Source: Sedimentibacter sp. SX930
GTDB taxonomy: Bacteria; Bacillota; Bacilli; Lactobacillales; Aerococcaceae
Length of the DNA: 64,000 nucleotides
Direction: 5' to 3'
Assembly (NCBI GenBank): GCA_002155105.1
Contig: MUZD01000008.1
Location: 62,001 to 126,000, forward strand
The position numbers and the translations under genes were made by a program. The notes under the pieces are model-generated. The model saw only the letters and a program-made list of their open reading frames with translations, did not search any database and was not told the origin of the DNA. Every line of letters starts with the position of its first letter. The first letter of the stretch is position 1. Of this stretch, positions 1 through 64,000 are shown in pieces.

Positions 1-894
1 TCTTTCGAAAGTCTCTGCGGCATTGTAGCCCATGGTTTTCGCACGGAAATTCATGGCCGCCACTTCGATGATGATGGCAAGATTTCGCCCTGTCTTTACC
101 GGAATCGTGATTTTAGGGATGCCGACATCCAGAATGTTCACGATTTCCTCCGTGCTGCCCAGACGTTCAAACTTCTTGTCTTTGCTCCAAAGCTCCAGGT
201 TAACGATCAGATTGACTTCATTGGTCTGTTTGACTGCGCCTGCCCCGAACAGCGTCATCACATCGATGATGCCGATTCCGCGGATTTCGATCAGATGGCG
301 AAGGATGCCCGGCGCCTCACCGATCAGCGTATTTTCATCATGCTGGTACAGATCGACGCGATCGTCAGCAACCAGACGGTGTCCTTTTTGGATCAATTCC
401 AAAGCCGTTTCCGACTTCCCGACACCGCTGTCCCCTGTGATCATGACACCCATTCCAAATACGTCAACGAAAACCCCGTGCATCGAAACCCGTTCCGCCA
501 ACTTGCCTTCAAGGAAATTGGTGATGTTACTGGATACTCTTGTCGTTCTGGATTGTGCCGAAAGAATCGGTATGCCGGCTTCCTGAGCGGCTTTCGTCAA
601 TTCTGCAGGCGCCTGCAGCTTGCGTCCGATTACGAAGCAAGGCGTCTCTTTACTGCAAAGGCGCCTCATGACGATCAGTCGCTCTTCGGCGGTCATCCTC
701 TCGATGAATGTCAATTCCGTTTTCCCCAACAATTGGATGCGGGCCGACGGGTAGAAATTAAAGAAACCTGTCAACTCGACGCCGGGTCTGGAGATTTCGC
801 TGGTGGTGATTTTGTTTCCCAAAAATTCTTCTCCGCTCAGTACAATATAACCTGAAGAATCCACTAATTCCTTTACAGTGACTGTATTCGCCAT
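1..894 (-). CDS. hprK: HPr kinase/phosphorylase, 3'-truncated by the window edge
   Basis: Bifunctional enzyme that phosphorylates and dephosphorylates Ser46 of HPr, linking PTS sugar flux to CcpA carbon catabolite repression in the cytoplasm. The ATG at 894 follows a GAGGGA ribosome-binding site and 298 codons are open to base 1. The family is about 310 residues, so only the last dozen or so are missing. The N-terminal domain covers about residues 1-130. The C-terminal kinase domain has His139, Walker A GDSGVGKS at 154-161, the loop Asp178-Asp179, and the HprK signature LIEIRGIGIIDV near 201-212. The gene is separated from the upstream liaXYZ cluster by a terminator, so it probably starts its own unit. 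Identity is certain from these motifs. Confidence 0.95.
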   Translation of the reverse strand, partial: MANTVTVKELVDSSGYIVLSGEEFLGNKITTSEISRPGVELTGFFNFYPSARIQLLGKTELTFIERMTAEERLIVMRRLCSKETPCFVIGRKLQAPAELTKAAQEAGIPILSAQSRTTRVSSNITNFLEGKLAERVSMHGVFVDVFGMGVMITGDSGVGKSETALELIQKGHRLVADDRVDLYQHDENTLIGEAPGILRHLIEIRGIGIIDVMTLFGAGAVKQTNEVNLIVNLELWSKDKKFERLGSTEEIVNILDVGIPKITIPVKTGRNLAIIIEVAAMNFRAKTMGYNAAETFER

Positions 895-1042
895 TCTTAT
901 CCCTCGCTCTATCATATAATTTCCTGTCCCAGATTGGGCAGGATTTTTTTACATTTTCATCTTGCCGCAAACAATGATCTTATCGCTTGTGGTTTATTGT
1001 ATTCCTATCCATCATAACATTTTATAGGTGCATACGAAAGAA

Positions 1043-1078
1043 CAAAAAGGCAGCTGAAACAATCGTTTCAACTGCCTT
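1043..1078 (-). terminator. Rho-independent terminator after the liaXYZ-like cluster
   Basis: On the minus strand a 14-bp stem (arms 1065-1078 and 1047-1060, one mismatch) with a four-base loop runs into a T tract. It lies 45 bp past the stop of the LiaZ-like gene and separates that cluster from hprK. Confidence 0.85.
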
Positions 1079-1123
1079 ACTTTATGTTATTTGGTGTCGA
1101 GCGCCGCAGAGGAACCCTGTTGG

Positions 1124-1468
1124 TTAATGCGATTCGTCCCTGCTCAGGAACATATGCACGACTGACATGATCAAAGCCACCAGGAATGCCGTGCCATAGC
1201 TTGTGAAGTGGAATCCGGGACCCACCAGCCAAGAAGTCAGATACAGCATGAAGCCATTGATGACAAAGCTGAACAAACCGAACGTCAGGATCGTGATCGG
1301 GAACGAGAGAATCGAAAGCACCGGTTTGATCAAAAAGTTGACGATGCCCAAGATGATGCTGGCCCAGAATGCCGTCCAAAGGCTATGCACATAGAATGAA
1401 GGTGCCATGAAATAAGCCAAAGCGATGAACACTAGCGAGTTGACCGCCGCTTTTTTCCAAAATCCCAT
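1124..1468 (-). CDS. liaZ: LiaZ/YvlD-like small membrane protein (phage holin superfamily IV)
   Basis: A 114-residue, highly hydrophobic protein with about four membrane segments (near residues 10-28, 33-52, 55-80 and 90-108). It matches the family called mycobacterial 4-TMS phage holin superfamily IV, to which B. subtilis YvlD and the third gene of the enterococcal liaXYZ operon belong. Despite the name it is a chromosomal housekeeping-type membrane protein, not a lysis holin; there is no phage context. Its ATG overlaps the stop of the PspC-domain gene by one base (TGATG), which indicates translational coupling. The role is inferred from the family and operon: envelope stress response together with LiaX and LiaY. 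Confidence 0.8.
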   Translation of the reverse strand: MGFWKKAAVNSLVFIALAYFMAPSFYVHSLWTAFWASIILGIVNFLIKPVLSILSFPITILTFGLFSFVINGFMLYLTSWLVGPGFHFTSYGTAFLVALIMSVVHMFLSRDESH

Positions 1469-1785
1469 CAGAAATCACTCCAGTCGTCCTCTTCTTGTTT
1501 GTCCACTGGTTTTGCTTCTTTTACTGGTCTTGAAGCGTCGGAACTGCGGCGGGAAGATGAAGACCCGTAAGTTCCGCCGAATGATTGGCCGCTGTCGCTT
1601 CGGCCCGGTTCAGGCATCAGTATAGCCATCAGGATGTACAGCAATACGGGTGATCCGACCCCCGCAAATACGGAAATCAGAAATATCACACGCACAATCG
1701 TCGAATCGATGCCGAAGTATTCGGAAATACCTCCCAGAACACCGCTGACTTGTCTGTCTGTAGCAGATTTAGTTAATTTTTTCAT
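1468..1785 (-). CDS. liaY: PspC-domain envelope stress protein (LiaY/YvlC-like)
   Basis: A 105-residue protein. The first 60 residues are a PspC domain: the motif RQVSGVLGGISEYFGID, then a membrane segment at about residues 34-54 (VRVIFLISVFAGVGSPVLLY). A short basic, Ser-rich and acidic cytoplasmic tail follows. PspC proteins sense or transmit membrane stress; in enterococci LiaY pairs with LiaX in daptomycin and antimicrobial-peptide responses. The start at 1785 follows a good AAGGAGA site. It sits between the LiaX-like gene (41 bp upstream) and the LiaZ-like gene (1-nt overlap). Confidence 0.85.
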   Translation of the reverse strand: MKKLTKSATDRQVSGVLGGISEYFGIDSTIVRVIFLISVFAGVGSPVLLYILMAILMPEPGRSDSGQSFGGTYGSSSSRRSSDASRPVKEAKPVDKQEEDDWSDF

Positions 1786-1826
1786 GTTCGTTCTCTCCTT
1801 ATGTGTGCCATTTATTGTCGCTATTT

Positions 1827-3338
1827 TTAGTTATTTTTTAAGAATATGTTTCCTGTTGTTGTCTTTAATTCTACCATAACCGGCGCTTCCTCGTCCATTC
1901 GTCTGAATTCCAAGTACTTGTTTGTATGTTCATTTTTTTGGCGGATAATTTCGATGTTTTCCATCCGGTTCATGATTTTCCCCAAAGAACTGCTGGCTTT
2001 CACCTCTGCGCTTTTGGCAGCCGGCAAAGACAGCTTGACGGACCCGTTGACTGAGCTGGCCTGGATCTGTTTGGCGTTTGTTCCCGGATAGGACAGTTTC
2101 ACATCGCCGTTGACAACGGAAACCGTCGCGCTGACGACATCGCTTTTGATCGTCAGACTGCCGTTGATGGTCTTCGCCAGCACATCAACGATCGTGCTTT
2201 CTGAGACATCCAGATTCCCGTTGACGCCATCCGTCTCCAGCATGATGGCCTTGAGACCTGAGATGACCATATTACCATTGGTGGATTTGATGTAAAAATC
2301 TTTTCCTTCAATGTTTTTCAAACTTGCATTCCCGTTCAACATCTTGATTGCGACGTAATCGTATTCGCGTTTCGGCAAGGACACGACGATATCGCATTTC
2401 ACCCGTTTGTTCGGAACGCGGAAAGTGAATTTATCCTCATCCATCACAAGCGTGCTCCGAGCATCGAAAGCTTCCTTCGCTGTCGCTTCTTCTGTTTTAC
2501 CGTAGATTTTCACATCCGCGGCAACCGAAATGGTTTCGCTATCCCAACTCTGCAACGTCACATTGCCGTTTGCCAGTTGAAAATCAAGGATCGTCGCTGT
2601 ATTTTGATCGAATGTGAATTCATGCTGGAATTTGCTGGTGATCAATCCAGGGATTTTGATGTTGAAATCAGTGTCTTTCCAATCGACATTCTCTACGACC
2701 GTTTGCACCGTGTCGGTCAAAAATTTGCTCAATTGCGCCCCCGCTTTGGTGAGGCGATCTGTGAAATTGGCGGCTGTATCTTTCCATTCCTCTTTATTGC
2801 CCAGTTTCTCGCCAAAGGATTTCACGCTGTTTTCCACATGCTCCTTCTTGAGGCTGCGCATTTTTTGTTCCATCTCGAATTTTTCAGCTTCCAGTGCGGC
2901 AGCTTGTCCGCGCAGGCCTTCCAGTTCTTCATCCAAGCGCATCAGGGTGATTTCTTGTTCGCCCGTCAAATCGCCCAGTTCATCGGCTGTGGCTAATTCT
3001 TGTCTTTTTTCGGCTTTGTCGTTGATCTGTTTTTTCAGCGATTGGAGTGCTTCGCCTTTCGCATCGATCTGAGAGGAGAAATAGGAAATCTCGCTGGCCA
3101 ATTCATCCAAAATCTTTTCCAAATTTTTACGGTCCTCCAGTTCTTGATCGGAGGCTTGGTCCTTTTGCTCTGTGTATTCTGATGCAGTATCCTTTGAATC
3201 AGTAAAATCTTGTTGCTGATTCAACTTCACTGCATCTTTACCTTCGCGCTTCGCCAAGTTTTCCAAAAGCACCAAGGCTTCTTCTGTAGTGATGATGCCT
3301 TCTCTTACCAACGCTAAAATACGGTCTCTTTCATTCAT
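1827..3338 (-). CDS. liaX: LiaX/YvlB-like DUF4097 protein
   Basis: A 503-residue protein without a signal peptide. The first 40 residues (MNERDRILALVREGIITTEE onward) form the small SHOCT-like helical module of LiaX. Residues about 45-180 are rich in Glu, Lys and Gln and predict a coiled coil. The C-terminal 270 residues are a repetitive beta-rich DUF4097 domain with recurrent NGNxxL/VNGDVKL turns. In Enterococcus LiaX is a surface-exposed regulator of the LiaFSR cell-envelope response; that role is inferred here. I chose the ATG at 3338 over a longer ORF because AAGGAGG precedes it at ideal spacing. First gene of the liaXYZ-like operon. No LiaFSR genes are in the window. Confidence 0.85.
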   Translation of the reverse strand: MNERDRILALVREGIITTEEALVLLENLAKREGKDAVKLNQQQDFTDSKDTASEYTEQKDQASDQELEDRKNLEKILDELASEISYFSSQIDAKGEALQSLKKQINDKAEKRQELATADELGDLTGEQEITLMRLDEELEGLRGQAAALEAEKFEMEQKMRSLKKEHVENSVKSFGEKLGNKEEWKDTAANFTDRLTKAGAQLSKFLTDTVQTVVENVDWKDTDFNIKIPGLITSKFQHEFTFDQNTATILDFQLANGNVTLQSWDSETISVAADVKIYGKTEEATAKEAFDARSTLVMDEDKFTFRVPNKRVKCDIVVSLPKREYDYVAIKMLNGNASLKNIEGKDFYIKSTNGNMVISGLKAIMLETDGVNGNLDVSESTIVDVLAKTINGSLTIKSDVVSATVSVVNGDVKLSYPGTNAKQIQASSVNGSVKLSLPAAKSAEVKASSSLGKIMNRMENIEIIRQKNEHTNKYLEFRRMDEEAPVMVELKTTTGNIFLKNN

Positions 3339-3525
3339 GGTAGTTCCTCCTTGATAGTTATCCATTTATCTATTCACTGACATGGGACAGTTTGCCTATT
3401 TCTGATTATCTGTTGCTTATGTCCTTATTATGCCCAATTTCCTTTCCCTTGTCATAGGTCTAAAGATTGATTTTCCCTTCAGCAGAAATGACTAGAGGAT
3501 TGTAAGAAAAGCGGAACGGGTACAA

Positions 3526-3556
3526 CAAAAGGCCAACCGGAATCGGCTGGCCTTTT
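3526..3556 (-). terminator. Terminator after uvrA
   Basis: On the minus strand, AAAGGCCAGCCG and CGGTTGGCCTTTT pair around a short loop with a T-rich end, 12 bp past the uvrA stop. Confidence 0.85.
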
Positions 3557-3567
3557 AGTGACTATCA

Positions 3568-6411
3568 TTATTTTTTGTTTCTGGCTTTATCCCGTTCCAG
3601 AATGGGTTTCAGGAATTGGCCGGTGTAGCTGCCTTTCACTTCGGCGATTTCTTCCGGCGTGCCGGTTGCGAGGACGGTTCCTCCGCCAGCTCCGCCTTCA
3701 GGACCCATATCGATGATGTAATCTGCCGTTTTGATCACGTCGAGATTGTGTTCGATCACGACGATCGTATTGCCGGCTTCCACCAAACGGTCCAAAACTT
3801 GCAACAATCTGGCGATATCGTGCGTGTGCAACCCTGTGGTCGGTTCATCCAGTATGTAGAATGTCTTTCCGCTTGAAACGCGTTGCAGTTCACTGGCCAG
3901 CTTCATCCGCTGGGCTTCACCGCCGGATAGCGTCGTGGCTGGTTGCCCCAATGTCACATAGCCGAGGCCGACATCGACGATGGTCTGTAGTTTGCGCCTG
4001 ATTTTAGGGATGGCTTCAAAATAGGCCAAAGCTTCCTCAATCGTCATATCCAAGACTTGGGCGATGTTTTTGCCTTTGTATTGCACTTCCAAGGTTTCGG
4101 AATTGTAGCGTGTGCCATGACAGACTTCGCAAGGCACGTAGACATCCGGCAGGAAATGCATCTCGATCTTGAGAATGCCGTCGCCGCGGCAGGCTTCGCA
4201 ACGCCCACCCTTGACGTTGAAGCTGAAACGGCCTTTTTTGTAGCCGCGTATTTTTGCTTCGTTGGTGCTGGCAAAAAGGTCGCGCATGTCATCGAAGACG
4301 CTGGTGTAGGTTGCCGGATTGCTTCGCGGCGTCCGTCCGATCGGGCTTTGGTCGATATCGATGACTTTCTCCAGACCTTCGAACCCGCTGATTGTCTTGA
4401 ACTTTCCCGGTTTTTCTTTCGTACGGGTCAATTCTTTGGCCAGGGCTGTCTTCAGGACATTATTGACCAGTGAGCTCTTTCCCGAACCGGAAACGCCTGT
4501 GACTGCCACGATTTTCCCTAAAGGAAAGGCAGCATCCACATTCTTCAGGTTATTTTCAGTGGCGCCGGTGATTTTCACGGCTCCTTTGTCTTCCGTCCTT
4601 CGTTTCTCAGGGACCGGGATGAACAATTTTCCTGACAGATATTTTCCGGTCAGGGATTTCTTGTTTTTCATGACTTGCTCGGGCGTTCCGGCAGCCACGA
4701 TTTCACCGCCGAGTTCGCCCGCACCCGGTCCGATATCGATCAGATAATCCGCCTGCATCATCGTGTCTTCATCATGTTCCACAACGATCAACGTGTTGCC
4801 GAGGTCGCGCATGTTTTTCATCGATTCGATCAACCGATTGTTGTCGCGTTGGTGCAACCCGATGGATGGCTCATCCAAAATATAGAGTACACCGGACAGG
4901 TTGGAGCCTATTTGCGTCGCCAAGCGGATCCGCTGCGCTTCCCCACCGGAAAGCGTGCCCGCCGTCCGGCTCAGCGTCAAGTAGTCAAGGCCGACGTTCT
5001 TCAGGAAAGTCAGCCTTGATAAAATTTCCTTAAGGATAGGCGCCGCAATCTGTTTCTCTTGTTCCGAAAGGGAAATACCCTCGAAGAAGGCGACCGCATT
5101 CTCGATTGAAAACTCTGTGACTTGACCGATGTCGTGTTCGGCCACCTTCACGGACAGGGCTTGCTCATTCAAGCGATAGCCATGGCAAGTATGGCAAGGC
5201 AACTCGGTCATATATTGGCGCATCGCTTCGCGCGTAAAATCGCTCGATGTCTCTTTGTAGCGTCGATTGACATTGGTGATGACACCTTCAAAAGGGATAT
5301 CGACATCGCGGACACCGCCGAATTCATTCTGGTAATGGAAATGGAACAGTTCGCCTCCAGCACCATAGAGCAGTTTCTGCTGGGTGTCGTTGCTCAGTTC
5401 GGCGTACGGAAGGTCCATATCGATCCCGTTCTGTCCACAAAACTGGCGCAGCATTTCCGGATAGTAATTCGAACTGATCGGGTTCCAAGGCACCAACGCC
5501 CCTTCATTCAGGGAAAGCTGTTTGTCCTGAACGATCAAGTCGGGATCTACTTCCAATTTCATCCCCAGCCCATCACATTCGGAGCAGGCTCCGTAAGGCG
5601 CGTTGAAAGAAAACAGGCGCGGTTCGATCTCACCGATCGTAAATCCGCAATACGGGCAGGCATGGTGTTCGCTGAACAAAAGCTCTTCACTGCCGATGAC
5701 ATCAACGACGGCGTATCCATCGGCCAGATGCAATGCCGCTTCGATCGAATCGAAAATCCGCGAGCGGATGCCCTCCTTGATGACCAGGCGATCGACAACA
5801 ATCGCGATATCATGTTTTTTGTTCTTTTCCAATTCAATATCTTCGGAAACATCAAATAATTCCCCATCGATGCGGACGCGGACGTAGCCTTGCTTCTTGA
5901 TGTCCTCGAATACTTTTTTGTGCTGCCCTTTTTTTCCTTTGATGATCGGGGCCAGTATCTGCAGTTTCGTGCGTTCCGGCAGCTCCAAAATCTGATTCAC
6001 CATCTGTTCGGGCGATTGGCTGCTGATCGGCGTGCCATCATTCGGACAAAGCGGATGCCCCACACGGGCAAAAAGCAGGCGCAGGAAATCGTTGATTTCT
6101 GTAACCGTGCCGACTGTTGAACGCGGATTGCGATTCGTTGTCTTCTGATCGATCGCAATCGCAGGACTCAAGCCATCGATACTATCCACATCCGGTTTAT
6201 CCATCTGACCCAAAAACTGGCGCGCATAGGCAGAGAGGCTTTCCACATACCGTCTTTGACCTTCTGCGTAAAGCGTATCAAAAGCCAACGAGCTCTTGCC
6301 CGATCCGGAAAGACCGGTCATGACGACAAGCTTGTCCCTTGGGATGGTGACATCTATATTCTTCAAGTTGTGCGAACGGGCTCCCCGAACGATGATTTGG
6401 TCTTTTGCCAT
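3568..6411 (-). CDS. uvrA: Excinuclease ABC subunit A
   Basis: The damage-recognition ATPase of nucleotide excision repair, which loads UvrB onto DNA. At 947 residues it is full length. It has two ABC ATPase halves. The first Walker [10 protein letters not shown], is at residues 33-41, and a second GVSGSGKSS lies near residue 640. Both halves have LSGGEAQR signatures followed by ILDEPS/ILDEPT Walker B motifs. Zinc-binding CxxC pairs are present in the insertions (CPYCG/CSEC, CHTC, CEAC/CEVC). The start [20 protein letters not shown] is typical. uvrB, often the partner gene, is not adjacent. It is flanked by an ArsR-family gene upstream and the liaXYZ cluster downstream, as near uvrA/yvl in Bacillus. 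Confidence 0.98.
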
Positions 6412-6515
6412 ATATTCTCAGATCCTTCTTTGACTTATTCTTGAATTTCGTCTGATTCATGTTGTCTGTAGTATACCATATTCCGGCCCGAAAAGAACAC
6501 TAGTTCGCACTTTAT

Positions 6516-6866
6516 TCATGGATTGTTCTTGTTTGTTGTAGCTATCCCATCCTCACTATGCATATCCTGCCTGCCGTGTTCAGCATGTTCGACAGCCAAG
6601 TGCAGGATTGCGTAGACATGCTGATCGTCTTGACTGTAAAGGATATTTTTCCCGCTTCTTCTGCTTTTTACCAACTTTGCTTCCCGGAGCTTCTTCAGTT
6701 GGTGCGACACCGCCGATTGCTCCAAGTCCAGTTCTTCCGCGATGGCATTTACGTTCAGTTCCCGGTTTTCCAATACATGGAGGATCAAAAAACGGGTCGG
6801 ATCGCCGATCAATTTGAAAATTTTCGTAACTGCTTGTATCGTTTCTGTATTCAAGTCTGACATCAT
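6516..6866 (-). CDS. ArsR/SmtB-family zinc-type repressor (CzrA-like)
   Basis: A winged-helix metal-responsive repressor of about 116 residues. The HTH is ELDLEQSAVSHQLKKLREA. The C-terminal helix reads DDQHVYAILHLAVEHAEH, which keeps the D-x-H...H-x2-H spacing (equivalents of Asp84, His86, His97, His100) of the CzrA alpha-5 zinc/cobalt site. No cysteine metal site is present. The ORF extends to a TTG at 6896, but tandem ATGs at 6866/6863 after AGGGG look more likely. Surprisingly, no cation efflux gene is adjacent; uvrA lies downstream, about 100 bp away. The gene may act in trans. Metal specificity is inference. Confidence 0.85.
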   Translation of the reverse strand: MMSDLNTETIQAVTKIFKLIGDPTRFLILHVLENRELNVNAIAEELDLEQSAVSHQLKKLREAKLVKSRRSGKNILYSQDDQHVYAILHLAVEHAEHGRQDMHSEDGIATTNKNNP

Positions 6867-7005
6867 CTCACTAAGACCCCTATCCCTTACCTTCAATCCT
6901 TATTTTAGCAAATTCATCCGTTCTATGAAAGCTATTGCCCTTGCTGTTCGAGTAGAGCAGCTGCAAGGGAACCCTCTTTGCATAGGTTCTGAAAGGGCCC
7001 GGAAA

Positions 7006-7042
7006 ACAAAAAACGTTGTGGCACCTTTCGGCATCACAACGC
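7006..7042 (-). terminator. Terminator of the distal pst operon
   Basis: On the minus strand a stem GCGTTGTGATGCC/GTGCCACAACGT (imperfect) is followed by TTTTTTGTTTT, just after the phoU stop at 7051. It ends the pstSCABB-phoU transcript. Confidence 0.85.
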
Positions 7043-7050
7043 TCTTCTCA

Positions 7051-7719
7051 TTAAATTTTATGGTGGACATTCAATTCTACGACTTCTCCGGAATCCAAGT
7101 AAATGATCCACTCGGAGATATTCGTTACATAATCGCCTATTCTTTCCAAATAAGTCGAAATACGCATGTAGTTTGTTCCACCCAAAATAATCTCTGGATC
7201 TTGTTTCATTTGTTCGATGCAGTTTTCATAGATATTTTTGGCAGCAGCATCGATTTCCGTATCCCGCGCCGCAATTTCCCGCGCGCGTTCGACATCGAGG
7301 ACTACATAGGCATCCAGGACTTCCTTGACCATGCCCATGACCTTCAAAGCTGTCTCCGCGATGGCCGTTTCGATATCGGCATCATGCTTTTTGCCCTTCA
7401 CTTTGATAGTCGATTTTGCGATACTGACTGCATGATCGCCGATGCGTTCCAAATCCGCACTGGCTTTCATCACGGTTACGATTTTGCGCAAGTCCGTGGT
7501 GACCGGCTGTTGCAAAGCTATCAATTCGAAACATTCGAGCTCCAACTCATTCTCCAGTGCATTGATGGCTGCATCTTCATCTATGACTTGCTGCGCCAGT
7601 TCCTTATCGTGCGTGACGAAAGCATCCACTGATTTCTGGATCGCTTCATTGACCAACACACCCATCTTCAAAAAGTGAGCGTGCAAACTCTTTAATTCCT
7701 CTTCAAACACTCGTCTCAT
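7051..7719 (-). CDS. phoU: Phosphate signalling protein PhoU (distal pst operon)
   Basis: A 222-residue, all-helical cytoplasmic protein with two PhoU domains, each with the E-xxx-D metal-binding signature (for example LERIGDHAVSIAK in the first half and LERIGDYVTNISEW in the second). PhoU links the Pst transporter to the PhoR kinase and restrains phosphate uptake and Pho signalling. I start at ATG 7719 (MRRVFEEELKSLHAHF) after AAAGGGG; the ORF continues upstream but without homology. Last gene of the operon, 43 bp after pstB. It is a paralogue of the PhoU at 12521-13195, which also starts MRK/RxFEEEL. Confidence 0.95.
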   Translation of the reverse strand: MRRVFEEELKSLHAHFLKMGVLVNEAIQKSVDAFVTHDKELAQQVIDEDAAINALENELELECFELIALQQPVTTDLRKIVTVMKASADLERIGDHAVSIAKSTIKVKGKKHDADIETAIAETALKVMGMVKEVLDAYVVLDVERAREIAARDTEIDAAAKNIYENCIEQMKQDPEIILGGTNYMRISTYLERIGDYVTNISEWIIYLDSGEVVELNVHHKI

Positions 7720-7762
7720 CACAAACCAACCCCTTTGTAAATATCTTTCATTATGCAACGGC

Positions 7763-8527
7763 TCAGCCGAAACGTCCAGAAATATAATCTTCCGTTTGTT
7801 TTTTCTTTGGATTCGTGAAGATTTGGCTCGTTTCACCGAATTCAATCAATTCTCCACTCAAGAAAAAGGCAGTATTATCCGAAATCCGCGATGCTTGTTG
7901 CATATTGTGCGTAACAATGATCATCGTATACTCGTTTTTCAATTCCATAAGCATCCGTTCGATCTGAGCACTGGAAATCGGATCCAACGCGCTCGTCGGT
8001 TCATCCAACAAAATGACTTCCGGTTCAATCGCCAAGACCCGGGCGATGCAGACACGTTGCTGCTGGCCACCTGACAAAGATAAGGCGCTCTGATCCAATT
8101 TATCTTTGACATCATCCCAGACAGCTGCTTTCTTCAGGCTTTCTTCCACAATCCGGGCGATTTTTTCCTTGTCCTTCATCCCGGCGATGCGTAAGCCATA
8201 TGCTACGTTGTCGAATACCGAAAACGGGAATGGGTTCGGTTGTTGGAAAACCATGCCGACCTTTTTCCGCAACTCTACAGTGTCCATCTGCGGACTGTAG
8301 ATATCCTGATCATTGAAACTGATTTTCCCGGTGACCGTCACATCCGGAATCAGGTCGTTCATGCGATTAAGGGTCCTTAAGTAAGTGGACTTGCCGCATC
8401 CGCTCGGCCCGATCAAAGCCGTGATTTCTTTTTTATGAAAATCAAGCGAAATGCCCTTCAACGCTTCGTTCTTTCCGTAATATAAATGTACATCACGCGT
8501 TTCAATAATGGGTTTTGTGCTGTTCAC
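7763..8527 (-). CDS. pstB: Phosphate ABC transporter ATP-binding protein PstB (distal operon, second copy)
   Basis: A 254-residue ATPase that powers PstSCA-mediated phosphate import at the inner face of the membrane. Walker A is [10 protein letters not shown], the Q loop is [15 protein letters not shown], the signature LSGGQQQR, Walker [14 protein letters not shown], and the H loop VTHNM. The GTG start at 8527 has AGGAGG eight bases upstream. It follows another pstB by 12 bp. Tandem pstB1-pstB2 genes are common in streptococci and lactobacilli, where two different PstB subunits may form a heterodimer; that arrangement is inferred here. Confidence 0.95.
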
Positions 8528-8539
8528 GTTGCTTTCCTC

Positions 8540-9346
8540 CTAGCCGAAATGCCCAGAAACATAATCTTCCGTCTGTTGAATCTTCGGACGGGTAAAGATT
8601 TTTCTGGTCTCATCATATTCAATGACATTGCCCAAATAGAAGAACGCCGTATAGTCACTGATCCGCGATGCTTGTTGCATATTGTGTGTAACAATGATGA
8701 TCGTATACTTTTCCTTCAACTCCAGCAAGGTTTCTTCGACTTGAGAAGTCGATATCGGATCCAACGCGCTGGCAGGTTCATCCAAAAGTAGGATATCCGG
8801 TTTCAGTGCGATCGCTCGTGCGATGCAGAGACGCTGCTGTTGTCCACCAGAGAGTGCTAAGGCGCTTTTGTTCAACTGGTCCTTCACTTGGTCCCAAAGG
8901 GCAGCTTGTTTCAGGCTGGTTTCGACGATTTCATCCAATGCCGCCTTGTCTTTCATGCCGTGTCTTCTCAATGCAAAAGCGATGTTCTCATAAATCGATT
9001 TGCTGAAAGGATTCGGTCTTTGGAATACCATCCCGATATTTTTCCGCATTTCGAACACATCGACTTCAGGCACGTTGACATCGATGCCTTGGTAAATGAT
9101 TTCCCCAGTCACCTTTGCTCCGGGAACAGTATCGTTCATCCGGTTCAATGAACGAAGATAAGTCGATTTCCCGCACCCGCTCGGTCCGATCAGCGAGGTG
9201 ATTTTATTCTTTTCAAATTCCATGGAAACGCCTTTGATTGCTTCAAAATCGCCATAATGAACGTGCAGATCATTTGTCTTCAAGGCAACTTCAGCCTCAG
9301 GACGCATCCGGATGATATTCGTTTCCAGTGTTTTTTCAATTCCCAT
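8540..9346 (-). CDS. pstB: Phosphate ABC transporter ATP-binding protein PstB (distal operon, first copy)
   Basis: A 268-residue PstB with a longer N-terminal lead (about 25 residues before [15 protein letters not shown]) than its neighbour. All ABC motifs are intact: [52 protein letters not shown] and [16 protein letters not shown] 9346 was chosen because GAAGGAGGGA precedes it; an in-frame TTG lies six codons earlier inside the ribosome-binding region. It lies 33 bp downstream of pstA. Together with the next gene this gives two PstB subunits for one PstCA permease. Confidence 0.95.
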
Positions 9347-9379
9347 CAAGGGTCCCTCCTTCAAGTCAATTTTCCGGTT

Positions 9380-10270
9380 CTATGCTGAAGTGGCCTTCTT
9401 CTGCAATCTTCTGCCCAAACTTCTGGCGGTCAGATTGAAGATAAGCACAGCCAACACCAGTACTGCTGAGGCACCCGCAGATACTTGCGCCCCATCCGGT
9501 TTCACGCCTTCACTGTTGATTTTCCAGATGTGCACAGCCAATGTTTCAGCAGGCCGGAAAATATTCAACGGACTTGTGATGGATTGCGGATTCCAGTTTG
9601 TGAAATCCAAAGCCGGCGCGCTCTGGCCGGCTGTATAGATCAGTGCGGCTGCTTCACCGAAAATACGGCCCGCAGCCAAAATCATCCCGGTCAGAATACC
9701 CGGCAAAGCAGCCGGCAGAATGATCAACGTCACTGTCTCCCAACGGGAAAGCCCCAACGCCAATCCAGCTTCACGCTGGGAAGACGGGATCGCCCGCAAG
9801 GAATCTTCAATCGTGCGCGTCAAAAGCGGCAGATTGAAGATGGTCAGGGACAAGGCTCCCGAAAGGATCGAGAAGCCAAAACCATACTGGATGACGAAGA
9901 TCAGAAATCCAAAGAGACCGACCACAACTGACGGTAAGGAACTCAAAACTTCGATAGCAGTACGGATGATGTCAGTAAACCAATTCTGAGGTGCATATTC
10001 CGAAAGGTAAATCGCCGCTCCCAGTGCAAGAGGCGTGCTGATCAGCAGCGTCAGGACCAATAGGTAAAAGGAATTGAATAACTGCACTCCGATTCCGCCG
10101 CCTACCTGAAAGGATTTTGCCGGAGCCGTCAAAAATTCCCATGAGAACTGGGGCAGGCCGCGCCATAGAATAAAGAGCAGTAGACTTGCCAAGATAAGGA
10201 TGATCGTTCCGGAAAATAAATAAATCAGGCCGACCATAAATTTGTCTACTTTTTTGGGATTCATGTTCAT
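9380..10270 (-). CDS. pstA: Phosphate ABC transporter permease PstA (distal operon)
   Basis: A 296-residue integral membrane protein with six predicted membrane segments, the first at about residues 13-35. The cytoplasmic EAA-type coupling loop is SQREAGLALGLSRWETVTLIILPAALPGILTG. It pairs with PstC to form the phosphate channel. Its ATG overlaps the pstC stop by ATGA, so translation is coupled. It is clearly diverged from the other PstA at 14062-14934. Confidence 0.95.
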   Translation of the reverse strand: MNMNPKKVDKFMVGLIYLFSGTIILILASLLLFILWRGLPQFSWEFLTAPAKSFQVGGGIGVQLFNSFYLLVLTLLISTPLALGAAIYLSEYAPQNWFTDIIRTAIEVLSSLPSVVVGLFGFLIFVIQYGFGFSILSGALSLTIFNLPLLTRTIEDSLRAIPSSQREAGLALGLSRWETVTLIILPAALPGILTGMILAAGRIFGEAAALIYTAGQSAPALDFTNWNPQSITSPLNIFRPAETLAVHIWKINSEGVKPDGAQVSAGASAVLVLAVLIFNLTARSLGRRLQKKATSA

Positions 10271-11190
10271 TTTTTAACGGCTCCTTTCTTACCGATGTAG
10301 CGTGTCAAAATATTGAAGAATAGAGCCATCAACAGGAGGATGGTCGCCAATGACCAGAGGACATTGTTTTCCAGGGTTCCCATCACGGTGTTCCCCATGC
10401 TCATCGTCAAAATACTTGTCAATGTCGAAGCCGGCGTCACCAGGCTATTCGGCATCAAAGTCGCATTCCCGATGACCATCTGAACAGCCAAGGCTTCTCC
10501 GAACGCACGCGCCATACCGAAAACGACCGCAGTCATAAGGCCTGGGGTAGCTGCCCGCAAAACCACCTTATAGATGGTCTGCCAGCGCGTCCCTCCCATA
10601 GCAAGGGAAGCTTCCCGGTAATGACGGGGGACTGCGTTCAACGCATCCACTGACATGCTGGTCACGGTCGGCAAAATCATGACGAACAGGACCAAGGTGG
10701 AAGAAAGAATACCGAAGCCGGTACCGCCGAACAGCGAGCGGACAAACGGCACGACGACCGTCAAGCCGATGAATCCATATACGACAGACGGAATACCAAC
10801 CAACAGTTCGATGACCGGCTGCAAGATTTTTTTCCCGGATTTCGGTGAAATTTCCGTCATGAACAAGGCTGCAGCTATGGCGAACGGTGTCGCCAAGGCT
10901 GCGGAAATCAAAGTGACCAAAAATGAGCCAGCGATCATCGGCAAGGCGCCGACCAACGGGGTGCCGTCATCAGCGACGGTACCGGGGTTCCAGATGCTTT
11001 TCGTCAAAAAATCCCCTAGCGATACGCCATCCGTAACAAAGGTGGATATCCCTTTGCTGGTGACAAAATATAGAATGGACAGCACGATGAAGACGATGAC
11101 TGCCGTGCTGATCAGACTGATGGTGCGTCCAAATGATTCCAATCTGCGTTTACTTGACTTTTTCATTAAGTTTCCTGGTGTCATTTCCAA
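10267..11190 (-). CDS. pstC: Phosphate ABC transporter permease PstC (distal operon)
   Basis: Integral membrane subunit of about 307 residues. It has a first membrane segment near residues 24-46 and the conserved loop PRHYREASLAMGGTRWQTIYKVVLRAATPGLMTA that contacts PstB. The start is uncertain: TTG 11190 lies seven bases after GAGGAGGG and is used here. ATGs at 11184 and 11166 are alternatives. The long ORF upstream of these has no homology. It is separated from pstS by about 90 bp holding a hairpin. Confidence 0.92.
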   Translation of the reverse strand: MEMTPGNLMKKSSKRRLESFGRTISLISTAVIVFIVLSILYFVTSKGISTFVTDGVSLGDFLTKSIWNPGTVADDGTPLVGALPMIAGSFLVTLISAALATPFAIAAALFMTEISPKSGKKILQPVIELLVGIPSVVYGFIGLTVVVPFVRSLFGGTGFGILSSTLVLFVMILPTVTSMSVDALNAVPRHYREASLAMGGTRWQTIYKVVLRAATPGLMTAVVFGMARAFGEALAVQMVIGNATLMPNSLVTPASTLTSILTMSMGNTVMGTLENNVLWSLATILLLMALFFNILTRYIGKKGAVKK

Positions 11191-11230
11191 GAGAAACCCT
11201 CCTCTTAAACTTTGAGCCGCAACGAAAGGC

Positions 11231-11251
11231 GCCGTCCTCCGAAAAGGCGGC
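11231..11251 (-). other. Hairpin between pstS and pstC (distal operon)
   Basis: GCCG-CCT and AGG-A-CGGC pair around a six-base loop in the 93-bp gap. There is no strong T tract, so this looks like an attenuating or mRNA-end-protecting hairpin that would favour pstS over the downstream genes, rather than a full terminator. The role is inferred. Confidence 0.45.
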
Positions 11252-11283
11252 AACCTCTCATCACAATGATATTTCAGTTGCTG

Positions 11284-12144
11284 TTATTCGATCGGTGTTA
11301 CGTTTCCTTCAATGTCCCTATCGACCTTCATTTGCGTCGAAGGAATGTATCCCAACGCTTCAATCAGATTCCCTTGGACGTCCTCCGACAGCATGTAATC
11401 CAGGAATTCTTTCGTCAATCCCGTAGGTTCGCCATTCGTGTACATATGTTCATATGCCCAAATGACCCATGCGTTGGTTGTAACGTTCTCTGGTGTCGGC
11501 TTCACCCCATCTATGGAAAGCGCCTCGACATCTTCATTGACGTAGGAGAACGATACATAGCTGATGGTGCCTGGTGTTGAAGCAACAATCTGACGGACGG
11601 TTCCGTTGGATTCCTGCTCTTGGGTGATGATGCTTTCTTCTCCGGCCAGAACCCATTTATCGAATGTCGCTCTGGTTCCACTGCCCTTCGCGCGGTTCAA
11701 TACGACGATCGGCAGATTCTTTCCGCCCAATTCGGACCAATTGCTGTATTTGCCGGTAAAGATGCCGCGCAACTCTTCCATGGAAAGATCCGTTACACCG
11801 ACACCCGGCGTCACGATAGGCGTTATGCCGACGATGGCGACACGGTGGTCCACCAATTGGCTGGCATCGATCCCTTCCCTCTCTTCGGCAAAAATATCCG
11901 AATTGCCGATGTCGACCGCACCTGCGGCAATTTGGCTCAAGCCAGTTCCGGTACCGCCGCCCTGGACATTGACGAATTTCCCGAGGTTTTCCGCACTGAA
12001 CTGTTCCCCAGCGGCCTCGACTAACGGTTGCAGCGCAGAAGAGCCTACCGCGGTGATGGATTCCTCATCGACTACAGGACCGCAGGCAGATAGCGCAAAG
12101 ACAGCAGCAAGACTGACTATGGCTGAAACATATCTTAATTTCAT
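11284..12144 (-). CDS. pstS: Phosphate-binding lipoprotein PstS (distal operon)
   Basis: A 286-residue extracellular substrate-binding lipoprotein. The signal peptide MKLRYVSAIVSLAAVFALSAC ends in a lipobox (L-S-A-C, Cys21 acylated). The PBP-like domain has phosphate-contact motifs AVGSSALQPLVEA, QGGGTGTGLSQIAAGAVDIGNSD and NRAKGSGTRATFDKW. ATG 12144 follows GGGAGGTA. It is the first gene of the distal operon and is preceded by PhoP boxes. It differs clearly from the 319-residue PstS at 15950-16909, so the two systems are probably not a recent duplication. Confidence 0.95.
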   Translation of the reverse strand: MKLRYVSAIVSLAAVFALSACGPVVDEESITAVGSSALQPLVEAAGEQFSAENLGKFVNVQGGGTGTGLSQIAAGAVDIGNSDIFAEEREGIDASQLVDHRVAIVGITPIVTPGVGVTDLSMEELRGIFTGKYSNWSELGGKNLPIVVLNRAKGSGTRATFDKWVLAGEESIITQEQESNGTVRQIVASTPGTISYVSFSYVNEDVEALSIDGVKPTPENVTTNAWVIWAYEHMYTNGEPTGLTKEFLDYMLSEDVQGNLIEALGYIPSTQMKVDRDIEGNVTPIE

Positions 12145-12200
12145 TGTGTACCTCCCATGTATTAACCTTGAACACATACTTATCCATCGTAACGAATGTT

Positions 12201-12239
12201 TGTAAATGTTTCGTATCTCTTTTGTAAATTTTATGTAAA
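12201..12239 (-). promoter_or_regulatory. PhoP box array upstream of the distal pstS
   Basis: On the minus strand the hexamers TTTACA, TTTACA, GATACG and TTTACA start exactly 11 bp apart (12234-12239, 12223-12228, 12212-12217, 12201-12206). This matches the TT(A/T/C)ACA-N5 repeat bound by PhoP dimers in Bacillus. The array ends about 57 bp before the pstS ATG, leaving room for a -10 near 12180-12190. Confidence 0.75.
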
Positions 12240-12272
12240 TCCACCATATATTTTATTGATGGAACATTGTAA

Positions 12273-12300
12273 CGTTGATTTTACGTTATTTTTCTGTAAA
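12273..12300 (-). promoter_or_regulatory. Second, weaker PhoP box cluster upstream of the distal pstS
   Basis: Further upstream, TTTACA (12295-12300), ATAACG (12284-12289) and TCAACG (12273-12278) keep the same 11-bp period. It may be an upstream PhoP-binding region or chance in AT-rich DNA. Confidence 0.45.
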
Positions 12301-12431
12301 TTTACTCTATGATTATCCATATTATAACAAATCGGCGGAACGCTTGTCTTATATCTGGTGCAGAAATATATATTACATTTTCATGAGTGTTTTCAATGTC
12401 CTTCATTTGACTGCCGTTATTCAAACATGCA

Positions 12432-12489
12432 CAAAAAAAGCCGGGAAGATGCCGCGCAATCGGGTTCAATTGCGTGTTCTTCCTGGCTT
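12432..12489 (-). terminator. Terminator of the proximal pst operon
   Basis: On the minus strand an AGCC-A-GGAAGA/TCTTCC-C-GGCT stem, with an inner CGCAAT/ATTGCG stem, ends in seven T residues. It lies just after phoU and before the PhoP boxes of the next operon, so the two pst operons are separate transcription units. The 12145-12520 interval contains only this terminator and the PhoP boxes. Confidence 0.85.
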
Positions 12490-12520
12490 CATCTTTTCTC
12501 ATCCTGCATCCATAAATCTG

Positions 12521-13195
12521 TCAGTCTTCGAATTTGTTGTTTGTGTTCAATTCGATGATCTTCCCTGTCCCCAAATAAATGATCCACTCACAAATATTTG
12601 TCACGTAATCACCGATCCGCTCGAGATAGCCGGCGACCATGATGTAATCTGTCGCTCCCAGAACAAGTTCCGGATCAAGCTTCATCTCTTCGATGGCGCG
12701 TTCATAGATATGCTCGGCATCCTTATCGACCAATTTGTCGCTCAGGGCAACTTCCTTGGCTTTTTCGATGTCCGTTTTGATGTAGGCGGTAAGGACTTCC
12801 TCCACCATGACTTTCACTTTGTCCGATTGCCCAGCTATCACTGCTTCGATATCGGAATTGCGCTTGTTCCCTTTAACACGGATAGTCGACTTCGCAATAC
12901 TGACGGCGTGGTCTGCCATACGCTCCAGATCCGCGCATGCCTTCATGATGGTAACGATTCTGCGGAGGTTGCCAGTGACTGGCTGATGCAACGCGATCAA
13001 TTCAAAGCATCTTTTCTCGATTTCCGCTTCTCTTTGGTTGATGGCGATATCACTCGCTATCACTTCCGCAGCAAGCTCTTTATCATGATTCACAAAACCT
13101 TTAACAGATATGTAGATTGCTTCATTCACCATTTTCCCCATTTCAGAGAAAAGTACGTGCAAATCCTGCAATTCTTCTTCAAAAATCTTTCTCAT
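12521..13195 (-). CDS. phoU: Phosphate signalling protein PhoU (proximal pst operon)
   Basis: A 224-residue PhoU with two helical PhoU domains and metal-binding signatures DLERMADHAVSIAKS and YLERIGDYVTNICEW. It starts MRKIFEEELQDLHVLFSEMG. It is a clear paralogue of the PhoU at 7051-7719 and shows the same overall plan, so each Pst transporter has its own PhoU. It is the last gene of its operon, 66 bp after pstB and directly followed by a terminator. Confidence 0.95.
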   Translation of the reverse strand: MRKIFEEELQDLHVLFSEMGKMVNEAIYISVKGFVNHDKELAAEVIASDIAINQREAEIEKRCFELIALHQPVTGNLRRIVTIMKACADLERMADHAVSIAKSTIRVKGNKRNSDIEAVIAGQSDKVKVMVEEVLTAYIKTDIEKAKEVALSDKLVDKDAEHIYERAIEEMKLDPELVLGATDYIMVAGYLERIGDYVTNICEWIIYLGTGKIIELNTNNKFED

Positions 13196-13261
13196 CTTTT
13201 CGCCCCCTGTTACATGTCATTATGCATCACAGTGCATCTCTTATCCCATTATAGCCCAGTC

Positions 13262-14044
13262 TTACCCGAATTTGCCAGAGATATAATCATCTGTGCGTTT
13301 GTCATTCGGATTGGAGTAAATGATTTCCGTCTTATCATATTCTACCACTTCTCCATTTAAAAAGAAGGCCGTTTGGTCCGAAATCCGGGCTGCCTGTTGC
13401 ATATTGTGGGTAACGATGATGATGCTGTAATCTTTTTTCAAAGTCTGGATAAGTTCTTCGACTTTGGACGTCGAAATCGGGTCCAATGCGGAAGTCGGCT
13501 CATCCATCAAAAGGACTTCCGGTTCCACCGCCAGACTCCTGGCGATGCACAAACGTTGTTGTTGCCCACCGGATAACCCAAAGGCATTCTGCTTCAGACG
13601 ATCTTTTACTTCATCCCAAAGCGCTGCACCTTTCAAACTTTTTTCAACAATCTCGTCCAAAATGGTTTTATCTTTGATGCCATGGATTTTAGGCCCGTAT
13701 GCGATATTTTCATAGATCGATTTTGGGAAAGGGTTCGGTTTTTGGAAGACCATCCCCACATCCGTACGCAGCTGTTCCACTTTGTATCTTGGATCAAAAA
13801 TGTTTTGTCCGTTGTAATTGATCGATCCCGTCATTTTTACGCTCGGAACCAACTCGACCATCCGGTTCAAGGTTTTGATGAAAGTGGACTTGCCGCATCC
13901 GGATGGTCCGATGATCGCCGTGACTTCTTTCGTTGGGATATCAAGTTGGATGTTTTTCAGGGCGTGTGTATCTCCATACCATAAGTTGAAATCTTTCACG
14001 CTGTAAATCATTTTTTTATCTTTTAAGCTCACTTCTGGATTCAA
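13262..14044 (-). CDS. pstB: Phosphate ABC transporter ATP-binding protein PstB (proximal operon)
   Basis: A 260-residue ATPase with Walker [12 protein letters not shown] loop [15 protein letters not shown], signature [14 protein letters not shown], Walker [14 protein letters not shown] and H loop VTHNM. TTG 14044 is used because AGGAGGG lies eight bases upstream; an internal ATG at codon 12 is possible. It is the only PstB in this operon, whereas the distal operon has two. It lies 17 bp after pstA. Confidence 0.95.
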
Positions 14045-14061
14045 ATGAGTACCCTCCTATT

Positions 14062-14934
14062 TTAATAACGCTTCGAGAATTTATTGCGGATATAGATCGC
14101 CAGTGAGTTCATGATGACCAACATAAGCATCAAGACAATACTTCCTGCTGCAGCGACTGCCTGGAATTCTTCCTGGGGACGTCCTGCCCAGTTGAAGATT
14201 TGGATCGGCATTGCCGTGAACCCGGATAAGATGCTTTCCGGAACATAAGCGATAAATGTCATCGCTCCGATCATCAACAGCGGTGCAGTCTCCCCGACCG
14301 CCCTTGAAAGAGCCAATATCGATCCGGTAAGGATGCCGGGCACAGCTGCCGGAAGAACGACCGTCCGGATCGTCTGCCATTTGGTGGCACCCATCGCATA
14401 AGAGGCCTCATATTGTTCCTTTGGAATGGCGCGAATCGCTTCTTGGCTGGAAACTACGATTACAGGCAAAATCATCAAGCTCATGGTCAAGCCACCCGCC
14501 AGTACGCTTCGGCCCATTTCAAGCAAGCGGACGAATACAGTCAGCCCCAAGAGCCCGAAAACAATGGACGGAACGCCGGAAAGATTTGAAATATTCAACT
14601 CGATGAAGTGCGTAAATTTATTATCGGGAGCATATTCCTCAAGATAGATCGCCGTTCCGACACCCAGAATGAGTGATACTGGAGCGACTATGGCCATGAT
14701 CCAGACGGTCCCATAGATGGCAGCCTTGATGCCGGCATCTTCCGCTTTTCTTGATGCATAATTGCTCAAGAAATCCCAATCAAGATAGCTGGCGCCTTGC
14801 GAAACGATCCGCATGACCAGGATGGCCAAGACGACGATGCCAAAAAAGGTAGCCAGAAAAAAGAGTCCCTTGAATACGTTATTCAGCATCAGCCGGTTGT
14901 TGATTCTTTTGTTGTTCTTTTCTACTAATTTCAT
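14062..14934 (-). CDS. pstA: Phosphate ABC transporter permease PstA (proximal operon)
   Basis: A 290-residue six-segment permease. The first membrane segment lies at about residues 24-46. The coupling loop is PKEQYEASYAMGATKWQTIRTVVLPAAVPGILTGSIL. I use ATG 14934, which overlaps the pstC stop by one base (TGATG) with GGGAGG seven bases upstream; a TTG one codon earlier is also open. Confidence 0.95.
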   Translation of the reverse strand: MKLVEKNNKRINNRLMLNNVFKGLFFLATFFGIVVLAILVMRIVSQGASYLDWDFLSNYASRKAEDAGIKAAIYGTVWIMAIVAPVSLILGVGTAIYLEEYAPDNKFTHFIELNISNLSGVPSIVFGLLGLTVFVRLLEMGRSVLAGGLTMSLMILPVIVVSSQEAIRAIPKEQYEASYAMGATKWQTIRTVVLPAAVPGILTGSILALSRAVGETAPLLMIGAMTFIAYVPESILSGFTAMPIQIFNWAGRPQEEFQAVAAAGSIVLMLMLVIMNSLAIYIRNKFSKRY

Positions 14935-15863
14935 CAATATTCCTCCCTAAAACGACGAGACACATAATTCGCCAACAGGTTCATCAGCAAGGTGAAGAGG
15001 AACAAGGTCATCCCTACCGCATAGATGCTGTAATAGATAGTTGAACCATATGTGGCATCCCCCATGCTGACCTGAACGATGTAGGAAGTCATCGTCTGGA
15101 TGGATTCTGTTACATCAAGCGTAAATTTAGGTGTGGAGCCAGCGGCTGTGGATACGATCATCGTTTCGCCAACCGCACGCGAAATTCCCAATACGATAGA
15201 AGAGATGATCCCCGACAAGGAACCTGGCAAAATAACTTTAAGCGCCACTTCCAAACGGGTAGCCCCTAAAGCTAATGCTCCCTCGCGCATTGCATTCGGC
15301 ACAGCGCCCATCGCTTCTTCCGATAACGACGTGATCTGCGGGATGATCATGATCCCCACGACAATACCCGGGCTTAGCGCATTGAATATCGGCAAGTTCG
15401 GGATAAACGTCTGCAGCAACGGGGTAACGAATGTCAAGGCGAAGAGCCCGTAGACTACCGTAGGAACTCCGGCCAAAACCTCCAGAACCGGCTTGACGAT
15501 TTTTCTGGTCCGTTCGGTTGCATATTCGCTCAAATAGATGGCTGAGGCTAGGCCGAGTGGTACGGCAACTAGCATCGCAACGCCAGCTATCAAGAATGTT
15601 CCACTCAATAACGGCAAAATCCCAAAACTGGGATCATTTTTGAAGAAAGGATACCACTCTTTTCCGGTAAGGAATTCCAGGATCGGAACATCGTTGAAAA
15701 ATGTGAATGTTTCTTTTGCCAACGTAAACACAATCCCGAATGTCGTCAAGATCGAAATGATCGCACAGACCAGAAAAAAAAGAGGCATTGCTTTTTCTGT
15801 AAATTGCAAAGATTTTTGTCGTGAACTTTTTTCGTTCATCAAGTCTTTGACAGATTTGGACAT
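14934..15863 (-). CDS. pstC: Phosphate ABC transporter permease PstC (proximal operon)
   Basis: A 309-residue permease with a cytoplasmic N-terminus (MSKSVKDLMNEKSSRQKSLQ), a first membrane segment around residues 28-50, and the coupling loop PNAMREGALALGATRLEVALKVILPGSLSGII. The start has AGAGGAGAA upstream. Translation of pstA is coupled to its stop. Confidence 0.95.
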   Translation of the reverse strand: MSKSVKDLMNEKSSRQKSLQFTEKAMPLFFLVCAIISILTTFGIVFTLAKETFTFFNDVPILEFLTGKEWYPFFKNDPSFGILPLLSGTFLIAGVAMLVAVPLGLASAIYLSEYATERTRKIVKPVLEVLAGVPTVVYGLFALTFVTPLLQTFIPNLPIFNALSPGIVVGIMIIPQITSLSEEAMGAVPNAMREGALALGATRLEVALKVILPGSLSGIISSIVLGISRAVGETMIVSTAAGSTPKFTLDVTESIQTMTSYIVQVSMGDATYGSTIYYSIYAVGMTLFLFTLLMNLLANYVSRRFREEY

Positions 15864-15891
15864 ATTGATTCTCCTCTAATAAAGATGAGAT

Positions 15892-15922
15892 GCAAGGGAA
15901 GCAAAACGCTCGCTTCCCTTAC
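15892..15922 (-). other. Hairpin between pstS and pstC (proximal operon)
   Basis: AAGGGAAGC and GCTTCCCTT form a perfect 9-bp stem with a nine-base loop in the gap between pstS and pstC. On the minus strand it follows the pstS stop without a clear T run, so partial termination or 3'-end protection of pstS mRNA is likely. The distal operon has a hairpin at the same place. Confidence 0.55.
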
Positions 15923-15949
15923 ATCCCTTAGTTATTTATTTGGTTTTGT

Positions 15950-16909
15950 TTATTTCAAGCCTTCCAATGTAGTCAAAGCTTCTTCATAAGATTCAGCCGG
16001 AAGTGCTACATAGCCAACTTCAGCTGCCATTTCGGCTGCCATTTCCAATGTGTATTTAGTGAACTCGTAGACATTTTCGTTTTGCAATGACTCGTTCTTC
16101 ACGTAGATGAACAATGGGCGAGATAGAGGCTCATACGATCCATCTTGAACTGTCGTGTCGTTAGGTGTTACTGCAACGCCTTCACCGTTTACGATCGGAA
16201 CAGCTTTGACGATGTCACTGTTTTCCAGGAAGTATGCATAACCGAAGTAACCGATAGCATTTGCGGATCCGGAAACACCTTGTACCAAGACATTGTCATC
16301 TTCAGATAATGAAGCTGCTTTGTTGATTTGTGCGCCATCCAAGATTACTTCATCAAAGTAATCGTACGTTCCTGAGTCAGTACCTGGGCTGAACAACTCG
16401 ATTTTTTCTTCTGGCCAGCCTTCACGGACATCCGCCCATGTTTCTACGCCAGTTCCGTCTGTCCAGATCATGGCTAATTCTTCAATAGTCAATTGATCCA
16501 CCCAGTCGTTATCGCTGTTCACAACTACTGTCAAGCCATCCAAGGCAATTTGGAACTCTGTATATTCGATGCCTGCTTCTTCCAATAAGGCGATTTCTTC
16601 TTCTTTGATCGGACGTGAAGCATTACTGATGTCTGTTTCACCTGCGATGAATTTCTCAAATCCGCCACCTGTACCGGATACACCGATAGTCGCTTTGAGA
16701 TCCGGATTTGCGATTGAAAATTCTTCTGCTACAGCTTCCATGATCGGGAATACAGTGGAAGATCCATCCACTAAGATACTGTTGCTTGCAGTTGTACTTT
16801 CTGTTGCCGCACCGCTTTCTGTAGTTGTGCCATCTCCATTGCCACAAGCTGCCAATGTAGCGCCGATTGTTAAAGCCATTGCGAATTTAGATAATTTGCC
16901 AAAGTTCAT
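15950..16909 (-). CDS. pstS: Phosphate-binding lipoprotein PstS (proximal operon)
   Basis: A 319-residue lipoprotein. The signal peptide ends at LAAC (Cys22) and is followed by a Gly/Thr/Ser-rich linker. The substrate-binding motifs are VDGSSTVFPIMEAVAEEF, GVSGTGGGFEKFIAGETDISNASRP, SPGTDSGTYDYFDEV and VQGVSGSANAIGYFGYAYF. These are hallmark phosphate contacts of the PstS/SphX branch. The start has AAAGGATGG upstream. It heads the proximal operon, directly downstream of phoR and a PhoP-box cluster. Confidence 0.95.
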   Translation of the reverse strand: MNFGKLSKFAMALTIGATLAACGNGDGTTTESGAATESTTASNSILVDGSSTVFPIMEAVAEEFSIANPDLKATIGVSGTGGGFEKFIAGETDISNASRPIKEEEIALLEEAGIEYTEFQIALDGLTVVVNSDNDWVDQLTIEELAMIWTDGTGVETWADVREGWPEEKIELFSPGTDSGTYDYFDEVILDGAQINKAASLSEDDNVLVQGVSGSANAIGYFGYAYFLENSDIVKAVPIVNGEGVAVTPNDTTVQDGSYEPLSRPLFIYVKNESLQNENVYEFTKYTLEMAAEMAAEVGYVALPAESYEEALTTLEGLK

Positions 16910-16981
16910 TTTTTACCATCCTTTATGTTGAGGTTATTTGAACGTCATTGCCTGTTCACAACCCTAATATTAACGGTCTTT

Positions 16982-17051
16982 TGTTAATTTCCTTGCGGTT
17001 TCGTGTAAAGTTTTTGTTGAGTTCCCGTCTTTTTTGTAAATGTTTTGTAAA
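16982..17051 (-). promoter_or_regulatory. PhoP box arrays upstream of the proximal pstS
   Basis: Two sets are visible on the minus strand. TTTACA occurs at 17046-17051 and 17035-17040. TCAACA (17015-17020), TTTACA (17004-17009), CCGCAA (16993-16998) and TTAACA (16982-16987) then follow. Within each set the starts are exactly 11 bp apart, as in Bacillus PhoP boxes. A TTAATATT just downstream could serve as the -10. Confidence 0.75.
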
Positions 17052-17070
17052 CAGGGCTTCTGAAGGCAAG

Positions 17071-17112
17071 CAAAAAAGCTCTACAGACGCGTTTCTCGCC
17101 TGTAAAGCTTTT
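17071..17112 (-). terminator. Terminator after phoR
   Basis: An AAGCTTTACAGGCG/CGTCTGTAGAGCTT stem with a short loop and TTTT tail follows the phoR stop by 14 bp. phoPR and pstS are thus separate transcripts. Confidence 0.85.
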
Positions 17113-17125
17113 GTATTTGAATCCA

Positions 17126-18886
17126 TTATAGGGGCAACGTAACGGTGAATGTCGTCCCTTTCCCCTGCTTGCTTGCCACAGTCACCGTTCCGTTCATGTT
17201 TTCCACCAGATACTTCACGATCGACAAGCCTAGACCGGTACCTCCGGAGTTGCGGCTCCGCGCTCTGTCGACGCGATAGAACCGTTCAAAAACTCTTCCC
17301 AGATCGGCTTCAGGTATCCCGATGCCATTATCGGCAACGTGCAGACGCACTTGCTCTGCCGTCTTCTCGACAGTGACCGTGATATGCCCTCCGGCTTGCG
17401 TATAGACGACGGCATTGTTGATCAGATTCGCCAGTATTTGCTTCAAGCGGTTCGGATCCGTATGTAAGGTGACGTAATCCTTTTCGACTAATTCCAGCGT
17501 CATGTTCTTCTCTTTGACTTTCTTGTTGACCAACTGGAATGTGGCCAGCACCGCTTCCGAAACGTTCACTTCTTCCACTGTGAGCGGAACTTGGCGCTGC
17601 TCCAACTTCGATAGTTCCAATATGTCATTCACCAAAAGATTCAGACGTGTACTTTCGGATAAGATGATTTCCAAAAATTGCTTCAGGATGACGGGATTTT
17701 CCATTGCACCGTCCAACAATGTTTCAGCGAATCCTTTCAAAGCAGTGATAGGAGTCCGTAGCTCATGGGATGCATTCGCAACAAAGTCGGTACGGACTTT
17801 TTCCAATCGCCGGATTTCGCTTATGTCGTAAAGGAGGACGATCAGGTTCATTTCGCCCGGCTTCTTGCTTGTGATCGGGACGATGTTGGCATCGACTACC
17901 CTGTCTTTCGGATAATAAAAGTAGATTTCGTCATTCTGCGGCTCTCTGTAAGTGTACGCTCGCTCAATCATATGGCTGAGCCCATAACTGCTTACTGCCT
18001 CAACATAGGATTGGCCGACCAATGATTCTTCGCTTTCACTCAATATTTCCTGCATAGCAGCATTGACCATTGTGATTTCCTTGTTTTCATCCAAAAGCAT
18101 CACGCCGATAACAAGATGGTTGATCAACCCCGTAAGGCGTTCATCATTTTGCTTGATTTCATTCATTTGATTATCCAGACTCTCGGCAAGCTCATTGATG
18201 GTTTCTCCCAATTTCTGGAAATCGCCGAAGCCTTGGCCTTTATACCGCGCATCATATTGGTGATCAGAAAGATTTTTGGCGACATCCATAACGGCATCAA
18301 TCGGTCTGCCGATGCGTTTCGTCAAAGCATAAGTGAGTATGAACGCTACCACCAAAGCCAATAGGATAAAAACGTAAAGGGACTGTTCGATGCGTTGGCT
18401 GACCGTCAAGGCGCTCAGCGGTCTGGATAATCGGATAATCGCAACGATGGTGCCTGCCTCATCATAGATGGGTACAGCTACATAATACAGCTCCTGATTG
18501 GTGCTTTCGCTCTTTCGCTGACCTGTTCCGTACGGCTCCCCGGATAGAACCTCCTGGATTTCTTCCCGTCGCAGATGATTCTCCAGATTAACTGTAGTGA
18601 TCTGCGAATCATAAAGCACGACCCCATCAGTATCGACCAAAGTGATCCTGTCTTCCGTGAAAGCATCGATTTTATCCAGTTCTTCTTCAACAAAAATCCA
18701 ATCACTGCCATCCGTGCTGTTTTGGAGCAGTGTACCCACTATTTGAGTCTGTTCAACAAGCAGCTCGCTGTGCAAGTTCCTCGTGTAATTGCCTAACACT
18801 GTCTCCAGAAATATTCCGAAAGCCACACTGAATAACGCGAAGATCAGCACAAATGTGGCAAGCATCCGCATTTGCAGTTGCTTCAT
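17126..18886 (-). CDS. phoR: Phosphate-regulon sensor histidine kinase PhoR
   Basis: A 586-residue membrane kinase. Membrane segment 1 lies at residues 9-28, followed by an extracellular sensor domain of about 140 residues. Segment 2 lies at 169-190, then HAMP (about 190-242) and PAS (about 250-355). HisKA carries the phospho-acceptor His374 in NASHELRTP. HATPase_c has the N box LANLINNAVVYT, G1 DNGIGIPEADLGRVFERFYR and G2 GGTGLGLSIVK. This is the full PhoR architecture of Bacillus. Its ATG overlaps the phoP stop (ATGA). The adjacent pst operons and PhoP boxes support a phosphate role. Confidence 0.93.
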   Translation of the reverse strand: MKQLQMRMLATFVLIFALFSVAFGIFLETVLGNYTRNLHSELLVEQTQIVGTLLQNSTDGSDWIFVEEELDKIDAFTEDRITLVDTDGVVLYDSQITTVNLENHLRREEIQEVLSGEPYGTGQRKSESTNQELYYVAVPIYDEAGTIVAIIRLSRPLSALTVSQRIEQSLYVFILLALVVAFILTYALTKRIGRPIDAVMDVAKNLSDHQYDARYKGQGFGDFQKLGETINELAESLDNQMNEIKQNDERLTGLINHLVIGVMLLDENKEITMVNAAMQEILSESEESLVGQSYVEAVSSYGLSHMIERAYTYREPQNDEIYFYYPKDRVVDANIVPITSKKPGEMNLIVLLYDISEIRRLEKVRTDFVANASHELRTPITALKGFAETLLDGAMENPVILKQFLEIILSESTRLNLLVNDILELSKLEQRQVPLTVEEVNVSEAVLATFQLVNKKVKEKNMTLELVEKDYVTLHTDPNRLKQILANLINNAVVYTQAGGHITVTVEKTAEQVRLHVADNGIGIPEADLGRVFERFYRVDRARSRNSGGTGLGLSIVKYLVENMNGTVTVASKQGKGTTFTVTLPL

Positions 18887-19614
18887 GGCTTAGCTACCTC
18901 GAATTTATACCCGAAGCCTCGGACCGTGCGGATGTATTGCGGATTTTTGGTGTCTTTTTCGATTTTTTCGCGGAGATGGCTGATATGCACATCAACGATG
19001 CGCGTTTCTCCCGCGTAATCAAAATTCCAGATGGCGTTCAACAACTGTTCCCGGCTCAGGATGCGATTGGCACGCTTCGCCATGTAGAGCAGCAATTCAA
19101 ATTCTTTCGGCGTTATTTCAATCAATTCTCCCTCAACATGAACCTCATACAGTTGCGGGAAAATGGTGATTTCGCCGACTTCAATTTTTTCTGTTTCGTC
19201 CTCCATCTGAACCGGTTGGGCAGTCGTAACCGGTTCAGCCGGAACAGCTTTGTTTGTCCTTCTTAAGATAGCTTTCATCCTGGCCAATACTTCGCGGGGG
19301 CTGAACGGCTTCGTCATATAGTCGTCTGCACCCAACTCAAGCCCGATGATTTTCTCCAATTCATCATCCTTCGCTGTCAAAATCATGATCGGTGTATCAA
19401 ATTTTTCCTGTCTCAGACGTTTACAGATATCCATTCCGTCCATTGACGGCAGCATCAGGTCCAAAATGATGAAGTCAAAAGGATTCGAGATGGCCAAACG
19501 GTAGCCTTCCGCTCCGTCGGTGGCAGTTGTCACCTCGTAGCCGTCTTTTTCCAAGTTGAAAGCCAACAATGTAACGATGGATGGTTCATCATCCACTAGC
19601 AAAACCTTTTTCAT
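18883..19614 (-). CDS. phoP: Phosphate-regulon response regulator PhoP
   Basis: A 243-residue OmpR-family regulator. The receiver domain has the acidic pair Asp8-Asp9, phospho-acceptor Asp52, Thr80 and Lys102. A linker of about 25 residues, longer than usual and rich in Thr/Val/Glu, precedes the winged-helix DNA-binding domain (ITPKEFELLLYMAKRANRILSREQLLNAIWNFDY onward). AGAGGAGG precedes the ATG. Predicted targets are the PhoP boxes before both pstS genes. Confidence 0.94.
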   Translation of the reverse strand: MKKVLLVDDEPSIVTLLAFNLEKDGYEVTTATDGAEGYRLAISNPFDFIILDLMLPSMDGMDICKRLRQEKFDTPIMILTAKDDELEKIIGLELGADDYMTKPFSPREVLARMKAILRRTNKAVPAEPVTTAQPVQMEDETEKIEVGEITIFPQLYEVHVEGELIEITPKEFELLLYMAKRANRILSREQLLNAIWNFDYAGETRIVDVHISHLREKIEKDTKNPQYIRTVRGFGYKFEVAKP

Positions 19615-19724
19615 GTTTCCTCCTCTGACCGATTGGGGTCCGGGATGGCGAATGCCATCCCATGTAATTTACGAATGTCCATATTCTGAGCGCCTCAGCT
19701 TCCTGATCGGCTCGCTTCCTTTTC

Positions 19725-19753
19725 AGCATACTAAAAATGTTGGAAAACGGCAA
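19725..19753 (-). promoter_or_regulatory. Candidate phoPR promoter
   Basis: On the minus strand TTGCCG (19748-19753), a 17-bp spacer, and TATGCT (19725-19730) form a sigma-A-like promoter. This leaves a 5' UTR of about 100 bases with a hairpin near the ribosome-binding site. Confidence 0.45.
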
Positions 19754-19907
19754 TTCAGATTTCAGCGGACGATTTGTGTTTTCCAAACGGGAAATCGCCA
19801 GAAAGTCCGCTGTAAAGCAGATTCCATCCAGATTTGGGGGATATTCGAGAGCGAAAATAATAATTGCAGCTTGTCGGTTTTCAGAGCAAGAACACTGATT
19901 CATGCAA

Positions 19908-19951
19908 CAAAAAAAGGTTCCACCCATACAGTTGTATGACTGGAACCTTTT
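19908..19951 (-). terminator. Terminator after ftsX
   Basis: AAAGGTTCCAGTCATACA and TATGGGTGGAACCTTT pair (few mismatches) around a short loop, followed by T residues on the minus strand. It lies 20 bp past the ftsX stop. The + strand arm also ends in T residues, so it may work both ways. Confidence 0.85.
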
Positions 19952-19970
19952 ATGAATACGCTCAATTTGA

Positions 19971-20858
19971 TTAAACTTTCAGGAATCGGCGCATCGAGAA
20001 TACGGAACCGAATGCTCCGATAAAGATGCCGATGCCTACCATCAAAAGACTGATGTAGACCAGGAATGGATTCGGAGTCAAAAGACCGAAGTTTGTTCCT
20101 GCCAAGTAGTCCCCACTCACATCAAAGATGAACCGGTAAAGGAACACGAGGAAAGTCATGGGAATCAGTGCCCCTATCAATCCGATAATGGCTCCTTCAA
20201 TCAGGAAAGGCCATCTGATGAAGCTGTTTTTTGCGCCCACCAAACGCATGATTTCGATCTCCGTGCTGCGGGAGAAGATGGTGATTCGGATTGTGTTGGA
20301 AATCAGGAATACGGCAACCAACAACAAGCCGATGATGATGACGAGCCCGATCGTACGGATCGTCGCAATCGTCTCGAACAATTTATCAGCTGTGGCACCG
20401 CCGTATTCGACCTGAGTGACATACTGCATGGCGGATGCTGCTTCAGCTACCGCTTTCGTCTGCTCCGGAGCCGTCGTATTCAGGACATACGCATCATACA
20501 ACGGATTGGCATCCCCACCGAACAGGTCGAACTCATCGCCGTAGCTGCCGATGATCTTATCCAATTCTTCGTCCTTGCTTGAGAAAGTGATGGATTCCAC
20601 ATTGGCGATGTTCTCCAGTTCCGTCTTCAGTGCTTCCTGCGCGGCCGGATCAGCCGCCAAATCGATGTAAACTTTTACACTTACATCATTTTCGACGTCT
20701 GAAGCCAATTTGTTCACGTTCAAGAGAATTCCGGTAAAGGAGCCCACAAGCAGCAAAGTCAGCGCCACCGCACTGATTGAGGCTATCGACATCCAGCCAT
20801 TCCGGAACAGGCTTTTGAACGCATCTCTTATGTGTCTCATAAATGTTCTAAATTTCAT
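19971..20858 (-). CDS. ftsX: Cell division protein FtsX
   Basis: A 295-residue membrane protein with four membrane segments. The first is near residues 22-46. A large extracellular loop (about 47-165) activates peptidoglycan hydrolases at the septum. The three other segments lie at about 175-200, 222-248 and 262-288. I start at ATG 20858 (MKFRTFMRHIRDAFKSLFRN) with GAAGGAG nine bases upstream; a longer ORF reaches 20900. The start overlaps the 3' end of ftsE, so FtsEX are made together as an ABC complex. Confidence 0.95.
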   Translation of the reverse strand: MKFRTFMRHIRDAFKSLFRNGWMSIASISAVALTLLLVGSFTGILLNVNKLASDVENDVSVKVYIDLAADPAAQEALKTELENIANVESITFSSKDEELDKIIGSYGDEFDLFGGDANPLYDAYVLNTTAPEQTKAVAEAASAMQYVTQVEYGGATADKLFETIATIRTIGLVIIIGLLLVAVFLISNTIRITIFSRSTEIEIMRLVGAKNSFIRWPFLIEGAIIGLIGALIPMTFLVFLYRFIFDVSGDYLAGTNFGLLTPNPFLVYISLLMVGIGIFIGAFGSVFSMRRFLKV

Positions 20859-21534
20859 ATCCATATTCTCCTTCTTGTTGATCTCGGACAATACGGCCAT
20901 TCTCTATTGCTAATACACGGTGTTTGATGTCATTAACGATTTGGCTGTTATGGGTTGCCATCAGGATCGTTGTTCCTTGGTTGTTGATTTCTTCCAGAAT
21001 ACGCATGATTTCCATCGACGTATCCGGATCCAAGTTACCTGTAGGCTCATCCGCAATCAGGACGCCTGGCATGTTCGCAATCGCACGCGCAATCGCAATC
21101 CGTTGCTGCTCCCCACCAGAAAGTTCATTCGGGAACATCCGGACTTTGTGCTTCAGCCCAACCAAATCAAGCACTTCCAATACGCGCTTCTGGATGACTT
21201 TCGGACTTTTTTCGACTACTTCCATCGCGTAGGCGATGTTTTCGTAAACGGTCAGTTTCGGTAATAGTTTGAAATCCTGGAAGACTACGCCCACAAAACG
21301 GCGCAACAATGGGATTTCCTTTTCCTTCATGGTCGTTAAATTATATTTGCCTACCTGAACTGTTCCTGAGGATGGTTTTACTTCGCGGTACATCATTTTG
21401 ACAAAGGTTGATTTGCCGGCTCCACTGGGGCCTACAATATAAACAAATTCCCCTTGCTCGATCTTCACGCTCAGATTATTGACCGCCGTAATGCCGTTGT
21501 TGTATTTCTTAGAGACATTCAGCATTTCAATCAT
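20848..21534 (-). CDS. ftsE: Cell division ATP-binding protein FtsE
   Basis: A 228-residue ATPase, exactly the usual FtsE length. Walker A is GPSGAGKSTF, the Q loop VVFQDFKLLPKLTVYEN, the signature LSGGEQQRIAIARA, Walker B VLIADEPTGNLDP, and the H loop ATHN. With FtsX it couples ATP hydrolysis to septal cell-wall hydrolase activation. ATG 21534 follows AGGTGAT; the ORF upstream of it has no homology. Confidence 0.95.
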   Translation of the reverse strand: MIEMLNVSKKYNNGITAVNNLSVKIEQGEFVYIVGPSGAGKSTFVKMMYREVKPSSGTVQVGKYNLTTMKEKEIPLLRRFVGVVFQDFKLLPKLTVYENIAYAMEVVEKSPKVIQKRVLEVLDLVGLKHKVRMFPNELSGGEQQRIAIARAIANMPGVLIADEPTGNLDPDTSMEIMRILEEINNQGTTILMATHNSQIVNDIKHRVLAIENGRIVRDQQEGEYGYEI

Positions 21535-21736
21535 TTTATCACCTGTCTTTTCTTTTTTTCCTTGCTGCAGCTCTGAAAGCTTCAGAGGCCGCAAGAATGC
21601 TTCCCTATTATAGCACGTTGTGTAAATATGTCTGTTTTAGTTTCTTTACAAGTATGTGTCAATAGTTTCTCAGAAGTCCAGCTGAATCCTCATTATTCGT
21701 GCTCATGTCTGGCCATTTTCCATTTCGTTGCGGATC

Positions 21737-22853
21737 TTAAAGCTCTTCCTGATCCATCGTCATTTTCAGATAAGCATCGATAAAGGCGTCCAAATCGCCG
21801 TCCATGACGGCCTGCACGTTCCCCGTTTCATAGCTGCTTCTGTGGTCCTTGACCATGGAATACGGATGGAATACGTAAGAACGGATCTGCGAACCCCAAC
21901 CGATTTCTTTTTGCTCTCCGCGGATGGCTGCCAGTTCTTTTTCGCGCTCTTCCTCTTGCAGTTGATACAGTTTTGCCTTCAGCATCCCCATAGCGGTGTC
22001 CCTGTTCTGGAATTGGGAACGTTGCGCCTGGCTCGCCACAACAACGCCGGTCGGGATGTGCGTAATCCGAATGGCTGAAGATGTTTTGTTGATATGCTGT
22101 CCGCCCGCTCCACTCGCGCGGTAGGTGTCCACACGGATGTCATCCGGATTCACTTCTATCTCCGTATCGTCCGCAGCTATTTCCGGCATCACGTCGATCG
22201 AACAAAACGAGGTATGTCTTCTTCCTGCAGAGTCAAACGGCGAAATGCGGACCAAACGGTGCACGCCTCTTTCCGAACGCAGGTAGCCATAAGCATTCAA
22301 CCCTTTGATAAGGATCGTTACGCTCTTGATGCCTGCTTCATCCCCGCTTTGATAATCCAGCGTCTCCACGTCAAAGCCTTTTTTATCAGCCCAACGTGTA
22401 TACATGCGGAAAAGCATGCTTCCCCAATCCTGTGATTCCGTTCCGCCGGCACCTGGATGGATTTCCAAAATGGCGTTGGATTTGTCGTGCGGTCCGTTCA
22501 ATAGCATCGTCAATTCATATTTTTCCAGCGCTTCCGTAAATTCTGTCGTTTTTTCGTTCAATTCTTCCAGGTATTCCGGATCTTCATCCTCTTTCACCAT
22601 TTCATACAAGACTTCAAGGTCTTCATACTGCGCTTCCAAACTCTTGAACGTATTGTAGACTACCTTTAATTGGTTCGATTGGTTGATGACTTCCTGCGCC
22701 GCTTCGGCATTGTTCCAGAACTCAGGATCCAGCATGCGATCATCGAATTCCGCGATATCCGTTTCCAGGCCATCTAAGTCAAAGAGACCTCCTGAAGCTT
22801 GAGATTTTTGTTTCTGAACTTTCCAATATTGCTTTGATTTCACTTAATTCCAT
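21737..22853 (-). CDS. prfB: Peptide chain release factor 2 with programmed +1 frameshift
   Basis: RF2 recognises UGA and UAA stop codons and releases the peptide. Translation starts at ATG 22853 (GGAGG upstream) and runs 24 codons to CTT TGA C, where the in-frame TGA occupies 22779-22781. A +1 slip past the T continues in the second frame (GAC at 22778-22780) to 21737, giving about 371 residues. An AGGAGG three bases before CTT is the internal Shine-Dalgarno stimulator. The body has the SPF-type codon recognition motif ([13 protein letters not shown]) and the catalytic GGQ ([16 protein letters not shown]). Without the slip, a plain ORF call starts wrongly at 22843. Confidence 0.95.
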
Positions 22854-22886
22854 ATGATTTCCTCCTAGATTCGACAAAAGAAGGAT

Positions 22887-22926
22887 GGGTCGGGATAAAA
22901 ACAAACTACTGTTTTCATCCCGACCC
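22887..22926 (-). other. Long hairpin between secA and prfB
   Basis: GGGTCGGGAT plus an A-rich arm (17 bp in total, one mismatch) pairs with 22887-22903 around a six-base loop. The T tract after it on the minus strand is weak, so partial termination or RNA processing between secA and prfB is more likely than full termination. Confidence 0.6.
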
Positions 22927-23010
22927 TCCTCGATTGGCATTGTATCCGATTAGTGTGTGATTGATTCGGTTTTGCTGGTTGAAGTGTGGATTGCTTGTGT
23001 CGCTTCCGGC

Positions 23011-25560
23011 TTATTCTTCGGTAGGCGACTCTTGTTTACCAGCTGCTTCAGCCGCTTGTTTGGCTTTTTGGATTTCCATCAGTTTTTGCATTCTCATTGC
23101 GGCGATCTGGGCTCTGCGCGCTTGTTCCTGTTGCTCCGTTTGGGAAGCGACTGTCTCACGCGTCGGCATGATGTTCGAGCCTTGGCCTACTGATTGTCGT
23201 TGCAGATTTTGGCGGATTTCTGATTTCATCACGATACGGGTAACATCATAGTCGATGGTGGCAATCATTTCTTGGAAACGATCATAGCCTTCGGTTTGGT
23301 ACTCTGTCAACGGATTGTTCTGTGCGTATGAACGCAAGCCGATTCCTTGACGCAGCTCATCCATATTGTCGATGTGATCGGTCCATTTGCTGTCCACGAC
23401 CCGCAGGATGACGACTTTTTCAAACTCCAAAATCTGTTCTGGGCTCAGTTGTGACTCTTTGGTCCGGTAAACTTCCATTGCGCGTTCCACCAAATATTCC
23501 TCGATTTCATGCGCAGTTTTGCCTTCCAGATCGGCCAAGCTGATGCTGTCGGGATGCACGAGGGCAGCTCCGGCAAAATCGCGGATCCCTTGCAGGTTCC
23601 AAGTCGTCTTTTCCCCGATGGTATGCGTTTCGACCACACGCGCAATCGCACGTTTGATCATGGCTGTTGCAACATACTTCAGCGATTCGGTTTCATTGAT
23701 GACCTCCAGACGCTGTCCATAAATGATTTCACGCTGTTCGCGCATGACTTCATCGTATTCCAATACGTTTTTACGGGTATCGTAGTTGTTGCCTTCCACT
23801 CGTTTCTGGGCGGATTCCACTTGTTTGGAAAGCATTTTGCTTTGGATGACCACATCTTCCGCTTCATCATCCAAATTCAATTTGCTCCAGACTTGCTGGA
23901 TGCGTTCCGATCCGAAGCGTCTCATCAAGTCATCTTCCAGCGACAGGTAAAATTGCGTTTCGCCGGGATCCCCTTGGCGTCCGGAACGTCCACGCAGTTG
24001 GTTGTCGATCCGGCGTGATTCATGGCGTTCAGTACCGATGACGCAGAGACCGCCTAATTCCTTGACGCCTTTACCCAGCTTGATGTCGGTACCACGACCG
24101 GCCATGTTAGTGGCGATTGTGACGGCTCCGGGTTGGCCCGCACCGATGATGATTTCAGCTTCCCGGAAATGGTTTTTGGCATTCAATACTTGGTGCGGAA
24201 TATTTTCTTGACGCAGCATATCCGAAAGCAGCTCAGATGTTTCCACGGCTACAGTACCGACAAGGATCGGTTGTCCTTTGGCATGACGCTCTTTGATGTC
24301 GCCGACGACAGCCCTAAATTTGCTCTTCAAGGATGGGTACAACAAATCCGGAAAGTCATTACGGACGATCGGTCTGTTTGTAGGAATCGAAATGACATTC
24401 ATGTTGTAGATTTCCCGGAATTCTTCTTCTTCCGTTTTAGCCGTACCGGTCATACCGGACAGTTTTTTGTACATACGGAAATAGTTCTGGAAAGTGATGG
24501 TAGCCATCGTTTTCGATTCATTTTCGATTTCGACGTTCTCTTTCGCTTCGATGGCTTGGTGAAGTCCGTCCGAGTAACGGCGTCCTTCCATGATACGGCC
24601 TGTGAATTGGTCGACGATTTTTACTTTTCCGTCTTCCACTACATAATCGATATCCAGAAGCATGATGAAGTTCGCGCGCAAAGCTTGATCCAAATGATGC
24701 ACCAAGCGGGTATTATCCACATCGTACAAGTTCGGCAAGTGGAACGTTTTTTCGGCTTTTTCGATGCCTTCATCCGTCAATGCGATCGATTTGGATGTCA
24801 GATCGATCGTATAGTCTTCGTTCTCTTTCAATCCTTTGATGAAGAAATCGGCTCTGTTATAGAGTGCTGTCGATTTTTCGGCTTGTCCGGAAATGATCAA
24901 TGGTGTACGGGCTTCATCGATCAAGATCGAATCTACCTCATCGACAACCGCAAAGTTAAGCGGACGCTGCACCATTTGATTTTTGTAGACGACCATATTG
25001 TCACGCAAATAATCGAAGCCCAATTCATTATTGGTGCTGTAGGTGATGTCGCAGTTATAGGCATCTCTTTTTTCTTCCGAAGACTTGCCGTTCGTGTTCA
25101 AACCAACAGTCAACCCCAGAAAACGGTACAATTCACCCATTTCGACAGCATCTCGGCTTGCCAAATATTCATTGACGGTGACAACGTGGACACCTTCGCC
25201 TGATAAGGCGTTCAGGTAAACCGGCATCGTCGCGGTCAAGGTTTTACCTTCACCGGTCTTCATTTCGGCGATATTGCCTTTATGCAGGGTAAGCCCCCCC
25301 ATAATTTGCACTTTGTAAGGGTACAGCCCCAAGACGCGTTTTGCGCCTTCGCGGACTACTGCAAATGCTTCAGGCAGCAGGTCATCCAAAGACTCCCCTT
25401 TTTTATAGCGTTCTTTGTACGATTCGGTCAGTTCGCGCAATTCTTCATCATCCAAAGCGGCCATTCGATCCGCGTAGGAGATGACCTTATCCGCTACTCC
25501 TTCCAAGGAACGTAGCTCTTTCTTATCATTCTCGATGAGTTTCTTTAAAAAGTTGGCCAT
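23011..25560 (-). CDS. secA: Preprotein translocase ATPase SecA
   Basis: An 849-residue motor that drives Sec-dependent export through SecYEG. It starts [20 protein letters not shown] (ATG 25560 after AGAGGAGAT). Walker A is [12 protein letters not shown]. The [15 protein letters not shown] Walker B and the helicase-like [35 protein letters not shown] motifs are intact. The C-terminus is Gln/Ala/Glu-rich and ends KQESPTEE: the usual CxCx8CH zinc-binding tail that contacts SecB or lipids is missing. There is no sign of a frameshift, so this looks like a natural short form. prfB lies downstream. Confidence 0.97.
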
Positions 25561-25767
25561 TCTATATCTCCTCTTGCTGTCTGATTTCATTCCAGCAATC
25601 ATTTTCACTGGGTATGTATGCGTGTATATGTCCTTCGTTGCTGCTGCAAAAATAATTCTTTTATCTCTACTATTCTATCATTACTTTTAATTAATGTGAA
25701 CTACTCACCGTCAACAAAACCTTGCATCGGATGCTTATCGATGCATCCGGTGACAGCCCCTGCACTC

Positions 25768-25799
25768 AAAAAAGCCCCCCGCCGTTTAGGGCGGGGGAC
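25768..25799 (-). terminator. Terminator after hpf
   Basis: CCCCCGCC/GGCGGGGG forms a GC-rich stem with a loop of about five bases, followed by TTTTTT on the minus strand, 13 bp past the hpf stop. Confidence 0.9.
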
Positions 25800-25812
25800 G
25801 TTATTTTCGGAT

Positions 25813-26370
25813 TTAGTCGGTTTCGATCAGACCGAATTTGCCGTCTTTTCGGCGGTACACGATACTTGTGCCGTTCGTTTCAGCATCTTCGAAGATAAAG
25901 AAGTTGTGTCCAAGCATATTCATCTGCAATACAGCTTCTTCACTGTCCATCGGTTTGAGGGAAAGACGTTTAGTGCGGACGATTTCAAGCGGATTCTCAT
26001 CGTCTTCCATTTTTTCTTCGATCAGATTCGGCTCGTTACCGATATCAAATCCTCTCTCTCTGGATTTGCGATGGATCTTCGTCTTGTACTTACGGACTTG
26101 GCGTTCAAGTTTGTCCACGACCAAATCGATGCTTCCGTATAAATCATTGGAAGTCTCTTCGGCTCTTAAAACCAGGAAAGGTAGCGGAACCGTAACTTCC
26201 ACCTTAGCAGATTTTTCGGCTGGGAATGGATATACTTTCAAGTTGACATGCGCAGTTGTTTCTGGCACGTTGCCAAAGTATTTTTCCAGTCTGCCTAATT
26301 TTTTCTCGGCGTAGCTGCGGATCGGTTCTGTAACCTCAATATTTTCTCCTCGGACATTATACTTAAACAT
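25813..26370 (-). CDS. hpf: Long-form ribosome hibernation promoting factor
   Basis: A 185-residue protein. The N-terminal domain (about residues 1-100) is the S30AE/YfiA fold that occupies the decoding centre. A charged linker leads to the C-terminal domain (about 125-185: VRTKRLSLKPMDSEEAVLQM...FFIFEDAETN...VVYRRKDGKFGLIE), which dimerises two ribosomes into inactive 100S particles. This is the long HPF typical of Bacillota. ATG 26370 follows AAAGGAGAG. It is monocistronic with its own terminator; expression in stationary phase is the family rule, not visible here. Confidence 0.95.
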   Translation of the reverse strand: MFKYNVRGENIEVTEPIRSYAEKKLGRLEKYFGNVPETTAHVNLKVYPFPAEKSAKVEVTVPLPFLVLRAEETSNDLYGSIDLVVDKLERQVRKYKTKIHRKSRERGFDIGNEPNLIEEKMEDDENPLEIVRTKRLSLKPMDSEEAVLQMNMLGHNFFIFEDAETNGTSIVYRRKDGKFGLIETD

Positions 26371-26496
26371 AGCACTCTCTCCTTTCGTCTGACGCATTGT
26401 CAGATAAAGACAACCCTCACCTATGGACCACTCATAGGGGGTTTCTTTAACTTCATTATAATGTAAGCGCCTTAATATTTCAATGTTTATGATTTA

Positions 26497-27186
26497 TTAT
26501 CTTGCGATCGTAATCGAACGAACCGATCTGAAGCCATACTTGTACAGGAGGTTTTTCGCGTGGTAGAGCGTTCTTCCGGTAGTGTAGACGTCATCAAAAA
26601 GAATTATTTCCTGCTGAAGATATTTTTCGTGCCCGTCCCGCAACGAAAATGGTTGCGGCGTCAGCAGTCGTTCCTGCCTGTTTTTTTCGGATTGTTTCCC
26701 CCCGGCATGCTGGTTTCCCAAGAATTGCACGTAGCGGATTCCTGCCTGTTTCAGCATCTCTTCGCATTGGTTGAAACCCCGTTCCTCGTAACTGGCTAAT
26801 GATATCGGCAACGGGAGGAATAGCCCTTTTGGATGCGCCCTTTGGAAAGCCTGCAGATCATTCGTGAAGGCACCGGCAAGACGGTAATCGCCTTGAAACT
26901 TGTAGCGTTGCAGCCAGTCCTTCACAATGCCGGTATAGGCATAGCAGGCATGATGGGCGATCGGCAGTTTCGGATAACTGCAGGTCCAGCTTCGGCAGTC
27001 CTCACACCACTCAATGGTTGTTTGCGGCCGCATGCAGCCCGGGCAGCACGTTTGAGCGACTAAACGCGGCAACTTTTCGTCGCAGGATCGGCAGATTGTT
27101 CCGTAAGCTTTTTTCCCGAAGCTGAAAAGCTCCTGGAGAGTCAAAACTTCGCGGATTTCATTTTGGCAAAACAGACACTGGCCCAT
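26497..27186 (-). CDS. comFC: ComF family protein ComFC (amidophosphoribosyltransferase-like)
   Basis: A 229-residue protein. An N-terminal set of CxxC pairs (CLFC, CRSC, CPGC, CEDC) should bind zinc. The C-terminal half is a phosphoribosyltransferase fold with the PRPP motif IILFDDVYTTGRTL. ComFC is needed for natural transformation and is thought to act with ComFA on incoming single-stranded DNA in the cytoplasm. The start has AAGGGGG upstream and overlaps comFA by 29 nt. hpf follows, as in many Lactobacillales. Confidence 0.93.
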   Translation of the reverse strand: MGQCLFCQNEIREVLTLQELFSFGKKAYGTICRSCDEKLPRLVAQTCCPGCMRPQTTIEWCEDCRSWTCSYPKLPIAHHACYAYTGIVKDWLQRYKFQGDYRLAGAFTNDLQAFQRAHPKGLFLPLPISLASYEERGFNQCEEMLKQAGIRYVQFLGNQHAGGKQSEKNRQERLLTPQPFSLRDGHEKYLQQEIILFDDVYTTGRTLYHAKNLLYKYGFRSVRSITIAR

Positions 27187-28528
27187 TCAGCAGCCCCCTT
27201 CTTCCAGCATCCCGGTTCATCGAGCGTATCTGCCGAACCGCACCTTGGATGGCTTTCGTTTCGCCAGCATGGGCAAAACAGACCCACCCCGTCGGAAAGT
27301 CTTTGTGCCTGCCTGCCCTGCCAGCAATCTGCACCAACGAGGCTTCCGTGAAGACCCGATCTTCCGCACCGAGCACGATGACATCGATATCCCTGAAAGT
27401 CACGCCGCGCTCCAATATGGTCGTCGTCATCAAAAAATCATATTCCTCCGCCCGCATCCTTTTCACTTTCTCCTCACGGTCAGGGTCGCTCGCCGAAACG
27501 CAAGTGAAATGCTTGTCCGGAAAAAGTTCCCTCAACCATCCGTCCAGCTCTTCCATCAGTTGGATATGCGGCAAAAAAAGCAGAAAGCGTCGATTCTTTT
27601 GGAGCTGCCTTCGGATCAATGTAAGGAATCGGGCTGTTTTCTTTTTGTTGATGGCCTTGCGCCAATTACCGACCCACCGACACTCTGGTTCGGGCAACGC
27701 AAAGCCGTGATAGCGGGCAGGCAAGACCGTCGCTTCCAATTTGCCGCGCTTGATGTCATTTTGCATGACAACTGAAGGCGTTGCCGTCAAATAAACCAGC
27801 GCGCTCGCTTTTTTTCTGGATTTTTGCGCCCCGAATTGCAAGCTCGCATCGTTGTGGTATGGGAAAGAGTCGATTTCGTCGATGATCAGGAGATCGAACG
27901 CTTCCCGGAAACGCAGCAATTGATGGGTAGTGGCAATGACAAGCGGCGTGTAGCTGTAGCCCTCCTCCTTGCCTCCATAGAGCAAAGCCAAAGGGACGGC
28001 CGGGAATGCCTGCTTGATCCGTGGGGCCAGTTCCAGACAAACGTCCACACGCGGGGACGCCAGGCAGACTCTCCCGCCTTTGCCCAAGCAGGCTGCAATC
28101 CCTTCAAAAATCATCTCGGTCTTCCCGGCACCGGCAACGGCCCAGATCAGGCGTGTCCCTTCACAAAGGACCGTTCCCACGATTTCTTCAGATGCACGAT
28201 TCTGTTCCGAAGACAACTGGCCCTTCCATTGCAGAATCGGTTCCTGGGGCCATGCGAACGAGTTGGTTTCCGGCAGATGATGGAGAATTGTGCAGCTTTT
28301 GATTTTCCCCATGTTCAGGCAACTCAAGCAATACTGACAAGCAGCTCCGCAAGAACATGGCGCTGCCTGCATCTTTTTCCTTTCTTGGTTTCCGCAGCGG
28401 GCACAGGTCAACTTCCCGTTTGCGCTGACCAAACCGGGCCGCTTCTCAGTCAGAGCCAACAGCGCTTCGTCTGCGCTGCGGCACTCGCTCCTCGTCAACT
28501 CCCTGCCGTACAGTTCCTTCCCGTCCAT
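27158..28528 (-). CDS. comFA: DEAD-box-like DNA helicase ComFA
   Basis: A 456-residue competence ATPase that helps pull transforming single-stranded DNA into the cell. An N-terminal zinc-binding block has CARCGNQ and CSCGAACQYCLSCLNMG. The helicase core has Walker A AVAGAGKTEM, Walker B LLIIDEIDSFPYH (DEID rather than DEAD), motif III VYLTATPS, and the C-terminal TTTILERGVTF and QIAGRAGR motifs. ATG 28528 follows GGGGAGG. It is the first gene of comFA-comFC. No ComK- or ComX-type promoter was recognised, so regulation is unknown. Confidence 0.94.
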   Translation of the reverse strand: MDGKELYGRELTRSECRSADEALLALTEKRPGLVSANGKLTCARCGNQERKKMQAAPCSCGAACQYCLSCLNMGKIKSCTILHHLPETNSFAWPQEPILQWKGQLSSEQNRASEEIVGTVLCEGTRLIWAVAGAGKTEMIFEGIAACLGKGGRVCLASPRVDVCLELAPRIKQAFPAVPLALLYGGKEEGYSYTPLVIATTHQLLRFREAFDLLIIDEIDSFPYHNDASLQFGAQKSRKKASALVYLTATPSVVMQNDIKRGKLEATVLPARYHGFALPEPECRWVGNWRKAINKKKTARFLTLIRRQLQKNRRFLLFLPHIQLMEELDGWLRELFPDKHFTCVSASDPDREEKVKRMRAEEYDFLMTTTILERGVTFRDIDVIVLGAEDRVFTEASLVQIAGRAGRHKDFPTGWVCFAHAGETKAIQGAVRQIRSMNRDAGRRGLLNGPVSVLPK

Positions 28529-28559
28529 GCCATCCTCCCCTTCCCTGGATAGCATACGC

Positions 28560-28606
28560 AAAAAAAGCCGCCACTCTTCCGCTGATTATGCGAAGAATGG
28601 TGGCTT
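28560..28606 (-). terminator. Terminator after thpR
   Basis: AAGCCACCATTCTTC and GGAAGAGTGGCGGCTT pair on the minus strand and run into TTTTTTT. It lies just past the thpR stop and upstream of comFA. Confidence 0.85.
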
Positions 28607-28617
28607 TCTGTTTCCGG

Positions 28618-29205
28618 TCAGGGATTTGTTTGTTTGCTGGAAATCGTCCGGCTTGTCTGACCATGGAACGGGAAATCAGCAATCGGGCGATAAACCAGCT
28701 TTCCGTTCACCCGCACACTTTCGAACAGCGTCAGCGCGGTGACCGGGATTTTCTGGTCAGAGGGCAGCGGCACTTTGCATAAATCTTCCCACTCCTGCGA
28801 CAGCACGATCCCCCGACCGAGCGTAAGGTGCGGAATGAAGGCAACCTCGTCCGCGACTGTCGTTGCTTCCCCAAAAAGTTCCGCGTTAAGCTGATCATAG
28901 ACTTGATGGAGCTGTCTGCTTTCTTTGATGCCCAGCCAGATGATCCACTTATTTTTTTTAAAAAAATTACCCAATCCCGCGGTTTCAATCTGGAAGGGAC
29001 CCTGTTCTTGTGTGCAGCGGGCCAGCGCCGTTTCGATCGCACATTTCTGTTCCGGATTCACTTCCCCGATAAAACGCATCGTCAAATGAAAGTTATCCGG
29101 ATCCGTGAATGATCCTTTGAGGCTGGCACACTTCACTTCTTCCTGAACGGCCCCCAGTTGTTCTTTGATGGATTCAGGCAATCTGACGCCGATAAACACT
29201 CTCAC
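28618..29205 (-). CDS. thpR: RNA 2',3'-cyclic phosphodiesterase (LigT/ThpR family)
   Basis: A 195-residue 2H phosphoesterase. It has the two HxTx motifs of the family: HLTMRFIGEV near residue 45 and HLTLGRGIVL near 130. Such enzymes open RNA 2',3'-cyclic phosphates and can ligate 2'-5' ends in vitro; the physiological substrate is unknown. The GTG start at 29205 (VRVFIGVRLPESIKEQL) was chosen because GGGGTG precedes it. A TTG five codons earlier is open but has no site. The gene stands alone between terminators. Confidence 0.9.
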   Translation of the reverse strand: MRVFIGVRLPESIKEQLGAVQEEVKCASLKGSFTDPDNFHLTMRFIGEVNPEQKCAIETALARCTQEQGPFQIETAGLGNFFKKNKWIIWLGIKESRQLHQVYDQLNAELFGEATTVADEVAFIPHLTLGRGIVLSQEWEDLCKVPLPSDQKIPVTALTLFESVRVNGKLVYRPIADFPFHGQTSRTISSKQTNP

Positions 29206-29258
29206 AACAGCACCCCACAATCCGTTTTATATAAAAAAGCTCAAAAAATTTTCCCAAG

Positions 29259-29301
29259 AAAAAAACTGGAAGGACAGGACCCCAATGGCCCTTCCTTCCA
29301 G
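29259..29301 (-). terminator. Terminator after the murE-degV pair
   Basis: CTGGAAGGA-AGGGCC and GGTCCTG-TCCTTCCAG pair on the minus strand, followed by TTTTTTT, about 33 bp past the DegV stop. Confidence 0.88.
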
Positions 29302-29333
29302 ATGAATGTATGATTGCCGCAAATATTTGTTGC

Positions 29334-30200
29334 CTATATCGGATAGCTCAATTCTGTGTCTTCCGTCCAGGTCAGCCCCAGCGCACCCTCACCCAAATGC
29401 GTCCCGATGACAGGGCCGAAATAACTCAATTCGAAGCGGATGTCCGGAAATTTTCCTTGGAGATGCTCCAGCCAATCTTGCCCTTTTCCAGGAATATTGC
29501 CATGGATGACGGTTGCGACGATCGGATAATCCGCCTTTGAAACCGTCTGGCCCAACAGTTCTTCGATCCTTCGCAATGCCCTTGCATTGGTCCTGATTTT
29601 TTCGAAAACGACTATCTTTTTGTCCGAGAAATGCAAGACCGGTTTGATTTTCATGATGGAGCCGATGACAGCCGCCCCACCGGATAATCTGCCGCCGCGC
29701 TGCAGGTTCATCAGATCGTCCACCATAAAGTAAGCGTGGGAACGTTTTCTCATATGATCCAATCTCGCCATGATCTGCCCCGGCTCAATGCCGGCAGAAG
29801 CCAACCTTGCAGCCTCCAAGACGAAGCGGGCCTGCACATAACAGCTTATTTCAGAATCGAAGGCATGGATGTTGAATTCCGGATATTCCCTGCTTAGAGC
29901 GGCAGCATTCTGGTAGGTGCCGCTGATGCCGCTTGAGAGATGGATGCTGATGATCGCATCATGTTCCTTCGCCAATTCTTCATACAGCTGATGCATGGCA
30001 CCCACTGCTGGTTGGGAGCTTTTTGGGAAATCGCCAGATGATTTCATCAAGGCATAAAAATCCTCAGCAACCAGATCTATTTCTTCTTCATATGATTTTT
30101 CTCCGATATTCACGACTAATGGCAGCATATGAATATGGTGCCGCTGGCGTATGTCGGCCGTCAGATAAGCGGTACTGTCCGTAACTACTGCAATTTTCAT
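29334..30200 (-). CDS. DegV family fatty-acid-binding protein
   Basis: A 288-residue cytoplasmic DegV-fold protein starting MKIAVVTDSTAYL, the usual first strand with the TDST fatty-acid head-group motif. SSQPAVG (near 85) and IHLSSGISGTYQNA (near 105-120) are the conserved ligand-carboxylate loops. Relatives (FakB) bind acyl chains for FakA-dependent phosphorylation; whether this paralogue does so is inferred. It follows murE by 29 bp and probably shares its transcript. Confidence 0.9.
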   Translation of the reverse strand: MKIAVVTDSTAYLTADIRQRHHIHMLPLVVNIGEKSYEEEIDLVAEDFYALMKSSGDFPKSSQPAVGAMHQLYEELAKEHDAIISIHLSSGISGTYQNAAALSREYPEFNIHAFDSEISCYVQARFVLEAARLASAGIEPGQIMARLDHMRKRSHAYFMVDDLMNLQRGGRLSGGAAVIGSIMKIKPVLHFSDKKIVVFEKIRTNARALRRIEELLGQTVSKADYPIVATVIHGNIPGKGQDWLEHLQGKFPDIRFELSYFGPVIGTHLGEGALGLTWTEDTELSYPI

Positions 30201-30229
30201 GGAAAATCCTCAAACTTTCTGCTCGTTAT

Positions 30230-31723
30230 TTAGCTTAACCGCTCGTTGCGCGATTCAATCGCTTCAGCCGCCACTTCACTGTCCAACAGGCGGATCATTC
30301 TGCCTCTGTCGTTGTAGTCAGCCTCGTGTCCGCGCCCCAGCAGGATGACCGTATCTCCCGGTTCTGCGATGGCGATGGCATGCTGGATGGCTTCCTTGCG
30401 GTTTTCGATGTATTCATAGTTGTCTTTTTCGATGCCGGCAAGCATCATCGCGATGATCTGTTCCTGCGGTTCTTTCCCGGTATCGTCCGTCGTCAGGACC
30501 ACATAATCGGAAAGTTCCGTACCGATGCGGGCCATGATCGGGCGTTTTTCATGCTCCCGTTCCCCAGCGCCGCCAAAAACGGAAATGACTCTGCCTTGGG
30601 TGAATTCGCGCACCACACTCAATACTTTTTCCATCGCGTCGGGCGAATGGGCAAAGTCGACATAGACGCCGATGTCGCTCGCGCCAGGGACAATCTCCAA
30701 TCTGCCGGTGACACCAGCCAATGACGCTACCGCTTTTGTTGCATCCTCCAACGGAATGCCCACTGCGTAAACAGCCGCCAGCGCAGCCAATGTATTGGAG
30801 ACATTAAAGAGCCCCACCAAGTTCGTCACGACCGGATAACGTTCCCCATTTACGACCAGATCGAAGCGGGTCTGCGTCCGGCTGTATGTGATATCCGCTG
30901 CGAAGAAATCAGCCGTTTCATCCTTCACGCTGTAAGAAATGACTTCTGCCGCCGTAGCGATGCGGTAGCTGTGGATCGTTTCATCATCCGCATTCAGTAC
31001 CGCCGCTTTCGTCCGTCCGTTTTTGCGGCCGTTCCCCAATTGGGAGAAGAGCAGCTTTTTCGCTTCGGCATAGGCTTCCATCGTGTGATGGAATTCCATA
31101 TGTTCATGCGTCAGGTTCGTCATGATCGCGACATCCAGATCAAGCCCCCATGCCCTGCCCATTTCCAAAGCGATCGAGGACAGTTCCAGCGTGAAGTATT
31201 CCGTCTCCTTCTCAACCATAAGGTGCAGGGCCTTTTGCATCGTGATGCTGTCTGGCGTCGTGTTTTTCGTTTTGTGCACCTCATCGCCGATATGCATTTC
31301 GATGGTGCCCATCAGGCCGGTTTTTTTGTCCATCGCCTTCAGGATGGCTTCCACCAAGTAGGTTACCGTCGTCTTTCCGTTTGTCCCCGTAACGCCGATG
31401 ACTTTCATCGCCTCGCTCGGATAAGCATAATAATGATTCGCAAGCAGACTCATCGCTTTGCCCGTATCCGGAACATATACGACCGGGACAGATGCTGCCA
31501 CTTTTTCAATGTCCCTATGGGCGACAATCAAGCCGGCACCATTGGCGACCGCCGTCTCAACGTAATTGTGGCCATCGACTTGCGTACCGTCGATGCAGAT
31601 AAACAGATCCCCCGATTGGATATCGCGGGAATCCTGACTGATTTTTCCAATATTCAAATCGGGATCCAAGCTCCCGACAATTTTTTTCATTTTGAGTACA
31701 TCGATTAAATCTGTAGCTTTCAC
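30230..31723 (-). CDS. murE: UDP-N-acetylmuramyl-tripeptide synthetase MurE
   Basis: A 497-residue Mur ligase that adds the third amino acid to the peptidoglycan stem peptide. The three domains are complete: N-terminal UDP-binding region with SQDSRDIQSGDLFIC, central ATP-binding GVTGTNGKTTVTYLVEAIL (near 115) with NTTPD substrate loop, and the C-terminal domain with GGAGEREHEKRP. The DNPR motif of diaminopimelate-adding enzymes is replaced by DDTG, so a substrate other than meso-diaminopimelate (L-lysine is the likely one) is inferred. GTG 31723 with AAGGTGAT upstream was chosen over a longer ORF. Operon partner: the DegV gene. Confidence 0.93.
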   Translation of the reverse strand: MKATDLIDVLKMKKIVGSLDPDLNIGKISQDSRDIQSGDLFICIDGTQVDGHNYVETAVANGAGLIVAHRDIEKVAASVPVVYVPDTGKAMSLLANHYYAYPSEAMKVIGVTGTNGKTTVTYLVEAILKAMDKKTGLMGTIEMHIGDEVHKTKNTTPDSITMQKALHLMVEKETEYFTLELSSIALEMGRAWGLDLDVAIMTNLTHEHMEFHHTMEAYAEAKKLLFSQLGNGRKNGRTKAAVLNADDETIHSYRIATAAEVISYSVKDETADFFAADITYSRTQTRFDLVVNGERYPVVTNLVGLFNVSNTLAALAAVYAVGIPLEDATKAVASLAGVTGRLEIVPGASDIGVYVDFAHSPDAMEKVLSVVREFTQGRVISVFGGAGEREHEKRPIMARIGTELSDYVVLTTDDTGKEPQEQIIAMMLAGIEKDNYEYIENRKEAIQHAIAIAEPGDTVILLGRGHEADYNDRGRMIRLLDSEVAAEAIESRNERLS

Positions 31724-31883
31724 GCAGATCACCTTTCCATCGACCCCTGTGGCCGTTTGGTCTATTCCATCTAACAATACCACAAATGGAAATGTTCGGA
31801 AAGTCCCTTTCCTTGTTCCTGGCCTGTCATCCGAGCGCCTCTGTGGTAAAATGAGAATAAAAAAAATTTGGAGGGGAAAGGAT

Positions 31884-32555
31884 ATGCTGACAACCTATCA
31901 CACTATCGCAGAGAGCGGCGTTACAGAGATCGTAATCAAGGGTTCCCGCTTCATCTGCAGCCTCAAACGTGTCCATTCCGAAGACGAGGCCAAAGGCTTC
32001 ATCCAAGCCGTCAAAAAAGAGCATTGGAAAGCGACGCACAACTGTTCTGCTTACCTGATCGGCGACCAGAACGAAATCCAGCGCGCCCATGACGACGGCG
32101 AGCCATCCGGAACAGCTGGCGTCCCGATGCTGGAAGTGCTCAAGAAAAACGAGCTGCGTTACGTCGCAGCCGTCGTCACCCGTTATTTCGGCGGGACAAA
32201 GTTGGGGGCCGGCGGATTGATCCGCGCCTACAGCCGATCCGTGTCGACCGCACTGAAGGACATCGGCATCGTTGTCCGCAGCCTCCAGACAAAAGTCGGC
32301 TGCATCGTTTCCTATTCCGCATCCGGAAAATTGGAGAATTACTTGGCACAGTCGCCCCACACTCTGATTGAGGCCCAATATACCGACCAGGTTTGTTTTT
32401 TGTGCGGCATCCCTGCTGAGGACATCAGCCGTTTCCAGGATGCTGTCACGGATGTCATGAACGGCCGTGTCATCTTTGAAATAGGCGAAGAGGAGTATGT
32501 GGAGCGTCCTGTCTCCCCGGCTTACGACGAAGCCGATGAAGGCGAAATCGAATAG
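31884..32555 (+). CDS. YigZ/IMPACT family protein
   Basis: A 223-residue protein. The N-terminal UPF0029/Impact domain has IKGSRFICSLKRVHSEDEA, ATHNCSAYLIG, DDGEPSGTAGVPMLEVL and VVTRYFGGTKLGAGGLIRAYS. A small C-terminal ferredoxin-like domain (about 140-205) follows. The bacterial function is not settled; family members are implicated in translation or RNA-related processes. ATG 31884 follows GGAGGGGAAAGG. It is transcribed divergently from murE across about 160 bp and converges on the TagO-like gene through a shared terminator. Confidence 0.9.
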   Translation: MLTTYHTIAESGVTEIVIKGSRFICSLKRVHSEDEAKGFIQAVKKEHWKATHNCSAYLIGDQNEIQRAHDDGEPSGTAGVPMLEVLKKNELRYVAAVVTRYFGGTKLGAGGLIRAYSRSVSTALKDIGIVVRSLQTKVGCIVSYSASGKLENYLAQSPHTLIEAQYTDQVCFLCGIPAEDISRFQDAVTDVMNGRVIFEIGEEEYVERPVSPAYDEADEGEIE

Positions 32556-32563
32556 ATTTTGAA

Positions 32564-32625
32564 TAAAAAAATGAACAAGCGCGTGATAGCCTATTTGGCT
32601 TTCATGGCTTGTTCATTTGTTTTTG
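32564..32625. terminator. Bidirectional terminator between the YigZ and TagO-like genes
   Basis: ATGAACAAGC (32571-32580) and GCTTGTTCAT (32607-32616) form a perfect outer stem with A residues before it and T residues after it, so it can stop both converging transcripts. It overlaps the stop codon of the minus-strand gene. Confidence 0.8.
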
Positions 32626-33710
32626 TCGTCCTTTTCCCTCAAAAGGCGATACAATGTCTTGCGCAACTTGGAGCGGTTGCTGTCCAACAAATTGAAGGAG
32701 GCGATGAAGAGCATCACGCCGAAAATCAGACCGACTACCAAAACGACCGTTCCCCAGAAAGAAGAAATCGGGAACAGGATGGCCGTCAAGGAGAAGATGA
32801 TCGCCAAAGCATAAATGACCAAAACGGTCTGGCGGTGCGTAAACCCTAAGCGCAGCAAACGGTGGTGCAGGTGGCTTTTATCCTTCGCGCTGATGGAACG
32901 CTTGTGCAAAGTCCGGCGAAGGACAGCGGCAATCGTGTCCGTCAACGGAACCCCGAGAATGGCCACTGGTATAAGGAGCGATACGAAGGTGGCATGTTTC
33001 AGGCCGTACAAGGACAGCACCGCGATCATAAAGCCTACGAACAGCGACCCCGTATCCCCCAGGAAAATGGAGGACGGGTAGAAGTTGAAAGGCAAAAAAC
33101 CCAATAAACTCGCAACCAAGAGGAAAATCATGACGACGGTGGCCACATCCATATAATCGGTGAAGAAATAGCTGACAAAGCCCATAGTCGAGAGGGAAAT
33201 GATTGAAGTGCCCGTCGCCAAGCCATCCAGCCCGTCCATCAGATTCACCGCATTCGTGATGACCACAACCCACAGCATCATCACCAAGTAACCCGCTTCA
33301 TGGAATTCGATCGTTCCGAAATAATCCAGCGTAAGGCTGTCTATTTTGATGCCCGTAAAGAAATAGAGGACATTCGCCGCAGTCAGGATGCCGATCATTT
33401 TCTGCCAAGGCCTCAGATCATAGGCGTCATCGATGATCCCCGTTATCAGGATGATCAGCGAACTCAAAAACATGATACCTGCAAACCCTGAACGATTACT
33501 TAGAGGGACCCCAATGAAGAAGGCACCCCAATAAGCTGCGAATATGGCTACGCCTCCCATCGTCGGCGTCTCCTTGATATGCACTTTCGCTTCGGATGGC
33601 TTATCCGTCCAGCGGAACCGTCTCGCTGCCGCACGGAAAAGATAGGTGAACAGCATACTGGCCAGGATCGTCGCACCGAAAAGAAGCATAAAACGTATAA
33701 AGAAACTCAC
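32613..33710 (-). CDS. Undecaprenyl-phosphate N-acetylhexosamine-1-phosphate transferase (TagO/WecA family)
   Basis: A 365-residue, about 11-segment membrane enzyme that starts a lipid-linked glycan by moving a sugar 1-phosphate onto undecaprenyl phosphate. Family motifs are present: the aspartate pair DDAYDLRPWQK (near 100), NAVNLMDGLDGLATG (near 160), FLGDTGSLF (near 215) and the HLHHRLLRLG histidine loop (near 280). TagO (teichoic acid linkage) and WecA/MraY-like roles cannot be told apart by motif; the neighbouring LTA-synthase-like gene favours a wall polymer. The GTG start at 33710 (VSFFIRFMLLFGATI) follows AAGGAGGGG. Confidence 0.9.
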   Translation of the reverse strand: MSFFIRFMLLFGATILASMLFTYLFRAAARRFRWTDKPSEAKVHIKETPTMGGVAIFAAYWGAFFIGVPLSNRSGFAGIMFLSSLIILITGIIDDAYDLRPWQKMIGILTAANVLYFFTGIKIDSLTLDYFGTIEFHEAGYLVMMLWVVVITNAVNLMDGLDGLATGTSIISLSTMGFVSYFFTDYMDVATVVMIFLLVASLLGFLPFNFYPSSIFLGDTGSLFVGFMIAVLSLYGLKHATFVSLLIPVAILGVPLTDTIAAVLRRTLHKRSISAKDKSHLHHRLLRLGFTHRQTVLVIYALAIIFSLTAILFPISSFWGTVVLVVGLIFGVMLFIASFNLLDSNRSKLRKTLYRLLREKDDKNK

Positions 33711-33811
33711 CGGACCCCTCCTTTCACCCTGTATTTCCTTAATCATAGGCGATTCCGGCCCTACTTGCAAATCCAACTCTTACACAAGCCGTAAGCCTGC
33801 GGCAATCTGTT

Positions 33812-35701
33812 TCAATCGTTCAGTTGGAAAAAACCGTTTGATTCTGCGTACCTGTTTCCGGTGGTCGTGTCGTACTGGATCAGATCATAATCCGCCAACA
33901 GGCTTCTAGCCTGATCGGACAGATCCTCTCGGCTCGAGACATATTCACCGGTATCGCCATTCACATACAGCGTCTTTTCGAAAGCCGGCACCTGTTCCTG
34001 CAGTTCCATCAACAAGGCTTCAAAAGCCGTGACACGGCTGCCGCTCAACTCCAGCACTTCCGGGAAGAAATAGATGGGACTGGTGACGCCCAAATCCTTT
34101 TGGGATTCTTCCGTGTTGCTGTAGACGAACATAGGCGTCTCATGCATATTTTGGATCGTATTCAGCGCATAAAGATCCTCTCCGAAAACGCTCGGCCAAT
34201 GATCCCCCCAAAACACGACGACGGTCGGCTCATCCCACTCCTGGAGAGCGGCCAACAGATCCGCCAATGCTTGATCGCTGTACTGCAGATCCTGCAGATA
34301 GTTCCGGATTGTCTGGCTGCCTATGCCGGTTTCAGCAGCAGATGGCGTTACCGTGTATTTGTTTTGATAAGGGGTATGGTTCTGCATCGTCACCAAATGG
34401 ATAAAATCTTTTTCCTCACTGGCTTTCAGGATAGCCGTTATTTCAGCGTATGCGGCTGCATCCGAGATATACGGATTGGCATCCAACTTTTCCGTATTTG
34501 TCATCGTGTCCTCGTAAAGAAAAGAATCGAATCCCAAAGTCTCATAGTTCTCCAACCGCTTATACATGGTCGTATTGTAGGGATGGATCGCTGTGGTACG
34601 GAAGCCGGCTTCTTCCAAACGGGACACGACGGAAGGGAAATCATCTTGCGAAGACAGGAACTGCGTATAGGGCGTCGTGATGTTCGCAGCGAACGGCTCC
34701 ATCGAAAAACCTGTCAATGCCTCAAATTCGATATTGGCGGTTCCGCCGCCATAGCCTTGGGACAACAGTTCGCCGCTGTAGCTTGTTTCCATCAAGCCTC
34801 TCGTGAACGGAATCGGATCGCTTTGCAGATCCAATCCTTCCAATTCAAGCGGGTCCGCAAAACTTTCATTCATGATGTAGATGACATTCGTTTCGGGAAA
34901 CGCTGCGGTTCTTTCTGCGTTGATTTCGTCAGCAAGTTGCTGATAGGTTGCCTTCAACTCATCGATCTTTTCCTGTGAATAATCCGTCGGCAGCTCCATC
35001 GGTGCAGCCGAAAGGTTGTATAGGAAGCCGGCCACAAAGCCGGTGTTGTAATAGTTCATTTGTTGGCTGTACGGGATCCAATAAGCCGTCCGGTCATAGG
35101 CTTTCTTCAGCAGGTTGCCTTCCTGCTGGAACTGGCCAGCATAGCAGAGCGCCATGCTTGTTGTTATGAGAATCGGCAGGCGTGATTTCCATCCCAATTT
35201 CACGGTTTTCTTGGACTTGTCCTGACGCAGGGAATAAAGTATGAATGCCAGAAACAGCAGGAACACAAAGCTTAGTGCCGCCAATGTCCGGCCGTTCAGC
35301 ATCTCCAAAAGGAAGCTGGCCTCCGTCAGCATCTTCAAGTCGCTCGGATAAACGGGCTCGTTCCGCTGCAGCATCTTTTCATAGGTCGCCATCCCGAGGA
35401 TTCCTCCCGACAGCAACAGCAGTGCGTTTGCCCAGCGGATGTTCCCCACCAAGGCCCAAAGCCATAGCCCCAGCGTCACTAATACACCCGTGCTGATCAG
35501 GAACTTCTCGGTATGCCATGCAAATACAAAATTCACGACCAATCCGGCATCCAGATCATTTTGAGCCCATTGAATATAGAGATGGACCAAGAATACAGTC
35601 GCCAACAAGCTAAAGAAGTGCAAGAGCAGGAGGTGCCCCCTGCTCTTGCACTGCAGCTCTTGTTTATCTTTCATCATTTTAAATTTTTTGCTGATTTTCA
35701 C
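33812..35701 (-). CDS. LTA synthase family (alkaline-phosphatase-superfamily) membrane protein
   Basis: A 629-residue protein. Five membrane segments lie in the first 200 residues (first at about 24-46). An extracellular sulfatase-type domain (about 260-560) follows. NVIYIMNESFADP holds the first metal ligands, GGGTANIEFEALTG includes the likely catalytic threonine, and IHPYN and VFWGDHWPS are further metal-site motifs. LtaS-type enzymes transfer glycerol phosphate from phosphatidylglycerol; other members modify wall glycans, so the exact product is open. The GTG start follows AGCGGGG. Codons 17-28 form a 13-bp perfect inverted repeat. It lies 25 bp after nadE, probably in one transcript. Confidence 0.87.
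   Translation of the reverse strand: MKISKKFKMMKDKQELQCKSRGHLLLLHFFSLLATVFLVHLYIQWAQNDLDAGLVVNFVFAWHTEKFLISTGVLVTLGLWLWALVGNIRWANALLLLSGGILGMATYEKMLQRNEPVYPSDLKMLTEASFLLEMLNGRTLAALSFVFLLFLAFILYSLRQDKSKKTVKLGWKSRLPILITTSMALCYAGQFQQEGNLLKKAYDRTAYWIPYSQQMNYYNTGFVAGFLYNLSAAPMELPTDYSQEKIDELKATYQQLADEINAERTAAFPETNVIYIMNESFADPLELEGLDLQSDPIPFTRGLMETSYSGELLSQGYGGGTANIEFEALTGFSMEPFAANITTPYTQFLSSQDDFPSVVSRLEEAGFRTTAIHPYNTTMYKRLENYETLGFDSFLYEDTMTNTEKLDANPYISDAAAYAEITAILKASEEKDFIHLVTMQNHTPYQNKYTVTPSAAETGIGSQTIRNYLQDLQYSDQALADLLAALQEWDEPTVVVFWGDHWPSVFGEDLYALNTIQNMHETPMFVYSNTEESQKDLGVTSPIYFFPEVLELSGSRVTAFEALLMELQEQVPAFEKTLYVNGDTGEYVSSREDLSDQARSLLADYDLIQYDTTTGNRYAESNGFFQLND
35618..35651 (-). repeat. Perfect 13-bp inverted repeat inside the start of the LTA-synthase-like gene
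   Basis: GTGCAAGAGCAGG (35618-35630) and CCTGCTCTTGCAC (35639-35651) surround an eight-base loop. It begins about 50 bases after the GTG start on the minus strand, just before the first membrane segment, and encodes residues CKSRGHLLLLH. It could slow ribosomes or act as an attenuator; function is inferred. Confidence 0.8.
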
Positions 35702-35726
35702 TGTACAACCCCGCTATCTGAACAGA

Positions 35727-36560
35727 TTAAGCTTCTTTCCAAAAACTGTCATAGACCGTGATGGGCAAGTGACGTTTATGCTCGGTCTTCGTGTACCAGC
35801 CTTCAATGACTTCAGCGTCCTTGTCCGGTATCTCCTTGCCTTCCAGATAAGCATCGATCATCTCGTAAGTCACGCCCAAAGCCACCTCATCAGGCAAAGC
35901 AGGACGATTTTCTTCCAAGTCCGCTGTCGGTACTTTTTCATAAAGCTCTGCCGGTGCGCCCAATTCTTTCAGCAACTGACGGCCTTGACGTTTGTTCAAG
36001 CGCCAAATCGGCAATAGGTCGGCTGCGCCATCCCCGAATTTTGTGAAGAACCCGGTCACGGATTCTGCCGCATGGTCAGTCCCCAAAACGGCTCCGCTGC
36101 TGTCTCCCGCTATCGCGAACTGAACGATCATACGTTGACGTGCTTTAATGTTTCCTTTGTTGAAGTCGGTGATGGTAAGTCCGGCTTCTTCAAGTGCATC
36201 GAGTGCGGCGTCAGCCATTTCTTTGATATTGACGACCAATTTTTGGTCAGGCGAAATGAAAGCTAGTGCAGCCTGGGCATCGTGCTCATCGAATTGAATG
36301 CCGTACGGAAGGCGGACAGCGATGAATTGGTAACTGTCGTCGCCTGTCTCATCGCGCATTTCCTGGATCGCCAACTGGGCTAACCGCCCCGTCAAAGTTG
36401 AGTCTTGTCCTCCGCTGATTCCTAAAACGAATGCCTTCAAAAATGGGTGTGCCGCCAAATAATCTTTCATGAAATCGATGCTGATGCGGATTTCCTCTTT
36501 TGGATCGATTTCCGGTTTCACTCTTAATGCAGCAATAATTTCTTTTTGTAATGGACGCAT
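35727..36560 (-). CDS. nadE: Ammonia-dependent NAD+ synthetase
   Basis: A 277-residue homodimeric enzyme that amidates deamido-NAD to NAD+ with ammonia and ATP. It has the N-type ATP pyrophosphatase P loop [11 protein letters not shown] (near 45) and the conserved [26 protein letters not shown] segment. There is no N-terminal glutaminase domain, so free ammonia is used. The start is preceded by CAAGGGGGAA. It lies 29 bp downstream of pncB; the two catalyse early and last steps of nicotinate salvage. Confidence 0.95.
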
Positions 36561-36589
36561 CGCTGTTCCCCCTTGATTGATCTGATTGG

Positions 36590-38074
36590 TTATTTAGTGC
36601 TTTCCAATAATGATGCTTCTTCTTTTATTTGCTTTTTGATTTCCTTGATTGTAGCCATCTTATGATCGTATGTCTTCTGGGACAAGTCGACAGGATAGTC
36701 TTCCGGATTCAGGATACGTTTGTATTCATCCCATAAGCCGCTCATCTGCGCTTCCGAGAATGCTTTTACTTCTTGGAGCGACGGCAATTCATATACAAGT
36801 TTACCTTCTACTATGATATCCTGCAGAATAGGGCGCGCCTCAAAGTCGGTGATGGTTTTGTTGATGTAAGTGAAGACCGGATGGAACATATACAGTTCCG
36901 ACTCTTGATCGGGTTGTTCTTCCCAAAGCGCAATGTAGTCTCCTTCCGACTTACCGTCGCGCTTGCGGGTGATCCGCCATACTTGTTTCTTGCCCGGTGT
37001 GGAGACTTTTTCGGCGTTGCTGGAGATTTTCATAGTATCGACCATTTTGCCGCTCTCATCCGCGATCGAAACCAATTTGTAGACCGCTCCAAGCGCAGGT
37101 TGGTCATAAGCGGTGATCAGTTTGGTGCCGACACCCCAGACATCTATTTTTGCGCCTTGCATCTTCAGGTTCAAGATTGTCAGTTCATCCAGGTCGTTCG
37201 ATGCGTAGATTTTTGCATCGGTAAAGCCTGCCTCGTCCAATTGTTGGCGGACTTTTTTTGAAATGTAGGCCATGTCTCCGCTGTCTAGGCGCACGCCGAG
37301 AAAATTGATCTTATCGCCCATTTCCTTCGCCACTTTGATGGCATTGGGCACGCCTGATTTCAACGTATCGTAGGTATCCACAAGGAAGACACAATCCTTG
37401 TGGGAATGCGCATAAGCCATGAAGGCATCATAATCATTGCGGTAGACTTGCACCATCGAATGGGCATGGGTACCCGAAGCCGGGATGCCGAACAGTTTAG
37501 CAGCACGGACATTGCTCGTTGCATTGAAGCCGGCGATATAGGCTGCGCGGGTTCCCCAGATGGCGGCGTCCATTTCCTGCGCTCTTCTGGAACCGAATTC
37601 CATCAGCGGCTCATCATCACAGACGTAGCGCAAACGTGCAGCTTTTGTCGCAATCAGCGTTTGGAAATTTACGACATTCAATAAGGCCGTTTCGATCAAT
37701 TGGCACTCCGCCAACGGACCTTCCACCTGGACGATCGGTTCATTCGCGAAGACGAGATCCCCCTCCAGAGCGGAACGGATTGTGCCCGAGAAACGGAAAT
37801 TTTTCAGATAATCCAAAAAACCTTCCTCATAGCCGACATGCTCACGCAAATAAGCGATGTCCGTATCCGTAAAGCGCAAATTCTGAATGTAGGATACGAA
37901 GCGTTCAAGCCCCGCATAGACTGCATAGCCATTATTGAAAGGATACTTCCGGAAGTACAGTTCAAAAATTGCATGTTTTTCGGTAATGCCTTCATCCCAA
38001 TAAGTCTTCATCATGTTAATTTGGTACAAATCAGTATGCAAAGCTAAACTATCATCGTTATAATCAAAACTCAT
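36590..38074 (-). CDS. pncB: Nicotinate phosphoribosyltransferase
   Basis: A 494-residue enzyme that makes nicotinate mononucleotide from nicotinate and PRPP with ATP, the entry step of NAD salvage. Diagnostic stretches are [19 protein letters not shown] at the N-terminus, [25 protein letters not shown] near 170 with its catalytic loop, GTHAHSMVQ with the phospho-accepting histidine near 212, and LVDTYDT and [16 protein letters not shown] 38074 is used; a GTG three codons upstream is also possible, and the ribosome-binding site is weak for both. First gene of pncB-nadE. Confidence 0.95.
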
Positions 38075-38259
38075 CCAACTCACTCATTTCATCTTTGATC
38101 GTACGCCTCCGCATTCTGTAACGGTACCGCAGAAGGAAGTGCTCTATTTACCTATTGTAACGCAATTCCCCATACATTTCCGCTTTTTTGTCCAAAATCC
38201 ATCAGATTGATTATAGTGATTAGCCAGCATTCCCGCAAATACAACCGGCATTTCTGTGT

Positions 38260-38308
38260 AAACAAAAAACCATCCTGGCGGGCGGAAAAACGCCCGGTGG
38301 ATGGTTTT
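38260..38308 (-). terminator. Strong terminator upstream of pncB
   Basis: AAAACCATCC/GGATGGTTTT outer stem with an inner CGGGCG/CGCCCG stem, followed by TTTTTTG on the minus strand. It would end transcripts coming from the sugar transferase gene through the structured segment. Confidence 0.85.
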
Positions 38309-38315
38309 ATTGCGG

Positions 38316-38590
38316 TATTGAAACTTCGCTGTCCCAAATAATGGCTAGCGGTCCAAGCCTGCCTCTCTGAAAAGGGATTAAGGAACCCCTTGTCTCTACG
38401 AGCCAAGGATACTGTTCGACTAACCTGCTGACGCAGGAAGTCTCTCAGCATATTGCGCTCTACGATGCTCAGTTGCATGGGAGTCTTAGGGATTCATCCC
38501 TTAGACTCCCAGTACAAGGTGACCGTAGGGAACGTTGCGTAGCACGATTTCCTAAATTTCTTTCGAGGCAAAACAGGCTTGTCCCGCTTT
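38316..38590 (-). other. Structured non-coding segment, possible palindrome-associated element remnant or ncRNA
   Basis: The segment has several hairpins on the minus strand: a perfect 15-bp stem GGGAGTCTAAGGGAT/ATCCCTAAGACTCCC (38477-38512), CCTG/CAGG around CGTCAG, CCTTG/CAAGG, and AAGGG/CCCTT. It ends TTTCAAT (38317-38323). No transposase reading frame remains. The style resembles subterminal palindromes and right ends of IS200/IS605-type elements (or PATEs), and it could also be a stand-alone RNA ending at the 38260 terminator. I could not match it to a known RNA such as tmRNA, RNase P, 6S or SRP RNA. Confidence 0.4.
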
Positions 38591-38595
38591 TCTTT

Positions 38596-39990
38596 TTAAT
38601 AAATAACTTTGATGCCGCGTGCTTCAATCTCTTGCTCGGACAGGATTGCCCGTTCGCTTTCATCCACTCCACGGGATGATACTTTATCGAACAAGATTTT
38701 GACGGTCTGCAGCATGATTTTCAGATCCAGTATCAAGGAATACTTCTTGATGTAGATCAGATCGAAGTTCAGCTTGCTGTTGAAATCGGAAGCGTACTTC
38801 CCGTAAACTTGCGCATATCCGGTAATCCCGGCGCGCACATTGTGGCGCAGGTAATAATGCGGGTTCAGTTCCTTGAATTGATCAACGAAGAAGGGACGTT
38901 CCGGCCGGGGACCGACCAAAGACATATCGCCAAGCAATACATTGAACAGTTGCGGCAGCTCATCAATGCGCAAAGAGCGCAGATATTTACCGACTTTTGT
39001 GACGCGCATATCGTTGCTTGTAGCCAAAACCGGACCTGAATCTTTCTCAGCAGTCACACCCATACTGCGGAACTTCAGGATTTCGAATTCTCTGCCGTCT
39101 TTGGTGATGCGTATCTGCTTGTAGAACACAGGGCCTTCGGAACTTTTCTTCACCAAGATAGCCGTCACGGCCATGATCGGCGAGGTGATGACGATACCGA
39201 TGAGCGCAACCGCAATATCGATGATCCGTTTCATGAGCCCATCTTCTGCCGGGATGCGGAACGGGGAAACTTCGATGATGCTTTCATCCTCGATGTTCAT
39301 CATGTTCGGATTGACCATGATCAGGTTCTCGAAGCTCGTGTTCAAGAACATCTTCTTCTCTTTACTCGTCAACAGATCGTATATCTTCAGTTTTTCGGAT
39401 TCTTCAATCTGGCTCGCTAAGTAGACGATATCAATCTCTTCCAGATGCCGCAGAACATTTTCGTGATAATCCGACAGAACCACATGCGTCACGACATGGC
39501 GGATGCTTTTTGTATTCGTGAAGTTGTCCACTGCAGCAAACACTTCCTTTTCCATCCCGACAATCATGACCCGTTTGCTTCCGCTCATGCGTTGGTACAT
39601 CTTGAATACCAATACGCGGAACAGGAACAACAGGATTGTGCCCACAAAAAAGTTGATCAGAATGACCGATCGTGGGAATGCCAACCAACGTCCGGCAAAA
39701 GTCAGCGCCATGATGATCAACGAAAGGACGAATTGCCCGATGACCGTAATGAACAAGAAGTCACTGATCGATTTGTTGTAAAAGATATACGTACCGAACA
39801 AGATATTGACGATGATGAAAATCACAGAGACATAGGCAATGCTGCCCTGAAAGGCATCGAAGTTTATCAATGGTATATTTCTTCCGAATTTAAAATAAAA
39901 AGATAGCAGCAATGATCCGATGAACAACAGCACATCAATGATGCCTATGATAATCTTACGGGCTTTGTTCCATTCACCTGTTTGATTCAC
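38596..39990 (-). CDS. Polyprenyl glycosylphosphotransferase (initiating sugar transferase)
   Basis: A 464-residue protein that begins a lipid-linked exopolysaccharide or capsule unit by moving a sugar 1-phosphate onto undecaprenyl phosphate. Four N-terminal membrane segments (about residues 12-125) are followed by a CoA-binding-like domain (SGSKRVMIVGMEKEVFAAVD). The C-terminal bacterial sugar transferase domain starts at the re-entrant segment MKRIIDIAVALIGIVITSPIMA. It carries PVFYKQIRI, EILKFRSMG and RSLRIDELPQLFNVLLGDMSLVGPRPE. The GTG start at 39990 follows GGAGGAGGAG. No other polysaccharide genes adjoin it; it stands between terminators, so its polymer is unknown. Confidence 0.9.
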   Translation of the reverse strand: MNQTGEWNKARKIIIGIIDVLLFIGSLLLSFYFKFGRNIPLINFDAFQGSIAYVSVIFIIVNILFGTYIFYNKSISDFLFITVIGQFVLSLIIMALTFAGRWLAFPRSVILINFFVGTILLFLFRVLVFKMYQRMSGSKRVMIVGMEKEVFAAVDNFTNTKSIRHVVTHVVLSDYHENVLRHLEEIDIVYLASQIEESEKLKIYDLLTSKEKKMFLNTSFENLIMVNPNMMNIEDESIIEVSPFRIPAEDGLMKRIIDIAVALIGIVITSPIMAVTAILVKKSSEGPVFYKQIRITKDGREFEILKFRSMGVTAEKDSGPVLATSNDMRVTKVGKYLRSLRIDELPQLFNVLLGDMSLVGPRPERPFFVDQFKELNPHYYLRHNVRAGITGYAQVYGKYASDFNSKLNFDLIYIKKYSLILDLKIMLQTVKILFDKVSSRGVDESERAILSEQEIEARGIKVIY

Positions 39991-40147
39991 GCTTAATCTC
40001 CTCCTCCTTGAACTAGCTTAATATGAATGCATTCATTTTATCATAGTTTATTCTTTTGCGATATCAAAGTTTGGCAAGGCAAGATCTCGCGATTTAAGGT
40101 CCGGGCTATGTTTACACACTATAATAAAGGGGTTATTAGCCAACAAC

Positions 40148-40192
40148 TAAAAAAAACGTCCTCATCAGGCTCTATTGCCTGATGAGGACGTT
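40148..40192 (-). terminator. Terminator after argG
   Basis: A perfect 16-bp stem, AACGTCCTCATCAGGC/GCCTGATGAGGACGTT, with a six-base loop is followed by eight T residues on the minus strand. It lies 41 bp past the argG stop. Confidence 0.95.
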
Positions 40193-40233
40193 CCGGAGCG
40201 GACTAGCTGTCAACAGACACTAATACCGGTTGT

Positions 40234-41493
40234 TTATTTCAATAAATCTTCCAATTCTTCATGTGTCGCTTGATCTTCAGCTTGCTCTTTCATGACGCGG
40301 ATGGATGTAGGCAATCCGAACAGACGGATAAATCCGGCTGCATCAGTATGGTTGTATACATCATCGCTCTCGAAAGTGGCAAAGCTTTCGCTGTACAATG
40401 ATTTCGCGCTGACTACGCCAGCATCGGTGATGTTGCCTTTATAAAGTTTCATCTTCACGAAACCTTCGACATTCTGTTGTGTTTCGTCAACAAATGCAGC
40501 TAATGCTTTGCGCAATGGTGTATACCACAATCCGTTGTATACAAGCTCCGCATACTTGTTGGCAAGCAATTGTTTGTATTGGAAAGTATCTTTGTCCAGG
40601 CAAAGCTGTTCCAATTTGTCGTGGGCATGATACAGCACAGTTCCAGCAGGCGTTTCATAAACGCCTCTTGATTTCATGCCGACTAAGCGGTTCTCTACGA
40701 TATCGATGATGCCGACGCCGTTCGCGCCCGCGATCACGTTCAATTTTTCGATCAGGGCGATGCCTTCCATTGCTTCCCCGTTCAAGCTTACCGGTATGCC
40801 TTTTTTGAATTCCAGTGTGACATATGTCGCTTCGTCCGGAGCTTTCTCAGGCGTTACGCACATCTCCAGAATTTTGTCGTAATCCGGCTCATTGGCTGTC
40901 ATTTCCAGATCAAGGCCCTCATGCGATAAATGCCACAAGTTTTTATCTTTTGAGTAGTTTGTTTCCAACGTAATCGGAAGCGGCACGTTATGTGCAGCAG
41001 CATACGCAAATTCATCTTCTCTGGAAGTCAGTTCCCATTCTCTCCAAGGGGCGATGATCGTAATGTTCGGATCGAATTCTCGGATGCCGACTTCAAAACG
41101 GACTTGGTCGTTCCCTTTCCCTGTTGCTCCGTGAACGATCGCATCAGCATTTTCCAAGTGCGCAATCTCTACCATTCTTTTGGCAATGATTGGGCGGGCG
41201 AAAGAAGTCCCCAATAAATATTGTCCTTCGTACTTAGCGCCTGCTTGCAATGTCGGCCAAATGAATTCTTCAACGAATTCCTTCTTCAAGTCTGCAACAT
41301 ACAACTTCGATGCGCCACAGTTGATTGCTTTTTCTTCCAATCGGCTGTAGTCATCACCTTGTCCTACGTCTCCTACTACGGCGATTACTTCACAGTTGTT
41401 GTAGTTTTCTTTTAACCAAGGGATGATGACTGACGTATCCAATCCACCTGAGTAAGCCAAAACCACTTTTTTGATTGATTCCTTTGCTGCCAT
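40234..41493 (-). CDS. argG: Argininosuccinate synthase
   Basis: A 419-residue enzyme that joins citrulline and aspartate with ATP to make argininosuccinate. It has the ATP pyrophosphatase loop [12 protein letters not shown] (near 13-24), [10 protein letters not shown], the signature [17 protein letters not shown], and [21 protein letters not shown] precedes the ATG. The expected partner argH is not on either side; the gene is monocistronic between its promoter and a strong terminator. Arginine regulation is suggested by a palindrome at its promoter. Confidence 0.96.
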
Positions 41494-41572
41494 GCTTTTA
41501 CCTCCTTATACAGATTTCAATATCCGTTGCTTTTATGCATGAACTGATATCTACATTTTCGTTTATTTAACA

Positions 41573-41590
41573 ATATGCATTATAGCATAT
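41573..41590 (-). promoter_or_regulatory. argG promoter: -10 box enclosed in a perfect palindrome
   Basis: ATATGC-ATTATA-GCATAT is a perfect inverted repeat, and the central six bases read TATAAT on the minus strand, a consensus -10 about 80 bp before argG. The -35 is weak. A repressor binding here would block the promoter; ArgR/AhrC is the obvious candidate but unproven. Confidence 0.55.
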
Positions 41591-41678
41591 CTGCCATGAA
41601 AATCATCCCATTATTTTACATTATTCTCATTTATCTGTCATACCGTTTTCATTTGTACGCCTTATGTTCGGAACAACT

Positions 41679-41719
41679 AAAAAGAGAGAACAGAAAGGAG
41701 GTTCCCAGTCTGTTCTCTA
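41679..41719 (-). terminator. Terminator of the fruRKA operon
   Basis: AGAGAACAGA and TCTGTTCTCT form a perfect stem and are followed by C-TTTTT on the minus strand, 15 bp past the fruA stop. Confidence 0.85.
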
Positions 41720-41734
41720 AATGAATGATTTAAT

Positions 41735-43636
41735 TTATTTTGCGACTTCTTGAGTCTGAGTTTTTTTCCACAGACCCAACATCAATGCTGAAACGGCTGT
41801 ACCGATCAGTAAAGCCAGCAAGAACATCAACGGACGGTTAGCCAATGTGATTACGAACAAGCCACCATGTGGTGCAGGGATCGAAACTGCCCATAGCTGC
41901 GTCAAACCACCAGCAATCGCTGAACCAACGATGGATGAACCGATTACGCGCATCGGATCTGCTGCAGCGAATGGAATCGCACCTTCAGTGATGAAGGATA
42001 GGCCCAATAGGATGTTGGAAAGTCCGGATTTTTGTTCGATATCCGTAAATTTGTTTTTGAAAATCAATGTTGCGATACCGATTGCCAATGGAGGAATCAT
42101 ACCACCAGCCATTACAGCGGCCATCAAGCTGCCATCGCCAGTATCCGTGAAGATACCGATTGAGAAGGCGTAAGCTGCTTTGTTGAATGGACCACCCATA
42201 TCGATTGCCATCATGCCGCCAAGAACTGCACCCAACAGCACTGCATTACCAGTACCCAAGTTTTCCAGGAAGGTGATCATAGCTGTATTGATTGTGGAGA
42301 AGACAGGACCTACCAAGAAGTACATCAACAAGCCAGTGATCAATAGACCGAACACAGGGTACAAGAGAATTGTCTTCATGCCATCCAAGGTACGAGGCAA
42401 TCCTTTAAAGGCTTTCTTCAGATAAACCATGATGTAACCGGCCAAGAATCCAGCAATCAAACCGCCCAAGAATCCGGCATTTGCTTGCACAGCCAAGTAA
42501 CCACCCGCCATACCAGGAAGCAAACCAGGACGATCCGCGATACTCATTGCGATATAACCAGCCAAAATCGGAATCAGGAAGCTGAACGCCGCTCCACCGA
42601 TTGCCATGAAGGAAATGAACAACGGGCTATCTGCACCGAATGACGTTTCGAACAGGAAGGAAATAGCAATCAGGATACCACCACCGACAACAAACGGCAA
42701 CATGTGTGAAATACCGTTCATCAAGTCTTTGTAGACTCTTCCGATGATTGATGGATTTTCGTCGCTTGCGCTGGCTGAGAATATATCGCCTTCTACATTC
42801 AGGATCGGCGCTTCTTGACGCATTGCTTTTGTGATCAATTCTTCAGCTTTGTTGATGCCGTCGCTTACCGGTCTTTGCAAAACGTGTTTGCCGTTGAAGC
42901 GCGCCATTTCAACTTTTTTGTCAGCTGCCACGATTACGCCATCGGCACGGCGGATTTCGTCGGCTGTCAAAGCGTTCTTGACGCCATCCGAGCCGTTTGT
43001 TTCAACGCGGATATCGACGCCCATTTTTTCAGCCATCAATTTCAATGAATCTTCAGCCATATACGTGTGTGCGATCCCTGTAGGACAAGCCGTTACTGCA
43101 ATGACGAAAGGTCTCTTCGTTTCGGTTGCTGCTACTGGAGCTGCCTTCGCTGCTGCTTCAGCTTGCTCTTTGGCTTCGCGTGCAGCTTCTGCTGCCGCAA
43201 ATAATCCTTGCACTTCTTCCGGAGTTTGAGCTTTTTTCAACGATGCAGTGAAATCAGGATTGATGAGTAAACGGGATAATGACGCTAAAACTTCCAAGTG
43301 GACATTATTTGCGCCTTCTGGAGCCGCGATCATGAAGAACAGATGAGCTGGTTGACCATCCAATGATGCATAGTCCACACCTGCTGCACTTTTTGCAAAA
43401 ACGACAGCGGGTTTGATGACCGCTTTGTTTTTGGCATGCGGCATTGCGATGCCATCGCCCAAACCAGTTGAAGTTTGTGATTCGCGCTTCATGATGCCCT
43501 CTTTGTAAACCGCAGCATCATTGATGATGCCATTAGTGGAAAGGCCTGCGATCATTTCATCGATGACGCCCTCTTTGGTTGTTGCTTGCAAATCCATAAT
43601 CATCAATTCTTTTAGTAAAATATCATTGATTTTCAT
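41735..43636 (-). CDS. fruA: PTS fructose transporter subunit IIABC
   Basis: A 633-residue fused permease that imports fructose and phosphorylates it at C1. The EIIA domain (about 1-150) has the phospho-accepting His67 in GIAMPHAKN. An Ala/Glu linker follows. EIIB (about 174-270) has the active Cys184 in VTACPTGIAHTYMAEDSL. EIIC (about 300-625) has eight or more membrane segments. The A-B-C order is that of Bacillus FruA. GGAGGAG precedes the ATG. It is the last gene of fruR-fruK-fruA, 18 bp after fruK. Confidence 0.96.
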   Translation of the reverse strand: MKINDILLKELMIMDLQATTKEGVIDEMIAGLSTNGIINDAAVYKEGIMKRESQTSTGLGDGIAMPHAKNKAVIKPAVVFAKSAAGVDYASLDGQPAHLFFMIAAPEGANNVHLEVLASLSRLLINPDFTASLKKAQTPEEVQGLFAAAEAAREAKEQAEAAAKAAPVAATETKRPFVIAVTACPTGIAHTYMAEDSLKLMAEKMGVDIRVETNGSDGVKNALTADEIRRADGVIVAADKKVEMARFNGKHVLQRPVSDGINKAEELITKAMRQEAPILNVEGDIFSASASDENPSIIGRVYKDLMNGISHMLPFVVGGGILIAISFLFETSFGADSPLFISFMAIGGAAFSFLIPILAGYIAMSIADRPGLLPGMAGGYLAVQANAGFLGGLIAGFLAGYIMVYLKKAFKGLPRTLDGMKTILLYPVFGLLITGLLMYFLVGPVFSTINTAMITFLENLGTGNAVLLGAVLGGMMAIDMGGPFNKAAYAFSIGIFTDTGDGSLMAAVMAGGMIPPLAIGIATLIFKNKFTDIEQKSGLSNILLGLSFITEGAIPFAAADPMRVIGSSIVGSAIAGGLTQLWAVSIPAPHGGLFVITLANRPLMFLLALLIGTAVSALMLGLWKKTQTQEVAK

Positions 43637-43654
43637 ATTAATAAGTTCTCCTCC

Positions 43655-44569
43655 CTATAGCTGACTGATAGTGACTTGTTTGACTAGAGCATCGATTTCT
43701 TCGCGTTTGGCTAAATCGTCGGCAAAAGCGGTTGCGCTTCCGCAAGCGATACTGACTTTGAATGCTTCCAACGGGTCGTGCGTCTTCATGTATGTACCGA
43801 CGAATCCGGCGATCATCGAATCTCCGGAGCCGACTGAATTTTTAAGTACACCTTTCGGTACTGTTCCATGGTAAACACCTTCTGGGGTGAAAAGGATCGC
43901 TCCTTTAGCGGCCATCGAGATGATCGCGAATTGCGCTCCAGCTTCAAGCAATTTCTTCCCGTAAGGAAGGATATCCTCATCGGTTTCGAAAGTAGTATCG
44001 AACAATTCTGCCAATTCGTGGTGGTTCGGTTTTACCAATAACGGATGGTAAGGCAACGCATTTTTCAGTTCTTCCCCGGTCGTATCGATCAGGAACGGGA
44101 TGCCTTTGTCCGTCAGTCTGCGGATGATGGTCTGATAATAATCATCCGGCAGGCTTGTCGGTTTGCTTCCCGCCAAGACTACGATGTCGTTTTCCGGATC
44201 AAGCGCATCGAATTGTTTCAGGAATTCTTCGGCGACTGCAGGCTCGATATTTGGGCCCGGACCGTTCATTTCCGTCTCCATCCCTGACTTGATCTTGACG
44301 TTGATGCGGGTCGCTTCATCCACATGAGTGAAGTGTGTTTTGCTGTTTTCCGCTTCCAACCAGTCTTCGATGTATTTTCCGGTGAAACCGCCAAGGAACC
44401 CTAAAGCGGTGTTTTCCACTTCCAGTTCATTCAGGATGCGGGAAACGTTGATGCCTTTGCCACCCGGCAGTTTGAAATCCTGTTGGATACGGTTCACTTC
44501 ACCCAACTCGATAGCGGGTAAATGGACGATGTAATCGATGGATGGATTTAATGTTACTGTATATATCAT
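43655..44569 (-). CDS. fruK: 1-phosphofructokinase
   Basis: A 304-residue PfkB-family kinase that turns fructose 1-phosphate into fructose 1,6-bisphosphate. It starts MIYTVTLNPSIDYIVHLP, has the substrate signature GGKGINVSRILNELE (near 36-50), and the PfkB C-terminal motif VGSGDSMIAGFVGTY with the catalytic Asp near 250. Its ATG shares one base with the fruR stop (TAATG), showing tight coupling. Confidence 0.96.
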   Translation of the reverse strand: MIYTVTLNPSIDYIVHLPAIELGEVNRIQQDFKLPGGKGINVSRILNELEVENTALGFLGGFTGKYIEDWLEAENSKTHFTHVDEATRINVKIKSGMETEMNGPGPNIEPAVAEEFLKQFDALDPENDIVVLAGSKPTSLPDDYYQTIIRRLTDKGIPFLIDTTGEELKNALPYHPLLVKPNHHELAELFDTTFETDEDILPYGKKLLEAGAQFAIISMAAKGAILFTPEGVYHGTVPKGVLKNSVGSGDSMIAGFVGTYMKTHDPLEAFKVSIACGSATAFADDLAKREEIDALVKQVTISQL

Positions 44570-45318
44570 TATTCAGCCTCCCAAATAGTTGTACTGTCTT
44601 TCAGGTTACGTTTGATTTCCGACGGGACATTGTAGCTGATGATGCCGCAATCCTCAATGTCGCAGACCTTCACAAAACTGACTTGTTTGAACTTCGAAGC
44701 ATCCGCTACGACATAGCTTTGTGCTGCATTATCAATGGCTATCCGCTTGATGGCCGCTTCTTCGGTGTCCGGCGTCGTGAAGCCATATTGCTTGTCGATG
44801 CCGTTGATGCCAATAAAAGCTTTGCTGAAACGGTAATTCCTCATTTGCATTTGGCTGACTGGTCCGATGACTGCTTTTGTCTCCATCTTGATTTTGCCGC
44901 CGATAAGGATCGTCTCGAGTTGCAGATCCGATAATAAACTGGCATGCGGGACGCCATTTGTGACGACGAGGATGCTCTTGCCTTTCAGGAAGGGAATCAT
45001 CTCATAGGTGGTCGATCCGGCATCCAAAAAGATGATGTCTTGATCGCTCACCAGTTGGGCTGCTTTTTCAGCAATCCGTTGTTTGTCCTGAACGTTTTTG
45101 GATGTTTTATCTTCCATCCTGTCTTCTGCGGAAACGCTATAGTTCCGCTTTGCTCCGCCATGGACACGAATCAGGAAACCGGCTTCTTCAAGAGTGCTCA
45201 AATCCCGTCTGATCGTGGATTCAGAACTGCCTGTCTGATCGACAAGGTCCTGCAGTTTTACGATATTGTCTTTGGCTAAAGTGTCTAGAATGATTTTATG
45301 CCGTTCTTCTGTAAGCAC
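44569..45318 (-). CDS. fruR: DeoR-family regulator of the fructose operon
   Basis: A 249-residue repressor. The N-terminal DeoR HTH (VDQTGSSESTIRRDLSTLEEAGFLIRVHGGAK, residues about 20-55) is followed by a sugar-phosphate-binding DeoRC domain with FLDAGSTTYEMIPFL and VVTNG. It probably senses fructose 1-phosphate and controls its own operon. First gene of fruRKA, with direct repeats in the leader that look like its operators. Confidence 0.94.
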   Translation of the reverse strand: MLTEERHKIILDTLAKDNIVKLQDLVDQTGSSESTIRRDLSTLEEAGFLIRVHGGAKRNYSVSAEDRMEDKTSKNVQDKQRIAEKAAQLVSDQDIIFLDAGSTTYEMIPFLKGKSILVVTNGVPHASLLSDLQLETILIGGKIKMETKAVIGPVSQMQMRNYRFSKAFIGINGIDKQYGFTTPDTEEAAIKRIAIDNAAQSYVVADASKFKQVSFVKVCDIEDCGIISYNVPSEIKRNLKDSTTIWEAE

Positions 45319-45378
45319 TTTCTATCACCTCTCGAACAAAAATATACCACCTACACCGGAATAAAGCAATCATTTTCC

Positions 45379-45410
45379 TTCAAAAACATTAACTTTCATT
45401 CAAAACCATT
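45379..45410 (-). promoter_or_regulatory. Candidate FruR operator: paired direct repeats
   Basis: TTCAAAAACATT (45379-45390) and TTCAAAACCATT (45399-45410) are direct repeats (one mismatch) spaced 20 bp, two helical turns, about 60 bp upstream of fruR. DeoR-family repressors often bind such repeats. Confidence 0.5.
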
Positions 45411-45483
45411 CAGACGGGGATGTTCTGAAATTATCTATAGAAGTTTTCATTATTAAATTGCATGATTTTACGTTCATTTCGCT

Positions 45484-45532
45484 AAAAAAATAAATGCAGC
45501 CCTCATTTCCGGTAGAAATGAGGGCTGCATTT
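45484..45532 (-). terminator. Terminator after the MATE gene
   Basis: A perfect 18-bp stem, arms 45492-45509 and 45515-45532 around a five-base loop, runs into a T-rich tail on the minus strand, 45 bp past the MATE stop. Confidence 0.93.
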
Positions 45533-45576
45533 GATTTTCTGTGGATGATTTTGATGACTTCAATGGTCGCTTTTCA

Positions 45577-46905
45577 TTATTCAGGGGATGCCACGCTACG
45601 GTCGGATATGTTTTTCCTGAATCTATAGGCCAAAAACAGCGAGCGTATGTAAAGATCGATTCCGATTGAAATCCAAACGCCGGCAATTCCCCAACCCAAC
45701 ACTCTTCCCAAAAGGATCACACCGATTATGCGCAAACACCACATCCCGAAAGCTGTACTGTACAATGGCGATTTGGTATCGCCCATTCCTTGCAGGGAGC
45801 CTGTCGTGATCAGGCTGATCGCAAGTCCCGGTTGGTTGAATGCATCTATTCTCAGGGCTGTCACGATTTGATCGATTGCTTCAGCATCCGAGGTGAACAG
45901 TTCGGCACAATAAGGGGAACCCACAAACAGAATGATCCCCAAGAAACTCATGATGACTACGCCAAATGCTGCCGATAGGATGGCGACACGTTTTGCCTCC
46001 TTGAAATCCAATGCGCCTGTACTGTTCCCGACGAGAGTGGTGGCAGCAGTGGCCAACCCATACGCCGGCATATACACAAAGCTTTCGATATTTCCCGCGA
46101 TGGAATGCGCCGCAAAAGTTTTTGCACCGATCGCAACGATCAATCCAAAATAGACTACTTGCCCCACCCGCATGACCAATCTTTCAAGCGCTGCTGGAAT
46201 TGTAAGCCTCACTAATGGCGCATAATCACTTTTTACAAAAATGGATTTCAGCTCGAATGAAACAGGGGACTTCTTTATCTGTTTGTACAACAGCAGGCAT
46301 CCCAACATTCTTGCAACCGTTGTGCCTATCGCAGTCCCGACAACGCCAAGCGCCGGAATCGGTCCGATACCAAAAATCAGAATGTAGTCCAAACCCACAT
46401 TCAAAATGTTTACGATTACGCTGACTTGCATGGGGGACTTTGTATTTCCGGCTGCCCGCAGGATGCTTCCGAAAATGGTCATGACCGCCAAAAAGACTGA
46501 ATTGCCCCCCACAATGTAGAAAAATGCAGTAGAATAAGCCATCACTTGGTCATCCGCGCCCATCAACGCCAAAAACGGTTTCCCAAAAGCAAGCGTCAGT
46601 AACCCAAACAGCAAGCCGATGATCACTGCGGAAAATGTTGACTGTTCTGCAATTCGGACAGCACCTTCCCTATCCTTCGCCCCTAGTTTTTGGGCTATCA
46701 GGGAAGAAGTCCCTACCCCTAATGCTATGAATATCGCCAAATACACATTCAGGATCGTATTGGCAACGCCGACTGCCGTAACGGCCATAAGCCCGATTTT
46801 GGCTATCAGCAGCGTATCAACGAAGCCTACCAGCGTCTGCAGCAAATTTTCGATTGTTGCAGGAATTGCCAAATTCAGAATTTTCTTTCCAGTGCTTTCT
46901 TCCAT
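45577..46905 (-). CDS. MATE family multidrug/toxin efflux transporter
   Basis: A 442-residue, 12-segment membrane protein with two MatE halves. The first begins KKILNLAIPATIENLLQTLVGFVDTLLIAKIG and the second at VRLTIPAALERLVMRVGQVVY (about residue 232). Such pumps export cationic or aromatic compounds by Na+ or H+ exchange; the substrate cannot be read from sequence. It starts six bases after the stop of a CsoR-family regulator, and the two form an operon behind that regulator's palindrome, so its substrate may relate to what the regulator senses. Confidence 0.9.
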   Translation of the reverse strand: MEESTGKKILNLAIPATIENLLQTLVGFVDTLLIAKIGLMAVTAVGVANTILNVYLAIFIALGVGTSSLIAQKLGAKDREGAVRIAEQSTFSAVIIGLLFGLLTLAFGKPFLALMGADDQVMAYSTAFFYIVGGNSVFLAVMTIFGSILRAAGNTKSPMQVSVIVNILNVGLDYILIFGIGPIPALGVVGTAIGTTVARMLGCLLLYKQIKKSPVSFELKSIFVKSDYAPLVRLTIPAALERLVMRVGQVVYFGLIVAIGAKTFAAHSIAGNIESFVYMPAYGLATAATTLVGNSTGALDFKEAKRVAILSAAFGVVIMSFLGIILFVGSPYCAELFTSDAEAIDQIVTALRIDAFNQPGLAISLITTGSLQGMGDTKSPLYSTAFGMWCLRIIGVILLGRVLGWGIAGVWISIGIDLYIRSLFLAYRFRKNISDRSVASPE

Positions 46906-46913
46906 ATTATCAC

Positions 46914-47195
46914 CTAATTCATTTTGTTGTACTGCGAAATTACTTTTTGCAGTTTCTTCATTTCTTCATCCAAATCAGCGCCTTCACTGACGTGCATCAG
47001 AGCGTGCTCAGTTTGGGCTTCCAGAAGAATGTGGCTGATTTTCTGGATGGCCGATCGAGTCGAATTCAATTGGATGATGACGTCAGCGTACTCTTTTTCT
47101 TCGAGGATCATCTTTTTGATTCCCGCTACTTGTCCTTCGATTCGATTCAAGCGTTTAACGAGACTGTCCGTTCTGTGTTCCTGTGAATGAGACAT
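46914..47195 (-). CDS. CsoR/FrmR-family transcriptional regulator lacking metal-binding cysteines
   Basis: A 93-residue all-helical DUF156 repressor. The N-terminal signature SLVKRLNRIEGQVAGIKKMI is diagnostic. In CsoR, copper is held by a Cys in helix 2 and a His-x3-Cys in helix 2'. Here the aligned positions are EYADVIIQ (Tyr or Ala for Cys) and LLEAQTEHAL (Gln for His, Ala for Cys). The protein has no cysteine at all, so copper, persulfide and FrmR-type formaldehyde sensing by Cys are excluded. ATG 47195 follows AAGAGGTG. It is co-transcribed with the MATE pump. Confidence 0.88.
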   Translation of the reverse strand: MSHSQEHRTDSLVKRLNRIEGQVAGIKKMILEEKEYADVIIQLNSTRSAIQKISHILLEAQTEHALMHVSEGADLDEEMKKLQKVISQYNKMN

Positions 47196-47220
47196 AATTT
47201 GCACCTCTTATTTATATAGG

Positions 47221-47241
47221 ATATGCCCCCATAGGGCATAT
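47221..47241 (-). promoter_or_regulatory. Palindromic operator of the CsoR-family regulator
   Basis: ATATGCCC-N5-GGGCATAT is a perfect inverted repeat ending 26 bp upstream of the regulator start. Its G/C-run arms are typical of CsoR/FrmR-family operators, so autoregulation of the regulator-MATE operon is likely. Confidence 0.7.
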
Positions 47242-47306
47242 AAAATTATATAAAAAAATTCATCAGGAGTCAATCTTCGGCAGCAGTTGAGTTTGAAAAA
47301 TAGAGC

Positions 47307-47357
47307 AAACAAAAAAGGACCGGATAACCATTTCTGGCCATTCGGTCCTTTTGTTTG
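47307..47357. terminator. Terminator of groESL (possibly bidirectional)
   Basis: AAAGGACCG (47314-47322) and CGGTCCTTT (47343-47351) pair, flanked by A- and T-rich CAAACA/TGTTTG arms. On the minus strand the stem ends in TTTTTTG. It is the only clear stop for the groESL transcript, 450 bp past groEL. Confidence 0.75.
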
Positions 47358-47507
47358 TAGAGCTCAGTGCTTCCACATCTTATTAGAACGGTTCTGAATC
47401 CTGTTTAGTTGAACTCTGAATTGCAAGCAGAACGTGCATCAATAAACTTAGTACTTATAAAGCTAAAGACCTCAAAACGCAATTCATCGTATCCTGTAGT
47501 TGAGTTC

Positions 47508-47670
47508 TGATTCGCAGATACCCCTCCCGTTTTGTCATGGCTCTTGCGATTTTTAATCGCTTAGAGACATGATACACTTGACCGGTACGGTCACAGTGCG
47601 TCCTTGCGTAGTGAACAAAAGAGGTTCACTTCGCTGGGTGCTCCAACGTCCGGGTATCTAAACGCGAATC
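47508..47670. other. Cloverleaf-like multi-hairpin insert
   Basis: Outer stem GATTCGC-AGATACCC pairs with GGGTATCT-AAAC-GCGAATC. Inside are three hairpins: TCATG-CTCT-GCGATT with AATCGC-AGAG-CATGA, TGACCG-gta-CGGTCA, and GCG-GTGAAC with GTTCAC-CGC. The nesting is too regular for chance and suggests a folded RNA or DNA structure. No known RNA family was recognised. Confidence 0.6.
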
Positions 47671-47695
47671 ATCACATCCTGTTTTAGTCGAACTC

Positions 47696-47797
47696 TGAAT
47701 CCCAGAAATCTCCGCCTAAGCTGAAATCCCCCACCTCGACCAAACCCGGGTCGTGTTGGGGGATTTCCTCTTAGTGCTCGATTTCTAGAGTGGGATT
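47696..47797. other. Nested long-hairpin insert
   Basis: Outer arms GAATCCC-AGAAATC and GATTTCT-AGAGT-GGGATTC enclose CTAAG/CTTAG, an 11-bp GAAATCCCCCA/TGGGGGATTTC stem and a CGACC/GGTCG tip. The fold is close to one long interrupted hairpin of about 100 nt adjoining the groEL stop. Confidence 0.6.
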
Positions 47798-47810
47798 CAT
47801 CGTATCCTGA

Positions 47811-49424
<1,614 letters not shown>

Positions 49425-49452
49425 TTATCGATTCACCTCATGAATTATATTT

Positions 49453-49737
49453 TTAGTCCAGGATTGCTACGATGTCGCTTTCTTTGATCACTAAGTATTC
49501 TGTTCCCGCATATTTAACTTCTGTGCCTGCATATTTTTCGAAAAGGACAGTGTCTCCTGCCTTAACGGTCATTTCGATTGTTACACCGTTATCTGTCACG
49601 CGGCCTGCGCCGACAGCAATTACGGTACCTGTTTGGGATTTTTCTTTAGCGGATGACGGTAAAACGATGCCGCCTATAGATTTTTCTTCTTCTTTGGCAA
49701 CTTCTACAATAACACGGTTTCCTAATGGTTTTAACAA
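49453..49737 (-). CDS. groES: Co-chaperonin GroES
   Basis: A 94-residue lid subunit of the chaperonin. It starts [20 protein letters not shown]; the mobile loop is [25 protein letters not shown] precedes the ATG. First gene of groESL. Confidence 0.97.
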
Positions 49738-49764
49738 GATGATCCCTCCAAAAATAAGTTCATT

Positions 49765-49791
49765 TTAGCACTCATCAACTTAGAGTGCTAA
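49765..49791 (-). promoter_or_regulatory. CIRCE operator of groESL
   Basis: TTAGCACTC-N9-GAGTGCTAA, a perfect match to the HrcA-binding inverted repeat, lies about 28 bp upstream of groES. Confidence 0.97.
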
Positions 49792-49802
49792 GCTACATTT
49801 CT

Positions 49803-49831
49803 ATATTAATCAATCTCCAATTAATTTGCAA
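49803..49831 (-). promoter_or_regulatory. groESL sigma-A promoter
   Basis: TTGCAA (49826-49831), a 17-bp spacer and TAATAT (49803-49808) on the minus strand lie directly upstream of CIRCE, so HrcA would sit over the transcription start. Confidence 0.75.
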
Positions 49832-49930
49832 GAGGGAAGCCGATTTTTTCCGATTCTATTTTTTTGCGCTATTATGCTATACTGTTTATCAAGCGTAAAA
49901 CGTCAGTTCTCTCAGAAAGGTACTATATAT

Positions 49931-50608
49931 ATGAATAAAAAAATACGTTCCAGGTTAACGTTAGCCATACAGATCATCCTCATCTATCTCGCTTCTCAAC
50001 TTCTGCCGGTCTTGATGCTTTTTTTCATTCCGGAAGCAGATCGCATCGCAGCCGCCATGAATCTCTCGTTATTCTTTGCTTTCCTAGGAACTGTCCTTAT
50101 GGTAGCATGGAATAGCAGAAAAAAATGGACACCACAAAACAGTCTTACGGATCAACCAACTGCCTCAATCGGGAAAACGCTCACCACCGGACTCTTCGGT
50201 TTCATGGGCGCTATCCTGATTCAGATCGTCGCGATGAATGTGGAGTATCTTTTGTTCAAGATGCCAGTCGTTTCCGAAAATACGGAAGTGTTGCTGGACC
50301 TGACAAACCGCTACCCGTTCTTTATTTTCAACATTATCATCTTTGCACCTGTGATGGAGGAATTTGTATTCCGTAAAGCGATTGTCACGCATCTGGTCGA
50401 TGCAATCGGGATAGTCGGCGCAGCCACTATCAGCGCTTTGATTTTTGCGATTGCGCATAATGATGGGCACTATTTGGTTTACGGCTCTCTAGGGCTATGG
50501 TTTTCTTTCCTTTATTACAGGACAAGAAACATAGCAACTCCGATGATTGCACATGCGTTGATGAATGCCGTGTCCGCCTTGCCGATTCTGTCCCAACTCA
50601 TTTCGTAA
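49931..50608 (+). CDS. CPBP family intramembrane metalloprotease (YdiL-like)
   Basis: A 225-residue membrane protein of the CAAX-protease/bacteriocin-processing (Abi) family. Motif 1 is EEFVFRKAIV (EExxxR), motif 2 is FAIAHNDG (FxxxH), and motif 3 is HALMNAV. About six to eight membrane segments. ATG 49931 with AGAAAGG upstream was chosen; the longer ORF start lacks a site. It is divergent from groESL and precedes the YdiK-like gene, as in B. subtilis ydiK-ydiL-groES. The substrate is unknown. Confidence 0.88.
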   Translation: MNKKIRSRLTLAIQIILIYLASQLLPVLMLFFIPEADRIAAAMNLSLFFAFLGTVLMVAWNSRKKWTPQNSLTDQPTASIGKTLTTGLFGFMGAILIQIVAMNVEYLLFKMPVVSENTEVLLDLTNRYPFFIFNIIIFAPVMEEFVFRKAIVTHLVDAIGIVGAATISALIFAIAHNDGHYLVYGSLGLWFSFLYYRTRNIATPMIAHALMNAVSALPILSQLIS

Positions 50609-50649
50609 GACACGTGAAGCCCGCTATTTAGGAAAAAGAAAGGAATATC

Positions 50650-50856
50650 ATGACTTTAAAAAATCTATTAGTTCAAGTAATCATCCGCTTCGTTTTCGCC
50701 ATCCTCTTCATTTCGCTGGCAGTTAATGCCGTGAATACCGCAGGTTGGGGATTCATGGCCATCATAAGCGTGCTGTTCGCAACAAGTGATGTTGTGAAAG
50801 GCGTACGCATGTTCAACGCCTACTTGAAAATCAAAGACAGCATCGATAAAAACTAG
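50650..50856 (+). CDS. YdiK-like DUF4305 small membrane protein
   Basis: A 68-residue protein with two membrane segments (about 9-30 and 34-52) and a basic C-terminus. It follows the CPBP gene by 41 bp with AGAAAGG before the ATG. Family assignment rests on length, hydrophobic pattern and its place beside YdiL and groESL. The function is unknown. Confidence 0.75.
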   Translation: MTLKNLLVQVIIRFVFAILFISLAVNAVNTAGWGFMAIISVLFATSDVVKGVRMFNAYLKIKDSIDKN

Positions 50857-50857
50857 G

Positions 50858-50914
50858 AAAAAAAAGAAGAGGCCGTCTCATTTTATTTTGAGACTTAGAC
50901 CCCTTCTTTTTTTA
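50858..50914. terminator. Bidirectional terminator between the YdiK-like gene and rex
   Basis: AAAAAAAGAAG and CTTCTTTTTTT arms enclose GTCTCA/TGAGAC. Flanking A and T tracts allow it to stop both converging transcripts. Confidence 0.8.
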
Positions 50915-50942
50915 TTTTCTTATCATCAGCTGCCGACTTTGC

Positions 50943-51575
50943 TCAGCCGATATCATTGTCCAAGAAATAGATCAACGTCTGCAATTCATTCGTCAAGTCC
51001 ACATTTTGAACGCGGACATTATCCGGAACGGAAAGACGAATCGGGGTAAAGTTCATGATGCCGCGAACGCCCGCTTCGGTCAATCGATTAGTGGCATCCT
51101 GCGCCACTTCTTGGGGAACTGTCAAAATGGCTACATCAATCTGTTGGATGCGCAATTGCTCAACCATATCCGTCATCGGGTAAACCGGCACACCGCTAAG
51201 GATTTTGCCGACGATGCCTTCATTGACATCAAATGCGGCACTGATGCGCACATTATTACTGACATGGAAGTTGTAGTTCAACAAGGCATGCCCCAAATTA
51301 CCCACACCTATCAAAGCCACATTCGTCAGACGGTCCTGGTTCAAGGTTTTGCTGAAGAAATCCAACAAGTACTCGACATCATAACCGTACCCTCTTTTAC
51401 CCAGCGCGCCAAAATATGAGAAATCCCTACGGATAGTAGCACTGTCCACTTTTACTGCTTCGCTCAATTCAGTGGATGAAACACGTTTTTTACCAGCGTT
51501 ATGCAAAAAGCGCAAATAGCGGTGGTAAATCGGCAACCTCCTTGCCGTGGCTTTTGGAATATCATTCGTCGACAT
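50943..51575 (-). CDS. rex: Redox-sensing transcriptional repressor Rex
   Basis: A 210-residue repressor that releases DNA when the NADH/NAD+ ratio rises, controlling fermentation and respiration genes. The N-terminal winged helix has [37 protein letters not shown]. The Rossmann domain has [16 protein letters not shown] (near 87-102) and [13 protein letters not shown] 51575 after AGGAGAAAAA gives the usual length; the ORF extends 20 codons further upstream. It converges on ydiK and is divergent from the ABC-F gene. Confidence 0.95.
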
Positions 51576-51922
51576 TTTTTCTCCTCTTCTTTCCTCGTTC
51601 ATTTCGTACCTCATATTGTTTGTCAGAATGCACAAACTTTAAAAAGTATGTTCACATACTTAAGCTTTCATTTCATATTGACTATTATATCATCTGATTG
51701 TGAAAAATCTACTAATTTGTTCGAAACCGGACTTGATTGTGAAGCCTTTTTTGAACAATATGTGAAATACAATACTAATTGTAAGCGGGATCATCAATAA
51801 ATTTCACATGCACAAATACGTGAATATAGCAATAACTCTGCTTGTACCTATCGAATCAGTGTTTGCTGTGATAAAATGAAAAGGATAAATGCCAGCATTT
51901 GCTTAGAAAGAGGACACTACAT
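51576..51922. other. Divergent rex/ABC-F promoter region
   Basis: No gene seen in these 347 bp. On the rex side TATAAT (51684-51689, minus strand) is a consensus -10. Downstream of it lies the palindrome AAGTATGT-TC-ACATACTT (51644-51661), which could be an operator or leader hairpin. Half-sites TTGTGAA (51698-51704) and TTTCACA resemble halves of Rex boxes, but no full TTGTGAA-N4-TTCACAA is present. Confidence 0.45.
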
Positions 51923-53878
51923 ATGATTTTACTACAAGGACAAAATTTGGCGCGCCTTTTTGGGGCTAGCGTTTTATTCGATAATATTCAAATTACAGTC
52001 CAGGACCATTCGCGCATTGCTCTCGTCGGCCGAAACGGAGCAGGGAAATCAACCCTGCTGAAGATATTGGCAGGCATCGAAACGACAGACGCCGGTTCTG
52101 TTTCCAAGAGCAAGGAAGTTACGATCGGCTACTTGGATCAGCATAGCGCGGTCGATTCCTCCAATACGATTTGGAAAGAAATGTTGACCATTTTTGCTCC
52201 ACTCATCCAATTAAGCAAAGAAGCAGAGCAAGCCGCTTTCGCTTTGGGGGATCCGGATCTGCTCGAGGATGAAGAAGCCTATCAAAAAGCTTTGGAACGC
52301 TATGACCATCTTCAGCACACCCTGCATGAAAAGAACGCTTACGGCTATGAATCCGAGATCCGTTCGGTTTTGCACGGATTCCAGTTCTACGAAGAAGATT
52401 ACGACCGCCCGATTTCCCAATTGTCAGGCGGCCAGAAAACAAGGCTCGCCTTGGCCAAAATCCTGCTTGAAAAGAACGACCTGCTCATTTTGGATGAGCC
52501 CACCAACCATCTGGATATCGACACGTTGGCTTGGCTTGAAAATTATCTGATTGGTTACAACGGCTCGCTCTTGATCGTTTCCCATGACCGGTATTTTCTG
52601 GATAAAGTCGCCACTGAAGTCTATGAAATCAGCCGCCACAAGATCCAGCACTACAAAGGCAACTACTCCTATTATCTGACCGAGAAAGCCGCCCGCTTGG
52701 AGCAGGAAGTGAAGGCTTACGAGAAGCAACAGGATGAAATCTCCAAATTGGAAGATTACGTCGCCCGTAATCTGGCGCGCGCTTCCACTACCAAGATGGC
52801 ACAAAGCCGCCGCAAACGTCTTGAGAAAATGGACCGGATGGACAAACCGAAAGGTGATGAACGTTCCGCCCGCTTCTCCTTCGAGATTGCAAAAGAGAGC
52901 GGAAACGTCGTCTTGACCCTTGAAAACGGGGCTGTCGGCTATGCCGATACGGTCTTGGCTGACCCGATCAATCTTGATATCCGCAAACAACAAGCGATCG
53001 CAATCGTCGGGCCGAATGGGATTGGCAAGTCCACTTTGCTGAAGTCGATCATTTCCGAGATTCCGCTTTTGAAAGGCAGAGTCCAGCTCGGCGCCAACGT
53101 GGATCTCGGTTATTATGACCAAGAATTAGGCAACCTTTCCAAAAATAAGAGCGTTCTCGCCGAAATCTGGGATCTTCATCCTACGCTGAATGAAAAAGAT
53201 GTGCGCAGTATTCTGGGGAGCTTCCTGTTCTCCGGTGCCGATGTCGAAAAAACGATTCCGGCATTGAGCGGTGGCGAGAAGGCAAGACTTTCACTCTGCA
53301 AGCTGGCATTGGATCAAAAGAACTTCCTCGTCCTCGATGAACCCACAAACCATTTGGACATCGACAGTAAGGAAGTGCTTGAAAATGCCTTGATCGATTA
53401 TGATGGCACCCTGCTTTTCGTTTCCCACGACCGCTATTTCATCAACCGGATTGCGACAAGCATTGTCGAACTCTCCGCTGAGGGCAGCAAATTGTACCTC
53501 GGGGACTATGATTACTATATTGAAAAGAAACAGCAGGAAGCGGCTCTTGCAGCTCTGCAGCAGGCCGAAAACGCCACGGAAACAAACACTGCCGTTGAGC
53601 CTCTTTCGAAAGCCAAAGGGGATTATGTTTCTTCCAAGGAAAAGCTGAAATTGGAAAGAAAACTGGCCCGGCAAGTGGAGGCTTTGGAGGATGAATTGGC
53701 GACCGTCGAGGGGGCCATCGCTGCCATCGAACTGCAATTGACCGAGCCGGAAGTCTACGGTGATCACGAAAAAGTCCAACATTTCAACCAGCAATTGCTT
53801 GCCCTACAGGCACGGCAGGATGAACTGATGCAGGATTGGGAAGAACAGACAATGGCGCTCGAGGAACTGAGTGAATAA
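51923..53878 (+). CDS. ABC-F family ATP-binding protein (YdiF-like)
   Basis: A 651-residue soluble protein with two ABC domains and no membrane segments. ABC1 has GRNGAGKST and LSGGQKTRLALAK. The arm/linker with basic helices (about residues 245-310) interacts with the ribosome in relatives. ABC2 has GPNGIGKST and LSGGEKARLSLCK. A coiled-coil tail (about 550-650) follows. It matches the Uup/YdiF branch of translation-related ABC-F factors. An antibiotic-resistance role is possible for the superfamily but not indicated here. ATG 51923 follows AGAAAGAGG. Confidence 0.92.
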   Translation: MILLQGQNLARLFGASVLFDNIQITVQDHSRIALVGRNGAGKSTLLKILAGIETTDAGSVSKSKEVTIGYLDQHSAVDSSNTIWKEMLTIFAPLIQLSKEAEQAAFALGDPDLLEDEEAYQKALERYDHLQHTLHEKNAYGYESEIRSVLHGFQFYEEDYDRPISQLSGGQKTRLALAKILLEKNDLLILDEPTNHLDIDTLAWLENYLIGYNGSLLIVSHDRYFLDKVATEVYEISRHKIQHYKGNYSYYLTEKAARLEQEVKAYEKQQDEISKLEDYVARNLARASTTKMAQSRRKRLEKMDRMDKPKGDERSARFSFEIAKESGNVVLTLENGAVGYADTVLADPINLDIRKQQAIAIVGPNGIGKSTLLKSIISEIPLLKGRVQLGANVDLGYYDQELGNLSKNKSVLAEIWDLHPTLNEKDVRSILGSFLFSGADVEKTIPALSGGEKARLSLCKLALDQKNFLVLDEPTNHLDIDSKEVLENALIDYDGTLLFVSHDRYFINRIATSIVELSAEGSKLYLGDYDYYIEKKQQEAALAALQQAENATETNTAVEPLSKAKGDYVSSKEKLKLERKLARQVEALEDELATVEGAIAAIELQLTEPEVYGDHEKVQHFNQQLLALQARQDELMQDWEEQTMALEELSE

Positions 53879-53986
53879 TGAAGCGGATAACCGTTTTGGC
53901 TCACGCGCTTTCGGTTTCAGTTGAGGGATGCCGGAACTTTTTTTAAGATGCACTGGAACAAGTACGCATAATATGGAGGTTAGCAT

Positions 53987-54643
53987 ATGTTAGAAGCCGT
54001 TTTATTTGATATGGATGGTGTCATCATCGATACGGAACCATTCTTTTTGCGATCAGAGAGTATGTTATTGAAGGAATTTGGAGTGGACACCGAGTTGGAG
54101 TACCATTTCCGCTATCAGGGAACAACGCATGAGTATATGTGGGAAACAATGAAAAATGAATTCGATCTGGATGCCCCAGTCGGAGAATTGGTGGAGCGAG
54201 CGAACGTCATCCGAAACCGCCTGATGGAAGAAGATGGCCTGCAACCGATCCCTGGTGTGATCTCATTCATTGCGCGTCTGCATGAAGCAGGTGTCCCATT
54301 GGCAATCGCCTCTTCCTCTCCGTTGACAGATATCCATAAGGCTGTAAAAGCATTGGACATCGAAAAATATTTCAGCTATTTCGTTTCGGGAGAGAGCGTT
54401 GCGCACTCCAAGCCTGCGCCGGATATTTTCCTGAATGCTGCCGAAAACCTGAAAGCCAATCCGGAAAACTGCGTCGTCATAGAGGACTCCAAAAATGGGG
54501 TTGCCTCTGCACATGCTGCAGGCTGCAAATGCATCGGTTTCCGCAATTTGGAGTTCCCTCCTCAGGATCTATCCTTGGCAACCGTCATCGTCACCGATTT
54601 TTCGGATCTCGATGCTGATTACTGTAGAACGCTGGTCGATTAA
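53987..54643 (+). CDS. HAD family hydrolase (beta-phosphoglucomutase-like)
   Basis: A 218-residue HAD-IA hydrolase. Motif I is LFDMDGVIIDTEP with nucleophile Asp8 and Asp10. A helical cap (about 17-85) follows. Motif II is IASSS (near 104), motif III the Lys in HSKPAPDIF, and motif IV VIEDSKNGVASAHAAG. This resembles phosphatases of sugar phosphates (YniC/PgmB type); the DxDG(V)(I)D form fits both phosphatase and mutase. GGAGG precedes the ATG. It is convergent with tsaD. Confidence 0.88.
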   Translation: MLEAVLFDMDGVIIDTEPFFLRSESMLLKEFGVDTELEYHFRYQGTTHEYMWETMKNEFDLDAPVGELVERANVIRNRLMEEDGLQPIPGVISFIARLHEAGVPLAIASSSPLTDIHKAVKALDIEKYFSYFVSGESVAHSKPAPDIFLNAAENLKANPENCVVIEDSKNGVASAHAAGCKCIGFRNLEFPPQDLSLATVIVTDFSDLDADYCRTLVD

Positions 54644-54652
54644 TAAGCACAA

Positions 54653-54698
54653 AAAAGAGAACGCTGGTCGACATAATCGGCCAGCGTTCTCTTTTTTC
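54653..54698. terminator. Bidirectional terminator between the HAD gene and tsaD
   Basis: AAAAAAGAGAACGCTGG and CCAGCGTTCTCTTTTTT form a near-perfect stem with A and T tracts on both sides. Confidence 0.93.
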
Positions 54699-55721
54699 TT
54701 ATTCTCCCAACACCAATCCGGGATGTGCATTTAGATCGTATCCAGAAAAATGTTTTTGTCGGTATTCGGTGTAGGCAGCAGCCCCGATCATCGCCGCATT
54801 GTCCCCGCAAAGCGACAATGGTGGAATGACGACTTCGACTTCCGGAAGTTCTAATGCCATTTTTGCGGACAAAGCCTCACGCAACCCTCTGTTGGCGGCG
54901 ACTCCGCCGGCCAACAGCAGCTGCTTGATGTTCTTTTCCTTGGCCGCACGCAACGTCTTATGCACCAAAACCTCCACGACGCTCGCCTGAAAACTGGCGG
55001 CCAAATCGTAGGGATTGATGTCATCCCCTTTTTGGCGTGCATTGTGTACGGTATTGATGACGGAACTTTTCAAGCCGCTGAAGCTGAAATCATAATTGTC
55101 CTCTTTGATCATAGCGCGCGGAAAATGCATCGTTTCTTTGCCTTCGTGAGCCATTTCATCCATTTTTTTCCCGCCTGGATAAGGCAAGCCCAAAATGCGT
55201 CCGATTTTATCGTAAGCCTCTCCCGCAGCATCATCCCGCGTTTCGCCGATGATGTCGAAAGCGCCGTCCTTTTCCATATACACCAATTCCGTATGCCCCC
55301 CGCTGACCACCAAAGACAACAATGGGTAGCGCATCGGCGTCACCAACTGGTTCGCATAAATATGGCCGGCCATATGATTGACCGGAATGAGCGGTTTCTG
55401 ATGCGCAAAAGCCAACGCCTTTGCTGCACTGACGCCGATCAGCAACGATCCGACCAAGCCTGGGCCATGTGTTACCGCAACCGCATCGATGGCATCGAAA
55501 GTGACCTGGGCCTCATGCAATGCCGCTTCAACGATTTGGGTGATTTGCTCGACATGATGACGGCTCGCCACTTCCGGCACGACCCCGCCAAAGCGCATAT
55601 GGCTTTTGATCTGGGAAGCGACAACATTCGAAAGGACCGTATTTCCATTCTTCACCACAGCTACACTTGTCTCATCGCAACTGCTCTCAATCGCGAGTAT
55701 GGTCACATCTGTTTCCGTCAT
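54699..55721 (-). CDS. tsaD: tRNA N6-adenosine threonylcarbamoyltransferase TsaD
   Basis: A 340-residue ASKHA-fold enzyme that, with TsaB and TsaE, moves the threonylcarbamoyl group from TC-AMP to A37 of ANN-decoding tRNAs. It has [16 protein letters not shown] at the N-terminus, the metal-binding His pair in [11 protein letters not shown] (near 111-118), the VSGGHTELV loop (near 133) and [14 protein letters not shown]. Its ATG overlaps the rimI stop by one base. tsaB lies two genes upstream; tsaE is not in the window. Confidence 0.96.
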
Positions 55722-56221
55722 CAGCCTTCCGCCTCCTCTTTATTTTCCGATGTCAGAGCCAATTCCATTATGTACGCATCTTCTATCGGATTCTGGTAAT
55801 ACTCTTTTCTTCGGTATATTTCTGTGAAACCTATTTTTTTGTATAGGTTGTAGGCAGCTTCATTAGAGACACGGACTTCAAGCCAAAGCCGTTCCATCCC
55901 CTTCGTTTGCAGCAAGACGATCATCTCCTGCAACAATTTTGTTCCGATGCCTTTCCCCTGCTGGTCAGGCGCTACCGCAAAATTATTGATCGATGCCTCA
56001 TCCACAACCGCCATGCAACAAATATAGCCCACCAACTCATTTTCTTCCATGCAGCCTGTATAAAGGGAATGATTATCCTTCAATTCAGACAGGAACGAGG
56101 ATGCTTTCCAACTGGAATGCCCCTCATTGGCCAGCAATGTAAGTTCATACAAAGCCTGTGCATGTTGCTCCAACTTGCCTGCGTCCGCCTTCAGGTCGCA
56201 GATTTCAAACGTGCGTTGCAT
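55721..56221 (-). CDS. rimI: Ribosomal protein S18-alanine N-acetyltransferase RimI
   Basis: A 166-residue GNAT acetyltransferase. Acetyl-CoA loop: [19 protein letters not shown] (Q/RxxGxG/A). Substrate and closing motifs: [39 protein letters not shown]. RimI genes sit beside tsaB and tsaD across Bacillota. I start at ATG 56221 (MQRTFEIC) with AAAGGAAG upstream; an ATG two codons earlier is too close to that site. It overlaps the preceding GNAT gene by 17 bases. Confidence 0.9.
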
Positions 56222-56822
56222 GAACATCTTCCTTTACTTCCGATTGTTTTCCCGCTAACGGCCATACCATCTCCAAAGCGTCTTCGCCATCACCGTGGTA
56301 ATAATGTTGCTTGACACGCTCAGGCAGAAAACCCATTTTCGCGTACAAAGCCTTCGCCCGATGGTTTGACATCCGCACTTCCAGACTGATGCTGGTGGCG
56401 TCTTTTTCGTCTGCAAAGCTTCTCAGTACCCGCAACAACAAAGTAGCCGCACCTATCTGCTGAAATTCGGGCACTACCGCCAAATTCGTGATATGGATAT
56501 CTTTTCCGTCCAATCTGGCACCCAAAAAAGCGATGGGCGAATACCCTTCATACAGAACGTAATACAGCGATTTGGGATTCTGCAATATATCATTCTCCAA
56601 TGCCGTCCTTCCCCAAGGGGTCGCGCCATTATAGCTCATCCGTTCGATATAGAGAATATCCGGAATATGCTGTTTCCTGCCGATCATCAATCTGACGGGC
56701 AGCTGATTACGCAGCAAATAGGTTTCCTCATCGGAGGGAACGCGCTTTGAAAGGAATTTAGCCAGAACATCAGCCTGAACTTCCTTGTACACGGATTTAA
56801 ATCGATGAATCCACTCTTTCAA
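56205..56822 (-). CDS. Second RimI-like GNAT acetyltransferase in the tsa cluster
   Basis: A 205-residue GNAT protein with an N-terminal extension of about 45 residues. Acetyl-CoA loop VVPEFQQIGAATLLLRVL: here the usual G-x-G/A is I-G-A. Closing motif LEVRMSNHRAKALYAKMGFLPERVKQHYYHGDGEDALEM. It is close to RimI in its C-terminal half and overlaps both neighbours (tsaB by 26 bases, rimI by 17). It may be a RimI paralogue with another target. The TTG start at 56822 follows GGAGGGA. Confidence 0.85.
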   Translation of the reverse strand: MKEWIHRFKSVYKEVQADVLAKFLSKRVPSDEETYLLRNQLPVRLMIGRKQHIPDILYIERMSYNGATPWGRTALENDILQNPKSLYYVLYEGYSPIAFLGARLDGKDIHITNLAVVPEFQQIGAATLLLRVLRSFADEKDATSISLEVRMSNHRAKALYAKMGFLPERVKQHYYHGDGEDALEMVWPLAGKQSEVKEDVHATHV

Positions 56823-57531
56823 CGTAGTCTTCCCTCCGATTACTGTGATGCTTTTCTTCCCATTTTTCTTCAGCTTCCGGGTTTTTCAAGTAAGCCGGCA
56901 CAAATGTGTGCGGATCCTCCGCTGTTCCGGATTCCGAAAGTGTGGCCAGAACGCTCGCGCGCGGCAAAGCCTGTGATTCTCCCGCAAACAGCGCGCGTTC
57001 CTTGAATAGTTCACTGATGCGCTCGCGGTATTTGCTGACGTCTTCTCCCACAAACAGATAGGTGCCTTCTTCCGCCAACAAGCGCTGGAACCACTCTTCA
57101 CTGGCTATATGTGTGTCGGCAATCCGTTCCACCAACAAGTTGTCCTCGAATTGATAAACCGCTGTGTAACAGTTGCCCCGGCGTGCGTCAATCATTGGGA
57201 CAAGCTTGTGCGCAGCCCCTTCACAATTGCCGGCAATAACCTTCAGGCTGGAGATCGGCACCAAAGGAATCGCCAATGTCCATGCCAAAGTCTTGGCGAT
57301 GGTCGCTCCGATCCTGACCCCTGTGTACGATCCCGGACCCTTAGCGACTGCGATGCGTTCCAAATCGGCAGGCTTCCATCCGGCAAGTTGCATGACATGG
57401 TCCACTGCGGGCATTAATTGGGTGCTGTGCTGAAGATTTCCGTTTGTGGTGACCTCTGCGAGCAAGCGGCCATTTTCGCATACAGCCGCACTCATGGTCT
57501 GGTTTGAGGATTCAATGGCTAATATTTTCAT
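56797..57531 (-). CDS. tsaB: tRNA threonylcarbamoyladenosine biosynthesis protein TsaB
   Basis: A 244-residue ASKHA-fold partner of TsaD that lacks its metal-binding histidines. It starts MKILAIESSNQTMSAAVCENG and carries VAKGPGSYTGVRIGATIAKTLAW (near 65-88) and PMIDARRGNCYTAVY. AAAGGAGG precedes the ATG. First gene of tsaB-GNAT-rimI-tsaD; all four overlap, so they are translationally coupled. Confidence 0.94.
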   Translation of the reverse strand: MKILAIESSNQTMSAAVCENGRLLAEVTTNGNLQHSTQLMPAVDHVMQLAGWKPADLERIAVAKGPGSYTGVRIGATIAKTLAWTLAIPLVPISSLKVIAGNCEGAAHKLVPMIDARRGNCYTAVYQFEDNLLVERIADTHIASEEWFQRLLAEEGTYLFVGEDVSKYRERISELFKERALFAGESQALPRASVLATLSESGTAEDPHTFVPAYLKNPEAEEKWEEKHHSNRREDYVERVDSSI

Positions 57532-57741
57532 CTGAATAGCCTCCTTTCCCTGATTATTCTGCTCATCTAGTATAGCATTTAATCAAGGCGATAAAAAGTA
57601 TGCATCCTTCCAGATACTTTCTGAAGGGCGCTGGATGCCCAGTCGGTCTCAAGTGCTATTGCTTGATTCTAAAAATAAATGCTTTAAAATAGGTTATAGT
57701 AAGCGTAGTCAAAAAGTGTGACATCAAAAGGAGGAGACATC

Positions 57742-57975
57742 ATGAATTCAAATTTGGGCGATAAAGCAAAAGGCATGAAGGACAAAGTGGTCGGCAAAAT
57801 CAAAGAGGAATACGGCGACTTGGTGGATGACTCAGGAAAAGAATTAGAAGGGAAACTCCAACAAGCACGCGGCGAAGCAATACAAAAGAAAGCTGAAGTC
57901 GAGGAAGATCTCCATGACAAAGCCGATGATTTAGTAGACAAGGCAAATGATAAAATCGATGATTGGAAAGAATAA
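57742..57975 (+). CDS. CsbD family stress protein
   Basis: A 77-residue, highly charged, mostly helical hydrophilic protein: GDKAKGMKDKVVGKIKEEYGDLVDD is the CsbD signature, followed by a second Lys/Glu-rich helical repeat (about 30-77) that makes it longer than the minimal family. Such proteins are induced by general stress in Bacillus; the role is unclear. AAAGGAGGAGA precedes the ATG. Confidence 0.88.
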   Translation: MNSNLGDKAKGMKDKVVGKIKEEYGDLVDDSGKELEGKLQQARGEAIQKKAEVEEDLHDKADDLVDKANDKIDDWKE

Positions 57976-57997
57976 GACTCATTTTTGATAGGATACC

Positions 57998-58052
57998 AAA
58001 AGAAGCCGCCCCAACAACCTGTAACGGATTGTTGGGGCGGCTTCTTCTTTTT
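57998..58052. terminator. Bidirectional terminator after the csbD-type gene and galR
   Basis: AAGAAGCCGCCCCAACAA (57999-58017) and TTGTTGGGGCGGCTTCTT (58029-58046) form a perfect GC-rich stem, followed by CTTTTTT on the + strand. The minus-strand T run is weaker, so it mainly serves the csbD-type gene. Confidence 0.88.
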
Positions 58053-58082
58053 TCAGAGCGGTTCAGCATTGACTTGGTGGAA

Positions 58083-60606
<2,524 letters not shown>

Positions 60607-60715
60607 ATTTACCCCTCATTCCTCTGTTGTTGTAGGTTTAATTATAGCATATGCCCCGCGGTAAATTTTACTGCTATCTTAACTTTTTATTTACCGGCTG
60701 CTTGACGCTTACTAT

Positions 60716-60744
60716 TTGACAGCGTGTTTTTCTCGTGTTATTAT
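60716..60744 (+). promoter_or_regulatory. mhqOD promoter
   Basis: A consensus -35 TTGACA (60716-60721), a 17-bp spacer and -10 TATTAT (60739-60744) precede mhqO by about 65 bp. Confidence 0.8.
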
Positions 60745-60766
60745 TATTTCGAATTCGAGATAATAA
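60741..60766 (+). promoter_or_regulatory. MhqR-type operator
   Basis: The palindrome with core ATTTCGAATTCGAGAT (60746-60761) and flanking TTAT/ATAA closely matches the ATCTCGAATTCGAGAT box of the MarR-type repressor MhqR of Bacillus. It overlaps the -10, so a bound repressor would block mhqOD. No mhqR gene is in the window. Confidence 0.75.
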
Positions 60767-60808
60767 GTTTGATGAACCCAAAATTATTCAAAAGGAGTGT
60801 CTTTTATA

Positions 60809-61741
60809 ATGAAGAAAACAGCAGGAATCCATCATATTACCGCCATCGTGGGTCATCCACAGGAAAACGTCGACTTTTATGCCGGCGTGCTCGGGATGCG
60901 CATGATCAAACAGACAGTCAACTTCGACGATCCAGAAACCTATCATCTTTACTTCGGCAACGCGGACGGCGAACCCGGGACCATCATCACATTCTTCCCA
61001 TGGGCCAAATCCCGCCAAGGCAGCATCGGCGATGGGCAGGTCGGCATCACCGTATATGCAGTTCCGGCCGGGTCCCTGTCATTCTGGGAAAAACGCCTGT
61101 CCGGTTACAACGTTCCGTTCGATAAATCGACTCGTTTCGGGGAAACTTACCTGGACTTTGATGATCCCCATGGTTTGCATCTGGAATTGGTGGAACGTGA
61201 AGAAGGGAAAAATAATCCGTATTCCTTCAATGGCGTACCCTCAGAACATGCCATCAAAGGATTTGCGGGAGCCGTCCTGTTGACGGGGGCACCCGAGGAA
61301 ACTGCAGCTGTCGTCGAAAAAGTGATGGGCTTGGAACGCATCGCCCAGGAAGATGATCTGATCCGTTTCCGTTCCGAAGCTGCTCTCGGCAATACCGTCG
61401 ACATCAAAATGACCTCCGTCGGTGCTGGTGTCATGGGCGTCGGAACCGTCCATCATATCGCATGGCGGGCAAAAGATGAAGCGGATCATCTGGATTGGCT
61501 GAAGCATGTCACCGGCCTAGGACAGCATGCCACTCCTGTCCGGGACCGCAATTACTTCAAAGCCCTCTACTTCAGGGAAAAAGGCGGCATCCTTTTCGAA
61601 ATCGCTTCGGACTCGCCAGGATTCGCTATTGATGAGCCCCGCGAAACAATGGGGCAAAAATTGATGCTTCCGCCGCAGTACGAAAGCAGACGCGCTGAAC
61701 TGACGGCTGGACTCATCCCGTTCGAAGTCCGCACCTTATAA
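60809..61741 (+). CDS. mhqO: Ring-cleaving dioxygenase MhqO (glyoxalase/bleomycin resistance fold)
   Basis: A 310-residue protein with two vicinal-oxygen-chelate domains. The metal ligands appear in GIHHITAIVGH (His8 or His9), LHLELVE in the first half, GTVHHIAWRA (near 220) and GGILFEIASD (near 265). In Bacillus MhqO degrades methylhydroquinone- and quinone-type electrophiles. ATG 60809 is used; an upstream GTG lies inside the ribosome-binding site. It sits under an MhqR-type operator with mhqD. Confidence 0.92.
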   Translation: MKKTAGIHHITAIVGHPQENVDFYAGVLGMRMIKQTVNFDDPETYHLYFGNADGEPGTIITFFPWAKSRQGSIGDGQVGITVYAVPAGSLSFWEKRLSGYNVPFDKSTRFGETYLDFDDPHGLHLELVEREEGKNNPYSFNGVPSEHAIKGFAGAVLLTGAPEETAAVVEKVMGLERIAQEDDLIRFRSEAALGNTVDIKMTSVGAGVMGVGTVHHIAWRAKDEADHLDWLKHVTGLGQHATPVRDRNYFKALYFREKGGILFEIASDSPGFAIDEPRETMGQKLMLPPQYESRRAELTAGLIPFEVRTL

Positions 61742-61759
61742 ACAGAGAGGATTGGTATT

Positions 61760-62368
61760 ATGAATCATCAACATATTTTCAAACAAGGGAATCCGGAAAG
61801 GCCTTTGCTGCTGTTATTGCATGGTACAGGCGGAACCGAACACGACCTGTTTTTCCTCGGAGAGGCGATCGATCCGGAAGCTTCTCTGCTGGGTGTGCGC
61901 GGAAACGTGACCGAATCCAGCATGAACCGTTATTTCCGCCGTTTGGCAGAAGGCGTATTCGACGAAATTGACCTGGAATACCGCACAAAGGAATTGATTG
62001 CGTTCCTGGATGACGCATCCAAGGAATACGGTTTCGACCGGAATAACATCGTAGCAATCGGATACTCAAATGGTGCAAATATCGCCGGGAGTATGATATA
62101 CTCTTTCAAAGATGTTGTCAAAGGGGCCATCCTTCATCATCCGATGGTGCCGTTCCGCAATCGTCAATTGCCTGATCTGCATTCCCTTCCTGTCTTTATC
62201 GGTGCGGGCACAAATGATCCGCTTTGCGCACCGGAAGAAAGCACGGAATTGAAGGCAACACTAGAAGGAGCCGGCAGTGAGGTATCCATTTATTGGGGAA
62301 ATGCTGGACACTCACTGACGAACGAAGAGGTTGTTGCAGCGAAAGCTTGGTACAACAAACACTTCTGA
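61760..62368 (+). CDS. mhqD: Carboxylesterase/hydrolase MhqD
   Basis: A 202-residue alpha/beta hydrolase. The oxyanion-hole region is LLHGTGGTEHDLFFL, the nucleophile elbow AIGYSNGANIAG (Ser near 107), the acid in GTNDPLCAPEES and the catalytic His in GNAGHSLTNEE. In Bacillus MhqD is induced with MhqO by quinones. Its start is 18 bp after mhqO, with AGAGAGGA upstream. Substrate not readable from sequence. Confidence 0.92.
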   Translation: MNHQHIFKQGNPERPLLLLLHGTGGTEHDLFFLGEAIDPEASLLGVRGNVTESSMNRYFRRLAEGVFDEIDLEYRTKELIAFLDDASKEYGFDRNNIVAIGYSNGANIAGSMIYSFKDVVKGAILHHPMVPFRNRQLPDLHSLPVFIGAGTNDPLCAPEESTELKATLEGAGSEVSIYWGNAGHSLTNEEVVAAKAWYNKHF

Positions 62369-62399
62369 TCTCTCCTTCCACATGAGAGGAGAAACATAA

Positions 62400-62696
62400 A
62401 TGGAAAAACTATTGAACAGAATCAATGAATTGGCCCGTAAAGCCAAAACGGCGGATGGTCTGACCGAAACCGAAAAAATCGAGCAGCAGCAACTGCGTCA
62501 AACTTACATCAAATCGTTCCGCAGTTCTTTTGATGAAATCCTTTTGAATTCAAAAGTTTATGATCCCGAGGGTAATGACATTACGCCTAAGAAACTGGTC
62601 GAAGCTCAAAAAGACAAACGCCGGACTGATGTGAAAAACATTTTGGGCGGGGAAAAAATCGTGCACCTGCACCCAGAGGATGCCGATAAAAAATAG
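62400..62696 (+). CDS. DUF896 family protein (YnzC/UPF0291)
   Basis: A 98-residue cytoplasmic protein. The first 60 residues are the two-helix DUF896 hairpin (LLNRINELARKAKTADGLTETEKIEQQQLR). A longer basic tail than B. subtilis YnzC follows. The function is unknown; YnzC is LexA-regulated in Bacillus. GAGAGGAGA precedes the ATG. It could be read from the mhq promoter, as mhqD lies 31 bp upstream. Confidence 0.88.
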   Translation: MEKLLNRINELARKAKTADGLTETEKIEQQQLRQTYIKSFRSSFDEILLNSKVYDPEGNDITPKKLVEAQKDKRRTDVKNILGGEKIVHLHPEDADKK

Positions 62697-62699
62697 CAA

Positions 62700-62747
62700 C
62701 GAAAAAGAAGAGATCATCCATTTCAGTTTGGATGTCTCTTCTTTTTT
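62700..62747. terminator. Bidirectional terminator after the DUF896 gene
   Basis: AAAAAGAAGAGA and TCTCTTCTTTTTT arms, with ATCC/GGAT inside, serve the converging DUF896 and acyltransferase genes. Confidence 0.85.
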
Positions 62748-62752
62748 AATAG

Positions 62753-63817
62753 TTATCCAGCATTTACAGTAAATTCCCTAAACGGCACTCTCCTCAAAAT
62801 ATAAGGAAAGAATCTGTTGATCAATTCGATCATCACAACATTCATGATCATGCTTAAAATACAAATCATGACATCATAGGAATATCGCTCAAAAGACATC
62901 CCCGTCATACCTAGAATATTCTTTGAAATTTCTGTTAGCGGAACAATCGACTGAGTTCCCATAATTATCATTGAATTTCTGCCAAAATACTCTAAAACCC
63001 TATTATTCGGAAGGATAAATTTAAAGAACAGCAGCGTGGAAACAGTGCCCAGTAATGCGCACACATAGTACAGTACTGGATTATTCAGGACAGAATAATG
63101 TAAATCTACCGAGGGGTTGCTTTGTGCTAAAAAGAAATTGGCGACAAACATCACAATCCCCAAAATGATCAGTCCCGGTTTGTTGGCACCAGTAGCTGCC
63201 TTCTCTAATTTTCCAAAGAGGCTGTACCCGAACCAGATAAAAACAGTTCCAATCAAAGACCGATTAAACATATTGTAGAATCGTTCTAAATACGTGGTCA
63301 GCAAGTCTCTTTCAAGCGGAATAGCAACCTGCAAATACATTCCACTCACAGAAGTCAGCAACACTAAACAACCAACTAAGAGGATGCTCCTCTTATGTCC
63401 TCTGAATATCATCAGAAAAAAGATTTCAGCCATCAGCAACGCTGGTAAAAACCATATTGCACCATAACCATCCAGACTTAATGTATCTATGATAACTTGT
63501 ATGATAAAATTAGCATCTGCATGTCCGTGCTTCAGTTGATCAACCACTAACCATATCAATGTTATCAAGCTAAATGTGAAGTATGGATACAACAACTGTA
63601 CTGACCGCTTCTTAACATTCACCCATAAGCCGGTGCTTAAACAATTATTTTTATAAGCCATCAACATTCCGGATAACACAAAAAATAGCGGCATATGAAA
63701 TGAATAAATCCAGTTGTTTAGAGGGTTATTCCCCATATCAATGTGTCCCAAAACAACCAATATGATAGCGACACCTTTAGCGCAGTCTAAATAAGTCATT
63801 CTTTGCATTTTCTTCAT
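62753..63817 (-). CDS. Acyltransferase family 3 membrane protein
   Basis: A 354-residue protein with about ten membrane segments. The N-terminus has YLDCAKGVAIILVVLGHIDMG with the conserved catalytic-type His, then FHMPLFFVLSGMLMAYK, both hallmarks of acyltransferase family 3 (OafA/NodX). Such enzymes O-acetylate or succinylate cell-surface glycans. The acceptor is unknown and no glycan genes adjoin it. ATG 63817 follows AGGAAGGC; a longer ORF to 63916 has no ribosome-binding site. The remaining 183 bp to the window end show no gene. Confidence 0.88.
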   Translation of the reverse strand: MKKMQRMTYLDCAKGVAIILVVLGHIDMGNNPLNNWIYSFHMPLFFVLSGMLMAYKNNCLSTGLWVNVKKRSVQLLYPYFTFSLITLIWLVVDQLKHGHADANFIIQVIIDTLSLDGYGAIWFLPALLMAEIFFLMIFRGHKRSILLVGCLVLLTSVSGMYLQVAIPLERDLLTTYLERFYNMFNRSLIGTVFIWFGYSLFGKLEKAATGANKPGLIILGIVMFVANFFLAQSNPSVDLHYSVLNNPVLYYVCALLGTVSTLLFFKFILPNNRVLEYFGRNSMIIMGTQSIVPLTEISKNILGMTGMSFERYSYDVMICILSMIMNVVMIELINRFFPYILRRVPFREFTVNAG

Positions 63818-64000
63818 TTCGCCTTCCTGCCATTCCGTTTTGATGATCAAAACATTCTGTATACTTTTCATAAACAATTGAGGTTTGCTGCCAATATTCA
63901 GAGAATACGGCAACAAACCTCATTTATTTTACTCTATAGCTTTCAATATTCACTGTTTTAGTATGCTCTTGCTAACCAGACTGTGTGTTTAGCTGGCTTG

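Follow-up and report, generated by a model that had tools for sequence, protein, structure and literature searches.

The array downstream of groEL

Analysis of the window, i.e. the whole 64-kb stretch of DNA considered here, showed that the region between the stop codon of a Trichococcus groEL gene and a hairpin with a T-run (47352-47307) is occupied by an array (47384-47808, minus strand) of three hairpin cassettes and a remnant, lying directly 3' of the stop. The features are as follows:

47811..49424, minus strand: groEL, an ORF of 537 aa with GroEL sequence and a GMM C-terminus
47811-47813, minus strand: groEL stop codon, adjoined on its 3' side by the array
47685..47808, minus strand: cassette 1, type A (match to covariance model R1 at 47694-47802; letters checked), with left linker AGGATAC (47808-47802; letters checked) followed by GATG and stem, and core GAGCACTAAGAGG...CAGCTTAGGC followed by closing stem and CAGA
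47693-47685, minus strand: right linker of cassette 1, GTTCGACTA (letters checked)
47497..47680, minus strand: cassette 2, type B with module C nested inside (from sequence comparison; letters checked), with closing stem ATTCGC/GCGAAT, core ACGTTGGAG...AAACGG, left linker AGGATGT and right linker ACTCAACTA
47531..47605, minus strand: module C, a separate dispersed repeat with two hairpins and a length of about 75 nt, lying within cassette 2
47406..47495, minus strand: cassette 3 (letters checked), with closing stem AATTGC/GCAATT, linkers AGGATAC (left) and GTTCAACTA (right), and an interior that corresponds to the 3' portion of module D (GAGGTCTTTAGC...)
47384..47402, minus strand: collapsed fourth unit AGGATTCAGAACCGTTCTA, read from the sequence
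47307..47352, minus strand: inverted repeat and T-run, presumed groESL terminator (inverted pair I2, 18 nt, 83% complementary)

The collapsed unit consists of the start of a left linker fused to a right linker of another class. Type B copies without the nested module C are found elsewhere, as are longer A+D forms of the cassette 3 type (at L010, L020, L025 and L028). Direct repeats of two families, D1 and D2, each occur three times (69-94% relative to the reference copy) along with an inverted pair I1 of 38 nt (76% complementary). For 47380-47815 on the minus strand the folding energy is -155.4 kcal/mol, as against -115.0 +/- 6.3 kcal/mol for 100 shuffled versions (z = -6.4). Given this z-score and the recurrence of its parts at other loci, the array is beyond chance, and in this respect the original prediction of direct repeats with closing inverted repeats proved to be sound. 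Its division of the region into a repeat of about 40 bp and unrelated inserts has to be redrawn: the repeats exist, but each is composed of a right linker, a spacer, a left linker and the adjoining arms, while the supposed inserts are the cassettes themselves.

The original placement of the array ahead of the groESL terminator agrees by eye with the T-run hairpin at 47307-47352, although a strict terminator scan did not call that hairpin. A scan of 47100-47900 for promoter-like sites recovered none inside the array and a single one beyond the hairpin (47273-47245).

A common plan with exchangeable modules

Comparison of 20 stretches fetched from the source genome revealed a common plan, in which a cassette of about 105-120 nt is a single imperfect hairpin closed by complementary arms. 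The 5' half comprises a 7-nt left linker (AGAGCGT, AGAGTGT, AGGATAC, AGGATGT, AGTGTGT, AAGATGA and others) followed by GATG, then a closing stem of some 6 bp that a bulge, usually GTTTAG, GGGTAG or CTCTAG, separates from a second stem, and finally one or more core internal loops and a variable terminal hairpin; the 3' half supplies the complementary arms, CAGA and a right linker (ACGCGTTT, GTTCAACTA, ACCGTTCTA and others). The arms vary between copies and yet remain complementary, whereas the linkers, a bulge and the core loop are conserved. Three core types were recognized, namely A (GAGCACTAAGAGG...CAGCTTAGGC), B (ACGTTGGAG...GAAACGGTAGTGG) and E (ATCACTGGAGC...GTGAAGTGG), while module D substitutes for the 3' portion of A. 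Module C, a repeat in its own right, occurs alone (L014 and L015) or nested in B cassettes, and its sequence (query positions about 232-306) has many matches in Trichococcus and in G014, a genome from another family. Most arrays end with an extra left-linker remnant. A generic rule capturing only the closing elements (GAT[GA] with a 6-nt stem, then its complement with [CT]AGA[AG]) matched 82 times across 535 kb of Trichococcus DNA, with a few evident chance matches among these, as opposed to 5 times in a control shuffled in two-base blocks.

Covariation of the stems

The original prediction had pointed to compensatory changes in the stems as a means of checking it, and these are abundant. In 14 type A copies of the source genome RNAalifold predicted 33 pairs, of which 22 show double changes. 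In a larger alignment (A3; 77 copies, 67 distinct) 95.2% of cells are paired, versus 70.8% upon shuffling, with changes on both sides in 31 of the 33 pairs; in an alignment of 28 distinct copies with no Trichococcus rows (A4) the corresponding values are 94.1% versus 58.5% and 32 of 33. Both alignments were fitted to a model and lean towards it, but the controls in which the partner is slid by one column use the same alignments, and there pairing falls to 41-44%. Of the rows of A4, those from G014, G042 and G072 were among the copies used to build the broader model R2 (see below), while the Lactobacillaceae rows were not. The internal loops persist while the arms change. Wobble pairs are scarce (G-U in 52 of 2107 cells, a count with no known-RNA yardstick beside it), and once the top pair is left out the wobble ratios (33:21, 14:12 and 33:25) do not clearly or significantly favour the sense strand; this test does not establish selection on the sense RNA strand rather than on a DNA strand.

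Phyletic distribution

A blastn search of the source genome with a 551-base query recovered 28 matches, including the window itself, and the covariance model R1, built from the 14 type A copies of this genome, recovered 22. Within the window R1 has a single match at E 0.001, which is cassette 1 (90.1 bits, E 2.8e-23), the type A model missing cassettes 2 (type B) and 3 (D-derived). All 13 Trichococcus genomes contain R1 matches, 7-36 in each. The second locus anticipated by the original prediction is thus present many times over, and since these loci retain the same frame with new inserts, its suggestion of a hairpin-cassette repeat family holds. An exact pattern of 22 fixed bases, searched in one genome per species across 84,980 species, recovered 60 stretches, all titled Trichococcus. 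Of 76 genomes of the family to which Trichococcus belongs, R1 matched 15, i.e. the 13 of Trichococcus and two from other genera. These two, together with G014 from another family, contain relatives with the same frame and different arms; tandem copies are seen in G014 and G042, and G014 shares the linkers.

The broader model R2 extended the family to 58 of 395 genomes of Lactobacillales (11 of the 58 being Trichococcus) and 27 of 80 genera, and to nine of 299 genomes drawn from the class Bacilli, the source genome and G014 being among the nine. Bacilli outside Lactobacillales contain tandem same-strand arrays, with six matches in L315 and four each in L304 and L317; the matches outside this order were accepted on visual inspection and on their repetition in tandem, as the least secure members of the family. 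A blastn search of plasmids and phages with the copy from the window recovered no match. In the plasmid search with other copies, one from Lactobacillaceae (L180) likewise had none, while L178 matched 10 records. Copies lie between or beside sugar PTS genes on plasmids of Lacticaseibacillus paracasei (L318:2014-2118 and L319:1878-2109), indicating that the family can travel on plasmids.

Searches with Rfam found no family match on the element, either in the window (46900-48500, E-value mode) or at 32 other loci, and at the gathering score the element itself belongs to no known Rfam family. Some neighbouring or enclosing matches were noted. The model match L303:1501-1606 (G538, of the same class) lies directly after a 23S rRNA, between it and the 5S rRNA, and has rRNA and tRNA matches beside it. 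An element copy in G014 (L163:1322-1759) lies inside a match to the T-box leader (RF00230, 93.5 bits against a cut-off of 93). In G654 a match to the small RNA tsr24 (RF02577, 62.9 bits) at L309:1767-1913 on the minus strand lies about 160 nt from an element without overlapping it.

Placement and orientation relative to genes

The cassettes of an array always share one strand (no mixed-strand array among 63 arrays of 61 sequences), and this is mostly the strand of the upstream gene. With script-based gene calls, 45 of 58 arrays were sense and 13 antisense; hand reading moved four to sense, and L045 and L066 to antisense as orthologues of the L035 site, giving 47 of 58 in sense, with the remaining 11 representing two orthologous sites. 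Similarly, the script placed 17 of the 22 matches in the source genome in sense and hand reading added one, the four antisense ones falling at three sites. Most arrays abut the stop codon: 37 of the 45 script-called sense arrays start within 14 nt of it, and for 13 of the 22 matches in the source genome the model start falls between 3 nt upstream and 8 nt downstream of it. The stop is often a TAG overlapping the first bases of the linker, and in one gene it is a TGA within the linker. A gene for a GNAT-type acetyltransferase appears to continue in frame into a cassette (L077:2440 and L097:1494), which, if it does so, would derive its final residues and stop codon from the cassette. Among 31 loci from outside Trichococcus (parts of L158-L181 and L303-L315) the start lies within 25 nt of a sense stop in 12, and the upstream call is on the opposite strand in 10, the same naive caller having been used.

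The upstream genes, identified from their C-termini, include mnmE, gatB, argS, hisIE, purH and those for glutamine synthetase, glutathione reductase and a CdaR-like regulator; the 60-residue C-terminal pieces score below whole-protein family cut-offs, as expected, and two of ten had no match. Some copies are intercistronic between co-directed genes (mnmE-mnmG and purH-purD, with mnmG and purD recognized by eye), so that the arrays are not only pre-terminator elements. In G012, which is a single contig, 13 of the 23 matches listed (out of 36) are on the leading strand and 10 on the lagging strand, assuming a terminus opposite dnaA, and two lagging-strand genes have sense cassettes. This implies that orientation follows the gene rather than replication.

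Turnover of cassettes and target-like repeats

At the groEL site all ten congeners with a readable downstream region have two to four units in differing combinations, an eleventh being cut off by the end of its contig. To avoid picking only occupied sites in relatives, ten gene 3' ends carrying the element were chosen from the source genome and their orthologues examined across the genus, yielding 88 downstream regions outside G000 and G009, the latter being of the same species (eight G009 matches were left out). All 88 were scored by hand; automatic tagging had given 65 of 88, with some D and B calls that were spurious and some E and collapsed copies overlooked. An intact cassette follows the stop in 62 of the 88 (per site 7/9, 5/9, 8/9, 7/10, 3/9, 3/6, 10/10, 6/10, 10/10 and 3/6); the remaining regions have a collapsed unit or a lone left linker, or are empty. 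Hand reading showed that the core type varies between species at all ten sites and that a single site can hold different whole cassettes in different species. Nested and collapsed copies were observed at several sites, as were clean losses. The earlier suggestion of a recombination substrate is thus upheld as to the outcome, whole units differing between species at one site, while neither an enzyme nor an event was seen.

The bases between a right linker and the next left linker resemble those before the first left linker. In 36 spacer/target entries the mean match is 1.23 as against 0.44, a value reached in 0 of 10,000 permutations. In 49 entries a match of at least 3 nt occurs in 11, as against 3.1 expected by permutation, and 19 have no match at all; the entries are made by the last six upstream bases, and some orthologous sites are counted more than once. 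At the glutathione reductase site the empty form has AGATAG once, while a remnant form has AGGTAG before it and AGATAG after it. Read from these letters, the two forms would fit a 6-bp duplication with one later change; this is the one instance of support from an empty site, with one mismatch. The short target-duplication-like signal (11 of 49) suggests that cassettes arrive by insertion.

Comparison with known repeat families

Nearest in kind, ahead of NIME, the bcr repeats and attC sites, are the BOX elements of Streptococcus pneumoniae, which the available text of PMC3049150 describes as dispersed, modular, hairpin-forming and intergenic, with a variable number of modules, in part transcribed, and judged to be parasitic. 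The present family is likewise dispersed, modular, hairpin-forming, intergenic and variable in module number, and as BOX can form composites with T-box riboswitches (PMC3049150), so does the copy in the T-box leader of G014. However, as described there, BOX consists of boxA, boxB(n) and boxC with terminal modules unlike the repeated one, whereas here every cassette closes on itself; compared by description, boxA and boxC have no counterpart, the arrays having just the trailing left-linker remnant. BOX elements also show a gradually decaying distance to genes and an excess at convergent sites, while the present arrays abut stops in sense. Further, BOX is reported in that account from S. pneumoniae and S. 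mitis, with relatives in S. suis and near absence from other streptococci (PMC3049150), as opposed to the many genera observed here.

NIME arrays with dRS3 repeats, in the text available (PMC3898611), similarly alternate a short repeat with inverted ends and different inserts in intergenic regions, but in the present family the arms change along with the insert that they close. The exact dRS3 motif, ATTCCC(N8)GGGAAT, was found in none of 330 loci.

REP and BIME elements occur at the 3' ends of genes and between co-transcribed genes. The accounts at hand (PMC3733652, PMC2817692) describe them as structured repeats outside genes that form composite arrays, in which respect they resemble the present ones; but REP units are of 20-40 bp, with a GTAG or CGTC tag and alternating orientation, whereas the cassettes are of about 105-120 nt and directly oriented. 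GTAG is present at a place comparable to the REP tag in 20 of 49 scorable rows (of 67 distinct). The 20-40 bp palindrome with tag that typifies REP/BIME with RAYT was not found in the cassettes, and the Y1 transposase (PF01797) does not track the repeat: six genomes with the repeat lack it (G042, G014, G268, G371, G213 and G538), G022, G023 and G058 have it but no R1 match, and it is also present in all ten Trichococcus genomes tried and in G072 and G309.

The bcr1-bcr18 repeats of the Bacillus cereus group are dispersed and intergenic, with about half of them in mRNAs as UTR or intercistronic parts; bcr1-bcr3 are called MITE-like, and bcr3 correlates with mRNA half-life (PMC3446304). The text available describes them in B. 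cereus strains, with no mention of cassette arrays following stops, and they are set apart here by description alone. The attC sites of integrons, according to the part of PMC2727003 consulted, retain structure with little sequence conservation and are recognized by unpaired bases; conserved structure with diverged sequence and tandem arrays are shared features, but here the whole cassette is the hairpin, with no gene between sites. The integron integrase (TIGR02249) exceeds its cut-off in none of 18 genomes, with sub-cut-off matches in all 18 and in all 14 control genomes. The distribution of both enzymes across genomes argues that neither the Y1 transposase nor the integron integrase is the mover.

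The original exclusion of a CRISPR, an IS and a simple terminator was borne out. The inserts are hairpins of varying length common to other loci, in place of the unique, non-palindromic, equal-length spacers of a CRISPR; and the terminal arms, though complementary, differ from copy to copy, in place of the conserved terminal inverted repeats of a MITE. A search of open-licence PMC literature found no description of the family, which is apparently unnamed so far. A survey of stem-loop families in 40 genomes, in the part available, lists clusters in Enterococcus faecalis and Lactobacillus johnsonii (PMC2267715), and the family may already have been sighted among these. Its architecture, placement and breadth distinguish it from BOX, NIME, bcr and attC. 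It belongs with the modular structured interspersed repeats, and might even be a kind of its own among them.

Proposed mobility and function

These observations identify the region as a non-coding hairpin-cassette array, one member of a dispersed modular repeat family of Bacilli whose units are probably non-autonomous, mobile and co-transcribed as structured 3' UTRs or intercistronic spacers; the best reading is a modular mobile repeat that is BOX/BIME-like but distinct and read as a structured 3' UTR. A cassette would insert next to a stop codon or to a left linker already in place, with duplication of a few target bases; losses would come about through deletions from one directly repeated linker to another, leaving n cassettes with n+1 left linkers. 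A putative factor might recognize the folded strand through its conserved internal loops, leaving the arms free to drift as long as they pair. If co-transcribed with the upstream gene, the cassettes could serve as structured 3' UTRs or intercistronic spacers, their likeliest effect being on the decay and relative expression of the mRNAs that they end, here that of groEL, and they may be kept or tolerated at sites where they help. A strong sense bias is unusual for selfish DNA and counts against this reading, although the bias is not absolute; so do the lack of any mobilizing enzyme in the searches, the minority share of entries with a target-like match (11 of 49) and the wobble ratios, which do not clearly favour the sense strand. 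More tentatively, the family may constitute an unnamed class-wide mobile element whose inherited unit is the fold rather than the sequence, with fixed unpaired motifs and drifting arms, placed by a factor in sense right behind stop codons so as to furnish interchangeable 3' ends for housekeeping mRNAs.

Several alternatives have to be weighed against the mobile repeat. The original prediction had also raised a regulatory RNA, and the hairpin could indeed be a platform for a protein or small molecule controlling decay or termination, in a cis-regulatory RNA family whose cassettes move by homologous recombination at shared linkers. The sense orientation and post-stop position would agree with this, as would the conservation of internal loops across families, the intercistronic copies and the persistence of sites with interchangeable cassettes (62 of 88). 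However, the upstream genes (mnmE, gatB, argS, hisIE, purH, groEL and those for glutamine synthetase and glutathione reductase) have no single common pathway, clean losses and nested or collapsed copies recur, and the sense-strand G-U excess is not significant once the top pair is omitted; we therefore consider such a family somewhat unlikely. The paucity of wobble intermediates, together with the change of arms in blocks, might alternatively point to neutral palindromic repeats, devoid of function or active mobility, in which template-switch (quasipalindrome) correction at replication maintains the complementarity of the arms, and the collapsed copies do resemble replication deletions. But correction of this kind would be expected to remove the core loop, the asymmetric bulge and the GA/GA and AG/AG mismatches, all of which are among the most conserved features even between families, and it leaves the sense orientation, stop-codon adjacency and spread unexplained, making it improbable.

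A folded single strand could also be the substrate of a putative host or element recombinase in a mobile cassette system, in the manner of integron attC sites or IS200/IS605. A conserved structure in a poorly conserved sequence, with unpaired bases that are themselves conserved, has been described for attC (PMC2727003) and would accord with this, as would the tandem arrays and whole-cassette exchange. Still, the distribution of the integrase and the Y1 transposase, and an orientation that follows the gene and not replication, speak against it. To our knowledge, short target duplications such as those suggested by the spacer matches are not expected of integron or IS200/IS605 enzymes, and on balance this recombinase-driven scheme appears unlikely.

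Bacterial 3' ends are usually regarded as short and gene-specific. In the present case, a common, exchangeable structured module follows the stops of unrelated housekeeping genes across Trichococcus, and a module built on the same frame occurs in other Lactobacillales. Should the mover be found, it would represent a system that selects by shape, and if the cassettes alter mRNA decay they would amount to a portable 3' UTR part. The sites constitute natural replicates, in which one gene has different cassettes or none in sister species, making both effect and mobility directly testable.

Other repeats adjoining the arrays

Two further kinds of intergenic repeat were noted next to the cassettes. 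Another tandem repeat, with units like TTGTCCGATTCTTCCGCCTTATCGGACAACC, follows the cassettes at L035, L108 and L125 and occurs in several Trichococcus genomes. A third kind, made up of CTCCGG...CCGGAG palindromes, lies downstream of the arrays at L139, L145 and L070.
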